DNA of 64,000 nucleotides from positions 27,635 through 91,634 of the forward strand of contig CANJQU010000001.1 in assembly GCA_947476485.1 (NCBI GenBank), in the 5' to 3' direction. Positions 1 to 64,000 of this stretch are shown piece after piece. Every line of letters starts with the position of its first letter. Position 1 is the stretch's first letter. The notes beneath the pieces were generated by a model. It saw nothing but the letters and a program-made list of their open reading frames with translations. It was not told the origin of the DNA and searched no databases. The DNA comes from Chitinophagaceae bacterium. Its GTDB lineage: Bacteria > Bacteroidota > Bacteroidia > Chitinophagales > Chitinophagaceae. Position numbers and translations under genes: made by a program.

Positions 1-94
1 CAATTACATATAGTTTATTGGTTTGCAATGCATAATATTCAGGTGGATCAATCTCGCTGTTATGATATTCAGAGGTGTATTTTACGAAAATCAT
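1..94 (-). CDS. Partial hypothetical protein running off the left edge (MIFVKYTSEYHNSEIDPPEYYALQTNKLYVI...)
   Basis: Open minus-strand frame from ATG at 92-94 to the window edge; only about 31 codons visible. Confidence 0.35.
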   Translation of the reverse strand, partial: MIFVKYTSEYHNSEIDPPEYYALQTNKLYVI

Positions 95-310
95 TTTTTT
101 TTCAGACTTATTCTATGATGATAAAGACTGAAAATCCTGACAATAGTCATCGAATGTGATCCAAGTCAACCGTAGTTTTGAAATAATATCACAATTCCTG
201 CGGAGATTTGTGAGTTAGCAGTAAGGTGAATAAAGAACCGAAGGCACAAGAGTGCGACGCAACAGACGATGATAGTAGCAATCTTGCTTGGACCCCCTCG
301 TATCTAGTTC

Positions 311-342
311 GGTGTCCCACACCCTTGGAGGTGTGGGACACC
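311..342. repeat. Perfect inverted repeat GGTGTCCCACACC-CTTGGA-GGTGTGGGACACC
   Basis: 13-bp perfect arms just past the 3' end of the ABC permease gene; near-identical copy at 41590-41620. Confidence 0.8.
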
Positions 343-347
343 TGTGC

Positions 348-1469
348 TCATTCTCTCACATCAAGTACATCCCGCAATGCATTTCCGAGAATGTTGAAGG
401 CATATACGAGGAGCATGATGGCGATGCCGGGGATGATGGCGAGGAGGGGGCGGTCGGTGAGGAGGAAGTTGTAGTGTTCTTTGATCATGAGGCCCCAGGA
501 GGGGTGCGGGGGCTGCACGCCGAAGCCGAGGAAGGAGAGCCCGGCCTCGACGAGGATGGCGGAGGCGAAGTTGCTGGCGGCGATGACCATAAGGGGGCCG
601 GCAATGTTGGGCAATATGTGGCGGAATATGATGCGCATATGGCCCAGGCCCAGGCCGCGGGCGGCGGTGATGTACTCCATCTCGCGCAGCACGAGCACCT
701 GCCCACGGATGAGGCGGGCGGCGCCTACCCACATGCTGAGGCCGATGGCGATGAATATCTCCCAGAAGCCCTTGCCAATGGTGAGGGTAATGGCAAACAC
801 GAGTAGCAGGGTGGGGATGGCGTAGAGTATGTTGATGATCCACATGACCACTTTATCTATGAGGCCGCCGAAATAGCCGGCTATGCAGCCGAGTATGATG
901 CCTATGGTAAGGGAGAGCAGCACGGCCACCATTCCAACAGCCAGTGTGACGCGGGAACCTACGAGCAGGCGGGAGAGTATGTCGCGGCCATAGCGGTCGG
1001 TGCCGAGCCAGAAGGTGCGGGTGGTGATGAGGTGCTGTTTTACGTAGTCCTGTTGCGCGGGCAGGGGATCGGTAAGGTGATTGGGCGGAAGGAGGGCGGA
1101 GAGCGGGTAGGTGAGGGTATCCTGCAGGCCATCGTCGATGTAGTGCACGGTTATCAAGTTCCTGTTAGCGAAATAATAGTTGTTGACAGGTGATAGGAGA
1201 TAGGGGGATTGAGCGCCGGTGAACCATTCGGTGATCTTGCTATCGTGGCGCTGCGGGCCGGTTTTGGGGATGTGGAGGAGCAGTTTTTTGAAGCCGGGTT
1301 GTTTGGCGCCGAGCTCTATGATCATGCGGTTGGCGGATGGGGTGGAGTCGGGGGCGATTATGTAGGCGAGTATGGAGGTGAGGCAGGTGAGGGCGATGAC
1401 CAGCAGGGCGATGAGGGCTGAAGGGCGCTTCAGCAGTTTTGATAAGACAGATATTTTGTTGTCGCTCAA
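348..1469 (-). CDS. ABC transporter permease, DppC/OppC-type (peptide/nickel)
   Basis: 373 aa with multiple TM segments; WLGTDRYGRDILSRLLVGSRVTL and EAGLSFLGFGVQPPHPSWGLMI signatures of OppC-type permeases. Confidence 0.9.
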   Translation of the reverse strand: MSDNKISVLSKLLKRPSALIALLVIALTCLTSILAYIIAPDSTPSANRMIIELGAKQPGFKKLLLHIPKTGPQRHDSKITEWFTGAQSPYLLSPVNNYYFANRNLITVHYIDDGLQDTLTYPLSALLPPNHLTDPLPAQQDYVKQHLITTRTFWLGTDRYGRDILSRLLVGSRVTLAVGMVAVLLSLTIGIILGCIAGYFGGLIDKVVMWIINILYAIPTLLLVFAITLTIGKGFWEIFIAIGLSMWVGAARLIRGQVLVLREMEYITAARGLGLGHMRIIFRHILPNIAGPLMVIAASNFASAILVEAGLSFLGFGVQPPHPSWGLMIKEHYNFLLTDRPLLAIIPGIAIMLLVYAFNILGNALRDVLDVRE

Positions 1470-1556
1470 ATTTTAGTTAATGTTTTATCCGGCGAGTATT
1501 GCGCGAGTCAACCACCCCAGCCAAAAGGCCATTGCTTCGCTATGTCTTTTGGCATG

Positions 1557-1578
1557 CCCCTCCTAAAAACAGGAGGGG
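1557..1578. repeat. Inverted repeat CCCCTCCT-AAAAAC-AGGAGGGG
   Basis: 8-bp perfect arms in the intergenic region. Confidence 0.6.
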
Positions 1579-1615
1579 AGGTGTGTCGTGACCGGTGTAG
1601 CGGTTTTGGTGTATG

Positions 1616-1643
1616 GTAGAGACGCAATGCATTGCGTCTCTAC
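1616..1643. repeat. 28-bp perfect palindrome GTAGAGACGCAATGCATTGCGTCTCTAC (copy 1)
   Basis: Self-reverse-complementary over 28 bp; identical copy at 23159-23186. Confidence 0.9.
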
Positions 1644-1676
1644 GAAATAAGGGTCTGCATTCTACAGGGACACCTA

Positions 1677-3038
1677 TTACAATCCATGTTCGCTGACGAG
1701 GTAGATGAGCTGGGCCATTACTGCTGCGCCGAGTTTCAGTTCGCGGTGGTTCACTTGTTCGAATACGTCGTTGTCGGTATGGTGGAGGTCGAAGTAGCGC
1801 TGGGAGTCGGTGATGAGACCGGCCAGCGGCACATTCAGCCTTTTCTTAAGTGGGCCAATGTCGGTGCCGCCTTCATCGCGCGAGAAGTCGTATACGCCAT
1901 AGTCGAGGAACAGGTCTTTGTATTTCTGTATGTTTTGCTTCTGTTGGTCGGACATCTCCAGCCCTATGCCACGTGGCGAGAAACCGCCGGCATCGCTTTC
2001 TACGGCCAGCACATGGTTCTCGTTGCGGGCTTTGGCGGAGTCGGCATAGGCCTCGCCCCCTTTGTTGCCGTTTTCCTCGTTCATGAACAGAACAGCCCTT
2101 ATGGTGCACTTAGGTTTCAGGCCCAAGGCTTTGAATGCACGAATCACCTCTATCGATTGCACGCAGCCTGCGCCATCGTCGGAGGCGCCTTCGCCCACAT
2201 CCCAGGAGTCGAGATGGCCGCCCACGGTGATGATGCGCTCGGGTGTTTCGCTGCCTTTTATTTCGCCGATCACATTGTATGAGCGTACGGGCTTTGGCAT
2301 CATGTGGCATTCTGAGGTCATTTTTGCCATAGCGGTGCCTTTTTCGCAGGCCCGTTCCAGCAGATCGGCGGTTATATTGCCAAGAGCCATCTCGGGAATC
2401 TTTGCAAAAGAGTCGTTGTAGTGCATGCCGCCTGTGTGCGGAAAATCGTCGACACCGGTGGACATGGAGCGGATGATAACACCCGCTGCGCCACGTTTGG
2501 CCGCTATGCTGGGGCTAGCCCAGCGGTACTTGACGCCATCGCCATAGCCCTGGAAGGTGAAGACAAAATCCTGGCGGAAGCGGTAGTCGAAGAATATGAT
2601 CTTGCCCTTTATCTTGCTGTCGGGCAGGGCCTTGAACTCATCGAAGTTGTGTACCATTACGATCTCTGCTTCCAGCGGCTTGCCACCGGTGCCCTGGCTG
2701 TTGCCCAGGGAGCTGGCGCGCACTTTTTTGTATTCCTTGCCCATCTTCAGGTAGAGGCTTTCCTTGCCGCGGTACCAGTAGGGCACATCGGCGGCCTGCA
2801 GCCATACTTTGTCGGCCCCGGCTTCCTTCATGGCTTTCTCGCCCCAGGTAACGGCTTTGGCGGCCGCCGGAGAGCCGCTGATGCGGTGCCCCACGGTTTT
2901 GCAGAGCACCCTTAGATTTTCGTAGCAGGTGCCATGAAGCATAATTTCGTCAGATATTTTGCGCATTTGCAACGAGTCCTGCGCGTGCGCATGTTGCATA
3001 CCCATGCAGGCGAGTATGGCGAGAAGGCGTAATTTCAT
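1677..3038 (-). CDS. M28 family metallopeptidase (aminopeptidase-like)
   Basis: Signal peptide; VGGHLDSWDVGEGASDDGAGC, FMNEENG and HHTDNDVFEQVN metal-binding motifs. Confidence 0.88.
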   Translation of the reverse strand: MKLRLLAILACMGMQHAHAQDSLQMRKISDEIMLHGTCYENLRVLCKTVGHRISGSPAAAKAVTWGEKAMKEAGADKVWLQAADVPYWYRGKESLYLKMGKEYKKVRASSLGNSQGTGGKPLEAEIVMVHNFDEFKALPDSKIKGKIIFFDYRFRQDFVFTFQGYGDGVKYRWASPSIAAKRGAAGVIIRSMSTGVDDFPHTGGMHYNDSFAKIPEMALGNITADLLERACEKGTAMAKMTSECHMMPKPVRSYNVIGEIKGSETPERIITVGGHLDSWDVGEGASDDGAGCVQSIEVIRAFKALGLKPKCTIRAVLFMNEENGNKGGEAYADSAKARNENHVLAVESDAGGFSPRGIGLEMSDQQKQNIQKYKDLFLDYGVYDFSRDEGGTDIGPLKKRLNVPLAGLITDSQRYFDLHHTDNDVFEQVNHRELKLGAAVMAQLIYLVSEHGL

Positions 3039-3115
3039 TTTATAAATGTAATGAAGGAAAGCTGATAAAATAAATGCTAACTTCCCTTGCAGAAAAACAA
3101 TTTACAAGCAGCACA

Positions 3116-4300
3116 ATGACGGTGAGATCTTTCATTATTTGTTTTATTCTTCTATTGCCATTTTGGGTAAATGCACAGGGGATTTTCGACACATCGATAA
3201 AACCGGCGGATGCCCTGCCGCAACGCTATGTGCCGAAGCTGAAGGGCAAGCGGGTGGCCCTGGTCATTAACCAAACCAGCAAGGTGGGCAATGTGAGCCT
3301 GCTGGACCTGCTTAGGGACAAAGGTGTGAATGTGGTGCGGATATTTGTTCCGGAGCATGGTTTCAGGGGCAAGGAGGATGCGGGCGCACATATTGAAAGC
3401 TCGGTGGACAGCGCTACAAAGTTGCCGGTGATCAGTCTCTATGGCAAACACAAAAAGCCGACGACCGAAGACCTGGCCGATGTGGACGTGGTGGTCTATG
3501 ATCTGCAGGATGTAGGGGTGAGATTCTATACCTATATATCTACGCTGCAGTATGTGATGGAAGCCTGCGCGCAAAACCACAAACAACTTATAGTACTGGA
3601 CCGCCCAAATCCGAATGGTTTTTATGTAGACGGCCCGGTGCTGGATACTGCGTTTCGTTCGTTTGTGGGCATGCAGCCGATACCAATAGTATATGGTATG
3701 ACCTGCGGAGAATATGCGAAGATGCTGGTGGGTGAGCGCTGGTTTGCAGGAGCTGCAAAGCTTGAGCTGGTGGTTGTGAAATGTGCGCACTACTCTCATG
3801 ATAAAAAGTACGAGTTGCCTGTAGCGCCATCTCCCAACCTGCGTACCATGGCTGCCGTTTATGCCTATCCATCGCTCTGCCTGTTTGAGGGTACAGTGGT
3901 GAGTGTGGGGCGTGGCACAGCATGGCCGTTTCAGCAGTATGGCAGCCCGGTTTTCGACAGTATGAAATACACGCATAGTTTCACGCCCCGCAGCAGTGAG
4001 GGTGCAAAGGCCCCGCCATACGAGGGACAGCGCTGTTATGGAGCGCTGGTGGGGAAAAGCGAAACAGAGGTGCTGGGTTTGATGGATAACAAATTTAACC
4101 TTGACTGGCTGATCCGTGCTTATGCATGCTACCCGGACAAAGAAAAGTTCTTCAATGCTTTCTTTGTGAAATTATGCGGTACAGCGCAACTGAAAGAAGA
4201 TATTGCTGGTGGAATGAGCGAAGCGGTAATAAGGGCTAGATGGCAACCCGGGCTGGAAGCATTTATGAAGATCAGGAAGAAATACCTGTTATATGAGTAG
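3116..4300 (+). CDS. DUF1343 family protein (NamZ-like exo-beta-N-acetylmuramidase family)
   Basis: LKGKRVALVINQTSKVG, FVPEHGFRGKEDAGAHIESSVD, VYDLQDVGVRFYTYISTL, DRPNPNGFYVDGPVLD. Start moved to the signal-peptide Met at 3116. Confidence 0.88.
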   Translation: MTVRSFIICFILLLPFWVNAQGIFDTSIKPADALPQRYVPKLKGKRVALVINQTSKVGNVSLLDLLRDKGVNVVRIFVPEHGFRGKEDAGAHIESSVDSATKLPVISLYGKHKKPTTEDLADVDVVVYDLQDVGVRFYTYISTLQYVMEACAQNHKQLIVLDRPNPNGFYVDGPVLDTAFRSFVGMQPIPIVYGMTCGEYAKMLVGERWFAGAAKLELVVVKCAHYSHDKKYELPVAPSPNLRTMAAVYAYPSLCLFEGTVVSVGRGTAWPFQQYGSPVFDSMKYTHSFTPRSSEGAKAPPYEGQRCYGALVGKSETEVLGLMDNKFNLDWLIRAYACYPDKEKFFNAFFVKLCGTAQLKEDIAGGMSEAVIRARWQPGLEAFMKIRKKYLLYE

Positions 4301-4511
4301 GCGGAGCAACGGGATAAAAATATTAACCTGAAATTGATGTCCTGGTTATTGGGATGTTATTTGTGAACTGCGCAAACGCAATAGGGGAGCGGTTTTAGGT
4401 AGTTTTAGCAGTTTTTATAGAAAAAAATTAATTACTTTGTCCTTACTTTGGTGGAAATACTTTAATTTAGTTCCGTTATTGTTTCATTTTAACCTCAAAA
4501 ATTCATTTGAT

Positions 4512-4940
4512 ATGAAAAAGTTGATTATTACTTGTTTATTGCTTTCGTCCGCTTCAGTGGTATCATTTGCTCAGTCAAATGCTGCACCTCAGCCAAACAG
4601 GAACGCTCCGGGTGGTCCTAACAAGCCTGTGATGAATTCACAGCAGATGGCAGAGCGGAGGACAAAAGCAGATGTTCAGCAGTTTGGCCTCAACCCCGAG
4701 CAGGCTAAGAAAGTACAGGCTGTAGAGCTGGATTTCTTTAGTGCTATGGAAAAATATCGTGCAGCAGGCCAGCAGCCAAACATAGGCCAGATGGGCAATC
4801 TGAATGCAAGAAGGGATGCGAAAATGAAAGAGATATTGACACCTGAGCAATATGCTAAGTTCGAAGCGGGAAGGAATAAAGAGCGTGTTGCTCCGGCACC
4901 TGCAAACGCAAACCAACCAACTGCAGCTCCAACAAACTAA
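4512..4940 (+). CDS. Secreted hypothetical protein (Spy/LTXXQ-like composition)
   Basis: MKKLIITCLLLSSASVVSFAQS signal peptide; ILTPEQYAKFEAGR. Confidence 0.65.
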   Translation: MKKLIITCLLLSSASVVSFAQSNAAPQPNRNAPGGPNKPVMNSQQMAERRTKADVQQFGLNPEQAKKVQAVELDFFSAMEKYRAAGQQPNIGQMGNLNARRDAKMKEILTPEQYAKFEAGRNKERVAPAPANANQPTAAPTN

Positions 4941-4961
4941 TCAGAAGTATTAGCTAAATAA

Positions 4962-4990
4962 AGAAACCGCCATTAATACTGGCGGTTTCT
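4962..4990. terminator. Bidirectional hairpin terminator AGAAACCGCCA-TTAATAC-TGGCGGTTTCT
   Basis: 11-bp perfect arms between convergent genes. Confidence 0.75.
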
Positions 4991-5026
4991 CTGTTTATGT
5001 GCGGTGTAGCGACCGATGTATCTTGT

Positions 5027-6058
5027 TTACTGGCGATAATTAAGATCTTTTACCACACGCTCCGGCAGCTTTGGCAGCATGTGGCGTGGCAATAGAAATG
5101 AGGTGAGCTCTGCAAGCTCCTTGAATACATAGTGGCTGTCTGCAGCGCCACGCAGATACTCTGCACCGGAGCTGCCCCCTGTGCCCACACGCTTACCGAT
5201 AGTGCGCTGTACCATGTGTATATGCCTGTGCCGCCACATAGATAGCATTTCATCGATCTCCAGCAGCGTGCTCAGCAGGTCATAAGGTAGCTGTAAAAGC
5301 GGGTGGTCCCTGTAAAGCATAATGAACAGTGCATTGCGGCTGGCATCAGCGCTGAAAGACCGCCCTTCAGGATAGGTTGCATCATCTATGAAGATGGAGT
5401 CGAAGATCCAAAGGTTGGGTTGCTCTACGGCCATAAGGCTGCTTTCATACACATCGCGGTAAGTATGCCAGAAGGATGCGTCGTTGCCCTCCCAATATTC
5501 TTTATTTTTAACAAAGGGCATTCTTTCCAGCCAATCATTCAGCAATACCAGCAATGATTTTTTGTGTTCCGAATCTTTCACGCGGTCGATATCCTCCGGA
5601 GTGAGCTGAGAGAGGTAGTAAGCCTTTCCGTGCCGGTGCTCATAGTTAAGGCCCAGTGTAGCTTCGATCATTTTGAACTGTATGCTCTGGAAGCCGGATG
5701 CGGGTCGCAGCAGGTCGCGGAAGTCGAGGAAATCGAGCGGGGTCATGGTTTCAAGCACGCCCATCTGTGTTACGGCCACCTGGAGTATGGCACACACTCT
5801 TTTCAGCCGGTGCACGCTGTTATAGATATCGGGGGTGTTGTTATGTACTTTGGGCTGATTGAAGATGTCCCTTACGATTGAGAGCTCATGCAATATCTGT
5901 TTGAACCATAGCTCGTAAGTCTGATGGATGATAATGAACAGCATTTCATCATCGGCTTTAATGCCTTCTTTGGCGCTTTCGGGATGTTGGGCAGTGAGTA
6001 TTTTGTCTAACTGCAGGTATTCTGCGTAATAGACCGGTGGACGTTCTTTCTTTTCCAT
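5027..6058 (-). CDS. Tryptophan 2,3-dioxygenase family protein
   Basis: YAEYLQLDKIL, DEMLFIIIHQTYELWFKQILHEL, ASGFQSIQFKMIEATLGL, MWRHRHIHMVQRTIGKRVGTGGSSGAEYLR. Confidence 0.93.
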   Translation of the reverse strand: MEKKERPPVYYAEYLQLDKILTAQHPESAKEGIKADDEMLFIIIHQTYELWFKQILHELSIVRDIFNQPKVHNNTPDIYNSVHRLKRVCAILQVAVTQMGVLETMTPLDFLDFRDLLRPASGFQSIQFKMIEATLGLNYEHRHGKAYYLSQLTPEDIDRVKDSEHKKSLLVLLNDWLERMPFVKNKEYWEGNDASFWHTYRDVYESSLMAVEQPNLWIFDSIFIDDATYPEGRSFSADASRNALFIMLYRDHPLLQLPYDLLSTLLEIDEMLSMWRHRHIHMVQRTIGKRVGTGGSSGAEYLRGAADSHYVFKELAELTSFLLPRHMLPKLPERVVKDLNYRQ

Positions 6059-6113
6059 GGGGTTAAATTACTAAAAGTTATTGGAAGCTTTTAAAATCCA
6101 TATAATTAATTTG

Positions 6114-7091
6114 CTATAATACACCCTTTATGACAATAAGCGAAATGCTGCCGATAATGGCCCAGAGCAGAACACCCTGCAGGATAGGCCGCCAGCCTAC
6201 CTGGCGGATGGTTTTTAAGGAAAGACCTGAGCCAATAAGAAACAATGTGATCACCAGTCCTTTTCTGCCAAACATGAAGGCATATTCGAACAAAGTGCTG
6301 CCGCCCAGCTTGTTGTTCAGGAATGGAAGGTAACGCGGGAGATAAGTAGAAATAAGAATGGCGAGCATAAAGTAGAAGATGAACCAGGGTATCTTGATCT
6401 TGCCGGTGCTTTTCTGAAAATACGCTGTAGCGAGTGAGATGGGGATGATCCACAAGGCGCGCTCTAACTTGATGGTGGTTGCTATCTGCAAAGCTTTTGG
6501 ACTGAACTTGCTGGCAGCGCCAACCACTGAACTGGTATCGTGTATGGCTATAGCACACCATGTGCCGAACTGCTGGTCGGTGAAATCGATGAGATGGAGG
6601 CCGATCCAGGGGAAGAGGAATAAGGCTATGGAATTGAGGATAAATATAGTGCCGAGCGATACGCTGATCTGCTCATCATTTGCTTTGATGATCGGTGCAA
6701 CGGCCGCAATGGCGCTGCCCCCGCAGATCGCAGTGCCATTTGAGATGAGCTGCGATATCTTCTCGTCTATTTTTAATTTTTTACCGATGAAATAACCTGC
6801 CAGCAATGTAACGCCTATGGTTCCCACAGTGAAAAGAAAACCTTCTTTGCCAGCTTTCATAGCCTCGCCAAAGTCTATCTTAAAACCAAGGCATACTACG
6901 GAGACCTGGAGCAGCAGGGTAGTGGCTTTTTTGTTGAGGTGAATGAAAGGGTGACCGATCACCAAAGCGATCGCAAGCCCCATAAGCAAAGCCAGTGGCG
7001 GATCTACTTTAAATGCTATGCAGACAACCAGGCATAAAACAAAAATTACTTGCTTTAATGTATTGGGCAAATTGAGTAAAGTTGTCTTCAT
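6114..7091 (-). CDS. YeiH/UPF0324 family putative sulfate exporter
   Basis: Poly-TM; SNGTAICGGSAIAAVAPIIKA and GTWCAIAIHDTSSVVGAA signatures. Confidence 0.9.
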   Translation of the reverse strand: MKTTLLNLPNTLKQVIFVLCLVVCIAFKVDPPLALLMGLAIALVIGHPFIHLNKKATTLLLQVSVVCLGFKIDFGEAMKAGKEGFLFTVGTIGVTLLAGYFIGKKLKIDEKISQLISNGTAICGGSAIAAVAPIIKANDEQISVSLGTIFILNSIALFLFPWIGLHLIDFTDQQFGTWCAIAIHDTSSVVGAASKFSPKALQIATTIKLERALWIIPISLATAYFQKSTGKIKIPWFIFYFMLAILISTYLPRYLPFLNNKLGGSTLFEYAFMFGRKGLVITLFLIGSGLSLKTIRQVGWRPILQGVLLWAIIGSISLIVIKGVL

Positions 7092-7144
7092 TAACAGATA
7101 TTTGCACGATATTTATAAAAGATAACTGGGCCAAAGATAATACT

Positions 7145-7660
7145 ATGACCAGCAATTTTCTGCCAATTGTGAGCAAAGGTGCAATAGACATTGCGCTGGC
7201 ATCAAAAGACAACGACCATTTATATGATCTGTTGGTGCAACCACTGCATGAAGAGCTTTACCAGCGTGGTACATTTGATTTCCTGGATGAGCTTTCGGAT
7301 GGTCAGCAATTATTGCTGACTTATGACTATCTGCGGACGCAGGTGGGGCAGGGGGGATTCATTCAATTCATACATAACGGTTATGTGGGACTGCTTCCTT
7401 CTATGATAGAGCAGCTATACCTGGTTGGCGCCAACGATATGGCCCAGGTACTGGATGATGTGCTAAAGGTATATGTGCTAAACAGGGATATAATGAACAA
7501 GGCCAAATCTGTGCAGGAGTTTGCCCAACTATATGACGAACTAAAAGAGTTTGAAGTAATTGAAGAACGGTACAACACCGTGAAACTGGAGTCGATAAAG
7601 AAAATGCTGGAGTATGCGGCTGGGCATTTAAATGAATTTGTGAAATCCCCAACGCCTTAG
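7145..7660 (+). CDS. DMP19/DUF4375-like protein
   Basis: TYDYLRTQVGQGGFIQFIHNGYVGLLPSMIEQLYLVGANDMAQVLDDVL resembles DMP19-like domains. Confidence 0.65.
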   Translation: MTSNFLPIVSKGAIDIALASKDNDHLYDLLVQPLHEELYQRGTFDFLDELSDGQQLLLTYDYLRTQVGQGGFIQFIHNGYVGLLPSMIEQLYLVGANDMAQVLDDVLKVYVLNRDIMNKAKSVQEFAQLYDELKEFEVIEERYNTVKLESIKKMLEYAAGHLNEFVKSPTP

Positions 7661-7703
7661 GCTAAAATCTCAGCTAAGGATTTAGATTTCAAGGTGGAAC
7701 ATT

Positions 7704-7769
7704 AGATACCTTCGGCATCGTGTTTCCGTTGTTGTGTTTTGCTATAGATATGTGATCCCCTTGGGATCA
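7704..7769 (+). repeat. Two-unit REP-like element (satellite of the 11.7-kb array)
   Basis: AGATACCTTCGGCATCG, then a 32-nt linker ending TTTTGCTATAGATATG, then TGATCCCCTTGGGATCA; 49-bp spacing as in the main array. Confidence 0.75.
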
Positions 7770-7793
7770 CTGATGCCTGAACGTGATAGGGAT

Positions 7794-8468
7794 CTACCCC
7801 TGATCTTCTTTTTTGATCCTTTTTAATACAATATCGAACTTGAAATTTTGATGTGAAATGTTGATGCTGTCCGGCACACCATCTTTATAGTTGAGCATCT
7901 GCACTTCCACAACCGGTTTGGTTTTGGATGATTTTTCGATCCGGATAAGCTTTGAGCAGCCATCGGTGATGTAGTAGTCGTTTCCTTTTTTGTTGGGGAT
8001 AGCGGTATAATTGTATATGGAATCCTTTAGTAACACTGCGTTTGAAAGGTCCTGGTGTAGTATTACCAACTCCAGATCTTTGTGGAGGGCTTTAACGATA
8101 ACCTTTTTATCAAGTTTAGCCATTACATAATGCTTAATGAACCGGTTGTCTTTGGTAAAGGCGAAATCGAAAAATTTCACACCCATTTCATTTGTGAAAA
8201 CCACGCGGGTGCTGCTGTCGGGCATAGCTTTGAAAAAGAGTATGCCGCTGAAATGGTGTGTGGTAACGTCTACGCCGGCGCTATAGAGCGAATTGGAAAA
8301 TTTCGGGGTGAATTTCCTGATGCAGTTAACATCGCCGGTGGCTGGCTTAAGATGATTGTACTGAGATCTTCGGGCGTGTGCGGGTGAACACAAAAAAGTT
8401 AATGCCGCTATTGAAAGCAGAATGGCGGTAGGTTTACTGTCTTTATTAGTCAACAGAGAAAACCGCAT
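7794..8468 (-). CDS. Hypothetical secreted protein upstream-adjacent to lolA in the pigment locus
   Basis: Open 224-aa frame with signal peptide; overlaps the 3' end of the LolA gene in the same orientation. Confidence 0.65.
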   Translation of the reverse strand: MRFSLLTNKDSKPTAILLSIAALTFLCSPAHARRSQYNHLKPATGDVNCIRKFTPKFSNSLYSAGVDVTTHHFSGILFFKAMPDSSTRVVFTNEMGVKFFDFAFTKDNRFIKHYVMAKLDKKVIVKALHKDLELVILHQDLSNAVLLKDSIYNYTAIPNKKGNDYYITDGCSKLIRIEKSSKTKPVVEVQMLNYKDGVPDSINISHQNFKFDIVLKRIKKEDQG

Positions 8469-9084
8469 CGGCGATGGTTGAGTTTAGTTGTTTGTGCAGG
8501 AAAGTGATCACTGTATTATCGCCTGACTGTTCCATCATTTCAAGTCCTGTGGCCGAATAATCTTTTTTGTCTACGATAACATCGATGGTTTTGAAAATGC
8601 CCTTCAGGTTCTTTGACGTTGGAGTAAGCTGCACAAGATATGATGATGGGTTTTCAAAAATGGCTGTGGTAAAGTTAGTATTGGTGAGTATCGTGCCCTG
8701 TACGCAGTCTATCATCATCTTATTCACCTGGTCGAACATCTTGTTAGACTTTGATGAAACTTTGTTTTCCTTGCTGCCATCTTTCGTTTTTATGTTACTG
8801 CCATTGATCACCAGCAGGTAGTAGGTGGGCTTCTTATATTCCATGCGCACTTTGTTTTCGCGCTTGAACCAGAACTGGCCGGTAGAAACGATTTTATCCG
8901 ATAACATGCTCAGATTCTTGGTCTGTGTAAAGTCGCATTGTATGGACTGAGTAGCCTGCGATGCTTTGACGAATTGTTTGCGGAACTCATCGGCATTTGC
9001 TACAGGTTTGTAGCCGGCATGTTGGGCAGACACCTGTAATGTGTAAAGGCAGCAGATAAGCAGAATGAGTTTATGCATATGCAC
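8446..9084 (-). CDS. LolA-like outer membrane lipoprotein carrier protein
   Basis: Signal peptide; ATQSIQCDFTQTKNLSMLSDKIVSTGQFWFKRENKVRMEYKKPTYYLLVINGSNI. Confidence 0.8.
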   Translation of the reverse strand: MHMHKLILLICCLYTLQVSAQHAGYKPVANADEFRKQFVKASQATQSIQCDFTQTKNLSMLSDKIVSTGQFWFKRENKVRMEYKKPTYYLLVINGSNIKTKDGSKENKVSSKSNKMFDQVNKMMIDCVQGTILTNTNFTTAIFENPSSYLVQLTPTSKNLKGIFKTIDVIVDKKDYSATGLEMMEQSGDNTVITFLHKQLNSTIADAVFSVD

Positions 9085-9832
9085 TAATATTAAGCATTTT
9101 ATCGAGCCGGGTTATTGTGTAGCCGTTGCTTTCGATCTCTTTTATTAGTTCTGGTAGGATAGCCGCAGTTATCTCCATAGAATCATGCAGCAAGATAATA
9201 CTGCCTGGCTTCAGTTGACCAATAATACGTGATGTTAACTTTTGTTTGTCTTTTATGCGGGTGTCGAATGACCGTATGTTCCAGCCAATGGAAGTATAGC
9301 CGCCTTTCTTTATTGCCTGCGCAAGGCTAGGGTTCATAACGCCATATGGGGGGCGGAAAAGTAATGGTCTCAGGCCTACAGCTTTTTCCACTTCGCGATC
9401 CATTTGCCGCATATCTGCCAGCATTTTTCCGGCGCCAGACATGTCGAACCAATAACCGTGGGAATAACTGTGATTACCAATGACATGCCCTTCGTTTTTT
9501 AAACGGTTCATTATAAGCGGGTTGCCGGGGATGTTTTTCCCAATGCAAAAGAAAGATGCCTGTACATTATGCTTTTGTAATGTATCCAGTATGTTTTCCG
9601 TGTATCGTGCGGGGCCATCATCAAAAGTGAGGGCAACCAGTTTTTTGCTCGTTATCGCTTTGCATTTGGAAGGAATGAAAAAATTCAACGAAAGAGTGAT
9701 GCACGCAAGAAATAACACAGAAAGAAAGAAGAGTGTAACTAAAACAACACAATACCAGGGCATTAGCGGCGCACATATGCCCGCTATCACAAGACCAGCG
9801 ATATAAAGAGTTTTTAATTTCAACTTGCCCAA
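9071..9832 (-). CDS. Polysaccharide deacetylase family protein (NodB homology)
   Basis: VALTFDDGPARYTENILDTLQKHNVQASFFCIGKN, GNHSYSHGYW, RPPYGVMNPSLAQA, ILLHDS. Confidence 0.93.
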   Translation of the reverse strand: MGKLKLKTLYIAGLVIAGICAPLMPWYCVVLVTLFFLSVLFLACITLSLNFFIPSKCKAITSKKLVALTFDDGPARYTENILDTLQKHNVQASFFCIGKNIPGNPLIMNRLKNEGHVIGNHSYSHGYWFDMSGAGKMLADMRQMDREVEKAVGLRPLLFRPPYGVMNPSLAQAIKKGGYTSIGWNIRSFDTRIKDKQKLTSRIIGQLKPGSIILLHDSMEITAAILPELIKEIESNGYTITRLDKMLNISAYA

Positions 9833-10695
9833 AAGTTATAATAATTAAACCACTGTTCGGGGTATTGTTTTACTTTTTGTTCCAGTTCTGCGATATAATC
9901 GTTCAACGCATCGGGTATGGCAACCTGTTTATTGGCGGTATAGGTTTTTGGCGTAGTTGCTGAAAGGTGATAATGTTTTGCGTTCTCTTTAGCGCAGAAT
10001 ACGTAAGACACAGGTACTTTGAAAGTGGTTGCCAGCACAAACGGCCCCATGGGAAACAGGGCATTTTCGCCAAGGAACATACCGCTTACCGTCTTACTTC
10101 CGGCAATGAACCGATCGGCATGGATGGCTATGAGCTCATTATTCTTTAGCGCATTGCTGATCTCATAGACATGGGAGAGGTCGTCCTTAATAGTGATGAT
10201 ACTCATTTTGCGGTCGTTCATCACTGATTCGAGATACTCCTTAATCTGCTGTTGTTCATTGTCCACCATCACAATGTTTACTTTTACAGGAAGGCGCTTA
10301 AAATAATAACCCGCCAATTCATAGTTGCCTATATGTGCACTGATAAGAATGCCACCTTTGCCACCAGCCATGATCTCCTCGATATAATGCTCTCCTTCAA
10401 ACTCAAATGTGAATGGTACTTTGAGACCAGACATTACAACGATCTTATCTATCAGCGTTTGTCCAAACAGGTAATAGTTGCGATAAACGCTGCGGCTCAA
10501 TGACCAGCTCTTGCGCCCAAGTTTCCTGAAGTAATTGCGGATGTGCTTATTGGATGGTGAAAACAGGAAATAGTAAAACGCAACAAAGCGAAGCAGAAAA
10601 TAGGCGGGGCCAACTCCTGCAAAACGTAAAATGCCAATAAATATGCTGTAGCCTAGTTTATTTCCTTTAGATTTTCCTTCCCAGGACTGCGTCAT
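9820..10695 (-). CDS. LpxL/HtrB-like acyltransferase
   Basis: Single TM; GGILISAHIGNYELAGYYFKRLPVKVNIVM matches the lipid A late-acyltransferase motif. Confidence 0.82.
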   Translation of the reverse strand: MTQSWEGKSKGNKLGYSIFIGILRFAGVGPAYFLLRFVAFYYFLFSPSNKHIRNYFRKLGRKSWSLSRSVYRNYYLFGQTLIDKIVVMSGLKVPFTFEFEGEHYIEEIMAGGKGGILISAHIGNYELAGYYFKRLPVKVNIVMVDNEQQQIKEYLESVMNDRKMSIITIKDDLSHVYEISNALKNNELIAIHADRFIAGSKTVSGMFLGENALFPMGPFVLATTFKVPVSYVFCAKENAKHYHLSATTPKTYTANKQVAIPDALNDYIAELEQKVKQYPEQWFNYYNFWAS

Positions 10696-10946
10696 ATCAG
10701 TTCCTTCACCTTTGTGTGCGCGTCAATGTAATTGTAGAAATCCTGGAAGGTAGCGATACCGTTAAAATCTTCGGGTTTCACTTTACAGCCGAAATTAGCT
10801 TCTGTGATAGCTATGAGGTCAATATAATCCAGGCTGTCGAGATCCAATACCTCTTTCAGCGTTGCGTCCGGTGCAATAGATGAAGCATCTACCTCAAACT
10901 CTTCTACTAATAAATTATTGATTTTCTGTATAATACCACTGTCCAT
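10692..10946 (-). CDS. Acyl carrier protein
   Basis: 84 aa; LDLDSLDYIDLIAITE with phosphopantetheine-attachment DSLD. Confidence 0.9.
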   Translation of the reverse strand: MDSGIIQKINNLLVEEFEVDASSIAPDATLKEVLDLDSLDYIDLIAITEANFGCKVKPEDFNGIATFQDFYNYIDAHTKVKELI

Positions 10947-11071
10947 AGCGCAAATATAAAATATTTATTTTGAACTAAGAAAGGCGTTATAACAAATTGC
11001 AAAAGGTTGGATCAAAATCAGTTTGTATTTATGTTGTGCCATATACGGCTGTTGAAGTGTCGAATTGAGTA

Positions 11072-11160
11072 CAATCCCAAAGGGATTGCATGTCTATAGA
11101 AAACAATAAGGTCGGTAATTGGGCGATGCCGAAGGTATCGAATGTTATGATGCTGAATTA
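11072..11160 (-). repeat. REP-like pair flanking the RAYT (left copy)
   Basis: CAATCCCAAAGGGATTG at 11072-11088, CTATAGA block, CGATGCCGAAGGTATCG at 11124-11140; 11123-11160 is identical to 12004-12041. Confidence 0.8.
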
Positions 11161-11164
11161 TTGC

Positions 11165-11626
11165 TTATTCTATCCATTCAAACAAATACTTTTCCTCATA
11201 AGGAATATTGAATGCTTTTAGAAAGCCAATATACTCTTCTTTGAAAGTTTTGTTTTTATGATGTTCTTTTTGGTTCATTATATAGTCTATCACATTGCTG
11301 AATTGCGAATGGCTATACGAAAATGCACCATATCCCTCTTGCCAATTGAATTTATGCTTCAAAAATTGTTGGTTTTTTATGAACTCGTTTGATGATTTTT
11401 TGATCTCGCGTACGAGGTCTGACAGGCAACAGTATGGTTTCATTCCGATCAGAAAATGAATATGGTCTGGCATACCATTTATTGCAAGCATTTTTTGTTC
11501 TTTTTTCTGAACAATACCTGTAATGTACTTGTACAACTCTTCCTCCCATTCGGGTCTGATAAGGTTATTTCTTCCTTGTACGGCAAATACGATCTGAATA
11601 TAAATTTGTGAAAATGTTCCTGGCAT
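11165..11626 (-). CDS. REP-associated tyrosine transposase (RAYT) / Y1-type transposase domain protein
   Basis: FSQIYIQIVFAVQGRNNLI, HUH motif MPDHIHFLIG, YIMNQKEHHKNKTFKEEY. The track ORF begins at 11689, but Met at 11626 (MPGTFSQIYIQIVF) is the more likely start. Confidence 0.88.
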   Translation of the reverse strand: MPGTFSQIYIQIVFAVQGRNNLIRPEWEEELYKYITGIVQKKEQKMLAINGMPDHIHFLIGMKPYCCLSDLVREIKKSSNEFIKNQQFLKHKFNWQEGYGAFSYSHSQFSNVIDYIMNQKEHHKNKTFKEEYIGFLKAFNIPYEEKYLFEWIE

Positions 11627-11675
11627 AGTTCGGATATTGTTCAGCATAAAGGTAATAATGGGCTGCATAACATGC

Positions 11676-11933
11676 GATGCCTTCGGCATCGTTGTGTGTT
11701 CCGTCGTTCATACTATAGACGTGCGATGCCCTCGGCATCGGGGCACGCAGCGTAACTTTTGCTATAGATATTCGATGCTGTCGGCATCGTTAGATGGTGT
11801 ATGTATTTTGCTATAGACATTGGATGCCTTCGGCATCGGGTACGTGGTGTAGCTCATGCTATAGATATACGAGCCCCCGGCATAGGTACCGGGTATATGT
11901 TTATTGCAATCGACTTTGGATACCGTTGGTATA
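11676..11933 (+). repeat. REP-like array, about 6 units of 47-49 bp
   Basis: Palindromes at 11676, 11725, 11774, 11823 (exactly 49 bp apart), then decayed units near 11871 and 11919; core CGATGCCnTCGGCATCG; linkers end in CTATAGAYR. Confidence 0.88.
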
Positions 11934-11954
11934 TTCCATTATGGGAAATGAGTT

Positions 11955-12041
11955 CAATCCCAAAGGGATTGTATGTCTATAGAAAATAAAACAACTGATG
12001 TATGCGATGCCGAAGGTATCGAATGTTATGATGCTGAATTA
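11955..12041 (-). repeat. REP-like pair flanking the RAYT (right copy)
   Basis: CAATCCCAAAGGGATTG at 11955-11971 and CGATGCCGAAGGTATCG at 12005-12021; direct repeat of 11072-11160. Confidence 0.8.
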
Positions 12042-12047
12042 AACCGA

Positions 12048-13271
12048 TTACCCCTTCCATTTTCGAACGATCAGCGAGGAATTCGTTCCCCCGAAACCAA
12101 ATGAATTGGAGAGAAATACATCAAACTCATGGTCGAGCGCATTGGTAACAATATTCAGTGGCGCGGAATCTTCGTCCGGATTTTCGAAATTGATATTAGG
12201 AGCGATGAAGTTGTTCTCCATCATCAGCATCGAATAGACAATTTCGCTGGAGCCTGCCATCCAGCATTCGTGACCAGTCATGGATTTAGTGGAGCTAATA
12301 AACGGCCTCGAAGCGCCAAACAGTGAATTGATTGCCCGGGCCTCACTGGAATCGCCTGCCTTTGTAGACGTGGCATGTGCATTGATATAACCTACGTCCG
12401 CGGGTTGAATACGAGCATCAATAAGGGCTTTCTCAAGTGATTTCAACGGCCCTTCAACTGTTGGGTTTGAGATATGAGAGCCATTGGATGAGAAGCCGTA
12501 CCCGATCACTTCACCCAGTATTTTAGCGCCCCTTTTTTGCGCAGATTCCAGACTTTCGAGAATAACTGTGGCTGCGCCGCCGCTTGGTACCAGCCCGTCG
12601 CGATCCCTGTCGAAGGGGCGTGAAGCCTTTGTCGGGTCGCTTTCCCGTGTTGAAAAAGCAGCTATGCTGTCGAAGTAGGACATAGAATAGAGATTTACTT
12701 CCTGTGCGCCACCACAGATCACGCAATCCTGCATGCCGTTTTTGATAAACATATAGCCAAGGCCTATCGCGTGAGAACCACTGGCACAGGCGGCACTTAC
12801 GGTGAAGTTGATGCCCCGTATCTTAAAAATTGTGGCCAGGTTCATATTCACAGTAGAGTTCATGGTCTGAAATACATAGCCGGAGCCAAGCATCATTGTG
12901 TCCTTTTTCTCTCGAACTATGTCTACGCCCTCAATAACCGGTTTAGCTGAGCTATCATTACCAAAGAGCAGTCCGATCTCGTGCTGCTCGAGGTAATCAG
13001 CGTCTATACCGGCCATTTGTAATGCCTCCTGGGTAGATACATAGGCGAATTCAGCTTGTTCCGGCATCATGAGGCGTGCGCGGCGGTCAAGTACGCCCTT
13101 CAAATTCGGACGGTTTACAAAGCCGGTCAGTGCAGAAGCATAACCAAACTCTTTTCTTTCCGGTGAGAAAATAATACCGGATTTTCCTGCGCGTAAAGAT
13201 TGTTTTACTTCGTCAAGATTTGCGCCGATGCATGAATATATACCCAGGCCTGTTATTACTACTCTGTTCAT
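12048..13271 (-). CDS. Beta-ketoacyl-ACP synthase (FabF/KS-alpha type), pigment locus
   Basis: Active site VSAACASGSHAIGLGY, NAHATSTKAGDSSEARAI, STKSMTGHECWMAGSSE, SNSFGFGGTNSSLI. Confidence 0.92.
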   Translation of the reverse strand: MNRVVITGLGIYSCIGANLDEVKQSLRAGKSGIIFSPERKEFGYASALTGFVNRPNLKGVLDRRARLMMPEQAEFAYVSTQEALQMAGIDADYLEQHEIGLLFGNDSSAKPVIEGVDIVREKKDTMMLGSGYVFQTMNSTVNMNLATIFKIRGINFTVSAACASGSHAIGLGYMFIKNGMQDCVICGGAQEVNLYSMSYFDSIAAFSTRESDPTKASRPFDRDRDGLVPSGGAATVILESLESAQKRGAKILGEVIGYGFSSNGSHISNPTVEGPLKSLEKALIDARIQPADVGYINAHATSTKAGDSSEARAINSLFGASRPFISSTKSMTGHECWMAGSSEIVYSMLMMENNFIAPNINFENPDEDSAPLNIVTNALDHEFDVFLSNSFGFGGTNSSLIVRKWKG

Positions 13272-13420
13272 TCTTAGGTTTATCGTTATCTTTTTTTAAA
13301 AGTAAGGTTCTTTATTAAAAGGTCAAAATTAGTGAGTATTTGGCAGCACCCAACAGTGAACTCTAATTTTATGGGATGGAGAACTAAGATGATAATTCAT
13401 GTTTAATTGTTAGTTTTGGC

Positions 13421-13807
13421 TTGATTATGATCAACGTCAGAAAGCAAATTCTATATTGGGAAACCGGTGCAGATGAAGAAATGCTGAATGCTAAGATCAT
13501 GATCGAAAATCACCGTTTTCTCGCTGGCTTGTTTTTTTGCCACCTATGTCTTGAAAAAATATTAAAGGCCCACGTGGTAAAAGTGACCGAGGAGCATCCG
13601 CCAAGGACTCATATTTTGGCATCGCTTGCAGATATCGGTCGGATCAAATTTGATGAGCTGCAGGAACAAATAATATATGAGATACAGACCTATCAATTAG
13701 AAGGAAGATACCCCGAAAACTATCCATCAGAACCAGACCCGATCACAGCACAGGAATATTTCGAACAAACAATAATTTTGCACAAATGGCTCAAGGCGAT
13801 GTTATAA
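13421..13807 (+). CDS. HEPN domain-containing protein (module 1)
   Basis: LYWETGADEEMLNAKIMIENHRFLAGLFFCHLCLEKILKAHVV; overlaps an MNT gene. Confidence 0.82.
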   Translation: MIMINVRKQILYWETGADEEMLNAKIMIENHRFLAGLFFCHLCLEKILKAHVVKVTEEHPPRTHILASLADIGRIKFDELQEQIIYEIQTYQLEGRYPENYPSEPDPITAQEYFEQTIILHKWLKAML

Positions 13808-14106
13808 GGCTTTTGCAATTATATGTCCGGTTGCTCAATGAGGCAGGGTTAAAGATACAGAAGGCATTTTTGTATGGCAGTTTTGCACGAAATGATGCGA
13901 AGGCTGACAGCGATATAGATGTGATGCTCGTGTCTGATAATTTTGACAGCAATGATGTAAAAATAAAAGCAAAAGCATGGCAACTTACCCGCAAAGTTGA
14001 CCTGCGGATCGAGCCGTTTACGATAGGAACAAAGAGATTTTTTTCTGATGATGATTCTGCGCTTGTCGACCAAGTAAAAAAAGAAGGGATCGAAATTGCT
14101 TTTTAA
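13786..14106 (+). CDS. Nucleotidyltransferase domain protein (MNT, module 1)
   Basis: YGSFARNDAKADSDIDVMLV = GSx10DxD nucleotidyltransferase motif; overlaps HEPN by 22 nt. Confidence 0.87.
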   Translation: MAQGDVIRLLQLYVRLLNEAGLKIQKAFLYGSFARNDAKADSDIDVMLVSDNFDSNDVKIKAKAWQLTRKVDLRIEPFTIGTKRFFSDDDSALVDQVKKEGIEIAF

Positions 14107-14244
14107 CAACTGGAAAAGATAGGTTAAGTATATAGGCCAAATAGCGTTGTGACTCTGATATTCATAAATGATGACCATAGCCCCAGATATAATTATTACT
14201 TTTACGCACTGATAATTGATATTAATAAATAAAATAAAGCTTGC

Positions 14245-15798
14245 ATGATATATATCGGGGGAAAAAATCTCTCTTTAAATGATTTTTCAGAAATAGTTTA
14301 TAAGAAAAAGGAGATCGGGTTAGATGAGGCGGCTGTGAATAAAGTTGGCGTTAATTATAAATTCCTGCAACAATTTTCCACTAACAAACTGATCTATGGC
14401 ATAAATACCGGCTTCGGCCCCATGGCGCAGTACAAGGTTAGTGAAGAGAATTTGCTCCAATTGCAATACAATCTTATCAGGAGCCATTCATCGGGCGGTG
14501 GTAAGCTGTTGCCTCAGCACCTGGTAAAGGCGCTGATGATCGCGAGACTGAACAGTCTGATGCAGGGTTATTCGGGCGTGCATAACGAGGCTGTTGAATT
14601 GTTGCGGGAGCTGATCAATAAAGATGTTACTCCCTGCATTTATGAACATGGTGGCGTGGGAGCCAGCGGGGACCTGGTGCAACTTGCTCACCTGGCTTTG
14701 GTGTTGATAGGTGAAGGCGAAGTGATCCATGATAGCAGGGTATGCACTACGGCAGAGGTATTTGCCACGCTGGGTATAAAACCATTATCCATCCACATAC
14801 GGGAAGGGCTGGCGATACTTAATGGTACGTCTGCGATGACAGGTGTGGGCATGGTTAATATTATCCAGGCGCAAAAGCTACTGGGCTGGTCGGTGTTGTT
14901 ATCGGCTATGACCAATGAAGTCGTGGCGGCTTATGACGACCACTTTTCTTATGAATTGAATATTGTAAAGCAACATAAGGGACAGAATAAGATCGCGGCC
15001 ACGCTCAGGAATATTCTTAGTGGCAGCAAGATGATCCGTAGCCGTTCGGAGCATTTATATAATCCCGAACAGCTCGACCAGGAGGTCTTTGAGGACAAGG
15101 TGCAGGAGTATTATTCACTTCGATGCGTGACGCAGATACTGGGACCCATATACGACACTGTCTGCCAGGCTGAAAATGTGCTGGTAAACGAGCTGAACTC
15201 GGTGAATGATAACCCGATCATAGACCACGAAAACAAGAATATCTTTCACGGCGGCAATTTCCATGGTGACTATGTGTCGCTGGAAATGGATAAGCTGAAG
15301 ATAGCGATAACAAAATTGTCGATGCTGTCTGAACGGCAGTTAAACTACCTGCTAAACGACAAGCTGAATGGGAAGTTTCCACCTTTTGTAAACCTCGGAG
15401 TGCTGGGTTTCAATTTTGGAATGCAAGGGATGCAGTTTACCGCTACGTCCACAGTTGCGGAAAACCAGACGTTGTCTTTCCCTATGTATGTGCACAGCAT
15501 ACCTAATAACAATGACAACCAGGATATAGTGAGCATGGGCTGCAATGCGGCGTTGATGACCAAGCGGGTTATTGATAATTCGTTCGAGGTGCTGGCGATA
15601 CAGATGATGACGGTGCTTCAGGCAATAGATCATTTAGGTTGTGCAGCAGAGCTCTCACCAAAGACAAAATTCTTTTATGACGAGTTGAGGGCGATATTTC
15701 CAAAGTTTGTAGAAGACGTACCGAAGTACAAAGACCTGGAGCGGGTAAAAGAGTATTTTGAAAAATCTGATCCCGTAATATCGTTCGAGGAAGCATAA
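14245..15798 (+). CDS. HAL/PAL/TAL family aromatic amino acid ammonia-lyase
   Basis: MIO motif GVGASGDLVQLAHLALVLIGEGE; INTGFGPMAQYKV; NDNPIIDHENKNIFHGGNFHGDYVSLEMDKL. Confidence 0.92.
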   Translation: MIYIGGKNLSLNDFSEIVYKKKEIGLDEAAVNKVGVNYKFLQQFSTNKLIYGINTGFGPMAQYKVSEENLLQLQYNLIRSHSSGGGKLLPQHLVKALMIARLNSLMQGYSGVHNEAVELLRELINKDVTPCIYEHGGVGASGDLVQLAHLALVLIGEGEVIHDSRVCTTAEVFATLGIKPLSIHIREGLAILNGTSAMTGVGMVNIIQAQKLLGWSVLLSAMTNEVVAAYDDHFSYELNIVKQHKGQNKIAATLRNILSGSKMIRSRSEHLYNPEQLDQEVFEDKVQEYYSLRCVTQILGPIYDTVCQAENVLVNELNSVNDNPIIDHENKNIFHGGNFHGDYVSLEMDKLKIAITKLSMLSERQLNYLLNDKLNGKFPPFVNLGVLGFNFGMQGMQFTATSTVAENQTLSFPMYVHSIPNNNDNQDIVSMGCNAALMTKRVIDNSFEVLAIQMMTVLQAIDHLGCAAELSPKTKFFYDELRAIFPKFVEDVPKYKDLERVKEYFEKSDPVISFEEA

Positions 15799-15840
15799 TT
15801 ATCCATTGTCCCGATAAGGATAGTGTTAAAACAGGAAACT

Positions 15841-16569
15841 ATGAAATGTGCGTTAGTAACCGGTGGGTCAAGGGGAATTGGCAAGGCCATCTGTATAAAA
15901 ATGGCAGCCATGGGCTACTATGTGCTGGTGAATTATAAAAGCAATGAAGGCGAGGCGAACGACACCCTTTCGCGCGTCAGGGAAAATGGCGGAGATGGTG
16001 AACTGCTGCAGTTTGATGTTTCAGGTAAAGAGGAGATACAGGCGGCGCTGAGCAAGTGGATAACGGGCAACCCTGAAAAATATATTGAAGTGCTGGTGAA
16101 CAATGCGGGCATTAAGGATGACGGACTGATGCTGTGGATGAAAGATGAGCAGTGGGATAATGTGATCAAGACCAGCCTGGATGGGTTCTTCTATGTGACG
16201 CGGACGGTATTGAACAGTATGCTGCTGAAAAAGTATGGCCGTATTGTAAATGTTGTTTCTCTTTCCGGCTTAAAGGGACTTCCCGGGCAGACGAATTATT
16301 CAGCTGCTAAAGCGGGAGTGATAGGAGCAACCAAAGCGCTGGCGCAGGAAGTAGGCAGGAAGGGCGTTACCGTGAATGCGGTAGCTCCGGGCTTTATTAA
16401 AACGGATATGACCAGCGGACTTGATGAAAAGGAAATGGCAGTGCTTGTGCCGGTAAGGCGATTTGGTACGGCTGACGAAGTCGCGCACGCTGTTGGGTTC
16501 CTGGCATCGCCGGAGGCAAGCTATATCACAGGGCAGGTGTTGTCGGTGAATGGCGGGCTGTATTCGTAG
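15841..16569 (+). CDS. SDR family 3-oxoacyl-ACP reductase (FabG-like)
   Basis: ALVTGGSRGIGKAI, NNAGI, YSAAKAGVIGATKALAQEV, APGFIKTDM. Confidence 0.92.
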   Translation: MKCALVTGGSRGIGKAICIKMAAMGYYVLVNYKSNEGEANDTLSRVRENGGDGELLQFDVSGKEEIQAALSKWITGNPEKYIEVLVNNAGIKDDGLMLWMKDEQWDNVIKTSLDGFFYVTRTVLNSMLLKKYGRIVNVVSLSGLKGLPGQTNYSAAKAGVIGATKALAQEVGRKGVTVNAVAPGFIKTDMTSGLDEKEMAVLVPVRRFGTADEVAHAVGFLASPEASYITGQVLSVNGGLYS

Positions 16570-16645
16570 TTTACAGTTTACAGTTGGCATGGTTCGACTA
16601 CGCTCACCAAGAAAAAGATATTTTTTAAGAGATAAAGATCGTTTG

Positions 16646-17716
16646 ATGAAATTTTTTAGCAAAGAGACAAAGACTGCGTTCAAGGCAAGAGAGATGGCGC
16701 AGTGGATCGCGTTCGGGCCGGTTATTTTCCAGTCGGCGAGGATATTGAGGAATACTGGCATCCTGACTGCCATAGAAGAGAGTGGGGCAGATGGGCTCTC
16801 GTTATCCGAGGTCGCCGCAAAGGTGAAGCTGCCGGAATACGGTGTGCGGGTGCTGCTGGAGTCTGGGCTGAGTATGGGACTGGTACTTGTGAACGACGAG
16901 AAATATACACTAGCAAAGACGGGGTACTTCATTTTGCATGACGAGCTAACAAAGGTGAATATGGATTTTGTGCAAGATGTTTGCTACAAGGGTCTATTCT
17001 CGTTAGATAAGAGTATTGAGACAGGTAAGCCGGAGGGATTGAAAGAACTTGGTCCGTGGAAGACTGTTTATGAAGGACTCTCCCAATTGCCGCCGAACAT
17101 TCAAAAAAGCTGGTTCAGCTTCGATCACTATTTTTCCGATGATGCTTTTCCGCTTGTTTTGCCGCATGTATATAAAGATGGCATAAAGAACATACTGGAC
17201 ATTGGCGGTAATACAGGCAAGTGGGCGACCATATCTGCAAAGTATTCTCCTGATATTAAAGTGACCATAATGGACCTGCCTGGCCAATTGGGCATAGCAG
17301 AGTCAAAAATAGAGAAGGAAGGGCTTAAGGGGCAGGTGTCCTTTCTGCCAGTGAATTTGCTTGACGAAAAAGTGCAGATACCCAAGGGGTTTGACGCCAT
17401 ATGGATGAGCCAGTTCCTGGATTGCTTCTCTGAAGATGAGATCGTTTCGATACTTAAACGTTGTTATGATGCACTGGATGAGCATGGTTGCGTGATGATC
17501 ATGGAGCCATTCTGGGACCGGCAGCAATACGAGATCGCGGCATTTTGCCTGCAGCAAACTTCACTTTACTTTACTGCAATAGCCAACGGCAACAGCCAGA
17601 TGTATAGCGCTGCAGTATTTGTGAAATGTATAGAGCGCGCGGGTTTTGAAGTTGTAGAAGAAACAGATAATATAGGTCTTAGCCAGACGCTGATGAAGTG
17701 TAGGAAACGCAAATAA
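16646..17716 (+). CDS. SAM-dependent O-methyltransferase-like protein
   Basis: ILDIGGNTGKWATISAKYSPDIKVTIMDLPGQL; winged-helix-like N-terminus; CVMIMEPFWDRQ. Start moved to Met at 16646. Confidence 0.85.
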   Translation: MKFFSKETKTAFKAREMAQWIAFGPVIFQSARILRNTGILTAIEESGADGLSLSEVAAKVKLPEYGVRVLLESGLSMGLVLVNDEKYTLAKTGYFILHDELTKVNMDFVQDVCYKGLFSLDKSIETGKPEGLKELGPWKTVYEGLSQLPPNIQKSWFSFDHYFSDDAFPLVLPHVYKDGIKNILDIGGNTGKWATISAKYSPDIKVTIMDLPGQLGIAESKIEKEGLKGQVSFLPVNLLDEKVQIPKGFDAIWMSQFLDCFSEDEIVSILKRCYDALDEHGCVMIMEPFWDRQQYEIAAFCLQQTSLYFTAIANGNSQMYSAAVFVKCIERAGFEVVEETDNIGLSQTLMKCRKRK

Positions 17717-17743
17717 TTTAACCAGGAAATTTATTCCCTGAAT

Positions 17744-18991
17744 ATGAACAGAGAAAAAGTAGACGTGCTTGTTATTGGCGCGGGCCCATCGGGAACTGTA
17801 GCAGCCTCGATCGTAAATAAAGCCGGGTATAAAGTGAAGATCGTGGAGAAACTGAAGTTTCCGCGTTTTGTGATAGGGGAGAGCCTGCTGCCACGTTGTA
17901 TGGAAGCGCTCACTGAAGCGGGATTTGTAGATGCGGTAAAGGCAAAAGGTTTCCAGGAGAAATTCGGGGCTAAGTTTGTGAAGAATGGCAAGATATGCGA
18001 CTATTCATTTGCCGACCAGTATACGCCGGGCTGGAACTGGACCTGGCAGGTGCCGAGGGCTGAGTTTGACAAGACCCTTGCGGATACTGTAGAACAAATG
18101 GGTGTGCCTGTTTCGTATGAGACAACGGTGACTGGTATTGTTTTTAATGGCTCTGATTCTGTAACAACGGTAGAAGATATAAACGGAAATAAAAGTGAGA
18201 TAGAGGCGCGGTTCATTATAGATGGCAGCGGTTATGGCAGGGTTATCCCAAAGCTGTTCAACCTTGACAAGCCATCGAACCTGGCTCCGCGTAAGGCGCT
18301 GTTCTCCCACATGGTGGATGTTAACCGATCGCAGGTAGATGAGCCTAACCGAATAACGATAGTGGTGCATCAGCCGGGAGTATGGATCTGGGTGATCCCT
18401 TTCTCCAGCGGTATCACCTCGCTGGGCTTTGTAGGCGATCCGGAATTTTTCAAAAAATTTGAAGGAGATAATGAAGCGCAGCTCAGGGCGTTGATCGCAT
18501 CAGAACAGTACCTGGCCGAAAGATTTAAAGGTGCTGAAATGGCCTTCTCTCCGAGAGTGCTGGAGTCGTGGTCTTCAACCACCGATAAGTTTTACGGCGA
18601 TGGCTTCGTGCTAACCGGCAATGTAACAGAGTTCCTTGATCCGATATTTTCTTCTGGTGTAACGTTGGCCACTGTATCCAGCCAACTGGCTGCGCACCTG
18701 GTAATCAGAAAGCTGAAAGGTGAGGCAATAGACTGGGATAAGGAATACACGGAGCAAATGATGCAGGGGATAAACACCTTCCGCTCATACGTTATGGCCT
18801 GGTACGAGGGTACACTTGATACGATCTTCTTTGCCGATAAACCAGACCAGGCGATCAAGAATAAGATATGCTCAGTGCTTGCCGGATATGTATGGGATAC
18901 GACAAATCCATACGTGAAGGATCATGCTACCGCATTGACGAAGCTCGCCCGCTTAATTGAGCTCGAAAAGAAATTCAGCACGCAACCATAA
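17744..18991 (+). CDS. NAD(P)/FAD-dependent oxidoreductase, flavin-dependent halogenase-like
   Basis: VIGAGPSGTVAASIVNKAG, PRFVIGESLLPRCMEALTEAGF, and GVWIWVIPF (WxWxIP). Confidence 0.82.
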   Translation: MNREKVDVLVIGAGPSGTVAASIVNKAGYKVKIVEKLKFPRFVIGESLLPRCMEALTEAGFVDAVKAKGFQEKFGAKFVKNGKICDYSFADQYTPGWNWTWQVPRAEFDKTLADTVEQMGVPVSYETTVTGIVFNGSDSVTTVEDINGNKSEIEARFIIDGSGYGRVIPKLFNLDKPSNLAPRKALFSHMVDVNRSQVDEPNRITIVVHQPGVWIWVIPFSSGITSLGFVGDPEFFKKFEGDNEAQLRALIASEQYLAERFKGAEMAFSPRVLESWSSTTDKFYGDGFVLTGNVTEFLDPIFSSGVTLATVSSQLAAHLVIRKLKGEAIDWDKEYTEQMMQGINTFRSYVMAWYEGTLDTIFFADKPDQAIKNKICSVLAGYVWDTTNPYVKDHATALTKLARLIELEKKFSTQP

Positions 18992-19004
18992 AATAGTTCA
19001 GGAA

Positions 19005-20354
19005 CTAGTAATCAAACGCCACACCAGTATAATTGTGTGGCGTTATTGCTTTTAGTTCTTTCTTTACTTTTGCGTTTACCTTTAGGGTGTCGATAAATTC
19101 GTGAATATCCAGCTTAGTGATGCTGGCCTTACCACGTGTAAGGGCTTTGAGGGCCTCATATGGCTGAGGGTAGTTTTCACGCCTTAATACGGTTTGTATT
19201 GCCTCGGCAACTACCGGCCAGTTACGGTCCAGGTCTTCGTGCATTTTTTCTTTGTTCAATACGAGTTTGCCGATGCCTTTTTCCAGTGAGCGCAGGGCCA
19301 GGTAACTATGGCTCAGCGGTACGCCGATGTTGCGCAGTACGGTGCTGTCTGTGAGATCGCGCTGTAAGCGGCTGATGGGGAGCTTAGCACTCAGGTGCTC
19401 GTAAAGTGCATTAGCGATGCCGAGGTTGCCCTCTGCATTTTCGAAATCTATAGGGTTCACTTTGTGCGGCATGGCGCTGCTACCCACTTCTCCGGCCTTT
19501 ACCTTCTGTCTGAAGTACTCCATGGATATATACTGCCACACATCGCGGCAGAGGTCTATGAGTATGGTGTTGATGCGTTTAAGTGTGTCGAACTGGGCAG
19601 CTATATTGTCGTAATGCTCTATCTGGGTAGTGTATTGCATACGCTCCAAGCCCAGCTTCTTCTCCACAAAATCATTACCGAACTGTACCCAGTTGATATG
19701 CGGGAATGCTACATGGTGGGCATTAAAGTTGCCCGTGGCACCGCCAAACTTAGCGGCAAAGGGTATGTTTAATAGTTGGTCTATTTGTCCTTCCAGTCGC
19801 TCTACGAATACCATTATTTCTTTACCAAGCATGGTGGGCGATGCTGGCTGGCCATGTGTGCGGGCCAGCATGGGCACATCCTTCCATTCCTGCGCCATGT
19901 GATAAAGCGCAAGGTGGGTATTCAGCAGCAGCGGAAGGTATTGCTCCTCAAGAGCATCCTTCCAGAGCATAGGTACTGAGGTGTTGTTTATATCCTGCGA
20001 GGTGAGCCCGAAGTGTACCCATTCAACGCTGTCGCCGGCGCCAAGGGCTTTTAGTTTGTCTTTCAGGAAGTATTCAACTGCTTTTACATCGTGGTTGGTA
20101 GTGCGCTCGGTAGTCTTTATCTCCATGGCATCAGCCTCGGTGAAGTTCTCATAGATCGCGCGGAGCTTAGCAGCCTTTATACCGGCCGGCAGCTTTATCA
20201 CTTTTTTTTCAGCCAGGAACAGGAAGTACTCTACCTCTACTTTTACACGATAGCGGATAAGACCATATTCTGAAAAATAAGGGGCCAGTGAAGCAAGCTG
20301 TGAGCGATAACGCCCGTCTATAGGGCTAATGGCTGTTAAAGCGGTAAGTTCCAT
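19005..20354 (-). CDS. purB: Adenylosuccinate lyase
   Basis: SPIDGRYRSQLASLAPYFSEYGLI, TTNHDVKAVEYFLK, GSSAMPHKVNPIDFENAEGN. Confidence 0.95.
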   Translation of the reverse strand: MELTALTAISPIDGRYRSQLASLAPYFSEYGLIRYRVKVEVEYFLFLAEKKVIKLPAGIKAAKLRAIYENFTEADAMEIKTTERTTNHDVKAVEYFLKDKLKALGAGDSVEWVHFGLTSQDINNTSVPMLWKDALEEQYLPLLLNTHLALYHMAQEWKDVPMLARTHGQPASPTMLGKEIMVFVERLEGQIDQLLNIPFAAKFGGATGNFNAHHVAFPHINWVQFGNDFVEKKLGLERMQYTTQIEHYDNIAAQFDTLKRINTILIDLCRDVWQYISMEYFRQKVKAGEVGSSAMPHKVNPIDFENAEGNLGIANALYEHLSAKLPISRLQRDLTDSTVLRNIGVPLSHSYLALRSLEKGIGKLVLNKEKMHEDLDRNWPVVAEAIQTVLRRENYPQPYEALKALTRGKASITKLDIHEFIDTLKVNAKVKKELKAITPHNYTGVAFDY

Positions 20355-20386
20355 GCCGCAAAGATATAATAAACCTGAAACCTTCT

Positions 20387-21460
20387 TTATTTGCCGTACT
20401 TACTTTTCATTTCATCATAAAGTACATCAAATCCTTCGCTCGCAGCATCGGTCTGTGCATTTGAGAATAATATGAAGGCGCGATCAAGACCGGGATAAAC
20501 ATAGACGCTTGTGAGAAATGTGCCGGGATTGCCGGTATTGTGCGAGAAATTTTGCCCCTGTTCATCTTTATGCCAAAACCAGCCAACTGAAAATCGTTTG
20601 AGACCGAAGTGAAGGAAATGAAATTCTTCCCTGGTTAGTAGCTCTGACCTGCCGGCAAGGCCGCTGAGTTCGAGCTGTATGAACTTTATATAGTCTGGCA
20701 GGCTAACACATATGTTGCCGGCTGGCAACAGCCAATTGAGCTTATAGTTATCTCCGGGAGGTTCGGGAACAAGGGCGGCATTGTGGCCCCAAGGCTGGTT
20801 GATGTCAGTGTTGTTTGGCTGGCCGAAATGGAAATTGATGCCGAGCTTAGTCCCGAGTTCTGTTACCAGTTGCCTGTATGTCTTTCCGGATGCCTTCTCT
20901 AACATTAAACCAGCGGCGATGTAGCCCAGGTTTGAAAAGTGGATGGAATCCTTAGCATTAACCGGCTTGCTTTGGAAGAACCATTTTGCAAACTGGTATA
21001 GTTGCTCATCCTCGTTTCCGGTGAACTGTCCTTTTACAGGAGTGTCATTGGTATAGGTGTAGGCAAATAACCGGCTGCGGAAAGTCAGTAGATTCAATAG
21101 TGTGAGATCGTGATATTCTTTCCTGCTTTTAGCTTTCAGTTCCGGGTAGAGATCGAAGAATTTGGTATCCCATTTTATCTTGCCTTGCTTCACAAGCAAT
21201 GCAGCTATGAAGCCGGTGATAGCTTTTGTATTAGACCCAATGCGGAACAGATCTGATGTCTCCGCCGGTGTGTTTGTGCCCCATTTTTTAGTCCCTGCTA
21301 CATCAATTTCGTATACGCTGTCTGCGGAGATAAGTGCATAGCCGAGTTCGGGTATTTTATATGCTCGCCTGATGCTGTCGGCAAAGTGTTTCAAGGGTTG
21401 GCTATGTGCCGGACCCGTATAAGTGAACAACAAACAAATTATTAATAACAAATGCTTCAT
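20387..21460 (-). CDS. Serine hydrolase (beta-lactamase/class C-like)
   Basis: LFRIGSNTKAITGFIAALLVKQGKI (SxxK) and HFSNLGYIAAGLMLEK (YxN-like). Confidence 0.87.
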   Translation of the reverse strand: MKHLLLIICLLFTYTGPAHSQPLKHFADSIRRAYKIPELGYALISADSVYEIDVAGTKKWGTNTPAETSDLFRIGSNTKAITGFIAALLVKQGKIKWDTKFFDLYPELKAKSRKEYHDLTLLNLLTFRSRLFAYTYTNDTPVKGQFTGNEDEQLYQFAKWFFQSKPVNAKDSIHFSNLGYIAAGLMLEKASGKTYRQLVTELGTKLGINFHFGQPNNTDINQPWGHNAALVPEPPGDNYKLNWLLPAGNICVSLPDYIKFIQLELSGLAGRSELLTREEFHFLHFGLKRFSVGWFWHKDEQGQNFSHNTGNPGTFLTSVYVYPGLDRAFILFSNAQTDAASEGFDVLYDEMKSKYGK

Positions 21461-22584
21461 CCGGTTATTTTCTTTCGTAGTAGGAGAAAAGGTTTTTCAA
21501 TGACCATGTGAAGTATTAAAGCCCCGGCTAGGGAGGCGAGAAAACAAATTACGAACATCAGGTTCCCGTTTGCGGCAATTCCATGTTTTGAAAATAGCTG
21601 CTGCGCAAGGTGTATCACGCCTTTGTGAACCAGGTAAGTGGCGAACGACCATGCAGCAAGCTTTTCCGTTATCAGCGATCTAAAGCGGTATAAAAAGCAT
21701 GACGGACTTATAGCCGCAATTACCAGTATACCATAACCAAGAGATACCAATGGAAAGCCAAAGATCGATGCCGCGTATGAATGTGAGTCCTCGCAGAGAA
21801 AGTATGCGCAGGTTAAAACGCCAAGGCTCACCAATACAAGCACATTGCCATATTGCGCAAGGCGGGTCATTACGGTCGGTAAGAACTGGAACAAGGCAGC
21901 GATCGTGACACCGGTCAATATGCCATCCAGCCGGCCCCATGTGGGGTAGTATATCCATTTGTACCAGGCTGCCGGGAAAATATCTTTGCCAGACAATGGC
22001 TCGACAAAGTGGTTCCAGCAGAAAATTCTTGCTGCAAAGCCGAAGATGAATAAACCCGCTATCAGGAATGCGCCCTTTCTGCCGAATTTGAAATAAGTAA
22101 GTGCAATGAGGGTTAGCGGAAACAATAGATAAAACTGTTCTTCAATGCACAGCGACCATGCATGCGAAAATGTGCGGGTTTTCGAAATGTCAAGCCCGAT
22201 GTTTTGTGTAAATGTCAGGAACTTCCATAGCGGGGGCAGCGCCTCCCACTCCCGGAAATAAGGGATGCAAAAGTAGATAGCCACAACAGTGAGATAGGCA
22301 GGTATTATTCTGAAGAAGCGACGGATAAAGAAGTCTTTAAAACTAATTTTCACGCCATGGGCTATTTTCAAAAACAGTTGTGAAGAGATCAGGTAGCCGC
22401 TGAGCACAAAGAATAAGTCAACGCCTGTCCATCCGAATTTCCCGACGGGAATGATCCAGTCCGGGTGCTCGAAGAGGCGGTAGTGGAAAAGCAGAACCAG
22501 CACGATGGCCAATGCCCGCAGATGGTCCAGTCCGGCAAGTTTTTTATCAACAGAGTTTATTGGGTTGGCTGGCGAAAGAGGCAT
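21457..22584 (-). CDS. Acyltransferase 3 (OafA/WecH-like) family protein
   Basis: LDHLRALAIVLVLLFHYRLFEHP, WTGVDLFFVLSGYLISSQLF, RFFRIIPAYL, HAWSLCIEEQFYLLFPL. Confidence 0.92.
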   Translation of the reverse strand: MPLSPANPINSVDKKLAGLDHLRALAIVLVLLFHYRLFEHPDWIIPVGKFGWTGVDLFFVLSGYLISSQLFLKIAHGVKISFKDFFIRRFFRIIPAYLTVVAIYFCIPYFREWEALPPLWKFLTFTQNIGLDISKTRTFSHAWSLCIEEQFYLLFPLTLIALTYFKFGRKGAFLIAGLFIFGFAARIFCWNHFVEPLSGKDIFPAAWYKWIYYPTWGRLDGILTGVTIAALFQFLPTVMTRLAQYGNVLVLVSLGVLTCAYFLCEDSHSYAASIFGFPLVSLGYGILVIAAISPSCFLYRFRSLITEKLAAWSFATYLVHKGVIHLAQQLFSKHGIAANGNLMFVICFLASLAGALILHMVIEKPFLLLRKKITG

Positions 22585-22656
22585 AAAGTAGTAAAGCTAG
22601 TATCGTTGTTTTGTTCTTGTACGTCTTCGGCTTTATTATTTTCTATCTTTAGTTTA

Positions 22657-23136
22657 ATGAATGCTTCACAACTCCTGTTCCGTATCAGGGCTATGACCCT
22701 CCTGTTTGTTGTATCGCTGATATTGAGTGGTGCAACCGCCATACCCGTTTATTCAGAGATGAAATGGCTGATGGCGACTCATGTATTCAGCCAGGATACG
22801 GCCATAGGGGCATGGCTATGGAAGGTATGGCTTGGCGTGAAAGAAGTAAACGACAATAACCTCTTCTTATTCTATGGTTATGACTGGCTCGCATTCGGGC
22901 ATATAGTTATTGGTATGGCGTTCATAGGTCCCTATCGAGACCCCGTGCGCAACAAATGGGTGATAGAGTGGGGTATGCTGGCGTGTATTGCCGTCCTGCC
23001 GTTGGCGCTTATTATGGGGCCATCACGGGGAATACCTTGGTTTCACATACTGATCGATTGTTGTTTCGGCATCATTGGGATCATACCGCTTTATGTGGTA
23101 CGTCGGTGGATAAATCAGTTGGAAAAGATCCGTTGA
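22657..23136 (+). CDS. Hypothetical membrane protein
   Basis: 160 aa with about 4 predicted TM segments from Met at 22657; the track start lies inside the divergent gene. Confidence 0.7.
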   Translation: MNASQLLFRIRAMTLLFVVSLILSGATAIPVYSEMKWLMATHVFSQDTAIGAWLWKVWLGVKEVNDNNLFLFYGYDWLAFGHIVIGMAFIGPYRDPVRNKWVIEWGMLACIAVLPLALIMGPSRGIPWFHILIDCCFGIIGIIPLYVVRRWINQLEKIR

Positions 23137-23158
23137 TGTTTTTTTTATTCGGTATTGA

Positions 23159-23186
23159 GTAGAGACGCAATGCATTGCGTCTCTAC
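23159..23186. repeat. 28-bp perfect palindrome GTAGAGACGCAATGCATTGCGTCTCTAC (copy 2)
   Basis: Identical to 1616-1643. Confidence 0.9.
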
Positions 23187-23237
23187 AGGAAGGTTGCGTT
23201 TTACGTCATTATCCCAATTCAATGACAATAAATTCCC

Positions 23238-23260
23238 AACCCGCCTGCCGGCAGTTAGGT
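23238..23260. repeat. Imperfect inverted repeat AACCCGCCTGCCGGCAGTTAGGT
   Basis: Similar to the perfect hairpin at 26712-26735. Confidence 0.5.
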
Positions 23261-23271
23261 AGCTCCCCACA

Positions 23272-25275
23272 CTACTTCACCTTCACCTCCTCACCGCGCT
23301 GCTGTGCATTCATGGCCTGTACGGCCGTATTAATGCTTTGCTGGGCTATGATGTAGTTCGGCTTGAGTTTCAACGAGGTCTGCCACTGCTGAATGGCCTG
23401 TGGTATCTGCTTTCTCATATAGTAGCACACGCCAAGGTTGTAGTATATCTCTTCCAGCTTGGGATAGTTGGGATAATAGAGGTGTACTTTGTCCAGGTTC
23501 ATCTTGGCGCTGTCCGGCTCTTCGAGTTTCAGGTAGGCCACAAAGCGGTTCATATAGCCGGATACAAATGTATTATGAATGGTCACGGCTTTGTTGTAGT
23601 ACTCGAGGCCACGGTGCAACTCGTCTCTTTTTATCACTAGATTCTTTTCAGACTCAGCTTTGTTGATGAGCGAAGATGCCACGTTTGCATTCACCAGTAC
23701 ACTGTTTGGGGCTTCGACAATGTCGTGGTTAAACAATGTTTCGTCACTCTTCCAGTCCATGTTGCGGGTAATAGTCTTGAAGCCGCAGAGGCCGATGAGG
23801 GCCACCATTGCTACGGCCAGTATGGCTTTGCCGGTCATTGCCGGTTTTATCATGGCAGTTCCTTTGTAGAGGAGGTATGCCACCGCTATGCAGAAACCTA
23901 CCGATGAGTGAAAGATAAGACGTTCGCCCATTGTACCGCCGATATTGAAGAAGATGTTACAGATAATAAACAGGTTGAGCAGGTAGAAGGTGATTGCAAA
24001 GCACATAATGCGCACTGTTTCCATGCTCCACTTCTTCGCGGGTTCCCCGGCCTTTGGCGCTGAGCCGAACAGGCGTCCGAAGAAGGAGAATACCATACCT
24101 ATGAGGGTGCCGTGTATCAGCAGGGACAGCCATACCAGTGGATTTGAGAAGGTTTTATATGGTATAGTGTTATAAGAATAGTCGGCAGAAAGATGGTCGG
24201 GGAATATAAGCAGCTTCAAATAGTTGAGCGTAGTAGCTATCTGTGTTGCGAGCTTCTCGTTGGCATCAGCCACCTTTGCATAGGGGTTGTTCAGGATGTC
24301 GCTGTCTGAGTTTTCGCTCATTGGCGCCACTATCTGCAACCTCATGAAGATGTAGACCACCATGACCCCCATAAATGGCAATGAGGCTTTGATGCTATCC
24401 CAAACGGAGAACCTGTTGAACAGGAAGAATGAAAGGGGGAGCAATGCGATGAGTGTAATGGCGTACTCCTTGGCGAGGAACGCAAGGAAGTAGCTGATCA
24501 TTCCGCATACCAGCATCCACATTTTTTTGTGCTCCTGGTATTTAAACGCCAGTATGAATGTGAGGCAAATAAACAGCAGGGACATGATCTCATCACGGCT
24601 TTTCACGTTGGCCACTACTTCGGTATGAATAGGGTGTATCACAAACAGTATGGCTGCCAGTAATGCAAGTATATGGTTGTGCTTAAAGACTATGTACCTT
24701 AAAAAATAGAGCAGGGTGATGACGCATAGCGTAAACCAGATCACGTTGAAAAAGTGCCGGATGTGCATATGCTCAATAAACCGCCGCTCAAAAGGCGCTT
24801 TCATGTCGTAGCTGAAGCCGGGATTTATACCGTTCGGATGCGTTTTGAAGCTGTCCATCTTGTCCTTGGGAATAGCGCCGAAAAATTGCTGCTCTATGGC
24901 GAACGTAACAATGGACAAAGGCCTGTAACGGCCGCCGCTCAACTGGTTGGACGAATTGAACTGCTTGTAGTAACTATCAAAAGCATCTTTGCTGAGGATA
25001 TCCCAAATGCCAGCGAAACCTTCATAAACATACTCATTCTTTACGATCACTATTGTGTCATCAAGTGCGTATTCGTTTTTCGAGGTATTGATATAGAGCA
25101 CGAAGGAGAGAATACCTACGATCGCTGCCTGTATTCTGAATGTATAAAGCCATTCAGGCAGTAACGGGTCCTTTACTTCCGGCTCAGGCGCCATCGCTGC
25201 GTTGATAATATTTGCCTGCTTCTGTGACATTACCGGAGCGGGCCTTTTTATATTGTTATTTACTTTCTTAGCCAT
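23272..25275 (-). CDS. TPR-containing multi-pass membrane protein, TMTC/DUF1736-like glycosyltransferase fold
   Basis: FVLYINTSKNEYALDDTIVIVKNEYV, ALLAAILFVIHPIHTEVVANVKSRDEIMSLLF, C-terminal TPR (YNLGVCYYMRKQIPQAIQQWQTSLKLKPNY). Confidence 0.82.
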   Translation of the reverse strand: MAKKVNNNIKRPAPVMSQKQANIINAAMAPEPEVKDPLLPEWLYTFRIQAAIVGILSFVLYINTSKNEYALDDTIVIVKNEYVYEGFAGIWDILSKDAFDSYYKQFNSSNQLSGGRYRPLSIVTFAIEQQFFGAIPKDKMDSFKTHPNGINPGFSYDMKAPFERRFIEHMHIRHFFNVIWFTLCVITLLYFLRYIVFKHNHILALLAAILFVIHPIHTEVVANVKSRDEIMSLLFICLTFILAFKYQEHKKMWMLVCGMISYFLAFLAKEYAITLIALLPLSFFLFNRFSVWDSIKASLPFMGVMVVYIFMRLQIVAPMSENSDSDILNNPYAKVADANEKLATQIATTLNYLKLLIFPDHLSADYSYNTIPYKTFSNPLVWLSLLIHGTLIGMVFSFFGRLFGSAPKAGEPAKKWSMETVRIMCFAITFYLLNLFIICNIFFNIGGTMGERLIFHSSVGFCIAVAYLLYKGTAMIKPAMTGKAILAVAMVALIGLCGFKTITRNMDWKSDETLFNHDIVEAPNSVLVNANVASSLINKAESEKNLVIKRDELHRGLEYYNKAVTIHNTFVSGYMNRFVAYLKLEEPDSAKMNLDKVHLYYPNYPKLEEIYYNLGVCYYMRKQIPQAIQQWQTSLKLKPNYIIAQQSINTAVQAMNAQQRGEEVKVK

Positions 25276-25614
25276 TATTTGTGAGTGAAAGTCAAATATA
25301 AGGTAAGTTGGGAAAATAATGGAATAGAGTTAAATGCTTGTGTAATCCAAGTAAGCCAGTCAGTTGCACGCTTTTCACATTCATATAAAACCATGTTTCC
25401 AGTCTGGCGCGTGTATACTTTCTTTTGCTTGGTCAGAAGAATGTACTAGTGAAAAGACCACTTTTTCGAATCGCTCCGGGCAAAAAAAAAAGCACTACTA
25501 TGTGGTCGGTGGGGAATTCTATTTAGCACCGCAGCAGAGTATGCGGCACGATCGCGCTAAGAACATACGTCGAGGGTGTGGGTTTGTTGCTCGTTTTCCT
25601 TATTTTTTTGTTGC

Positions 25615-26616
25615 TCACTTCCTGTTCACTTTTTGTAGTTTGTTTATATCATTTTCTATTTCTTTCAGGCTTTGTTCGTGTGCTATTATATTTTGTTGCG
25701 CTTTATATTTGACCAATTCATCGTTTGATTTTTGCAATGCCATTTCGTGGCTTATTTTCCCTGCATGAGTGAGGAGTTCCCTGCCATTCAGTTGTAAAAT
25801 ACTATCAAGCCTGCTTATCCAGTCATTCATATACATTGGTGTGCGTTGCTGTGCCATAGTTTCTGCAAATGCCAGGTATTGCTCTACCAGTAGCCCTAAC
25901 AGTTTTATTTCGTCTTCATTGAGGTAGTTTTTAGCTATGGAAATATCTGATCTGGTGATTTTTTCGGGTAACTTCTTGTCACAGGATCGCATCCCGAGCA
26001 ATGGCAAAGAAGCATCAACTCTGCGATAAACCAGTTCAGCAGCAGTTTGGGAACTTATCGCCCAAAGCAATTTATTCTGAACCACTTTAAAAAACTCAAT
26101 CGTTTTTTCGTCTTTGGGGTCGTAATCAATACTGGTTGTATAGATGTCTTTTATTTTCTGATAAAAGAAACGTTCCGAAAGACGTATTTCACGAATGCGA
26201 CCCTGTAGTTCATCAAAGTAATTCATGGAATTACCTGATTTGAAACGGTCATCGTTTAAGGCGAATCCCTTAATGATATACTCTTTTAGTCTTTGGGTTG
26301 CCCAAATGCGGAACTGGGTTCCTTGCGGTGACTTTACCCTATAACCAACAGATATTATTACATCTAAGCCGTAATGATTAGTGTCATAAGTTTTTCCGTC
26401 TTCCGCAGTATGTCGGAAATTCCGACATACTAAATGTTCCTCCAATTCTCCTTCTTTGAATATATTTTGTATGTGTTCAGTTATGGTACTTCTCCCTTTG
26501 CCGAATAATTCAGCCATCTGATTTTGAGTAAGCCACACAGTTTCCTCCTCAAGCCTTACATCTATTTTGATGTTGCCTTCCTGATTTTGGTAGATAAGTA
26601 TTTCGCCTGTGTTCAT
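25615..26616 (-). CDS. RhuM family protein
   Basis: EETVWLTQNQMAELFGKGRSTITEHIQNIFKEGEL..., VISVGYRVKSPQGTQFRIWATQRLKEYIIKGFALNDDRFKSG. Confidence 0.88.
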   Translation of the reverse strand: MNTGEILIYQNQEGNIKIDVRLEEETVWLTQNQMAELFGKGRSTITEHIQNIFKEGELEEHLVCRNFRHTAEDGKTYDTNHYGLDVIISVGYRVKSPQGTQFRIWATQRLKEYIIKGFALNDDRFKSGNSMNYFDELQGRIREIRLSERFFYQKIKDIYTTSIDYDPKDEKTIEFFKVVQNKLLWAISSQTAAELVYRRVDASLPLLGMRSCDKKLPEKITRSDISIAKNYLNEDEIKLLGLLVEQYLAFAETMAQQRTPMYMNDWISRLDSILQLNGRELLTHAGKISHEMALQKSNDELVKYKAQQNIIAHEQSLKEIENDINKLQKVNRK

Positions 26617-26711
26617 GCTTCCGTTTTCGTAAGGGTTTTCACAAAGTTAGTGCCATACGTGATGTGTTGGTAAGAAAAAATCCGACAAATTGTCTGAATC
26701 GGAATTTGCTG

Positions 26712-26735
26712 AACCTGCCTGACGGCAGGCAGGTT
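26712..26735. repeat. Perfect hairpin AACCTGCCTG-ACGG-CAGGCAGGTT
   Basis: 10-bp perfect arms; weaker relative at 23238-23260. Confidence 0.7.
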
Positions 26736-27241
26736 TTAGAATTTGACGTGATACGTTTTAACCGCGATCGCAAATCCCTGGCCATGGCATTCGGATTGGA
26801 AATGGAACGGATAAAGGACTCAAAATCGCTTCTGCAATGAAGAGTGGATATTTGATGTAGCGCCTATTCTCATTGCTCTCGGTCATGCAGCCGCGGCCGG
26901 CAAGCAATGGCCTACCCAAAGCAAGGACTAACCAAACTTACGCCTGTGGCAAATAGAATACCACCATACAAGAAAAAACGTAAGTAGCAAGATCTGGCAA
27001 ACCTGTTTGGGAGTGTCACACGTTATATCCGCTACCCCCTGAAAACGCTTATAATTGAAATCTTCATTGCTATATCTAAAACGGGCAGCCATACCCATTT
27101 ACACGCAATAGGTTATGCTAAATGTCCAAAACACAATTTGAGTATTCCGTAAAGTAAAAGCGGAATTACAGCGATTGCGATACAAGCAACAACTATTGCC
27201 AAAATAAATTTGAGAATGAGTTTAAAGGTGTAAATAATAAG

Positions 27242-28909
27242 TTACCTTTTCTCCAGCTTCAGCACCTGCTGCTGTGTAGCGGAATTAGCTTTGAGGATGT
27301 AGAGACCGGCAGCCAGCCCGGGGATGGTAATGGTAAATGGGGTATTGTAACCTTTCTGCAAATGATAAGTCACCGAGAAAACACGACGACCTGCCATATC
27401 TGTGAGACGGAAATCTACGTTGCCTGAGACTGCCGGGGAAACGGCCAGTTTTAGGCCCTCGTCAAACGGATTAGGGGTAGCCAGCACCCAGTTGTCGGCG
27501 GTGAATGGAGATGGTGTATCCAGCACATTCAGCATCTGTGAGGTGCACTCAAAATTGGGGATGCCGTACCCGATTTGCGGTCCCGGGCTGGTATATCGAC
27601 TGGCGCATTTAATAATTGCCTGCCTTATCTGTGCCGGGGTTGCGGTAGGGTTCCCCTGCCAAAGGGAGGCTGCCCAACCTGCTATCTGCGGAGTAGAAAA
27701 AGAGGTGCCGTTCTCGCTGCCATAGCCGGATGCGGTAAATACATTAGCCGGCTGTCCCACTGCGCATACATCGGGCTTCACCTTGCCTGCTGCATTAGGT
27801 CCGTAACCACTTGTTGCGGCGTTGATAAGGGTGCCAGGGTCTACGGAGCCAATGGTCAGCGCACTGTCGGCATCGCCGGGTGTCAGTATCTTATTCCATG
27901 AGCCGGCACCTTCGTTGCCTGCCGTAGCAACTACAAGCATACCTTTTTGTGTAGCCATGTTGGCCGCTCTAGCCGGAATTGTGGTCTTGCCGTCAAACTC
28001 TGTCGCGAAATTGAAATTGTCGGCCGCATTGTTGAATGTGTTGTAACCAAGCGATGTGGTAACAATATCCGCGCCAATGCTGTCGGCCCGCTCAATGCCG
28101 CAAAGCATGTTGAGCGTTTCTATGAGTTGCTCGGAGTTGTCGTCTTCCGTCACATAGAGCGCATATGAGGCGAGCGGCGCTGAGCCTACAAAGGTATCGG
28201 GCACATAGCCAGCCATTGTAGAAAGTACGCTGGTGCCATGCGTGTCGTAAGAATATACAAAGTTGCTGTTAAGTGTGAAATTATGCTCATCCAGCACCCG
28301 TCCGGCTGCTCTGAGACTATCAAAACCAGGATGCGTATCGGTACCCAGGAAGCCGGCATCCAGCACCGCTATCAGTTTGCCTGCACCGGTATAGCCCTTG
28401 TCATAAAGATAGTTGCCGTTTACTACATCGGTCTGGAGCCACGTTATGCCATAAAAAACATTGTCGGCAGAGGCAGTCCTCTGCGCTACAGCGCCCGCGT
28501 TACCGGTAGCATTAGTGTGCCGGTGGTGTAAAAAGGTGGAGTAATAGCCAACCAGTTTCGAGCTGCGAACGAATGCCTTGCCATCCAGAGCATGTATCTG
28601 TGCGGAGTCGGAAAGCAGTATGACACAAAGATTCATCCAACGGGATGTTGCGTGCAGGGTACCTCCTGTAAGGGCGATTACACTGTCTATGTAAGTGTGG
28701 TTGACCGGAAGGTCGGTGCTGTCAACGGATATTCCCTGTGTCGTGCGCCTTGTCAACGCTCCCGGCGAAAGATAAGCTGACGGACTGCTGAGACTGTAAG
28801 GGGTATTGTTCTTATCGGTGAAATTGACCTGGTAAGCATATTGTTGTGCACCCGCGGTAACAACCTGCAACAATGCAAGAGCAACAAACAACTCCACCCG
28901 CCATTTCAT
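27242..28909 (-). CDS. S8 family serine peptidase with T9SS C-terminal sorting domain
   Basis: IAVLDAGFLGTD (Asp), DTHGTSVLSTMAGY (His), NGTSFSTPQIAGWAASLWQ (Ser); C-terminal LATPNPFDEGLKL...GLYILKANSATQQQVLKLEKR. Confidence 0.93.
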   Translation of the reverse strand: MKWRVELFVALALLQVVTAGAQQYAYQVNFTDKNNTPYSLSSPSAYLSPGALTRRTTQGISVDSTDLPVNHTYIDSVIALTGGTLHATSRWMNLCVILLSDSAQIHALDGKAFVRSSKLVGYYSTFLHHRHTNATGNAGAVAQRTASADNVFYGITWLQTDVVNGNYLYDKGYTGAGKLIAVLDAGFLGTDTHPGFDSLRAAGRVLDEHNFTLNSNFVYSYDTHGTSVLSTMAGYVPDTFVGSAPLASYALYVTEDDNSEQLIETLNMLCGIERADSIGADIVTTSLGYNTFNNAADNFNFATEFDGKTTIPARAANMATQKGMLVVATAGNEGAGSWNKILTPGDADSALTIGSVDPGTLINAATSGYGPNAAGKVKPDVCAVGQPANVFTASGYGSENGTSFSTPQIAGWAASLWQGNPTATPAQIRQAIIKCASRYTSPGPQIGYGIPNFECTSQMLNVLDTPSPFTADNWVLATPNPFDEGLKLAVSPAVSGNVDFRLTDMAGRRVFSVTYHLQKGYNTPFTITIPGLAAGLYILKANSATQQQVLKLEKR

Positions 28910-28911
28910 AA

Positions 28912-29697
28912 TTAATTATATTCTATAGCCCTCATGATCACAGTAAACCCATTCCAGCAACTGGCATTATTTGCATTCCAGGTATAGTGTGTCCATTCTT
29001 TGTACACCATGCCCACATTGTACGCATAAACTTCCTTAGCAAAAGTGCGGTAGCCGGCAACGCCAGAGTCAACATTGGTGTAGTTGACATTCTCGTTATT
29101 CTCCAGCACCGAAACAGTGTTGTCGAAGTTGACGCGGCCATTGAAATAAGAAAGGTGGTAGTCCTGGTAGCGGTAGTTCCAGTTCTTAAGGTAAGAGAAA
29201 GTTGCATCGTTCACCTGGGCATATTTGTTGCCCTTCCATACATAGCCATTGCTGATCGGGAAGATGAGCTTAACATACTGGGTGCGGTCCTGTGTATAAA
29301 GCAGGCTTTGGGTAACCGGGGCCGTAAGGTCTAATATTGGAGTTTGGGTAGGTGTGATCAGAATTACACTATTCGGTTCCCAATATCCTCCGGGATAGGG
29401 ACGGGAATAAACATCCATTATATAAGAAAGCCTGTTGTCGGCATCCCTGAAAGTATCGTCGATAGAGTATTTGATCTGCGATTTGATCTCGTAGCGTGCG
29501 CAGGTATCGATCCCGAAATAATTACTCCCAGTACCAAAAAAGTAGACTGAGTCCACCTCGTAGGTCACATAATGGCCTAATTTGATCGGAAAATAATTGA
29601 GTGTTGGGTCGGAAGTGTTTTGCTTGCTTTTTTTACAAGAGAAGGCAGCAAAACAGATAGCTACCAACAATACACCAGATAAAATCTTTTTATACAT
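28912..29697 (-). CDS. Hypothetical lipoprotein
   Basis: MYKKILSGVLLVAICFAAFSC|KKSKQNTSD lipobox; start moved from 29823 to 29697. Confidence 0.72.
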   Translation of the reverse strand: MYKKILSGVLLVAICFAAFSCKKSKQNTSDPTLNYFPIKLGHYVTYEVDSVYFFGTGSNYFGIDTCARYEIKSQIKYSIDDTFRDADNRLSYIMDVYSRPYPGGYWEPNSVILITPTQTPILDLTAPVTQSLLYTQDRTQYVKLIFPISNGYVWKGNKYAQVNDATFSYLKNWNYRYQDYHLSYFNGRVNFDNTVSVLENNENVNYTNVDSGVAGYRTFAKEVYAYNVGMVYKEWTHYTWNANNASCWNGFTVIMRAIEYN

Positions 29698-29909
29698 AAT
29701 ACGCCGGCTACAATATTTCACGTAAATATAAATAAAGAATCGAAATAAGCTAGAAATACTTACAAAAAAGGTGTGGATAACGTAAGTTGATAAGTGATAA
29801 GTTGATAAGTGATCGGTTGGCAAGTTGATGGGTGATGAGGTGAAAGGCGATATGTTGATATGTGTTCCTCTGCCGAAAACGGCTTTTCAACCCATCAACT
29901 GCTCACTTT

Positions 29910-31001
29910 TTACATTTTCTGAATGATGCCGCCTGCAACCACATCATCACCTTCGTATATTACTGCAGACTGGCCGGGGGCTATGCTGCTTACCGAATGC
30001 CTGAAGCTAACGTGAATGCCGCCATCGATATTAGTGAGTACACTATCGGTGCCCGGGTCGCGGTAACGGATCTTGGTTATTGCCTCCATATTATCGGGTA
30101 TGGAAGCATATTTTCCCATATTGAGACCACGCACCATCATTTCGCTCTGCTGCAATTCATGCACTTCGCCCAGCACCACCGTATTCGTTTCGGGAAGGAT
30201 ATTAGTTACAAACATGGGTTTGCCCAGGGCCACTTCCAGTCCTTTTCTCTGACCAATTGTGTAAAAAGGGTAACCACTGTGTTTGCCTACCTTAGTGCCG
30301 TCTGTTAATATAAAATCGCCGTCTTTTACCCTTTCTTCCAGTCCGGCTACGTTCCTTTTCAGGAATCCACGGTAGTCATTATCAGGGACAAAGCAAATTT
30401 CGTAGCTCTCAGCTTTTTTTGCCAGTTCGGCGTAACCCATATCGTGGGCAATCTGGCGCACTTCGGTTTTAAGCAGGTCGCCAAGCGGGTATATGCTGCG
30501 GCTCAGGCAGTCCTGGCCCAGACCCCATAGTACATAGCTCTGGTCTTTAGTGAGATCCCTTGCCTTTGAAAGCACGTGCCTGCCATTTTCTTCGCGCACC
30601 TTTACGTAGTGCCCGGTAGCTATGAACTCACAGTCCAGCGAATTGGCGCGTTTCAGCAGTGCAGACCATTTGATATGGGTATTGCATAGCACGCATGGGT
30701 TAGGTGTGCGACCGGCTATATACTCCTCTACGAAATTATTGACCACATGGTCGCCGAATTCTTCCCTGATGTCCAGCACATAATGTGGAAATCCATGTTC
30801 CACTGCAGCCATCCGTGCGTCATTGAATGAATCGAGATTGCAGCAGCCGGTCTCTTTCTTACCGCCGCCTGCCGATGCATAATCCCATGTTTTCATGGTG
30901 ATCCCTACCACCTCGTAACCCTGCTCGTGGAGCATGAGGGCGCTAACGGTACTGTCTATACCACCGCTCATTGCCACCAAAACCTTTCCTTTCCTGCTCA
31001 T
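29910..31001 (-). CDS. mnmA: tRNA-specific 2-thiouridylase
   Basis: KVLVAMSGGIDSTVSALMLHEQGYEVVGITMK, GRTPNPCVLCNTHIKW, ATGHYVK, KDQSYVLWGL. Confidence 0.95.
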   Translation of the reverse strand: MSRKGKVLVAMSGGIDSTVSALMLHEQGYEVVGITMKTWDYASAGGGKKETGCCNLDSFNDARMAAVEHGFPHYVLDIREEFGDHVVNNFVEEYIAGRTPNPCVLCNTHIKWSALLKRANSLDCEFIATGHYVKVREENGRHVLSKARDLTKDQSYVLWGLGQDCLSRSIYPLGDLLKTEVRQIAHDMGYAELAKKAESYEICFVPDNDYRGFLKRNVAGLEERVKDGDFILTDGTKVGKHSGYPFYTIGQRKGLEVALGKPMFVTNILPETNTVVLGEVHELQQSEMMVRGLNMGKYASIPDNMEAITKIRYRDPGTDSVLTNIDGGIHVSFRHSVSSIAPGQSAVIYEGDDVVAGGIIQKM

Positions 31002-31137
31002 AACAAGGTGCGAAGGTACGAATAACAAAAGAATTAGGGATTTGAAGTGCTTATAGGCCGATAATCAGCGGTTAGGTGATCCCTGTCACTCAATTGGGAC
31101 GGACCGTTTGTTACTTTTGCAAATTCAATAGCGGAAT

Positions 31138-31557
31138 ATGGCATATCAACGTAAAACATGGCGTGAGAAAATGAACAACGGCCATTTATGGAAGGTTGAA
31201 GTATTGGATAAGAAGTTTGCTGATATGCCCGAAGGTGCCACGATGCTGGTGGCCACACCCGTGATTGTGGCTGATTATATACGCAACATACCGAAGGGAA
31301 CGGCTACTTCGTTGCAACAAATGCGGAGAGACCTGGCGGCTGAATACAATGCGCAGTATTGCTGCCCGGTAACATCTGGTATTTTCTTGAGGATAGTGGC
31401 AGAGGCCGCTTATGAGGATTATTTAGCTGGTATGCCATTGAAAAAGATAACACCATTCTGGCGTGTGATAGACAGCAAGGCACCGGTAGCAAAGAAACTG
31501 ACATTCGGCACCGAATTTATTAAAGAGCAGCGGACCAAGGAAGGTTTGCCGTTTTAG
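31138..31557 (+). CDS. Hypothetical protein; weak resemblance to MGMT/ATL-like C-terminal domain
   Basis: 140-aa conserved-looking ORF; CPVTSGIFLRIVAEAA...ITPFWRVID loosely resembles alkyltransferase-like winged-helix proteins. Confidence 0.6.
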   Translation: MAYQRKTWREKMNNGHLWKVEVLDKKFADMPEGATMLVATPVIVADYIRNIPKGTATSLQQMRRDLAAEYNAQYCCPVTSGIFLRIVAEAAYEDYLAGMPLKKITPFWRVIDSKAPVAKKLTFGTEFIKEQRTKEGLPF

Positions 31558-31571
31558 TAAAGAAATACCGC

Positions 31572-31925
31572 TCAGTACATATGCTGCTGCCTGCTTTTGT
31601 TTTGCCAGCCGGCGTCACTTTTGTATTCTGTAAAATAGATGACGAGTTGGGCATCGCTCTTATAGTCGGTGAAATATATCTTCTTTTTGGCGTCACTTTG
31701 ATATTCGGTAAAATACCAGATGCCATTATTACCATCTGCATCGCTTTTGTACTGAGTTTTATATACTACCAGGTCCGCATCGCTTTTGTACTTAGTAACA
31801 TATACCTTCACATTCGCATCGCTGGAGTATTTTGTGGAATACACAACCTGGCCGATTGCGCTAAAACCGGGTAGTAAGATAACAGCAATAAAAACAAATA
31901 TGTGCGAATACTTTTGTAGTAACAT
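31572..31925 (-). CDS. Short secreted repeat protein, DUF6150-like ([VI]YxTxYKSDA repeats)
   Basis: Signal peptide followed by six tandem units: VYSTKYSSDAN, VYVTKYKSDAD, VYKTQYKSDAD, WYFTEYQSDAK, IYFTDYKSDAQ, IYFTEYKSDAG. Confidence 0.75.
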   Translation of the reverse strand: MLLQKYSHIFVFIAVILLPGFSAIGQVVYSTKYSSDANVKVYVTKYKSDADLVVYKTQYKSDADGNNGIWYFTEYQSDAKKKIYFTDYKSDAQLVIYFTEYKSDAGWQNKSRQQHMY

Positions 31926-31978
31926 AGAATTATGTTTTTTTGTGACCTAAACTCTGTCCCCTCTTAAAAGTATACACT

Positions 31979-32659
31979 ATGAGTGAAATAAAAAAATATG
32001 CAGTGATAGTTGCCGGCGGCCGCGGCATGCGCATGGGTGCTGCCGTACCTAAGCAGTTCCTTCCATTGTTAGGTAAGCCGTTACTATGTTATGCTATACA
32101 GGCTTTCGCAGCTACTATTCGTGGTATCAACATTATTCTTGTTCTGCCTACAGATCAGTTGAACAGTGCAAAAACAGTGCTGAAGTCATACCTGGGCAAC
32201 ATTGATGTGACAACGGTTGCCGGTGGCAATACGCGTTATGAAAGCGTTCAAAACGGACTGGCAAAAGTGAATAATGACGGTGTGGTGTTTGTGCATGACG
32301 GCGTACGGCCGCTGCTCTCCCCAGACCTGATACAACGCTGCTACCACCAGGCAATGGAAAAAGGCAGCGCTATACCTGTGGTGCCGGTTATGGAGAGCAT
32401 CCGGATAATTGAGAACGATAGCTCAAGGTCTATTAACCGTGAGCAGCTCCGTATCATCCAGACGCCACAGACATTTCTTACCAAGATCATTCTTCCCGCA
32501 TTCCGGCAGGACTACCAGCCTTCGTTTACCGATGAGGCGAACGTTGTAGAGTCGCATGGCACAACCGTGCATCTTATCAATGGGGCAATGGAGAATATAA
32601 AAGTTACAACCCCCGAGGATATGCTTATTGCTGAAACCTTGCTTAAGGTAAGTGCGTAG
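31979..32659 (+). CDS. ispD: 2-C-methyl-D-erythritol 4-phosphate cytidylyltransferase
   Basis: VIVAGGRGMRMGAAVPKQFLPLLGKPLL, VFVHDGVRPLLS, RIIQTPQTF, FTDEANVVE. Confidence 0.94.
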   Translation: MSEIKKYAVIVAGGRGMRMGAAVPKQFLPLLGKPLLCYAIQAFAATIRGINIILVLPTDQLNSAKTVLKSYLGNIDVTTVAGGNTRYESVQNGLAKVNNDGVVFVHDGVRPLLSPDLIQRCYHQAMEKGSAIPVVPVMESIRIIENDSSRSINREQLRIIQTPQTFLTKIILPAFRQDYQPSFTDEANVVESHGTTVHLINGAMENIKVTTPEDMLIAETLLKVSA

Positions 32660-32715
32660 TAAGTTGATACGTTTGGCTTAGGGTTTCTTTTCACCGAACC
32701 TTCGTATTTTTATGC

Positions 32716-33696
32716 ATGACCCGGTTGGTTAGTACCGCACTACCTTTTAGCCCTGTGAAGCAGATACAGAGGAATATTTTATATTTTTTGCTGCTTATTG
32801 CTGCAAGCTCGTTGCACGGCTATGCCCATGCTCAAAGGCTGGATACAGGCAGTATTTTCAGCCAGCCGATACAGATGGATGAGGTTATAGTGAAAAGCGG
32901 CTTTGACGTAAACGCATTCATTCGCCGGGTTCAGACCGACACCACGTTTTACAAGGCATTCAGGAGCATGCACCTTATTGAATATAGCGCCGTAAATAGC
33001 TTCCTGGTTTTTGACAGAAAAGAACAGGTGGTGGCATCTATGGATAGCAGGACAAAACAGTTGAGGGCCAATGGCTGCCGTACCACCAAAGTGCTGGAGC
33101 AAAAAACTACAGGAGATTTTTTTAAGCGAAACGGGGAATACAACTATTACACCGCCGAACTGTTCGCCTATCTTTTCCTTGCCCCAAGCCCGGTATGTGG
33201 CGAGAACGACATTGTCGCAGGTGCGATGGACGCACGGGGAAAAGGACAAAAAGAAAAAAGCAAGTACGAACTGAAGCAGCTTATATTCAACCCCGGAGCC
33301 AAGGTAAGCGGGGTGCCTTTTATGGGAGACCGTGCATCAATATTTGAGGCCGGGGAAGCGGAGAAATACAGCTTCAAAATAGAGCAGCAGGAATATGAAG
33401 GGCAAAGCTGCTATGTATTCAGGATCATGCCAAAATCGGGTTATGAGCGGGCGGTTATTTATGATGAATTGAGCACATGGTTCAGAAAAAGTGATTATAG
33501 TATTGTGGCGCGGGACTATACACTGTCCTATCACACGCTGGTCTATGATTTTGATGTGCGCATGAAGGTGCGCACTAAAGAGATTGGGGGCAGGCTATAT
33601 CCCACGAGCATAGCTTACGATGGTAACTGGCATGTGCTCACTAAAAAAAGAGAGCGGGTGAAGTTTACAGTGGAAATAGCCCCCCAGGTGCAATGA
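32716..33696 (+). CDS. Hypothetical secreted protein (outer-membrane-associated, DUF-type)
   Basis: 326-aa ORF with signal-like N-terminus; terminates in TGA. Confidence 0.7.
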   Translation: MTRLVSTALPFSPVKQIQRNILYFLLLIAASSLHGYAHAQRLDTGSIFSQPIQMDEVIVKSGFDVNAFIRRVQTDTTFYKAFRSMHLIEYSAVNSFLVFDRKEQVVASMDSRTKQLRANGCRTTKVLEQKTTGDFFKRNGEYNYYTAELFAYLFLAPSPVCGENDIVAGAMDARGKGQKEKSKYELKQLIFNPGAKVSGVPFMGDRASIFEAGEAEKYSFKIEQQEYEGQSCYVFRIMPKSGYERAVIYDELSTWFRKSDYSIVARDYTLSYHTLVYDFDVRMKVRTKEIGGRLYPTSIAYDGNWHVLTKKRERVKFTVEIAPQVQ

Positions 33697-33880
33697 TATT
33701 TTTTTTCGAACCCGCATCAGGCGGGAGCTGAGTGAACGTTGCGTATTGAAATTTTTTACCGGAGTTATACGTATTTTTTTGCCGCGGTAGGATTGCTTAG
33801 TGAAACGTTAAATCGGAATAATTTGCGCTCGTTTTTCTCGGGTATATACTTAACTTTACGTAACAATTTCTAAACAACTT

Positions 33881-34660
33881 ATGAATAACTACAATCAACA
33901 GGAATTCTCTGACTATACAGTTATAAATAGTCAGCAGGCTACCGGCACGGGCACGGTTGCCAAAAAATTTGTTGCAAACGTCTTTGCATGGATGTTCGTA
34001 GCATTGGGGATATCAGCTCTTTTTGCGGTTCTTTTTACTTACAACGCGGATCTGCGCAGCGTGATGTTTGAGACACACATGCTGAGAAGTGGTGTACTTG
34101 CGACCGGAATGACCGGGCTGGGTATGTTTATTTCTTTTGTGCCGATCGTATTTGTGCTGGTGATGTCGTTTGCTTTCCAGCGCCTGTCTGCACCGCTGCT
34201 TACGTTGTTCTTCCTGCTGTATGCTACAACAATGGGAATGAGCCTCAGTGTCCTTTTGTTCGTCTATACTACGAGCTCTGTGGTCGGCTGTTTTGGTGCG
34301 GCATCTGTAATGTTCGGTGTCATGGCATTTATGGGCTATACTACTGAAAAGGACCTCACTTCGTTTGGGCGTTTATTAACGATGGGCCTTATAGGCATAC
34401 TGGTTGCCAGCCTCATTAATATGTTCATGCATAGCTCTGGTATGAGCTACATCATCAGCATAGTGGGTGTGGCAGTATTCACGGGCCTTACAGCCTATGA
34501 CACGCAAAAGATAAAGCGCATAGGTGCAGGTCTTGAGTATGAAGGTACATCTGCAAATGACACTAAGAAACTGGCGCTTATGGGTGCGCTGAACCTTTAT
34601 CTCGACTTCATTAACCTGTTCATCATGTTGGTGCGGCTTTTTGGAGACAGAAGGAATTAA
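33881..34660 (+). CDS. Bax inhibitor-1/YccA family protein
   Basis: 7 TM; NVFAWMFVALGISALFA, FTGLTAYDTQKIKRI, LMGALNLYLDFINLFIMLVRLFGDRRN. Confidence 0.93.
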   Translation: MNNYNQQEFSDYTVINSQQATGTGTVAKKFVANVFAWMFVALGISALFAVLFTYNADLRSVMFETHMLRSGVLATGMTGLGMFISFVPIVFVLVMSFAFQRLSAPLLTLFFLLYATTMGMSLSVLLFVYTTSSVVGCFGAASVMFGVMAFMGYTTEKDLTSFGRLLTMGLIGILVASLINMFMHSSGMSYIISIVGVAVFTGLTAYDTQKIKRIGAGLEYEGTSANDTKKLALMGALNLYLDFINLFIMLVRLFGDRRN

Positions 34661-34698
34661 TGAATCCGGAGTTCTAAAACAACAAATTGCAAAGTATC

Positions 34699-34729
34699 GG
34701 GCCGTCTTAACAGATGGCCTGATTTTTTT
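34699..34729 (+). terminator. Rho-independent terminator after BI-1 gene
   Basis: GGGCCGTC-TTAACA-GATGGCCTGATTTTTTT hairpin plus T-run. Confidence 0.65.
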
Positions 34730-34791
34730 ATACGATTAGAGAATGAATTTATTGCAGTAACATCAACTTTTCAACCTTTTAACATACATCC

Positions 34792-35355
34792 ATGCTCAAC
34801 CTGAAAATAATTATCGCCAGCACACGCCCCGGTCGCAAGGCACCGGCAATTGCCAACTGGTTTACTGAAATAGCAAAAAAGCATACCGAGTACAATGTTG
34901 AGGTACTGGACCTGGCGGTAATCAATCTGCCTTTTCTTGATGAGCCTGAGCACCCGCGCCTTCAGCGATACCAGCAACAGCATACCAAGGATTGGAGCGC
35001 TACAATTAGTGGCGGTGATGCCTTCGTGATCATAACTTCGGAATACAATTTTAGTTTCCCGGCAACGATAAAGAATGCTATTGACTTCCTTTTTAAGGAA
35101 TGGCAGTATAAAGCAGTGGGCTTTGTAAGCTATGGCGGTGTAGCCGGAGGCACGCGCGCAGTGCAGGCTCTGAAACAAGTGGTCACCGCAGTAGATATGA
35201 TGCCGATCTCAATGGCTGTACATATACCTGCATTTACAAAGCACATAGACGCAGACGGTAAATTCATGAATGACCCGGGCCTTGATAAGTCTGCGGATGG
35301 TATGCTTAATGAGTTGTTTAAATGGGCTACGGCGTTGAAGACGATGCGGGGGTAG
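34792..35355 (+). CDS. NADPH-dependent FMN reductase family protein
   Basis: KIIIASTRPGRKAPAIANWF, ITSEYNFSFPATIKNAIDFL, FVSYGGVAGGTRAVQALKQV. Confidence 0.92.
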   Translation: MLNLKIIIASTRPGRKAPAIANWFTEIAKKHTEYNVEVLDLAVINLPFLDEPEHPRLQRYQQQHTKDWSATISGGDAFVIITSEYNFSFPATIKNAIDFLFKEWQYKAVGFVSYGGVAGGTRAVQALKQVVTAVDMMPISMAVHIPAFTKHIDADGKFMNDPGLDKSADGMLNELFKWATALKTMRG

Positions 35356-35409
35356 AGCGCAGGCGCGTCTTTTCCATTGTATACCTTTATCTTTGCTGGC
35401 TTTATTTCT

Positions 35410-36828
35410 ATGCCTGAAAATAATTCACAACATAAGGTATCCCGTATCTACCAGGTAATTCGTTCTGCGATACGTGGAGATGAGTACGACTATACTACCA
35501 TAGACCTGCGCAAGGCGGTGATTCTACTGGCCATTCCTATGATGCTGGAACTGGTGCTGGAGTCTGTGTTCGCGATAGTGGATATTTACTTTGTGAACCG
35601 CATAGGTGTACATGCGGTGTCCATTGTAGGGCTTACTGAGTCTGTCATTACCATCGTTTTTTCTGTAGGCATAGGGCTTAGCGCCGCTGCCACAGCCATG
35701 GTTTCGAGGCGGGTGGGGGAGAAGAACTATGATGAAGCTGCACATGCCGGCGCCCAGTCTATTGTGCTGGCCATAATAACATCGGTGGTATTGGGTGTAC
35801 CCGGTTTTATTTTTGCCGGTAGTATACTCCGGCTTATGGGTGCCGAGCCGGCAGCTATTGCAGAGGGTTTGCCCTATGCACGCATCATGCTTGGCAGCAA
35901 CGTGGTCATCATACTGTTGTTTCTGATCAATGGTATATTCCGGGGCGCGGGCAATCCGTCGATAGCCATGAAGAGTCTTTGGATAGGCAACCTGTTCAAC
36001 ATTGTACTGGACCCATTGCTGATATTCGGCATTGGATTTTTTCCTCACCTTGGTATTAAGGGTGCCGCAATAGCAACTACTACCGGCAGGGCCATTGGGG
36101 TATTGTACCAGTGCTATCATCTGTGGAAGTCGACCGGGGTTCTTAAAATGAAACGGTCGCATTTTACTCCGGATATCGCGATAATCAGAGGGCTTGTAAA
36201 GATCGCCTCGCCGGCCACGTTCCAGTTTATCATAGCCTCGGCAAGCTGGATTTTCCTTGCTTCTATGGTTGCCAGCTATGGCAGCGAAGCATCGGCCGGA
36301 TACCAGACCGCTATAAGGCTGGTGGTGTTCTTCATTCTTCCCGCATGGGGCATGAGCAATGCGGTTGCTACACTGGTAGGCCAGCACCTTGGCGCCAAAC
36401 TGCCGGAAAGGGCTGAACAGAGTGTGAAGATAACCGCATGGTATAATGTCGCATTCATGACGGTTGTTACCGTGATATTCCTGTTTTTTTCGAGGCCGCT
36501 TGTGCAGATATTTATACCGGCCGCAGAGGTTGTGCAAACGGATTATGCCGTGCTGGCGCTGCAGATCATCAGCTCGGGTTATATTTTTTATGGCGCAGGC
36601 ATGGTGATCACGCAGGCATTCAACGGGGCGGGTGATACACGTACGCCTACATGGGTGTATTTTTTCGGGTTTTGGGTATTCCAGGTGCCATTTGCCTATA
36701 TGATTCACAAGTATACCGGCATCGGCATTGCCGGGATATTTATAGCAGTACCGGTGGCAGAGACGTTAATGTCAGTTGCTGTATTCCTGCTGTTTAGAAC
36801 AGGGAAATGGAAAACAGTTAAGGTCTGA
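35410..36828 (+). CDS. MATE family efflux transporter
   Basis: 12-TM; AIPMMLELVLESVFAIVDIYFVNRIG, LINGIFRGAGNPSIAM, ITQAFNGAGDTRTPTWVYF. Confidence 0.93.
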   Translation: MPENNSQHKVSRIYQVIRSAIRGDEYDYTTIDLRKAVILLAIPMMLELVLESVFAIVDIYFVNRIGVHAVSIVGLTESVITIVFSVGIGLSAAATAMVSRRVGEKNYDEAAHAGAQSIVLAIITSVVLGVPGFIFAGSILRLMGAEPAAIAEGLPYARIMLGSNVVIILLFLINGIFRGAGNPSIAMKSLWIGNLFNIVLDPLLIFGIGFFPHLGIKGAAIATTTGRAIGVLYQCYHLWKSTGVLKMKRSHFTPDIAIIRGLVKIASPATFQFIIASASWIFLASMVASYGSEASAGYQTAIRLVVFFILPAWGMSNAVATLVGQHLGAKLPERAEQSVKITAWYNVAFMTVVTVIFLFFSRPLVQIFIPAAEVVQTDYAVLALQIISSGYIFYGAGMVITQAFNGAGDTRTPTWVYFFGFWVFQVPFAYMIHKYTGIGIAGIFIAVPVAETLMSVAVFLLFRTGKWKTVKV

Positions 36829-36928
36829 ATTAATCGGAACCGGGTGCCGCTTGCGAATTCAATCAACTTCGTCAACGCCCGGGAGACTTCCGGTTTCGTT
36901 CGTTGCGCTCTCTACACTGCGAAATGGC

Positions 36929-37684
36929 TCACTTTTCGGCAGTATACAATGTTGTCACACCAAAGGTCAGTGCCCGTGCTTTAGCATTTTTAAAGCCACA
37001 TTGTTGCAGTATCTCGCAAAACCGATTGCCTTCGGGGAACGCCATTACAGATTCGGGAAGGTAGGTATAAGCCTTACTGTGTTTGGACACCAGTTTGCCG
37101 AGCGTTGGCAGTATGTATCGGAAATAGAATTGGTACAACTGTTTGATGCCCGGCCGGGTGGGGTGGGAGAACTCCAGGATCACAACTTTACCTCCCGCGC
37201 GCAATACGCGGCACATTTCGGAAAGGCCGGCTTCCAGGTGCTCAAAGTTGCGCACACCATAAGCGCACATCACGGCATCAAATTCTCCCGTGGCGAAGGG
37301 CATTGCTTCGCTGTCTCCGGTATTTAAGGATATTGTCTGCTGCAGGTTCAGCTCAGCAATTTTCTTACGCCCCACTTCCAGCATTCCTTCTGATATATCT
37401 ACCCCTGTTATTTTTTTCGGCTTTATGGTTTTGGCGGCGGCGATGGCCATGTCCCCGGTGCCGGTGGCTACGTCCAGTATGGCTTGTGGCTTTATTTGTG
37501 CTACTTCAGCAATGGCTTTTTTGCGCCAGCCTTTGTCTATACCCATCGACAGAAAATGGTTCAGGAAGTCGTAGCGGCCGGCTATATTATTAAACATCTC
37601 GGCTACTTGCGCTTTCTTGCTTAAATTTGAGGCGGTATCGGGCACTATTTTGGCGGCCGGGTTGCTAACTGGAGTAGATTGCAT
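36929..37684 (-). CDS. ubiE: Demethylmenaquinone methyltransferase (UbiE/MenG)
   Basis: MFNNIAGRYDFLNHFLSMGIDKGWRKKAI, ILDVATGTGDMAIAA, YGVRNFEHLEAGLSEMCRVLRAGGKVVILEFS. Confidence 0.95.
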   Translation of the reverse strand: MQSTPVSNPAAKIVPDTASNLSKKAQVAEMFNNIAGRYDFLNHFLSMGIDKGWRKKAIAEVAQIKPQAILDVATGTGDMAIAAAKTIKPKKITGVDISEGMLEVGRKKIAELNLQQTISLNTGDSEAMPFATGEFDAVMCAYGVRNFEHLEAGLSEMCRVLRAGGKVVILEFSHPTRPGIKQLYQFYFRYILPTLGKLVSKHSKAYTYLPESVMAFPEGNRFCEILQQCGFKNAKARALTFGVTTLYTAEK

Positions 37685-37791
37685 TATTGCAAAAGTACGG
37701 CATAAGTGGTTTAACCGCAAAGGCACAAAGGCGCTAACGCCAATGTTTAAGAGAACTTTGCGGCTCCGCGCCTTAGCGGTAAAACGAAAAC

Positions 37792-38424
37792 ATGGAAATA
37801 AAAACAGCGAAATATATTATCAGTAGCCCCAAGGTTGAAGGCTGCCCAAAGCCGGATATGCCGGAGTATGCCTTTATAGGCCGATCCAACGTGGGCAAGT
37901 CGTCGCTGATAAATATGCTCACTAACCAGAGCAAGCTGGCCAAAACGTCTAATACCCCCGGCAAAACACAGCTCATCAACCACTTCCTTATCAACAATTC
38001 GTTCTATATCGTAGATCTTCCCGGATATGGTTTTGCGAAGGTATCGCAGAACACCCGCTCCACGTGGGAGAAAATGATAGCCGGTTATCTGCAACAGCGC
38101 ACCAACCTGGTGACAGTGTTTGTGCTGATAGACAGCCGTCATGAACCGCAAAACATAGACCTCGCATTCCTGCGCAAGCTGGGAGCATGGGGTGTGCCGT
38201 TCAACGTCATCTTCACCAAGGCCGATAAAAGCACCCAGCGCGAGGCCGCAAAGCATGCCCGCCAGTTTATTGAGGCCATGAAAAAAGAATGGGAGTTCAT
38301 ACCACGCAGCTTTATTACCAGTGCTATAAAATTCCTGGGCCGCAAAGAGATACTCGCCTATATCGATGAAATGAATAAGGACTTTAAGCTGGAAGAAATT
38401 GTGAAGCCGGAGAAGGAAGGATAA
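37792..38424 (+). CDS. ysxC: Ribosome biogenesis GTP-binding protein YihA/YsxC
   Basis: EYAFIGRSNVGKSSLINMLTNQSKLAKTSNTPGKTQLINHF, VDLPGYGFAKVS, IFTKADKS. Confidence 0.95.
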   Translation: MEIKTAKYIISSPKVEGCPKPDMPEYAFIGRSNVGKSSLINMLTNQSKLAKTSNTPGKTQLINHFLINNSFYIVDLPGYGFAKVSQNTRSTWEKMIAGYLQQRTNLVTVFVLIDSRHEPQNIDLAFLRKLGAWGVPFNVIFTKADKSTQREAAKHARQFIEAMKKEWEFIPRSFITSAIKFLGRKEILAYIDEMNKDFKLEEIVKPEKEG

Positions 38425-38477
38425 TGTTCGAGATTGGGTTTCAACTAAGATTTATAGACCAAACACAGTTTTGAGGT

Positions 38478-38960
38478 ATGTTTATTGAAAGCAGTTTTGA
38501 AATTATCTATGAATCGGGTGATGGTTTTGTAAAGCGTCATATTGGAGTTAATACAAGCGCACCGGATTACACGCTCATCGAGACCATTGCAAAAGAAAAA
38601 GCGAATAAGGGCGATAGGGTGGAGATATTACCTGAGATTCACCAGATGGAAACTGCACTTCGCGCAATTCTTCTGAAAAATGTGAAGGAAAATAAGAATC
38701 CCGACTTACGAATTAATGGACAATACGTCGAAGTAAAGGACCCGATCATACCTTATGGAAAAAACTCTATTGGTAATATCATCAATCTCGCAGCTGCCCA
38801 AGCAGATAATATAATTGTAAATATTGACGATGATAATGTTTCTGAATTCAAATTATACAGAATTGCAAATGGTAAGCTAAAGCAGATAAAAAATTTGCAA
38901 TCAATTGAATTCAGGCATCGAGATAAATACCTTGCGTTTAGTAAAAGAACAGGCGGCTGA
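38478..38960 (+). CDS. CdiA C-terminal-like tRNA nuclease domain protein (predicted PD-(D/E)XK-type fold)
   Basis: HQMETALRAILLKNVKENKNPDLRINGQYVEVKDP with D-x9-ExK; stand-alone 160-aa ORF. Confidence 0.6.
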   Translation: MFIESSFEIIYESGDGFVKRHIGVNTSAPDYTLIETIAKEKANKGDRVEILPEIHQMETALRAILLKNVKENKNPDLRINGQYVEVKDPIIPYGKNSIGNIINLAAAQADNIIVNIDDDNVSEFKLYRIANGKLKQIKNLQSIEFRHRDKYLAFSKRTGG

Positions 38961-38970
38961 CGCCGCCTGT
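38949..38970. repeat. Hairpin ACAGGCGGC-TGAC-GCCGCCTGT containing the stop codon of the preceding gene
   Basis: 9-bp perfect arms; followed by near-palindrome GTGATGCCTCGCAAGGCTTCAC. Confidence 0.7.
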
Positions 38971-39052
38971 AGGAGTGATGCCTCGCAAGGCTTCACAATA
39001 CAAATATACAATTTTCTTAAAAAATCAGCGCAAAAGAAAAATACCAGCTAGC

Positions 39053-39104
39053 ATCGATGAAATGAATGGTCGTTAAGCTGGAAGAAATTGTGCAGCCGGA
39101 GAAG
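39053..39104 (+). pseudogene. Decayed duplicate of the ysxC 3' end
   Basis: ATCGATGAAATGAAT...AAGCTGGAAGAAATTGTGCAGCCGGAGAAG matches 38362-38415 apart from a short internal block and one substitution. Confidence 0.85.
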
Positions 39105-39212
39105 TTGTCTGAACCTTGATTTATTTGATTATCATGATTAACTTGATTGGTGAATAATTTTGTTCTTTCTACTCCTTTCTATTATACCTTTAGTTTACTA
39201 AAATTTATCATT

Positions 39213-39701
39213 ATGAGTAGTGAGAAAGCCATTCTTGCGGGAGGTTGTTTCTGGGGTGTGGAAGAATTGATCAGGCATCAGCCCGGAGTTATTTCCACGG
39301 TGGTGGGTTATACAGGCGGCGATGTGCCCAATGCCACTTACCAGAATCATGGTACACATGCCGAAGGCATAGAGGTAACCTTTGATCCCGATAAATTGTC
39401 TTATCGCAAGCTGCTGGAATATTTCTTCATGATACATGATCCTACCACGAAAAACAGGCAGGGTAATGATAAGGGGACTTCATACAGGTCGGCTATATTT
39501 TACAACAATGAGAGCCAGCGGGAAACTGCAAAGGCATTGATAGCTGAAATGGATGCCTCGGGTAAATGGCCTGGAAAGGTGGAGACTGAAGTAGTGCCGG
39601 CAACTGATTTCTGGAATGCAGAAGCTGAGCACCAGGATTATTTGCAAAAACATCCTTACGGATATACATGCCATTTTGAAAGGCCGAACTGGAAGCTATA
39701 G
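39213..39701 (+). CDS. msrA: Peptide-methionine (S)-S-oxide reductase
   Basis: [64 protein letters not shown]. Confidence 0.95.
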
Positions 39702-39858
39702 ATATTAATCTCGACCGCCAGTTATACACCTTGTGCATACTGATCGTAATGCATCGGTAGGGGTTGGGTGGATACATTTGGGTGGCAGATGTCAGCGGAT
39801 AGCGCTCATGGAATGATTTTTTTAGCGACTTCGTATATTCGAATAAATATAACACCCC

Positions 39859-40317
39859 ATGAGCCAGAATACTCCATACATCCTGATGCTGGAGGACGAT
39901 AGTGACGACCGTCATATCACCCAGGTTTTTTTTACCGAAAAAGGATACAATGTTGGGCTGGAGTTTATGACCGACCCTACGAGGGTTTTACCTTACCTGG
40001 AGACCCTGCTGGTCAAAGACCTCCTGCTTCCGCGGCTTATTTTACTTGATAAGAATGTGCCATTGCTGAGCGGTATTGATGTGTTGAAGCAGATCAAAGC
40101 TCACCCTGTGCTGCGATCTATACCTGTGGTGATGATCAGCGGCTCTTCCAACCAGGACGAGGTAAATGAGTGCTATCGCCTTGGTGTCAACTCATTTATT
40201 ACCAAGCCATTTACCAACGACCTGACTGCAAAAACAATAGATTCATTTGTGAGCTATTGGTTTGGTACGGTAGATCTGCCGGTAGTGGCGAATAATGTAT
40301 TGCATGAATTTCATTAA
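39859..40317 (+). CDS. Response regulator receiver-domain protein (stand-alone)
   Basis: ILMLEDDSDDRHITQVFF, LILLDKNVPLLSGIDVLKQIK, VVMISGSSNQDE, FITKPF. Confidence 0.9.
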   Translation: MSQNTPYILMLEDDSDDRHITQVFFTEKGYNVGLEFMTDPTRVLPYLETLLVKDLLLPRLILLDKNVPLLSGIDVLKQIKAHPVLRSIPVVMISGSSNQDEVNECYRLGVNSFITKPFTNDLTAKTIDSFVSYWFGTVDLPVVANNVLHEFH

Positions 40318-40329
40318 GTGCAGATATTC

Positions 40330-40644
40330 TCAGACGATCTTAATGCTACCTGTGACGTGATTTTTCAAAGTGTCACGGAGAAAGCCTTTTAAACTTAAAT
40401 CTTCGTCAAGTTCAGGCCAATGAATACCGGTGCCTTTGCCAATGAGCTCATAGGTATTCAATGCAGATGCAGATGCATTGTAAAGGCGGGGATACTTGGA
40501 TATTTTCTCCTGTAGTACCGTACCTGTATTGAGAATTATTAAAAGAATATCCATATCGGGATGCACATCAATCTCCCTGATCCTTATTCCTTCATCGTAA
40601 ATGAGCTGCTCTAAGGAATCATAACTATTGACTAAAGTATCCAT
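40330..40644 (-). CDS. DUF2442 domain-containing protein
   Basis: YPRLYNASASALNTYELIGKGTGIHWPELDEDLSLKGFL matches the DUF2442 C-terminus; start taken as Met at 40644, overlapping the DUF4160 relic. Confidence 0.8.
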   Translation of the reverse strand: MDTLVNSYDSLEQLIYDEGIRIREIDVHPDMDILLIILNTGTVLQEKISKYPRLYNASASALNTYELIGKGTGIHWPELDEDLSLKGFLRDTLKNHVTGSIKIV

Positions 40645-40863
40645 GCCATTGTGTTTTAAATTTCTCCAAATATTCAAATACAATAATTGTTATTTGCTTT
40701 ATTTCCGCATTCGTAAAACCATTCAAATAAGCAACCTTTGATATTGGCTCCAACCATATTTTACCTTCTGCATCTCCCTTTTTTACGTGAATGTGAGCAG
40801 GCTCATTTCCTTCATCAGAATAAAAAAGAACCTGAACCCATCTTTGTTTAGCACGGTTGGTAT
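40625..40863 (-). pseudogene. Decayed DUF4160 gene (frameshifted, ATA in place of ATG)
   Basis: Composite reading (I)PTVLNKDGFRFFF / YSDEGNEPAHIHVKKGDAEGKIWLEPISKVAYLNGFTNAEIKQITIIVFEYLEKFKTQWHGYFSQ*; frames join if one T is added to the T6 run. Confidence 0.8.
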
Positions 40864-41075
40864 TAGTCTAAATTACCTATTATTAATCAAATTCCCGAAA
40901 TCACTTCAGACATGAAGTTGAAGAGGCATAGTTATATGAAGGACGGACCAGTATTTCGTTAACTATCATGCAGATATCATTCTCCACAATACATAGCGCA
41001 TTTACCCCATCCGATTATAAGGAATAAAAATAAATCAGTATTTTAGTTGCATTAGTTACCCCAAAAATTGAGTTC

Positions 41076-41534
41076 ATGGAAATTACTCTTAATCCGGTTG
41101 CCACTATACGCAACTCCCGCATCGAAGCTACAGACGACTACTGGGGCGAAGTAATAACAGAGATAACGCTGGCAGACCATATACCTACAGAGGCTTTTGA
41201 GAATATTGAGAAATATTCCCACCTGGAGGTGATCTTTTACTTCGATAAGGCGGAGGAAGAGAATATGGTGTATTCCGGGAGGCCACGGGGCAACATAGAC
41301 TATCCGGTAATGGGGATATTCAGCCAGCGCAAAAAAGACAGGCCAAACAGGATCGGGCTAACGACTGCGGAACTGATAGCGCATAATGGCCGCAGCATTA
41401 TTGTAAAGGGCCTTGATGCCATCGATGGCACACCTGTGCTGGACATTAAGCCGGCGGTCAAAGAGTTTGAACCCCGTAAAGAGGTAATGCAGCCTATATG
41501 GGTTGCCGACCTGATGAAGGATTATTGGAAATAG
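41076..41534 (+). CDS. TsaA/TrmO-like SAM-dependent methyltransferase
   Basis: GRPRGNIDYPVMGIFSQRKKDRPNRIGLTTAELIAHNGRSIIVKGLDAIDGTPVLDIKPAV. Confidence 0.88.
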   Translation: MEITLNPVATIRNSRIEATDDYWGEVITEITLADHIPTEAFENIEKYSHLEVIFYFDKAEEENMVYSGRPRGNIDYPVMGIFSQRKKDRPNRIGLTTAELIAHNGRSIIVKGLDAIDGTPVLDIKPAVKEFEPRKEVMQPIWVADLMKDYWK

Positions 41535-41589
41535 TATCAGATATTATTGTGTGCTAAAACCGAGAAAAGAAGCTCTGGCGGAGGCCATA

Positions 41590-41620
41590 GGTGTCCCACA
41601 CCTTTGAGGTCTGGGACACC
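41590..41620. repeat. Inverted repeat GGTGTCCCACACC-TTTGA-GGTCTGGGACACC
   Basis: Same family as 311-342; one arm mismatch. Confidence 0.8.
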
Positions 41621-41634
41621 TACGTCAAATGTAA

Positions 41635-41662
41635 AAAGCCCCAAACTCGCGTTCGGGGCTTT
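41635..41662 (-). terminator. Hairpin AAAGCCCC-AAACTCGCGTTC-GGGGCTTT downstream of hppA
   Basis: 8-bp perfect arms flanked by A/T runs. Confidence 0.7.
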
Positions 41663-41683
41663 CCTGTATAATGAAGCAACTAT

Positions 41684-43930
41684 TTAGATCGTGTAATGTG
41701 CAACCTGGCCTGCCTGGGCATTTGCTGGAGCAACATAGGTTACTGCCTTTGCAGCCTTTGGCGCAGCAACTGCATGAGCGGCCTTGCCGCCGTGTATCTT
41801 GGCAATGGTGGGTGCAATAACCAGCGCCACGATAGACATCAGCTTGATGAGGATGTTCATTGATGGGCCGGAAGTATCTTTGAATGGATCACCTACAGTA
41901 TCACCGGTTACAGAAGCCTTGTGTGGTTCTGATTTTTTGTAGAATATCTCGCCGTTTATCTCCACGCCTTTCTCAAATGATTTCTTAGCGTTGTCCCATG
42001 CACCACCGGCATTGTTCTGGAACATACCCATAAGCACACCGCTCACGGTAGCGCCTGCAAGGAACCCACCAAGAACCTCAGGGCCCATCAGGAAGCCGAT
42101 AGCGAGCGGAGAGATAATGGTAATAGCGCCTGGAAGCACCATTTTCTTAAGTGATGCATTGGTAGAGATCGCAACACATTTGTCATACTCTGGTTTGCCG
42201 GTACCTTCCATAATGCCGGGGATAGTGCGGAACTGGCGGCGAACTTCCTCAACCATTGCCATTGCGGCCTCACCTACGGCGCGAATAGCGAGGGAAGAGA
42301 AGATAAACGGTATCATACCACCTACGAACAAACCAGCCAGCACATCAGCATGGTAGATGTTGATAGCGTTATGCAGGTCAAAGCCATTCTTTTCCACAAC
42401 TCCTACGTAAGCAGCAAACAGTGCCAGCGAGGTAAGTGCGGCAGATGCGATCGCAAAGCCTTTACCGGTAGCGGCAGTAGTATTACCCACGGCGTCAAGG
42501 ATGTCTGTTTTCTCACGTACTTCTTTAGGCAGTTCGCTCATTTCGGCAATACCACCTGCGTTATCTGCGATCGGGCCGAAAGCATCGATAGCGAGCTGCA
42601 TAGCTGTAGTTGCCATCATACCTGCTGCGGCAATAGCTACACCATAAAGACCTGCACAATAGTGCGCACCATAGATACCTGCGGCAAGCACTAATATTGG
42701 TAAGAATGTACTTTCCATACCTACGGCAAGACCACCGATGATGTTGGTTGCGCTGCCTGTAGATGACTGGCGGATAATGCTGAGTACCGGGCGCTTGCCC
42801 ATAGCTGTATAATACTCAGTGATCATACTCATTAAAGTACCAACGGCAAGGCCCACCATGATAGCGCCGATTACGCCATTCCTGGAAAAATGAATATCCC
42901 TTAATATCATATCTTCAGGCATCAGGTATGTTACCAGGAAATAAGAGCAAATTGCTGTAAGTACTATCGACCCCCAGTTGCCCATATTCAGTGCGTTCTG
43001 TACGGCTTTAGTGCTCAGGCCGGCGCTTTCTGATATCCTTACGAACAATGTTCCGATCATTGACAGCACAATACCTGTACCCGCTATCAGCATAGGAAGC
43101 AATATTGGAGCAAAGCCGTTGAACTGGTCTACAGAAACAGTTTCCTGTCCGAGTACCATCGTTGCAAGCACGGTAGCAACATAAGAACCGAAAAGGTCTG
43201 CGCCCATACCAGCTACGTCACCCACGTTATCACCCACGTTATCTGCAATTGTTGCTGGGTTACGTGGATCATCTTCCGGGATGCCTGCTTCTACCTTGCC
43301 CACCAGGTCGGCGCCTACGTCGGCAGCCTTGGTGTAGATACCACCGCCCACGCGGGCAAAAAGAGCGATGCTCTCCGCGCCCAGCGAAAAGCCGGTCAGC
43401 ACTTCGATGGCCAGTTTCACATTATCACCGTTGGCAACACTGGAAGTAGCAGTGAACACCTCGGGGGCAAATATTTTCAATAGGACAATGAATAACCCAC
43501 CCAGTCCCAGTACTGCGAGGCCGGCAACTCCAAGACCCATTACAGACCCGCCGCCAAAAGACACCGCCAGCGCTTTGCTGAGGCTGGTGCGTGCAGCGTG
43601 TGCGGTACGTACATTCGCCTTAGTAGCTATGCGCATGCCGATAAAACCTGCGAAAGCGCTGAAAAAAGCACCGATGACAAAGGCCACAGCTATGATCCAA
43701 CTGGAGCTGCTATAGCCCATCACTGCCAATAACAAGGCTGCGATAACAACGAAGTAAGCAAGCACTTTGTACTCTGCTTTAAGGAATGCCATAGCGCCTT
43801 CGGCTATATACTGGGCAATTTCTTTCATGCGGTCATTGCCGGCGTCTTGCCTGGTAACCCATGCGCTTTTCAGGAAAGTGTAAAGCAATGCCAAAATACC
43901 AAATGCAGGTACGAGGTAAAAAAGATTCAT
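41684..43930 (-). CDS. hppA: Membrane-bound sodium/proton-translocating pyrophosphatase
   Basis: [74 protein letters not shown]. Confidence 0.96.
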
Positions 43931-44201
43931 AATTTGAATGTGTTGTTAAATTTGAGTGTGCAAATATAGGAGTTTGTTGGTAAAATCATAAACCATTTTA
44001 TAAAGTAGCGCCTGACCCTTGCGGGCGCCCAAAACACAATACAGAACAATAGATCTGCGTCCGAAACCTAAATGCTCCTCGGGTTGTTTTTTCCAGTATT
44101 GGCAATTGAGAATCCTGGGAATTGCAGGTGAATTGGTATATCATTATAGCTATATAATAGGATAATGAACCGGAATATATAAATTAGCGTTTAGTTCGCT
44201 T

Positions 44202-44840
44202 ATGTTTGGCCGTATTGTAAAAAGAACAATAATCGTATTCACCCTGCTCCTTATCGGCCTGATATGGGGTGTAAATTATATTGTCAACTCGTCCACAAAA
44301 AAGCAGATGTTCTATGATGTGGCCTCGATACCTAAGAACAAAGTGGGGCTGCTGCTCGGCACAGCAAAATATAATGACAAGGCAAGAAATATAGTAAATA
44401 TCTATTACCAGAACCGGATAGACGCGGCGGTTGCACTATACATGGCTGGCAAAGTAGACTATATAATAGTGAGCGGCGACAGCAACACCATCTACTACAA
44501 CGAGCCGGTGCTGATGCGCAATGACCTCATAGCCCGTGGTGTACCGGCAAAGAAGATATTTATGGATAATGCAGGATTCCGTACGCTCGATAGCATATTA
44601 CGTTGCAGAGACATCTTCGGTCAAGAGCAGTTTACGATCATTTCGCAGGCATTTCATGATCAGCGCGCACTGTATATAGCTAATCATAAAGGAGTGCGTA
44701 CCGTAGCTTTCAGCGCTCAGGACGGCGACACCTACTGGTTTTCTATACTCAGGGAGAAGTTTGCACGGGTGAAAATGGTTTACGATCTTATCCAGAATAC
44801 GCAGGCTAAATATTATGGGGAGAAGGTAGAGATAAAGTAA
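44202..44840 (+). CDS. SanA/YdcF/ElyC family (DUF218) envelope protein
   Basis: GLLLGTAKY, YIIVSGDSNTIYYNEPVLMRNDLIARGVPAKKIFMDNAGFRTLDSILRC, FTIISQAFHDQRALYIANHKG. Confidence 0.9.
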   Translation: MFGRIVKRTIIVFTLLLIGLIWGVNYIVNSSTKKQMFYDVASIPKNKVGLLLGTAKYNDKARNIVNIYYQNRIDAAVALYMAGKVDYIIVSGDSNTIYYNEPVLMRNDLIARGVPAKKIFMDNAGFRTLDSILRCRDIFGQEQFTIISQAFHDQRALYIANHKGVRTVAFSAQDGDTYWFSILREKFARVKMVYDLIQNTQAKYYGEKVEIK

Positions 44841-44969
44841 AACCCAATCTCACCCCTGCCCCCCTAAAGGGACTATTTTATAAAAACTAAGAGCATTGAT
44901 AGGACTGCATTTCAGAGCTTTTTTGTTTTTAAGGGGACGGCTAAGGGGGACGCTTTAATTAACGTTATT

Positions 44970-45053
44970 TGATCTTCGAAATTGGCAGACGCATTGTGAT
45001 CAGGTGGCAGCATTCGCAAGGATATGTTGGTTCGAAGCTAGTCCGGGGCACCA
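44970..45053 (+). pseudogene. Degenerate tRNA-Leu(CAG)-like sequence, 5' acceptor strand missing
   Basis: CGAAATTGGCAGACGC (D arm), ATCAGGT anticodon loop, CATTCGCAAGGATAT variable arm, GGTTCGAAGC T arm, CCGGGGCACCA 3' end; upstream TTATTTG cannot pair with CCGGGGC. Confidence 0.7.
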
Positions 45054-45073
45054 AAACCACAAATCAAAACCTC

Positions 45074-45110
45074 ATTCCTGCCAATGGCTTGAGGTTTTTT
45101 TTTATTTCGG
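45074..45110 (+). terminator. Rho-independent terminator downstream of the tRNA-like relic
   Basis: AACCTCATTCCTGCCAATGGCTTGAGGTTTTTTTTT. Confidence 0.65.
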
Positions 45111-45418
45111 ACGTTTTTTGGGGCGTTTTGAAACAAACAAATGCAACTAATTTGAGGTGTTGGTAGAAAATAAGTAGGCTGTTAAGGCTTCTTCGCAATG
45201 ATTTTACTTTTAGGATAAAAGAACCGACAGTATTTTCTAACAACATTCACTATGTCTCTTAATGTTCCGTCAGTAGCTAACACTTGTAGCAAAGTAAGCC
45301 CGGTAATTATGTTTTTTTGTAAATCACTGTGCTTTCCCACAAAAAGCAAAGGCCACCCTTCCGGAGCAATCTCTGATTTTGAGTGTTTTTTTTATTCTCA
45401 AATCAGCACATTTTCAAA

Positions 45419-48400
45419 TTATCGTTTCTCCATCACAAAATGGAAAGCCTTATGTTCACTCCCGTTCCTTATATTAAGAATATACATGCCATCGGCAAGG
45501 TTGCTGCCGTTCAAGACTATTTGCTCATGGAGACTGCCAGCAATTGCTGTAGCCTTACTTGTATAAATAACCTGCCCCAGCATATTGGTGATCTCTAGGT
45601 ATACAGGCACATCCTTATTTGAGCCTGTTGTGCCAACCACGGTAAATGCCCCGCTGTTCGGGTTGGGCAGCAGCCTGATCTCAAAAGGCAATGCCGTTAC
45701 TTTCAGTTCTGTTACGATTGCCGATACTGCACCGTCATTACCCATTACGGAATGCGTAATATTGGCAATTCCCGCAGCAATCGCGCTTACCATTCCGTTG
45801 CCGTCTACAGTAGCTATACTATTGTCGCTGCTCACCCAATTGCCGCCCATAGCTTCATCAGCTATGCTTACAGTCGATCCAACGGTTGTAATAGCAGAGC
45901 CTCCATAAGTATGCGGTGCAGGGTTATGAACAGTGATCGGCTTAGTAGCTAAAGCTGTACAACCACCGCCAGCATAAGAAACCGCATAACTTATTGTAAC
46001 CGTGCCCGATGTACCTACACCAGTCACATTACCCAATAAATCAACACTGCCTAATGCGCTGTTGCTGCTGCTCCAAACGCCTGATGGTGTAGCATCAGAC
46101 AAAGTGATGGCAAGGCCATGACCTACGTTTGTAGCGCCCAATATAGGAGCAGTGGTCACCAGCGTATTTACCGTAACTATGCGTGTTGTTATACAGCCAT
46201 TAGAGCCATTATAGGTAACTGCAGCAGTGCCGGTAGCAACCCCGTAAACACGGCCGCTGGCACTAACTGTCGCTGTGCCCGCAGGGGTTATTGTCCATGA
46301 TATTCCTGCCGTAGCATCAGATAAGAACGTTACCGCACCTACGCCGCACACATTCAGGTTACCCAATATTGCAGTTGGTAATGCTTTTACAGTTACATTG
46401 TAGGTCTTGTAACATCCGTTGGTAAGCGTATAGGTAACCGTAGCAGTTCCTGTGGTATTACCCAAAACACTTCCTGATCCTACAACCGTGATATTAGAGC
46501 TCATTGAGCTCCATACCCCGCCCGCCGTGAAGTCGGTCAGTTGTATGGATGAGCCGGTACAGACACTGGTTGGGCCTGCAATGTTAGTCGGGTTAACATT
46601 TACGGTAATTATTATGGTTGCTCTGCAACCCGCAGGGGCAACCAATGTATAATATATTGGCAGTGTGCCCACGATAGTGCCGGAAACTACGCCTGTGGCG
46701 CTTACTACTGCTACTGAGGGGATTCCGCTGCTCCAAGTGCCACCTGCGGTAGCATCGGAGAGAGTCGTAGTGAAACCCAGGCATAGGCTGCCGGTGCCGC
46801 CTATGGCAGCCGGCAACGGGAATACTGATACTATAGCTGTAGCCGCTTGTGCGCCCACCGTATAACTGATATGTGCAGTGCCTGCACTCAGCCCGGTAAC
46901 AATACCAGTGGCCGAAATAGAGGCTACACCTGCATCAACAGGGTCTACGCTCCATGTGCCACCTGCGGTCGCATCAAAGAATGGCACGGTGCTGCCTGCA
47001 CACACATAGAAGTAATAACCGGTAATGGCCGCCACGGTAGTTGTGGTAGTTGAAGTGTCCACTGTAACAAGCTTTGTAGCTGTTGCCGTGCCGCAACTAC
47101 TGGTAACAGCATAAGAAATAGTAACAGTTCCGGCGGTTACCCCATGTACGGTGCCGCCGGCTACGGTGGCATGGCCATTGCTGGCGGTCCAGGTGCCGCC
47201 AGGTGCCGCATCAGTAAGTGTTATGTTGCTGCCTGCTGCCACGCTGGCCGCACCGGTAATAGTGCCCGCACTTGCCGCTGCATTTACGGTTACTACGGCA
47301 GTTGCTGCTGCGGTAGCGCAGCTATTGGCAACGGTATAAGAAATAATGGTAGTGCCTGCTGCCAGTGCTGTTACCACGCCACTTGTGCCTACGGTGCCTA
47401 TAGCGGTATTGGTGCTACTCCACGTGCCACCACCTGCTGGGTCGGTAAGTGCTGCTATATTACCTGTGCATATTGTGGCTATGCCAGATATAGTCCCTGC
47501 GGTTGGCAGGGAGCTCACTGTAACAATAAATGTGGCGCTGCACCCAGACGCAGGCAAGGTATAATAAACAGGTGCAGCACCTGTTCCTGCTGCTGTTACT
47601 ACCCCCGCAGTGCCAATGGTAGCCACCAATGGTAGGCCGCTGCTCCAAACTCCACCTGTTGTAATATCTGATAATGTCGTTGCTCCACCCGGACATATTA
47701 CTCCTGTGCCGGTTATCGCAGCAGGTGAAGGGTAAACAGTTACTACCGCCGAGGCATAAGACGTACCAATGGTATAACTAAGTCTTGCTGTGCCTGCACT
47801 TATTCCTGAAACAACTCCGCTTGCTGATACGGATGCAACTCCCGCATCAGCCCCATTAATGCTCCATGTGCCTCCCGGGCTAGCATCAGAAAAAGCAGCC
47901 GTTGCAGCTGAGCATAGATGAAAACTAGAACCGGTAATTACAGATGCAGGCCCAAATCCTATGCGTGTAATATCTACTTCAATGCCATGGAAAATATCAT
48001 CAATACCATCCGTATTCACAAGCAAGAAATCCGAGCCCAATATTCCACTTTGATTTATAACCGGATGGTGTAACGTCACTGTTGTTGTTTTCCATTGATT
48101 GTCACCAACTCCCGTCATACTTAATGCTGTTTGCAAGCCTGAAGAATCATAGTATTTTAATGCCCATGTTGAGTTTAGATGTTTATCAAGCCAGGTAATT
48201 TTAAATACCAGGCTATCAGGGCCGGCAAGGGAAAAAAAATCATGATGAAATTTGAAATACATCGTGTTTTTGCCGCTACTGTTTTCAAATGAACGGGCAA
48301 AACGATCATATATGGATGAGTTTGTGTCAATGACACCACGCACCCGGAAAAGGCCGATGGAGGTAGAGTCAGGGTTCAATTGGGTGATCCATCTTTCGTA

Positions 48401-49693
48401 ATTGCCTTCCTCAATATTCCATCCTGCATCATTATACCCTGTTTGATGGTCGCGCTGATAAACCTGCCCTTTAGTGGCTGCAAATACATCATCCATTTGA
48501 GCCCCTCTAGACGCATAGGCACTACATATGGCCGTATAGCGGGACTGATTTGACTGGCCGGCACTTCCATAAATACTTACCGGGAACTTAATGGTATTTT
48601 GAGAGTTTAACCCCTCATGAAAGAAAACATAGGCAGCATTAGCCGTGGCCGGATAAATTTGCCCGGCATACTTATTGAACAAACGAAACACTGAATGTAA
48701 CTCAGGTTTTACCTGGGCTTCATTTAATGCACTTTGGGTCACCAGCCACACAGAAAGCCCCGTATTGAGACCGCTGATGGCTCCCCAATAAAATCCCAAC
48801 GGAATATTTATCTGATATAAAGGTCTGGTCCATGTCTGGTCCATCTCTGCTGCTGAAAATAATTTTATCCCCGTGGGATTGATGAGATAAGGGGTAAATG
48901 TGTTTTTAAAATCCAACTCGTCAGAGAGATGGTGCCCTCTTGCATATGCACCTCCTTTCATTCCAAACCCGTAAGTAACATTGGTCAATACCCAGTTCCA
49001 CTCTATGGGTTGATCGACAGGATCAATACTATTAAATAAAAGTCCCATCGTGGTGGCGGTGCTACCGGAATTAAAAGTTGACCTGTATTTATCAAATGCA
49101 GCTAGCCTGAATGTGCGCCACATCGAATTTGATATATTATATGAAGTGTCAATAGGGTCTCCTTTGTAAGGGACTTCATCGCCGGTACAGCCGGTCTTTA
49201 CTTGAACATAGCCAATGTTACCTAACAGACTTGCCGGTTGGGTCCTTAAGAAAACGCCAAAACTATCTATAAGCTTGAAATAATAGCGTTTGTAATCAGC
49301 ATCTAAGTAATAGGGGTATTGTGCCCAACCAGGGTGCAGTGTATCATTTGTAACTACTCCCGGCACTCCATTTGTATATATCCAGGCAGGTGCATCAGGG
49401 CCCACTCCAACGCTTATGTTTACCTTCTGGTTATTATTATAGGCTGTTTGCAATATGGCTTGAATAGAAGACCAATCATAATGGTTCGAGTCTAGATTTT
49501 GAACGTCTTTCCAGTAAACATCGGCACTCATACCCCGCAAATAGCTGTAAGCGGTATCTACCGAAATATCGAACGCATTAGACCTGTCCCATACACCATA
49601 ACAATTTAATGGTAAAATTTGTGCCTGAGCATTTACAGAAATTGTACCTAACAAAAGCGCAATTACTTTTAAAAAATAGCTTTTGATTCCCAT
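45419..49693 (-). CDS. Large secreted protein: GH42-like TIM-barrel N-terminus, tandem Ig-like (Big_2-type) repeats, T9SS type A sorting domain
   Basis: 1424 aa; N-terminus SADVYWKDVQNLDSNHYDWSSIQAILQTAYNNNQKVNISVGVG; many GTWS..ATV..GVV.G...GT..I.Y.. units; C-terminus LLPNPNSGAFTVVG...GMYILNIRNGSEHKAFHFVMEKR. Confidence 0.88.
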   Translation of the reverse strand: MGIKSYFLKVIALLLGTISVNAQAQILPLNCYGVWDRSNAFDISVDTAYSYLRGMSADVYWKDVQNLDSNHYDWSSIQAILQTAYNNNQKVNISVGVGPDAPAWIYTNGVPGVVTNDTLHPGWAQYPYYLDADYKRYYFKLIDSFGVFLRTQPASLLGNIGYVQVKTGCTGDEVPYKGDPIDTSYNISNSMWRTFRLAAFDKYRSTFNSGSTATTMGLLFNSIDPVDQPIEWNWVLTNVTYGFGMKGGAYARGHHLSDELDFKNTFTPYLINPTGIKLFSAAEMDQTWTRPLYQINIPLGFYWGAISGLNTGLSVWLVTQSALNEAQVKPELHSVFRLFNKYAGQIYPATANAAYVFFHEGLNSQNTIKFPVSIYGSAGQSNQSRYTAICSAYASRGAQMDDVFAATKGQVYQRDHQTGYNDAGWNIEEGNYERWITQLNPDSTSIGLFRVRGVIDTNSSIYDRFARSFENSSGKNTMYFKFHHDFFSLAGPDSLVFKITWLDKHLNSTWALKYYDSSGLQTALSMTGVGDNQWKTTTVTLHHPVINQSGILGSDFLLVNTDGIDDIFHGIEVDITRIGFGPASVITGSSFHLCSAATAAFSDASPGGTWSINGADAGVASVSASGVVSGISAGTARLSYTIGTSYASAVVTVYPSPAAITGTGVICPGGATTLSDITTGGVWSSGLPLVATIGTAGVVTAAGTGAAPVYYTLPASGCSATFIVTVSSLPTAGTISGIATICTGNIAALTDPAGGGTWSSTNTAIGTVGTSGVVTALAAGTTIISYTVANSCATAAATAVVTVNAAASAGTITGAASVAAGSNITLTDAAPGGTWTASNGHATVAGGTVHGVTAGTVTISYAVTSSCGTATATKLVTVDTSTTTTTVAAITGYYFYVCAGSTVPFFDATAGGTWSVDPVDAGVASISATGIVTGLSAGTAHISYTVGAQAATAIVSVFPLPAAIGGTGSLCLGFTTTLSDATAGGTWSSGIPSVAVVSATGVVSGTIVGTLPIYYTLVAPAGCRATIIITVNVNPTNIAGPTSVCTGSSIQLTDFTAGGVWSSMSSNITVVGSGSVLGNTTGTATVTYTLTNGCYKTYNVTVKALPTAILGNLNVCGVGAVTFLSDATAGISWTITPAGTATVSASGRVYGVATGTAAVTYNGSNGCITTRIVTVNTLVTTAPILGATNVGHGLAITLSDATPSGVWSSSNSALGSVDLLGNVTGVGTSGTVTISYAVSYAGGGCTALATKPITVHNPAPHTYGGSAITTVGSTVSIADEAMGGNWVSSDNSIATVDGNGMVSAIAAGIANITHSVMGNDGAVSAIVTELKVTALPFEIRLLPNPNSGAFTVVGTTGSNKDVPVYLEITNMLGQVIYTSKATAIAGSLHEQIVLNGSNLADGMYILNIRNGSEHKAFHFVMEKR

Positions 49694-50260
49694 TTTCAGC
49701 TGATATTAATTGCAGCGATTTTTTAATTGTTTCACTTCTTTATACGAATTATTTCGGTGTTTTATTAATTGGCTTATATCCCCTAATACGCTAGTATCAA
49801 TTAACAATTTCTGTCTAGATGCAAAAACGAAGCGTAGTATTATGATGTAAAGATATCTTTTCAGCATAAATATTTGCCATAGTCTTTTGGTTTATTATTG
49901 ATACAATTAGTTATGTATGCCTCAATGTGTGGCATTTTCATAGAGTCTGCGGAATAGTCCCGGCTAGGGGAAAGGTGCGAAAATTGGAGGTTGGATGATT
50001 TAATCAAACAATAGAAAATTTGATAATTACGAAGATAGAAACTCACTTACTTTCTTAAATGCACAGACAAATGGCAAATAAGTGTACCTAAGGGGAGCCA
50101 TCTATCTGGCATTTTGTGCTTGTTTCATCTTTTTTGGAGTAGCATCAGCAATAATGATTAGTATTCCGACGAAAATAAAATTGCTTAATTGATTTACTTC
50201 CGTTGAGGCCCTGTTCGCTAACTTAATGCGTGACTCCCCTTTATGGGGTGGGGGTGAGAT

Positions 50261-51415
50261 TTAAAGCATCGGGTGCCGCTTAAACTCTTTGTTCCGGTCG
50301 AACAAATACCGGTAAGTGCTTAGGTTACGGCTGCGGTAGGTGCCAAGGTTCTCAGCTATGTTTATCATCTTGGGGTTGAAGTCGCCTATCCATTGCATCT
50401 CGTAGTCCTGGTAGCGGGCCTGCGCCTGGATCACTTTTGCGCCTTCTACGATCATGAATGCATCAACGCCCATTCCCTGGAACTCAGGGATAATTCCAAA
50501 CACGAGACCAACGAAGCGGCTGCATTTTCCGAATTTCTGCAGCAGGAAAAACTGTAGTTTCTTCAGTAATCCGAACTGGCCGTTCATGTATTTAAAGAAC
50601 TGGTTCAGATCGGGCAGGTTCACCCACATGGCCACCGGCTGGTCGTTGTGATAGACAAACCAGGTGAGGTGTTCGTCCATAACCGGTTTCATGGTTTTGA
50701 ACATTTTCTGCACGGTTTTTTCTTCCAGCGATTTGCCGCCGCCATGACCGGCCCATGCCTTATTATAGATCACAGTAAAGTCCTTTGCAAAGCGCTCAAT
50801 TTCACTTTTTTTGATCATTTCCGCCCGGTAGGCCTTATCCTGCACTATAAGCGCATGACGCTGATAGAATTTTTCGGCCAACCTGTTCTCTACTTTAAGA
50901 GCAAAGCACACCTGGTTGAAATAGACCTTAAAGCCATAATTTTCAAAAAGCTGGACATAGTAGGGCGGGTTATAATTCATGCAATATAGCGGCGCATAAT
51001 AGCCATCCGTCACCAGGCCCCACCACCGGTCCCGCTCTCCAAAGTTTATGGGGCCGTCCATTGCTTGCATACCGTGTGCGATCAGCCATTCTTTGCAGGT
51101 ATTAAATATGAGATCTGCAGCAGCCTGTTCATTAACACACTCAAAAAAACCAATACCGCCCGTGGGTTGTTCGTTTTTATATTGTTTATTCACAAAGGCG
51201 GCTACACGGCCTTTAAACCTGCCTTTATCATCTTTAAGCAGCCACCTTATGTACTCACCTCCGCGTTTTATGAATTTGTTTTTCTCCGGGTCAAACACTT
51301 CATTAATATCCTTATCCAGCGGGCGTATCCAGTTGGCGTCATTCTTATAAATGTCAATAGCTACCTGCAGAAATGCCTGTTTATCAGCGTCCGTTTTCAC
51401 CTCGTGCATGTGCAT
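50261..51415 (-). CDS. GNAT-fold-like hypothetical protein
   Basis: Likely start MHMHEVKTDADKQAFLQVAIDIYKNDANWIRPLDKDINEVFDPEKN; GIIPEFQGMGVDAFMIVEGAKV acetyl-CoA-loop-like motif. Confidence 0.78.
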   Translation of the reverse strand: MHMHEVKTDADKQAFLQVAIDIYKNDANWIRPLDKDINEVFDPEKNKFIKRGGEYIRWLLKDDKGRFKGRVAAFVNKQYKNEQPTGGIGFFECVNEQAAADLIFNTCKEWLIAHGMQAMDGPINFGERDRWWGLVTDGYYAPLYCMNYNPPYYVQLFENYGFKVYFNQVCFALKVENRLAEKFYQRHALIVQDKAYRAEMIKKSEIERFAKDFTVIYNKAWAGHGGGKSLEEKTVQKMFKTMKPVMDEHLTWFVYHNDQPVAMWVNLPDLNQFFKYMNGQFGLLKKLQFFLLQKFGKCSRFVGLVFGIIPEFQGMGVDAFMIVEGAKVIQAQARYQDYEMQWIGDFNPKMINIAENLGTYRSRNLSTYRYLFDRNKEFKRHPML

Positions 51416-51486
51416 AGTGGTACTTGCTTTTTGAAGCCGCGAAGTTACGGGATTGCATTTATTTACAGAAGTTGGTTTTTGCGCAT

Positions 51487-51520
51487 AAAAAAGCATTGCA
51501 GATCGGTGCAATGCTTTTTT
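51487..51520. terminator. Strong bidirectional terminator AAAAAAGCATTGCA-GATCGG-TGCAATGCTTTTTT
   Basis: 14-bp perfect arms with A/T runs. Confidence 0.85.
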
Positions 51521-51546
51521 TAAAGGTGAAATGGCCGGGTTGGGGG

Positions 51547-51940
51547 CTATTTGGTGCCGGTGAAAGTACAAGTCACATTTACGGCGCCGGTCACTGTTTC
51601 CGTAAGGGTAAGCGTTGTTCCACTTATTGAACCGCTTCCGCTTATGGTATATGAATTGCCACAATTATCCATAAATGTTTGGGCCGGGATCGTCAGCGTA
51701 TTACCGTTTGCAGTATGACTAAGTGTAGTGGCTTTTACACAGGTCAGGTCGCCTACAGTTCCGGCTGTGGTCAGCGTAGTGTTGTTGGTTCTTGTGAGGG
51801 TAAATGCGCCACCACCGCCGCATGAAGTAGTGCCAGTCCATGTTCCGGCGAATTTGGCAGCATGATCCGTCCTCTTTTTTTGTGCAGCCGGAGAATGTAA
51901 TAAAAGCTACAAGGGCAATGGAAATAACTTGTGTGATTTT
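51547..51940 (-). pseudogene. Decayed lipoprotein gene (lost start codon, frameshift at A7 run)
   Basis: KITQVISIALVAFITFSGC|TKK then, in another frame, RTDHAAKFAGTWTGTTSCGGGGAFTLTRTNNTTLTTAGTVGDLTCVKATTLSHTANGNTLTIPAQTFMDNCGNSYTISGSGSISGTTLTLTETVTGAVNVTCTFTGTK*. Confidence 0.82.
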
Positions 51941-52242
51941 TTAAAATCACTGTAGTCATCGTCGATCCTTTCCTGCATCAGCCTGCTGAAAAACGTCGCA
52001 TGTGATGGGTCAAATAAACCTGGGAGTACAAAGGCAAGATGCAGTTGATTAACAACCCCGCTGTGTGTTTTGGGTACGAGGTCTTTAGTCAGCAACAATG
52101 CCTTGGTTGCATGAAAGCAACTATAATATAATCTGCTGATTGCTGAAACGTAGAATTTGTATGCCATCAATACAACAACCTCGGCAAGCAAAGATTGAGA
52201 TTTTAATAGTTTCAAACGAATGGCTTCGTCTTGTCGGCTCAT
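51907..52242 (-). CDS. HEPN domain-containing protein (module 2)
   Basis: KSQSLLAEVVVLMAYKFYVSAISRLYYSCFHATKALLLTKDLVPKTHSGV; RLYYSCFH = Rx6H. Confidence 0.87.
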   Translation of the reverse strand: MSRQDEAIRLKLLKSQSLLAEVVVLMAYKFYVSAISRLYYSCFHATKALLLTKDLVPKTHSGVVNQLHLAFVLPGLFDPSHATFFSRLMQERIDDDYSDFKKSHKLFPLPL

Positions 52243-52550
52243 AGCTCAATCATTCTTTTGGAAATAGATTGATACAATGAATAATAGGACGGGTTTTTGT
52301 GCCATTCATTTTCCTGGATAGTAAGTGCGTTAATGAAGGCCGCGATTTTTACACTGATTGGGAACAGTGAATTATGAATGTTCTTTTTTAATGTTGAGGT
52401 AACAGGTTGAGGGGTCAAAATAAGAATATCCCAGTCACTCTCCTCAGTTGGAGTGCCATAGGCCATACTTCCAAAGAGCATGACTTTTGCATCAGGGGCA
52501 ACTTTTAGGATCTGTGATTTTATGGATGAAAGTATATCCTTCTTTTTCAT
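52239..52550 (-). CDS. Nucleotidyltransferase domain protein (MNT, module 2)
   Basis: LFGSMAYGTPTEESDWDILILT = GSx10DxD; 4-nt overlap with HEPN. Confidence 0.88.
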   Translation of the reverse strand: MKKKDILSSIKSQILKVAPDAKVMLFGSMAYGTPTEESDWDILILTPQPVTSTLKKNIHNSLFPISVKIAAFINALTIQENEWHKNPSYYSLYQSISKRMIEL

Positions 52551-52639
52551 AATGCAAATTTAGATAAAATAAAGATGTGTCTTACCTGTTACATGAAGCA
52601 AATGCTTAATTGGGCCAAGAAGACATTCCATTCCTCCCA

Positions 52640-55381
52640 TTACTTAAATGCATCCTCAACAAGCTGCGCCTGCTCTATTGCATGTTTCTTTGCAAATCCC
52701 GTTGCTGTAGATGCGCTTGCGGGTCTGCTCAGGTACTTCATCGCAAAGTCCGGTAGGTTCATGACCAGGAAGCTCAGGGCGCCCATGTTGCGTGGCTCTT
52801 CCTGCACCCATGTCCATTCGGCTTTTTTGTATTTCGTCCGAAATGCGTCCAGTTGGGCCGTTGGTAACGGATATATCTGTTCCAACCTTACAATTGCTAC
52901 ATCTTCGCGCTTGTCCGCCAGCTGTTTTTCGCTAAGGTCGAAGTACATTTTGCCGCTGCACAAAAGCACTTTTTTCACCTTTGCTGCACTTTTTATGTTC
53001 CGGTCGTCCAGCACTTCCTGGAAGCCGCCAGTGGTAAACTCACTCATTACAGAGTAGGAGCGCACGTGACGCAAATTAGCCTTTGGAGAGAAGTTGATCA
53101 GCGGCTTCCGGAACTCCCATTTCAACTGCCTGCGCAGTGCGTGGAAGAAATTGGCTGCTGTGGTGATATTGGTAACAACCATGTTATTCTCTGCACACAT
53201 CTGCAGGAAGCGCTCCAGGCGAGCGCTGCTATGCTCTGGTCCGCCTCCCTCATATCCGTGTGGCAACAGCATTACAAGGCCATTCATGTTGGTCCATTTT
53301 TGCTCACCACCTACAATGTACTGGTCGATGATCGTCTGGGCGCCGTTTGCGAAGTCTCCGTATTGTGCTTCCCAGAGTACAAGATTATTAGGGTTAGCCA
53401 TTGCATAACCATACTCAAAGCCAAGCACGGCAAACTCGCTGAGCAGTGAATTATAAATGTATGGCGTGCCCTGGTTGTCAGATATCTTACTTAGCCTGTT
53501 GTAGGGTTCATTGGTGTTCTGGTCGTATATAACAGCATGACGGTGAGAGAATGTGCCACGTTTCACATCTTCGCCGCTCAGTCTTATATCATTCTTTTCC
53601 TGCAGCAGGCTGGCATATGCCATCAGCTCGCCCGTGGCCCAGTCTGCCTTGCCTTCTGTATCAAACAGTTTTATCTTATCCTGAATCAGCTTTTCTACTT
53701 TTTTCAGTGGACTGAAACCCTTCGGCCATTGCATGAGTGAAGCAAACAGTTTCCTGAAGTCTTCTTCTTTGATCGCTGTGACGGGTGATTTTCCAAAATC
53801 TGCATCCTGTGCCTTCCTGAGCGCCTTCCACCAAAGCTCCGGTTTCTGGTAGATGTAGGGTAGGGGCTTTTGTTTTACTTCATCGAGTCGCTGCTGGAGA
53901 TCGGCCCAGAACTGGACTTCCATTTGTTTTGCAAGTTCCTGTGCATCTGCTTCTCCGTGTTTCAGCAGGTACTGCGTATACATTTCACGCGGATTTGCGT
54001 GCTTATCGATAAGCGCATAAAGCTGGGGCTGTGTAAATTTCGGTTCGTCCCCTTCGTTATGTCCGTGCTTGCGATAGCACACCATGTCAATAAAAATGTC
54101 TTTGTTGAACAACTGGCGGTAAGCCACAGCCAGCATGCTGCATTTTACCACGGCTTCTGCATCATCGCCGTTCACATGCAATACCGGTGCCTGCAGCATA
54201 GATGCCATGCTGGTACAGTAATCTGTAGAGCGGGCTTCGTCGAAGTCTGTGGTAAAACCTATCTGGTTATTGATGACATAATGTATGGTGCCACCGGTAT
54301 AATAGCCGGCAAGGTCAGACATCTGCAGCAGTTCAAAACCCACTCCCTGCCCAGCAACAGCGGCATCACCATGTATCAGTATGGGAAGTACTTTGTCATA
54401 TTCCCGCTCATACAGCGTATCTGCCTTGGCGCGGGCAAATCCCTCTACAACGGGGTTTACAGCTTCCAGGTGCGATGGATTTGGCGTGAGCTGCACATTG
54501 ATCACATTGCCCTTAGGTGTCGTTATGTTAGATTGGAAGCCTAGATGGTATTTCACGTCTCCGCTGCCCATGGTCATGTCCTCGGGCATATTGCCTTCAA
54601 ACTCAGAAAATATCTGTTCGTATGTTTTCTTCAGCGTGTTTGCCAGTATATTCAGCCTGCCGCGGTGAGCCATGCCGATCACCACTTCCTGCACACCTGC
54701 TGCCGCTGCATCGTTTATTATAGTGTCTAATGCCGCGATGGTCGATTCTCCGCCTTCCAGCCCGAAACGTTTCTGTCCAATGAATTTCGTGTTCAGGAAT
54801 TTTTCAAATATTACCCCTTCATTCAGCTTTTCCAGTATACGCTTGCGTTCAGTGATAGAAAGTGGTTTCTGCACCAGGTCCTCATAGGTTTTCTCAACCC
54901 ACTGGCATCTTTCCGTACTGTTAATATAAGTGTATTCTATACCTATGTTACTTGCATACATCGCCTTCAATTTGGCGAGTATGTCTTTTAGCCGGGCATC
55001 CTGCATACCTACGATCTTGCCCGCGAAAAATGGTGTTTCCATATCCGCCTCGCTTAGCCTGAAGCGGAACAATTCCAGTTCGGCGTGGCGGTCCTTCCGG
55101 GCACGAATGGGGTTAGTGGTAGCTACAAGGTGCCCGCGCTTGCGATAGGCCCGGATGAGTTCAAATACACCCAATTCCTTTACCAGCTTATCGTTGTTCA
55201 CAGAGCCATTGCTCGTTTGCGCAACAGATACCAAACCTCCGGCATTGCTTATAGCAAAGTCAAACCCTTCAAAAAATTTCTTCCATTCCGGGTCAACAGT
55301 AGTTGAATCTTTTGTGAATTCGGTGTAAAGCGACTCAATATATTCGGGGGTAGGCCCCATTACGTAAGAAAAATCTTTCAT
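52640..55381 (-). CDS. sucA: 2-oxoglutarate dehydrogenase E1 component
   Basis: GMAHRGRLNILANTLKKTYEQIFSEFEG, HLGFQSNITTPKG, HGDAAVAGQGVGFELLQMSDLAGYYTGGTIHYVINNQIGFTT, LLPHGYEGGGPEHSSARLERFLQ. Confidence 0.97.
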   Translation of the reverse strand: MKDFSYVMGPTPEYIESLYTEFTKDSTTVDPEWKKFFEGFDFAISNAGGLVSVAQTSNGSVNNDKLVKELGVFELIRAYRKRGHLVATTNPIRARKDRHAELELFRFRLSEADMETPFFAGKIVGMQDARLKDILAKLKAMYASNIGIEYTYINSTERCQWVEKTYEDLVQKPLSITERKRILEKLNEGVIFEKFLNTKFIGQKRFGLEGGESTIAALDTIINDAAAAGVQEVVIGMAHRGRLNILANTLKKTYEQIFSEFEGNMPEDMTMGSGDVKYHLGFQSNITTPKGNVINVQLTPNPSHLEAVNPVVEGFARAKADTLYEREYDKVLPILIHGDAAVAGQGVGFELLQMSDLAGYYTGGTIHYVINNQIGFTTDFDEARSTDYCTSMASMLQAPVLHVNGDDAEAVVKCSMLAVAYRQLFNKDIFIDMVCYRKHGHNEGDEPKFTQPQLYALIDKHANPREMYTQYLLKHGEADAQELAKQMEVQFWADLQQRLDEVKQKPLPYIYQKPELWWKALRKAQDADFGKSPVTAIKEEDFRKLFASLMQWPKGFSPLKKVEKLIQDKIKLFDTEGKADWATGELMAYASLLQEKNDIRLSGEDVKRGTFSHRHAVIYDQNTNEPYNRLSKISDNQGTPYIYNSLLSEFAVLGFEYGYAMANPNNLVLWEAQYGDFANGAQTIIDQYIVGGEQKWTNMNGLVMLLPHGYEGGGPEHSSARLERFLQMCAENNMVVTNITTAANFFHALRRQLKWEFRKPLINFSPKANLRHVRSYSVMSEFTTGGFQEVLDDRNIKSAAKVKKVLLCSGKMYFDLSEKQLADKREDVAIVRLEQIYPLPTAQLDAFRTKYKKAEWTWVQEEPRNMGALSFLVMNLPDFAMKYLSRPASASTATGFAKKHAIEQAQLVEDAFK

Positions 55382-55453
55382 TTATCTATTGGATGTGAGA
55401 ATAGGTGCGAATTTACAGCATAAACAGGTAATTGCCCAATAGCAATTCGCTAA

Positions 55454-58400
55454 TTATTGGAGAGAGCTGACATAATACATATCAATTTCACCCTTCCCTT
55501 TGGCCGCTACTTTCCCCCTGTGCTCGAACGAGAATTTATCTTTAACTAAATCATAAGTTGTTCCGGAGATATTTACCTTGCCTACGCCACCGCTGCTTTC
55601 CATGCGGCTGGCAGTGTTCACCGTATCTCCCCATATATCGTAGGCGAATTTCTTTACGCCTACGATCCCCGCCACTACCGGGCCGGTATGCACTCCTATA
55701 CGTATCTCAAAGAACAGCTTGCCTGCTGCTTCTTTTTTAGCCTTGTGTTCTGCCATGTATTTTTGAATGGCCAACGCTGCGTTTACTACATCTTCCGGAT
55801 GGGTTTTATTAACGGTAGGTAACCCTCATGCTGCCATGTAGGAGTCTCCGATCGTTTTTATTTTTTCGACGCCGTACTTTTCCATGATATGGTCAAAAGC
55901 CGAGAAGCATTCATTGATCTCACCCACCAGTTCCGTCGGGGATAGTTTTTCAGAGAGTTGTGTGAAACCTTTGAAGTCGGTAAATAGTACGGTTACTTCC
56001 TCTATCATTTTTGCCTCGGCGCTGCCTTTGTTTTTTAGTTCTTCGGCTATTTCCGCTGGCAAGATGTTGAGCAGTAACTCTTCACTGCGCTGCTTTTCCT
56101 TTTCCACGGCTATGTTCTTTAACACAAGTTCTTCTGTTCTTTCATCAACTGTTTTTTCCAGTTTTTCTTTTTCACTACGCAGATTGCGCTCGCGCCATTT
56201 AATGAACACGCTCAATGACAAAAGAACGATGATGGCATAACATGTGTATGCCCACCATGTTCTGTGCCAGGGGGCTAATACTCTAAATGAGTACGTTACA
56301 GGCTCGCACCAGGTACCATTTGGTCCCTGTGCTCTTACTTTAAAAGTATACGACCCTTCATGGATGTTGCCAAAAGTAGCGCTCGTTTTTTTTAATACGG
56401 GGCTCCAGTCATTGTCATAACCTTCCAGAATGTATTGATAGTTTACAAGGTTGGGTTTACCCGTTTCAATAGCATTGAAATCTATTGTAATGCGGTTGAA
56501 CCTGTAGGGCAAAACTAAATGCTCAGGTACTGGCTGAAAACGGCTGATACCGTCAAATTCTACATCGCGAAACTTAGTCTTCATACTATCCCGCTCACTG
56601 TCAGTTAATATGCTACCTGTCGTGGCTACTTCTTCAGTAATATTTGGCGGGGTTGTCAAACTATCAATCACAGACAATTTTCGGGTTTTGACCTCTGACT
56701 TTTGACTTAAATCATACCAGCATATATTTTCCTCATTGAGCTTTATACTTTTTATAACCAGCTTTGGCATATCCTTATCATTATGACCTGCCAATGGATC
56801 AAACCTTACCAACGCTGTCTGTTCACTGCCGGTGCTTGCCCAAACTATGCCCTTGCTATCAAGTAACATGCAGTTTTGCCCGGTGTTTATGTCTTTAACC
56901 GGGTATCCGGTGTATGTGTTATAAATCTCTATATCTGTAAGCCGGGTAAGATCGGCAGAGGGGCGAAATAAAGTGATACCAAGATTTGTCCCGACTGCTA
57001 TTTTGCCATCGGGCATTTGCAATACCTGTGTTACAAAATCGTCTGGTAAGCCTTCGTTTTTGCCGAAAATTTTGAAAATTCTTCCAGATTGAGTATTCCC
57101 CCTCCTCGATACATCACCGCTTTTTTCCAGTTTTTCCAGTTCATCTTTGCTCATTACACTTAGTCCTCCTTCCGTGCCGAACCAGAGGTTTCCCGTTTTA
57201 TCTTCGGCTATACTCAATACCACATTGTTGGCAAGCCCCTGTGCTGTAGAAAAAGTGATAAACGATTTTCCATCATACCGGCTCACACCGCCGCCTTCTG
57301 TACCGAACCAGAGGTTTCCCGATTTATCAACGGCACTGCACCAGACACTCTTATGCGCAAGTCCCTGTGCTGTAGAAAAAGTAACAAAGGATGGTGAGCC
57401 TGCCCTGAGCGAAGCCGAAGGGTCATAACGGCTCACACCGCCACCCTGTGTACCGAACCAGAGATTGCCCGATTTATCCTCGACTATGTTCCAGACACTA
57501 TTGTCTGCAAGTCCCTGGGCGGTAGTAAAAGTTACAAAGGATTTTCCGTCGTAGCGGCTCACACCATCCTGTGTGCCGAACCAGAGTTTCCCGGTTTTAT
57601 CTTCCGCAATGCTCAGGACCATATTGTCGGCAAGCCCCTGGGCGGTAGTAAAAGTAACGAACGCCCTCCCGTCATAACGGCTTACACCGCCACCCGCAGT
57701 GCCAAACCAGAGATTTTCGGCCCGGTCATTGAGCATGCTCCAAACGATATTGTTAGCAAGGCCGTGGGCAGTAGAAAAAGTAACAAAGGCTCTCCCGTCG
57801 TAACGGCTCACACCGCCGCCAAAAGTGCTGAACCAGAGATTGCCGGTTTTGTCTTCGGCAATGCTCCAAACATTATTATTGGCAAGTCCCTGGGCGGTAG
57901 TAAACGTTGTGAAGCATTTTGAGCCAGCCTTGAGCGGAGCAGAAGGGTCATAGCGGCTCACACCACCGCCATTCGTACCAAACCAGACGCTTCCTGTTTT
58001 ATCTGCAACTATGCACCAAACATTATTATCGGCCAGCCCCTGGGCGGTAGAGAAGGATGTAAATGGTTTTGCGCCTTTACTGAGTGAGGCTGATGGGGCA
58101 TAGCGGCTCACACCTCCTCCCATTGTACCGAACCATAGGTTGCCTGCTCCATCTTCAGCTATACTTTTTACATTATTATTCACAAGTCCCTGGGCAGTAG
58201 TAAAAGTCGTGAACGGTTTTGAGCCGGCCCTGAGCCCAGCAGAAGGGTCATAACGGCTCACACCGCCGCCCTGTGTGCCGAACCAGAGGTTTCCTGTTTT
58301 ATCTTCGGCAATACTCAGAACGATATTATCGCCCAACCCTTGGGCCGTTGTGAATGTAGTGAATGCCTTAGAGCCAGCTATGAGCGGGGCCGATGGGTCG

Positions 58401-59179
58401 TAACGGCTCACTCCGCCGCCCTGTGTGCCAAACCATAGGTTTCCCGCTTTGTCTTCTACTATGCATCTTACAAAATTATTTGCAAGTCCCTGGGCCGTGG
58501 TAAAAGTAGTAAAGGCTCTCCCATCGTAACAGCTCACACCGCTGCCATAAGTGCCGAACCACAGGTTCCCCTTTTTGTCTTCGGCTATGCTCAAAATACT
58601 ATTACTGGCAAGCCCCTGTGTGGGAGAAAAGGTAACAAAGGATCTCCCGTCATAACGGCTCACGCCCCCGCCCTGTGTGCCGAACCAGAGATTTCCCATT
58701 CTATCTAATTTTGAACAACTAATTCCATCAAGTGCTAACCCGTGTTCAGTTGTGAAGTTGGTGAAATTGGATTTTCCGCCATTTCCCATGATGATGCTGT
58801 TGCCACTACTGTCTTTTATGGTTTCGCCCTTTGCGTTCCGCAAAACGGGAAGTGATTTACTTATCGGAGGCTGAAGGTCAATTTTAGTTAGTTCACCCTT
58901 TGCATTTGTAATAGAATAAGAACCGCCACTTCGCGAAGGGATGATCACACGCCTTGGTTTGGGCATAGTATCCAAAGTTTTGATTTTGGGCTGCAGGCTG
59001 TCGGGCAGGTTTGCCAGTATAATCACTTGAGGAGGGCAGAATGTATCCTGTTTCGGTGCGCTTCTTATAGCCTTATTTTTTCGTCCGCTGTCATCACAAG
59101 AAAAAAAGATGATCAGGAAAAGAAAAATGATTGTTAGTTTACGCATTGCCCTTCCATAAATTTTACAAGCTGATCGCAC
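55454..59179 (-). pseudogene. Two-component-propeller (Reg_prop x12) + Y_Y_Y + TM + class III adenylate/guanylate cyclase, interrupted by in-frame TGA
   Basis: Track ORFs 55826-59179 and 55454-55774 are in one frame; junction reads IGDSYMAA*GLPTVNKTHPEDVVNAALAIQKYMAEH... where GDSYMAAGGLP is expected. Confidence 0.85.
57130..58760 (-). repeat. Intragenic tandem repeats encoding Reg_prop units
   Basis: 12 LWFGTxGGGVSRYD-type units, five of them with PSAxLxAGS-type insert. Confidence 0.88.
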
Positions 59180-59351
59180 TGTGCATTAACAAGGTGTAAA
59201 TTTTGTCTTATAATGAGAATAGTTATAAGGCAGAAATCTATTAAGTGGCGTAATGAAGCTAATAGGGAGTTGATTTCCTGCAATAAAAAACACACTAATA
59301 CCCCATTATCATATCTTGTGTATATTTGTTTACCAATATCTTAGAAGAGAA

Positions 59352-60545
59352 ATGCAGTTAGCACAACGATTAAGTTCTATTAGTGAGCCACAGACTATTA
59401 AAATGGCCAAGCTGAGCCGCGAATTAAAAGCAAAGGGCGTAAACATCGTCGACCTCAGCCTGGGGGAGCCGGATTTCAAAACCCCTGAGCATATATGCAA
59501 TGCAGCAGTTAAGGCTATGAACGATGGTTTTACTAAGTATACACCCGTAGCAGGCTTTGCTGACCTTCTTGATGCCATAAGTACAAAACTGAAAAGAGAC
59601 AACAATCTTGATTATCCTGCAAACCAGATAATTGTGTCCACAGGCGCGAAGCAATCATTGCTGAATGCGATCATGTGCCTGGTTGATCCGGGTGATGAAG
59701 TATTGATACCCACACCTTTCTGGGTTACCTATGCGGCCCAGGTGCAGCTTGCCCACGGCATTGTGAAATATATACCCTGCGGCATTGAGAGCGATTTTAA
59801 GCTGACGCCGGAGCAACTGGAAGCGAGCATTACGCCAAAGACGAAGCTGTTCATCTATTCATCGCCATGCAATCCTACCGGTAGTGTTTATTCACGCGAA
59901 GAGCTGGCAGGTCTTGTTGAAGTATTTAAACGGCATCCGCAGGTGTGCATCATCAGTGATGAGATATATGAGTACATCAACTATACAGGCAGGCATGAAA
60001 GCATAGCTCAGTTCGATGAAATAAAAGATAGGGTAGTGATCGTCAACGGTATGTCTAAGGGGTTTGCTATGACCGGCTGGCGTCTCGGGTATATGGCCGG
60101 GCCGCGTGAACTGGTGCAGGCGTGCGATAAACTGCAGGGCCAGGTGACATCGGGTACTAATTCTATCACTCAAAAAGCGTCGGTGGCGGCTCTGTTGAGT
60201 GACCTTGCGCCTACTTACAAGATGGTCGAAGCCTTCAAGCAACGCAAAGACTATGTTATCCCTGCTCTTCAAAAAATGCCCGGGATCAAATGCAATAACC
60301 CTGAAGGGGCGTTTTACGCTTTTCCTGATATCAGTTCATTTTTTGGAATGAGTTATGGCGGCAACAAAATAAACAATGATGAAGACTTCAGCATGTTCCT
60401 GCTCAATGAGGCGCATGTTGCTACCGTGTGCGGCAGCGCTTTTGGTGCGCCAAACTGTATCCGTCTCTCTTTCGCCACCTCAATGACAAATCTTATGGAG
60501 GCAATGGAAAGAATTGGAACTGCTTTGCAAAAGCTAAGTGCATAG
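59352..60545 (+). CDS. Pyridoxal phosphate-dependent aminotransferase (class I, AspC-like)
   Basis: LSLGEPDFKTPEHI, SSPCNPTGSVYSREEL, SDEIYEYINY, GMSKGFAMTGWRLGYMAGP. Confidence 0.95.
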   Translation: MQLAQRLSSISEPQTIKMAKLSRELKAKGVNIVDLSLGEPDFKTPEHICNAAVKAMNDGFTKYTPVAGFADLLDAISTKLKRDNNLDYPANQIIVSTGAKQSLLNAIMCLVDPGDEVLIPTPFWVTYAAQVQLAHGIVKYIPCGIESDFKLTPEQLEASITPKTKLFIYSSPCNPTGSVYSREELAGLVEVFKRHPQVCIISDEIYEYINYTGRHESIAQFDEIKDRVVIVNGMSKGFAMTGWRLGYMAGPRELVQACDKLQGQVTSGTNSITQKASVAALLSDLAPTYKMVEAFKQRKDYVIPALQKMPGIKCNNPEGAFYAFPDISSFFGMSYGGNKINNDEDFSMFLLNEAHVATVCGSAFGAPNCIRLSFATSMTNLMEAMERIGTALQKLSA

Positions 60546-60563
60546 CCAGGAGCTCCGGTTATT

Positions 60564-61082
60564 TTAGTTGGTATTGGTGTTATCCGCCGATACTTTAGGC
60601 TTTTGTTTTTCTTCCTTGGGCTTTCCGGCATGAATTATAGACAAATGTGTACCCGCGGGCGCCGACGTGCGGGCTGGTCCCGGAGGAGGTAACGGCTGGG
60701 GCGGTAGTGGTGTTGGCATCGGGGCTTTAGCAGGTGGTGCCTCTGCCTGCATTTTGCTAGCCAGCGGAAGAATATGAGCATAGATCGTATCGAGTTCTTC
60801 CGGATGGTTTTTGTACCACTCCAGGCTTGTGTTGAATTCCGCTTCCGTGATCTTATAGTGGGCAAATATCCTGGAATAGAATACAGAGAGAGAATCGATA
60901 TTTTTAGATCCGGATCTGTGCAGGCTATCTTTTGTGCTAATGCTGTAAGCCTCTGCAATGTTAACATCCAGCATCAGTTGCTGCATCACCTCTTTTGGCA
61001 AATGATCCCCTGAATAGTTATTGTGCTGCCTGCACGAAAACACAAGGAGTAATAAAAGGGCGGACAATGGTATTCTGGACAT
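60564..61082 (-). CDS. DUF4296 domain-containing lipoprotein
   Basis: MSRIPLSALLLLLVFSC lipobox; LPKEVMQQLMLDVNIAEAYSI, Pro-rich C-terminus. Confidence 0.8.
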   Translation of the reverse strand: MSRIPLSALLLLLVFSCRQHNNYSGDHLPKEVMQQLMLDVNIAEAYSISTKDSLHRSGSKNIDSLSVFYSRIFAHYKITEAEFNTSLEWYKNHPEELDTIYAHILPLASKMQAEAPPAKAPMPTPLPPQPLPPPGPARTSAPAGTHLSIIHAGKPKEEKQKPKVSADNTNTN

Positions 61083-61134
61083 TGTTGATAATTGGGAATT
61101 GGGATGTTGAATTTTTAGTTTTTGAACTGCCGGG

Positions 61135-62067
61135 TCATCGCAGCGCATTATACTTTGGGGCGTTAGGCACATCAAGGGCATTTAGCAGTGTTATGTATTG
61201 CGATCGTTCGGTTTTTGGCGCCTGCCCCACCAGGCGCATGATCTCATCGCTCTTGGCGTTAAAAAAGAACTGCATGTAAATAGAGCTTGGATTTTCCCTG
61301 TTCACTTCATACAGCTTCCTTATGTTAGACAGTATGCGGGTGCGCGATTCGGCAGGTTTCGCATACATGCTGTCCAGCCCTTCGCGGTGCATGGTGTACC
61401 ACACCCTGCGGATATCAGAGAACCTTGTATTCAGCATCTGGTCCACGATCCAGAAACGGTTGCGCTGGCTTTCCACATTCTTCCAGCCGCTGATGCCTTT
61501 TCCATCTGGTGCATTGTTTACTACATTCTGCGCCCTTTTCAGATAGTTAGTGCCGCCACTGGGTGAAAAACTATCATAATCCAATGCAATAAGAATGTAG
61601 GAGTAATAGGCGAGCACGGCGGTCAGGTTGCCCGAAAGCGCATCTGAGCCCGAGGCCTGGTTGTCGTCAAAGTGCATCGGGTTGAACGGGGAAAATTTGA
61701 AAGCAACGTCTTTATCTATAAAGTCTATCAGTTTTGAGGTATAACTCGAATTATATACCGGCCTGGTCGCCTGTATGCTCATAGTGGCGCCATATGCTTC
61801 GGGGTCGCCGTTTACATTGGCAGAGGTGAGGTTGAGCAGTATGTTGCAATCTATTTTTTCAGCAGCGCCAAATTCATCAGTTGTCCATTTGTGCCCGTTC
61901 ATAAATTCTGTTATCGCCTTTTGCATGTTGGTGTACACCTGCGGGTCTACGCCCGAGCCGTTTATCTTATCATGCATCACCGTCACGCGGCAATTCAACT
62001 CCTGCGCGCCTGCATACGATGCGCATGCCACCAACATCACCATTAAACTAAACAATCTTCTCAGCAT
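61135..62067 (-). CDS. DUF4835 family protein
   Basis: ELNCRVTVMHDKINGSGVDPQVYTNMQKAITEFMNGHKWT; adjacent to coaBC as is common in Bacteroidota. Confidence 0.88.
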   Translation of the reverse strand: MLRRLFSLMVMLVACASYAGAQELNCRVTVMHDKINGSGVDPQVYTNMQKAITEFMNGHKWTTDEFGAAEKIDCNILLNLTSANVNGDPEAYGATMSIQATRPVYNSSYTSKLIDFIDKDVAFKFSPFNPMHFDDNQASGSDALSGNLTAVLAYYSYILIALDYDSFSPSGGTNYLKRAQNVVNNAPDGKGISGWKNVESQRNRFWIVDQMLNTRFSDIRRVWYTMHREGLDSMYAKPAESRTRILSNIRKLYEVNRENPSSIYMQFFFNAKSDEIMRLVGQAPKTERSQYITLLNALDVPNAPKYNALR

Positions 62068-63262
62068 GTCTCAATTCTAAAATATGGTCAACAATCGACG
62101 CCGCAGCATCTTTTTTGCTTTGCAACGGCAAAGCCATTTTCTTTCCATCCTTCGTCAATAACGTGATCTTATTGGTGTCATGCCCAAAGCCGGCTCCGCT
62201 GTCCTTAAGCGAATTCAGCACGATCATATCCGCGTTTTTCTTTTTCAGTTTCTCTTTAGCATGTGCCAGCTCATTATTCGTCTCCAGTGCAAAACCTACT
62301 AACGTTTGCCCCTCCTGCTTTATTTTGCCCAGACAGGCAAGTATATCATCTGTTTTGGAAAGAGCAATGGTCAGCTCACCTTCTTTCTTTTTTATTTTCT
62401 CAGTTGCCTGTGTAGCCGGTTTGTAATCTGCCACGGCAGCGGCCAATACTGCTACCTGCGTTTCGCTATACACAGCCATACACGCTTCATACATTTCATG
62501 CGCGCTCTCCACAGCAACTGTCTTTACCTGTGCGTGAAAGGTACGTTCATGCGATGGACCCAGCACCAGTGTCACCTGCGCGCCGCGGTCTGCGAGGGCC
62601 TCGGCAACGGCAATACCCATTTTTCCGCTGGAAAAATTCCCAATGAACCGGACAGGGTCCAAACGCTCATAAGTAGGCCCGGCAGTTACCAGCGCCTTTA
62701 CTCCTTTTAGTGGCTTGTTCTCCTCTGAAAAGAAAGCGGAAAGGAAAGCGACCATATCCTCAGGTTCCGCCATGCGGCCTTCGCCGATCAGCCCGCTGGC
62801 CAGTTCGCCATGGGCTACCGGTATTATCTGGTTGCCAATACTCCTTACCTTACTGATGTTTGCCCGTGTAGATGGATGCAGCCACATGTCCTCGTCCATA
62901 GCCGGGGCTATGAATACCGGGCAGCGGGCAGACAGGTACACCGCACATACAAGGTTGTCGCATAATCCGTTAGCCAGTTTTCCAAGGGTATTTGCACTGC
63001 AGGGCGCTATGATCATGGCATCTGCCCAAAGACCCAGTTCCACATGGTTATTCCATGTAGCGCCATCATTCACATTAGCCAGTACCGGGTGTTTCGACAC
63101 AGTAGCCAGCGATAGCGCACTTACAAATTGAGTAGCGGCATCAGTAACTAACACCTTGACCTCTGCACCTGCTTTTAAAAGCAGGCGCACAAAATGAGGC
63201 GTTTTATAGGCGGCAATGCTGCCGGTAACCGCTAAAACAATTTTTTTGCCTTGTAAGGACAT
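62048..63262 (-). CDS. coaBC: Bifunctional phosphopantothenoylcysteine decarboxylase/phosphopantothenate-cysteine ligase
   Basis: KIVLAVTGSIAAYKTPHFVRLLLKAGAEVKVLVTDAA, ALVTAGPTYERLDPVRFIGNFSSGKMGIAVAEALADRGAQVTLV. Confidence 0.96.
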   Translation of the reverse strand: MSLQGKKIVLAVTGSIAAYKTPHFVRLLLKAGAEVKVLVTDAATQFVSALSLATVSKHPVLANVNDGATWNNHVELGLWADAMIIAPCSANTLGKLANGLCDNLVCAVYLSARCPVFIAPAMDEDMWLHPSTRANISKVRSIGNQIIPVAHGELASGLIGEGRMAEPEDMVAFLSAFFSEENKPLKGVKALVTAGPTYERLDPVRFIGNFSSGKMGIAVAEALADRGAQVTLVLGPSHERTFHAQVKTVAVESAHEMYEACMAVYSETQVAVLAAAVADYKPATQATEKIKKKEGELTIALSKTDDILACLGKIKQEGQTLVGFALETNNELAHAKEKLKKKNADMIVLNSLKDSGAGFGHDTNKITLLTKDGKKMALPLQSKKDAAASIVDHILELRHAEKIV

Positions 63263-63532
63263 AGGCTTCAAAGTTACGTTTTTTAGTTATAGGTTAATTG
63301 GAGAAAAGGTTAAAAGGTTGGTAAGTTGAGCGGTTGTGGCCGACCGGTTCATAATTTGACTTTCGGGCTTTTTACTTCAAATTGAACTCGGCCGAAAGCA
63401 CATTATCCACAAAACCACTGATTTCCTTAATAACTAAATCTCAAATCCCAACCCAAAGGTTTTGGAGAAATCAAAGTTTGCTCTATCTTTAGCATTCGTA
63501 ACTAATAAATACCATAGCTTAAACGCCATTTT

Positions 63533-64000
63533 ATGATGAAAGGAAAGATACCTGTTTTGTTTTTTGCTTTATTAATGATCTGTTTTGCACACCGCAGTTT
63601 TGCACAGAGAGCTAAGAGCGAAATAGCACTGGGCTATGGGTATTACAGCATTTACAGCTATGTACAGGGCAAGCCTTACAGTGCATCGTCAGGCTCCAGC
63701 GTTATCTCTTACAAGTACTATATCAATAAGAATGTGACGATAGGTATGGGCATTGGCTATGAAAATATCCGTACATGGGGCAGTTTCGTATCCTTTGTTC
63801 CTGAAATGACCTTTTGTTACCTCGATACCCGCAACGACCTGATCAGGGTTCGCTTATACGGTGGCTTGGGCTATGGTGTGAGTGTTTTTAATGATTTTAA
63901 CCGCCAGCCCGGCATGGCCGACAGGTCAGGTCTTTGGGCCACAGGCTTCCAGGCTACACCCTTTGGTATGCGCATAGGCCGCCAGGTTGCAGGCTTTATC
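63533..64000 (+). CDS. Outer-membrane beta-barrel-like protein, truncated by right edge
   Basis: MMKGKIPVLFFALLMICFAHRSFAQ signal peptide; KYYINKNVTIGMGIGYENI...LIRVRLYGGLGYGVSVFNDF. Confidence 0.72.
   Translation, partial: MMKGKIPVLFFALLMICFAHRSFAQRAKSEIALGYGYYSIYSYVQGKPYSASSGSSVISYKYYINKNVTIGMGIGYENIRTWGSFVSFVPEMTFCYLDTRNDLIRVRLYGGLGYGVSVFNDFNRQPGMADRSGLWATGFQATPFGMRIGRQVAGFI

Follow-up and report, generated by a model that had tools for sequence, protein, structure and literature searches.

The window (the whole 64,000-nucleotide stretch of DNA analysed, from a Chitinophagaceae bacterium) carries a small cassette composed of a minus-strand transposase gene, an array of hairpins upstream of it that is read on the plus strand, and two flanking hairpin composites. 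The cassette lies between the acyl carrier protein and ketosynthase genes of a region (7794-16569) encoding an acyl carrier protein, ketosynthase, acyltransferase, aromatic amino acid lyase, and reductase, which recalls a flexirubin/aryl polyene cluster. Between the ketosynthase and ammonia-lyase genes, overlapping HEPN-domain and nucleotidyltransferase (NTP_transf_2) genes (13421-14106) look like a HEPN/MNT toxin-antitoxin pair. The features are given below, with bit scores from R1, a covariance model of the hairpin unit comprising 72 units, two of them from the window; D1 to D5 are repeat families.

7698..7769, plus: dispersed two-hairpin composite, intergenic (R1 37.4 bits; absent from the site in G020 and G033)
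11009..12055, no strand: whole cassette (lacking at the corresponding intergenic position in G004, G033, G013, and G006)
11062..11160, minus: flanking composite on the 3' side of the gene (R1 41.7 + 16.3 bits; D4/D5)
11165..11626, minus: Y1 (HUH/tyrosine) transposase gene, 153 aa, assigned to TnpA-Y1 subclass 1.2 (PF01797, NCBIfam, motif alignment)
11669..11691, plus: hairpin unit 1, tag mostly lost (R1 23.5 bits; direct repeat family D2)
11710..11740, plus: unit 2, CTATAGACGT-G-[CGATGCC CTC GGCATCG] (R1 31.0 bits)
11759..11789, plus: unit 3, CTATAGATAT-T-hairpin (R1 35.0 bits)
11808..11838, plus: unit 4, CTATAGACAT-T-hairpin (R1 42.9 bits)
11856..11886, plus: decayed unit 5, CTATAG intact but stem disrupted (sequence; repeat family D3; TRF array 11725-11921)
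11904..11934, plus: decayed unit 6, CAATCG replacing CTATAG (sequence; repeat family D1)
11945..12041, minus: flanking composite on the 5' side of the gene, with the unit at 11955-11985 and the second hairpin at 12005-12027 (R1 41.2 + 16.3 bits)

The four palindromes that the initial annotation had described as spaced exactly 49 bp apart are present, each one base to the left of where it had placed them: CGATGCC starts at 11675 and 11724, CGATGCT at 11773, and GGATGCC at 11822. The two decayed units that it had seen after them correspond to units 5 and 6, and the conserved linker end that it had noted is a tag, CTATAGAYRT, found on the plus strand immediately 5' of each good hairpin of the array with one base between. 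The unit is read on one strand as 5'-CTATARAYRT-N-[~7-bp stem, 3-nt loop], and the GT[AG]G tetranucleotide is absent from the position 5' of the hairpin where this tag stands. About three-quarters of the units have a TTC loop on the tag strand, a strand bias consistent with a unit that is read on one strand, in single-stranded form; covariation of the hairpin pairs is not usable as independent evidence because the hairpins were selected for pairing.

The two flanking composites, built of a hairpin with CTATAG and a second hairpin, lie on the strand opposite to the array on both sides of the cassette and are direct repeats of each other, 881-883 bp apart, with an identity of 91% in D4 and 100% in D5. 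The composite at 11062..11160 consists of a tagged hairpin, AATCCC-AAA-GGGATT (unit 11072-11102, minus strand), and the hairpin CGATGCCGAAGGTATCG (11124-11146). The second hairpin often has a G-T mismatch (GATGCC..GGTATC) on one strand, as in the composites of the window's own genome and at loci L300, L303, and L304, and this mismatch persists across species of the genus. Over the full 64 kb (E<=1, filters off), the R1 hits were confined to the array, both flanking composites, and the composite at 7698-7769.

The transposase starts at the ATG at 11624-11626, which is conserved in the alignment of homologues, while the 174-aa ORF as listed (to 11689) runs into the first palindrome; this overrun and the opposite-strand composites both go beyond the initial annotation. 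The protein matches PF01797 (1.9e-25) and scores 66 bits with the NCBIfam model for IS200/IS605 (NF033573, cut-off 55), which also matches 43/43 members of alignment A2 at E<=0.001; homologues are matched by both this model and the RAYT model (NF047646). Its motifs are DHIH (HUH), WQ, and YIMNQKEHH, i.e., Y---Q--HH, so the HUH motif and the YIMNQ motif with HH had been recognized correctly. H56, H58, and Y116 (A2 numbering), which represent HUH and one catalytic tyrosine, are invariant in the 43 homologues, and so is WQ, a motif also found in several class 2 subclasses. In E. coli TnpAREP, W94/Q95 lie within the guide-recognition region (PMC6006769). An AlphaFold (AF2) model of the transposase with a mean pLDDT of 88 was nearest to ISDra2 and IS608 TnpA and also matched TnpAREP 4er8, and a sequence search of solved structures returned IS200-type proteins only. 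No tnpB ORF was found adjoining the gene in the ORF list of the window.

The three motifs of TnpA-Y1 subclass 1.2, DH[IV]H, WQ, and Y---Q--HH, are all present (Quentin et al., 2018, Table 1; PMC6006769), whereas the Y[IV]ENQ motif of subclass 1.1 is absent, as are the near-identical elements in many copies that mark that subclass. Although it works in a REP-like setting, the transposase thus stands outside the classical RAYT class, and by its sequence it is assigned to subclass 1.2 rather than to the canonical RAYTs. The RAYT label of the initial annotation does not hold in the strict sense: the class 2 tyrosine motif Y---NP is absent and replaced by Y---Q--HH, the RAYT model gives 35.2 bits against a cut-off of 80, and the tag is not GTAG. 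Subclass 1.2 is generally without the typical terminal IS200 structures, and its REP entry is 'no' (Quentin et al., 2018, Table 1; PMC6006769).

The same tagged hairpins were found beside homologous genes. In 84 loci made up of the window gene and homologues, at least 66% identical bar a few and including 80 loci that encode close relatives, hairpins with the 5' tag CTATAAACATT amounted to 282 units at 77 loci. Permuted tags gave 9.8 units on average and a maximum of 180, the latter probably from a permutation that nearly restored the tag. As the tag is almost symmetric, a reversed tag served badly as the first control, and permuted and complement tags were used instead. With clades defined as groups by identity to the window protein, the strict unit rule placed a unit at 69/92 loci of at least 66% identity, 3/38 at 56-66%, 3/48 at 47-56%, and 0/42 below, i.e., near 6 of the 128 more distant homologues pooled; the complement tag under this rule gave 0/92. 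A looser unit rule found a tagged hairpin at 86 of the 92 close loci, and about half of the loci at 47-66% identity were without one by the rules used. The association is thus specific to the clade. A pairwise comparison of tag likeness with protein identity was set aside, as its control rose too, confounded by the 49-bp periodicity.

Units occur singly, in tandem arrays of 49-52 bp, or as pairs with inward-facing tags, often around a middle hairpin; in several genomes, the hairpin enclosed by such a pair is untagged. The commonest arrangements of neighbouring units at the close loci are the inward-tag pair at 90-109 bp (60 of 94 inward-tag pairs) and the tandem at 40-59 bp (39 of 73 tandem neighbours). 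The nearest upstream tagged unit faces the gene in 31/46 loci and the downstream ones are split 36/35.

The link between unit and gene extends to whole genomes. In 296 genomes of the Bacteroidota class that are at least 90% complete, most of them draft MAGs, units counted at E<=0.05 were present in 10/10 genomes with the gene at E<=1e-68, in 22/32, 17/42, and 11/58 genomes with stepwise weaker gene matches, and in 10/154 genomes with no match (Fisher odds ratio 10.5, p ~1e-13 with kinship ignored). Within the genus (n=35), the Spearman correlation of units with the gene was 0.62. The expectation of the initial annotation that unit abundance tracks the transposase clade is thus borne out in that relatives without the gene are mostly without the unit, and it fails for a few unit-rich genomes whose assemblies contain no close gene, namely G026 (68 units), G298 (16), and, similarly, G019 and G023. 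Assembly gaps or gene loss may account for exceptions such as G026. On about ten of the G026 contigs for which units are listed, a unit lies ~650 bp or less from a contig end, and in G240 the sole Y1 match is truncated by the start of its contig. In draft genomes, assemblies are likely to break, and genomes to vary, at these hairpins.

The further copies that the initial annotation's reading called for are present in the window's own genome, which has 16 units, those beyond the cassette at about eight sites. Of simple pattern matches, only those with 0-2 mismatches and hairpin context were used, as the number obtained with three mismatches did not exceed that of the control. All seven dispersed copies inspected lie between larger ORFs, two of them overlapping only 68-codon ORFs. 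In the four genomes of the same genus that lack the cassette, ~50-140 bp separate the acyl carrier protein and ketosynthase genes, where the window has its 1.05-kb cassette, and the genes that flank it in the window are on a different contig from the nearest homologue in G015 and G031. These site comparisons, like that of the 7.7-kb composite, are between species and show presence or absence rather than a single event with exact ends. Gene copies within one genome are mostly 35-86% identical, and are therefore unlike those of a spreading IS; one pair, the two Lacihabitans copies, is 100% identical. The own genome has one copy of the gene, one paralogue at 40-41% identity, and a weakly matching fragment, and this low copy number with low identity between copies agrees with the description of subclass 1.2. 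A plasmid search gave four records, none of them close. The paralogue (L002, contig 106 of G000) has different hairpins, TAACCCC-ATA-GGGGTTA, plus a 12-bp stem right after the stop codon (1411-1427, 1942-1968).

The locus is most likely a REPtron-like cassette in which a low-copy, IS200-type HUH/Y1 transposase of subclass 1.2 is accompanied by its own non-autonomous palindromic elements, so that the REPtron proposed in the initial annotation is retained as a REPtron-like arrangement with a unit of palindrome plus CTATA tag. We infer that the enzyme mobilises the units. It would bind the hairpin and 5' tag in single-stranded DNA, cut at or near the tag, and rejoin the ends, by which units would spread in trans with its own gene seldom multiplying. 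In IS608, ISDra2, and one TnpAREP, the choice of cutting site depends on a tetranucleotide 5' of the hairpin (PMC8266576), and the tag occupies the same place here; together with the clade-specificity of the tag, these guides suggest that it may serve as recognition or cleavage guide. CTA would be the cutting site and the bases after it the recognition or guide sequence. The cut made by TnpAREP falls in a C|T dinucleotide next to the REP (PMC8266576), which the CTA common to several related tags would fit.

The few, mostly divergent gene copies per genome, set against up to 68 units, make it unlikely that the locus is a conventional IS200/IS605 insertion sequence, with gene and ends moving jointly and MITE-like derivatives descended from its end hairpins. 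Such an element would suit the best NCBIfam model, the nearest solved structures, the absence of the cassette in four relatives with the nearest homologues in other neighbourhoods, and the identical Lacihabitans pair, and the window system does share with IS608 and ISDra2 (subclass 1.1) the fold, the HUH/Y catalytic set, and a hairpin beside a possible 5' guide sequence. It differs in not being multi-copy and near-identical and in having no adjoining tnpB; many-unit tandem arrays are common, and unit pairs by close genes commonly have inverted, inward-facing tags, which would not suit direct left and right ends as in IS608.

The four unit-rich genomes without a close gene are what would be seen if another transposase or a host function moved or kept the units, and the gene merely sat in repeat-rich islands. 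This is distinctly improbable, as co-occurrence drops with gene distance and the tag differs between close and distant homologues, which simple co-location does not predict. Finally, ordinary transcription terminators or structured RNAs that happen to repeat would be short, stable, and intergenic as these hairpins are, but they are hardly credible here given a tag that tracks the transposase clade, arrays of exactly 49-52 bp, inward-facing pairs, copies between genes of whatever orientation, and no Rfam match.

Compared with known systems, the REPtron-like cassette resembles the REPtrons/RAYTs of E. coli, Pseudomonas, and Stenotrophomonas (TnpAREP, class 2, with GTAG-tagged REPs) in its low-copy HUH/Y1 enzyme flanked by short 5'-tagged hairpins, intergenic dispersal, tandem arrays, inverted pairs, and strand-specific unit, whereas its enzyme has Y---Q--HH and falls below the RAYT cut-off, its tag is CTATARAYRT and not GT[AG]G, and its host belongs to Bacteroidota. 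The inward-tag pairs, dispersed and 90-109 bp apart, recall REPINs/BIMEs (inverted REP pairs), but here a third, untagged middle hairpin is often present and the tag differs. With TnpA-Y1 subclass 1.2, it shares the motifs, a length of ~150 aa, a small number of divergent copies in each genome, and occurrence in Bacteroidetes; tagged hairpins lie beside most close homologues here, in contrast to the REP entry 'no' of the survey (PMC6006769). CGTC-tagged repeats, also reported in Bacteroidetes and without a dedicated transposase, are likewise palindromic and intergenic with a tag at one end, but they have another tag and stem (PMC3733652). A literature search for the strings CTATAAACAT and ATGTTTATAG returned unrelated papers only, and no description of CTATA-tagged repeats was found in the literature searched, subscription papers being outside its scope and an earlier description thus possible.

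Should this reading be true, REP-type repeats with their enzymes would not be peculiar to class 2 (GTAG) systems. A probable mobilising enzyme could then be named for a large and largely unstudied Bacteroidota repeat set, and a probable substrate for an enzyme subclass with a negative REP entry. The range of tags across clades would also be a natural record from which to read how protein residues and DNA guides are linked.

Hairpins beside distant homologues carry other tags, including CTACCAAGGTT (L126), CTACAAACGTT (L121), GCTACAGAGCTTT (L127), and GCTACAAAGC-type (L128), and several of these homologues have other CTAY-type tags; the CTA start is common to the close clade and several others, with different bases following. 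In G037, whose gene is 51% identical to that of the window, CTACCAAGGTT plus the hairpin start gave 32 matches (<=2 mismatches), over half of which fall within the gene cassette, with the remainder on other contigs; the same pattern gave 0 to 5 matches in nine other genomes; the gene-unit pattern thus repeats in a second clade. On balance, the analysis leans slightly towards subclass 1.2 being a second, independent REP-mobilising line from IS200-type ancestors across Bacteroidota, whose hairpin tag diversified with the enzyme, in which case the tag series CTATAAACAT, CTACAAACG, CTACCAAGG, and CTACAAAGC, with GGGCGAAATA-type tags in distant clades, would represent natural enzyme/guide pairs. 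L136-L138 carry GGGCGAAATA-type tags, their hairpins mostly with 5-nt loops. These loci and L133, L140, and L142 (36-42% identity) share hairpins, mostly with such loops, that follow a GGGCGAAATA- or GGGCATCATA-type sequence and form a further tag class.
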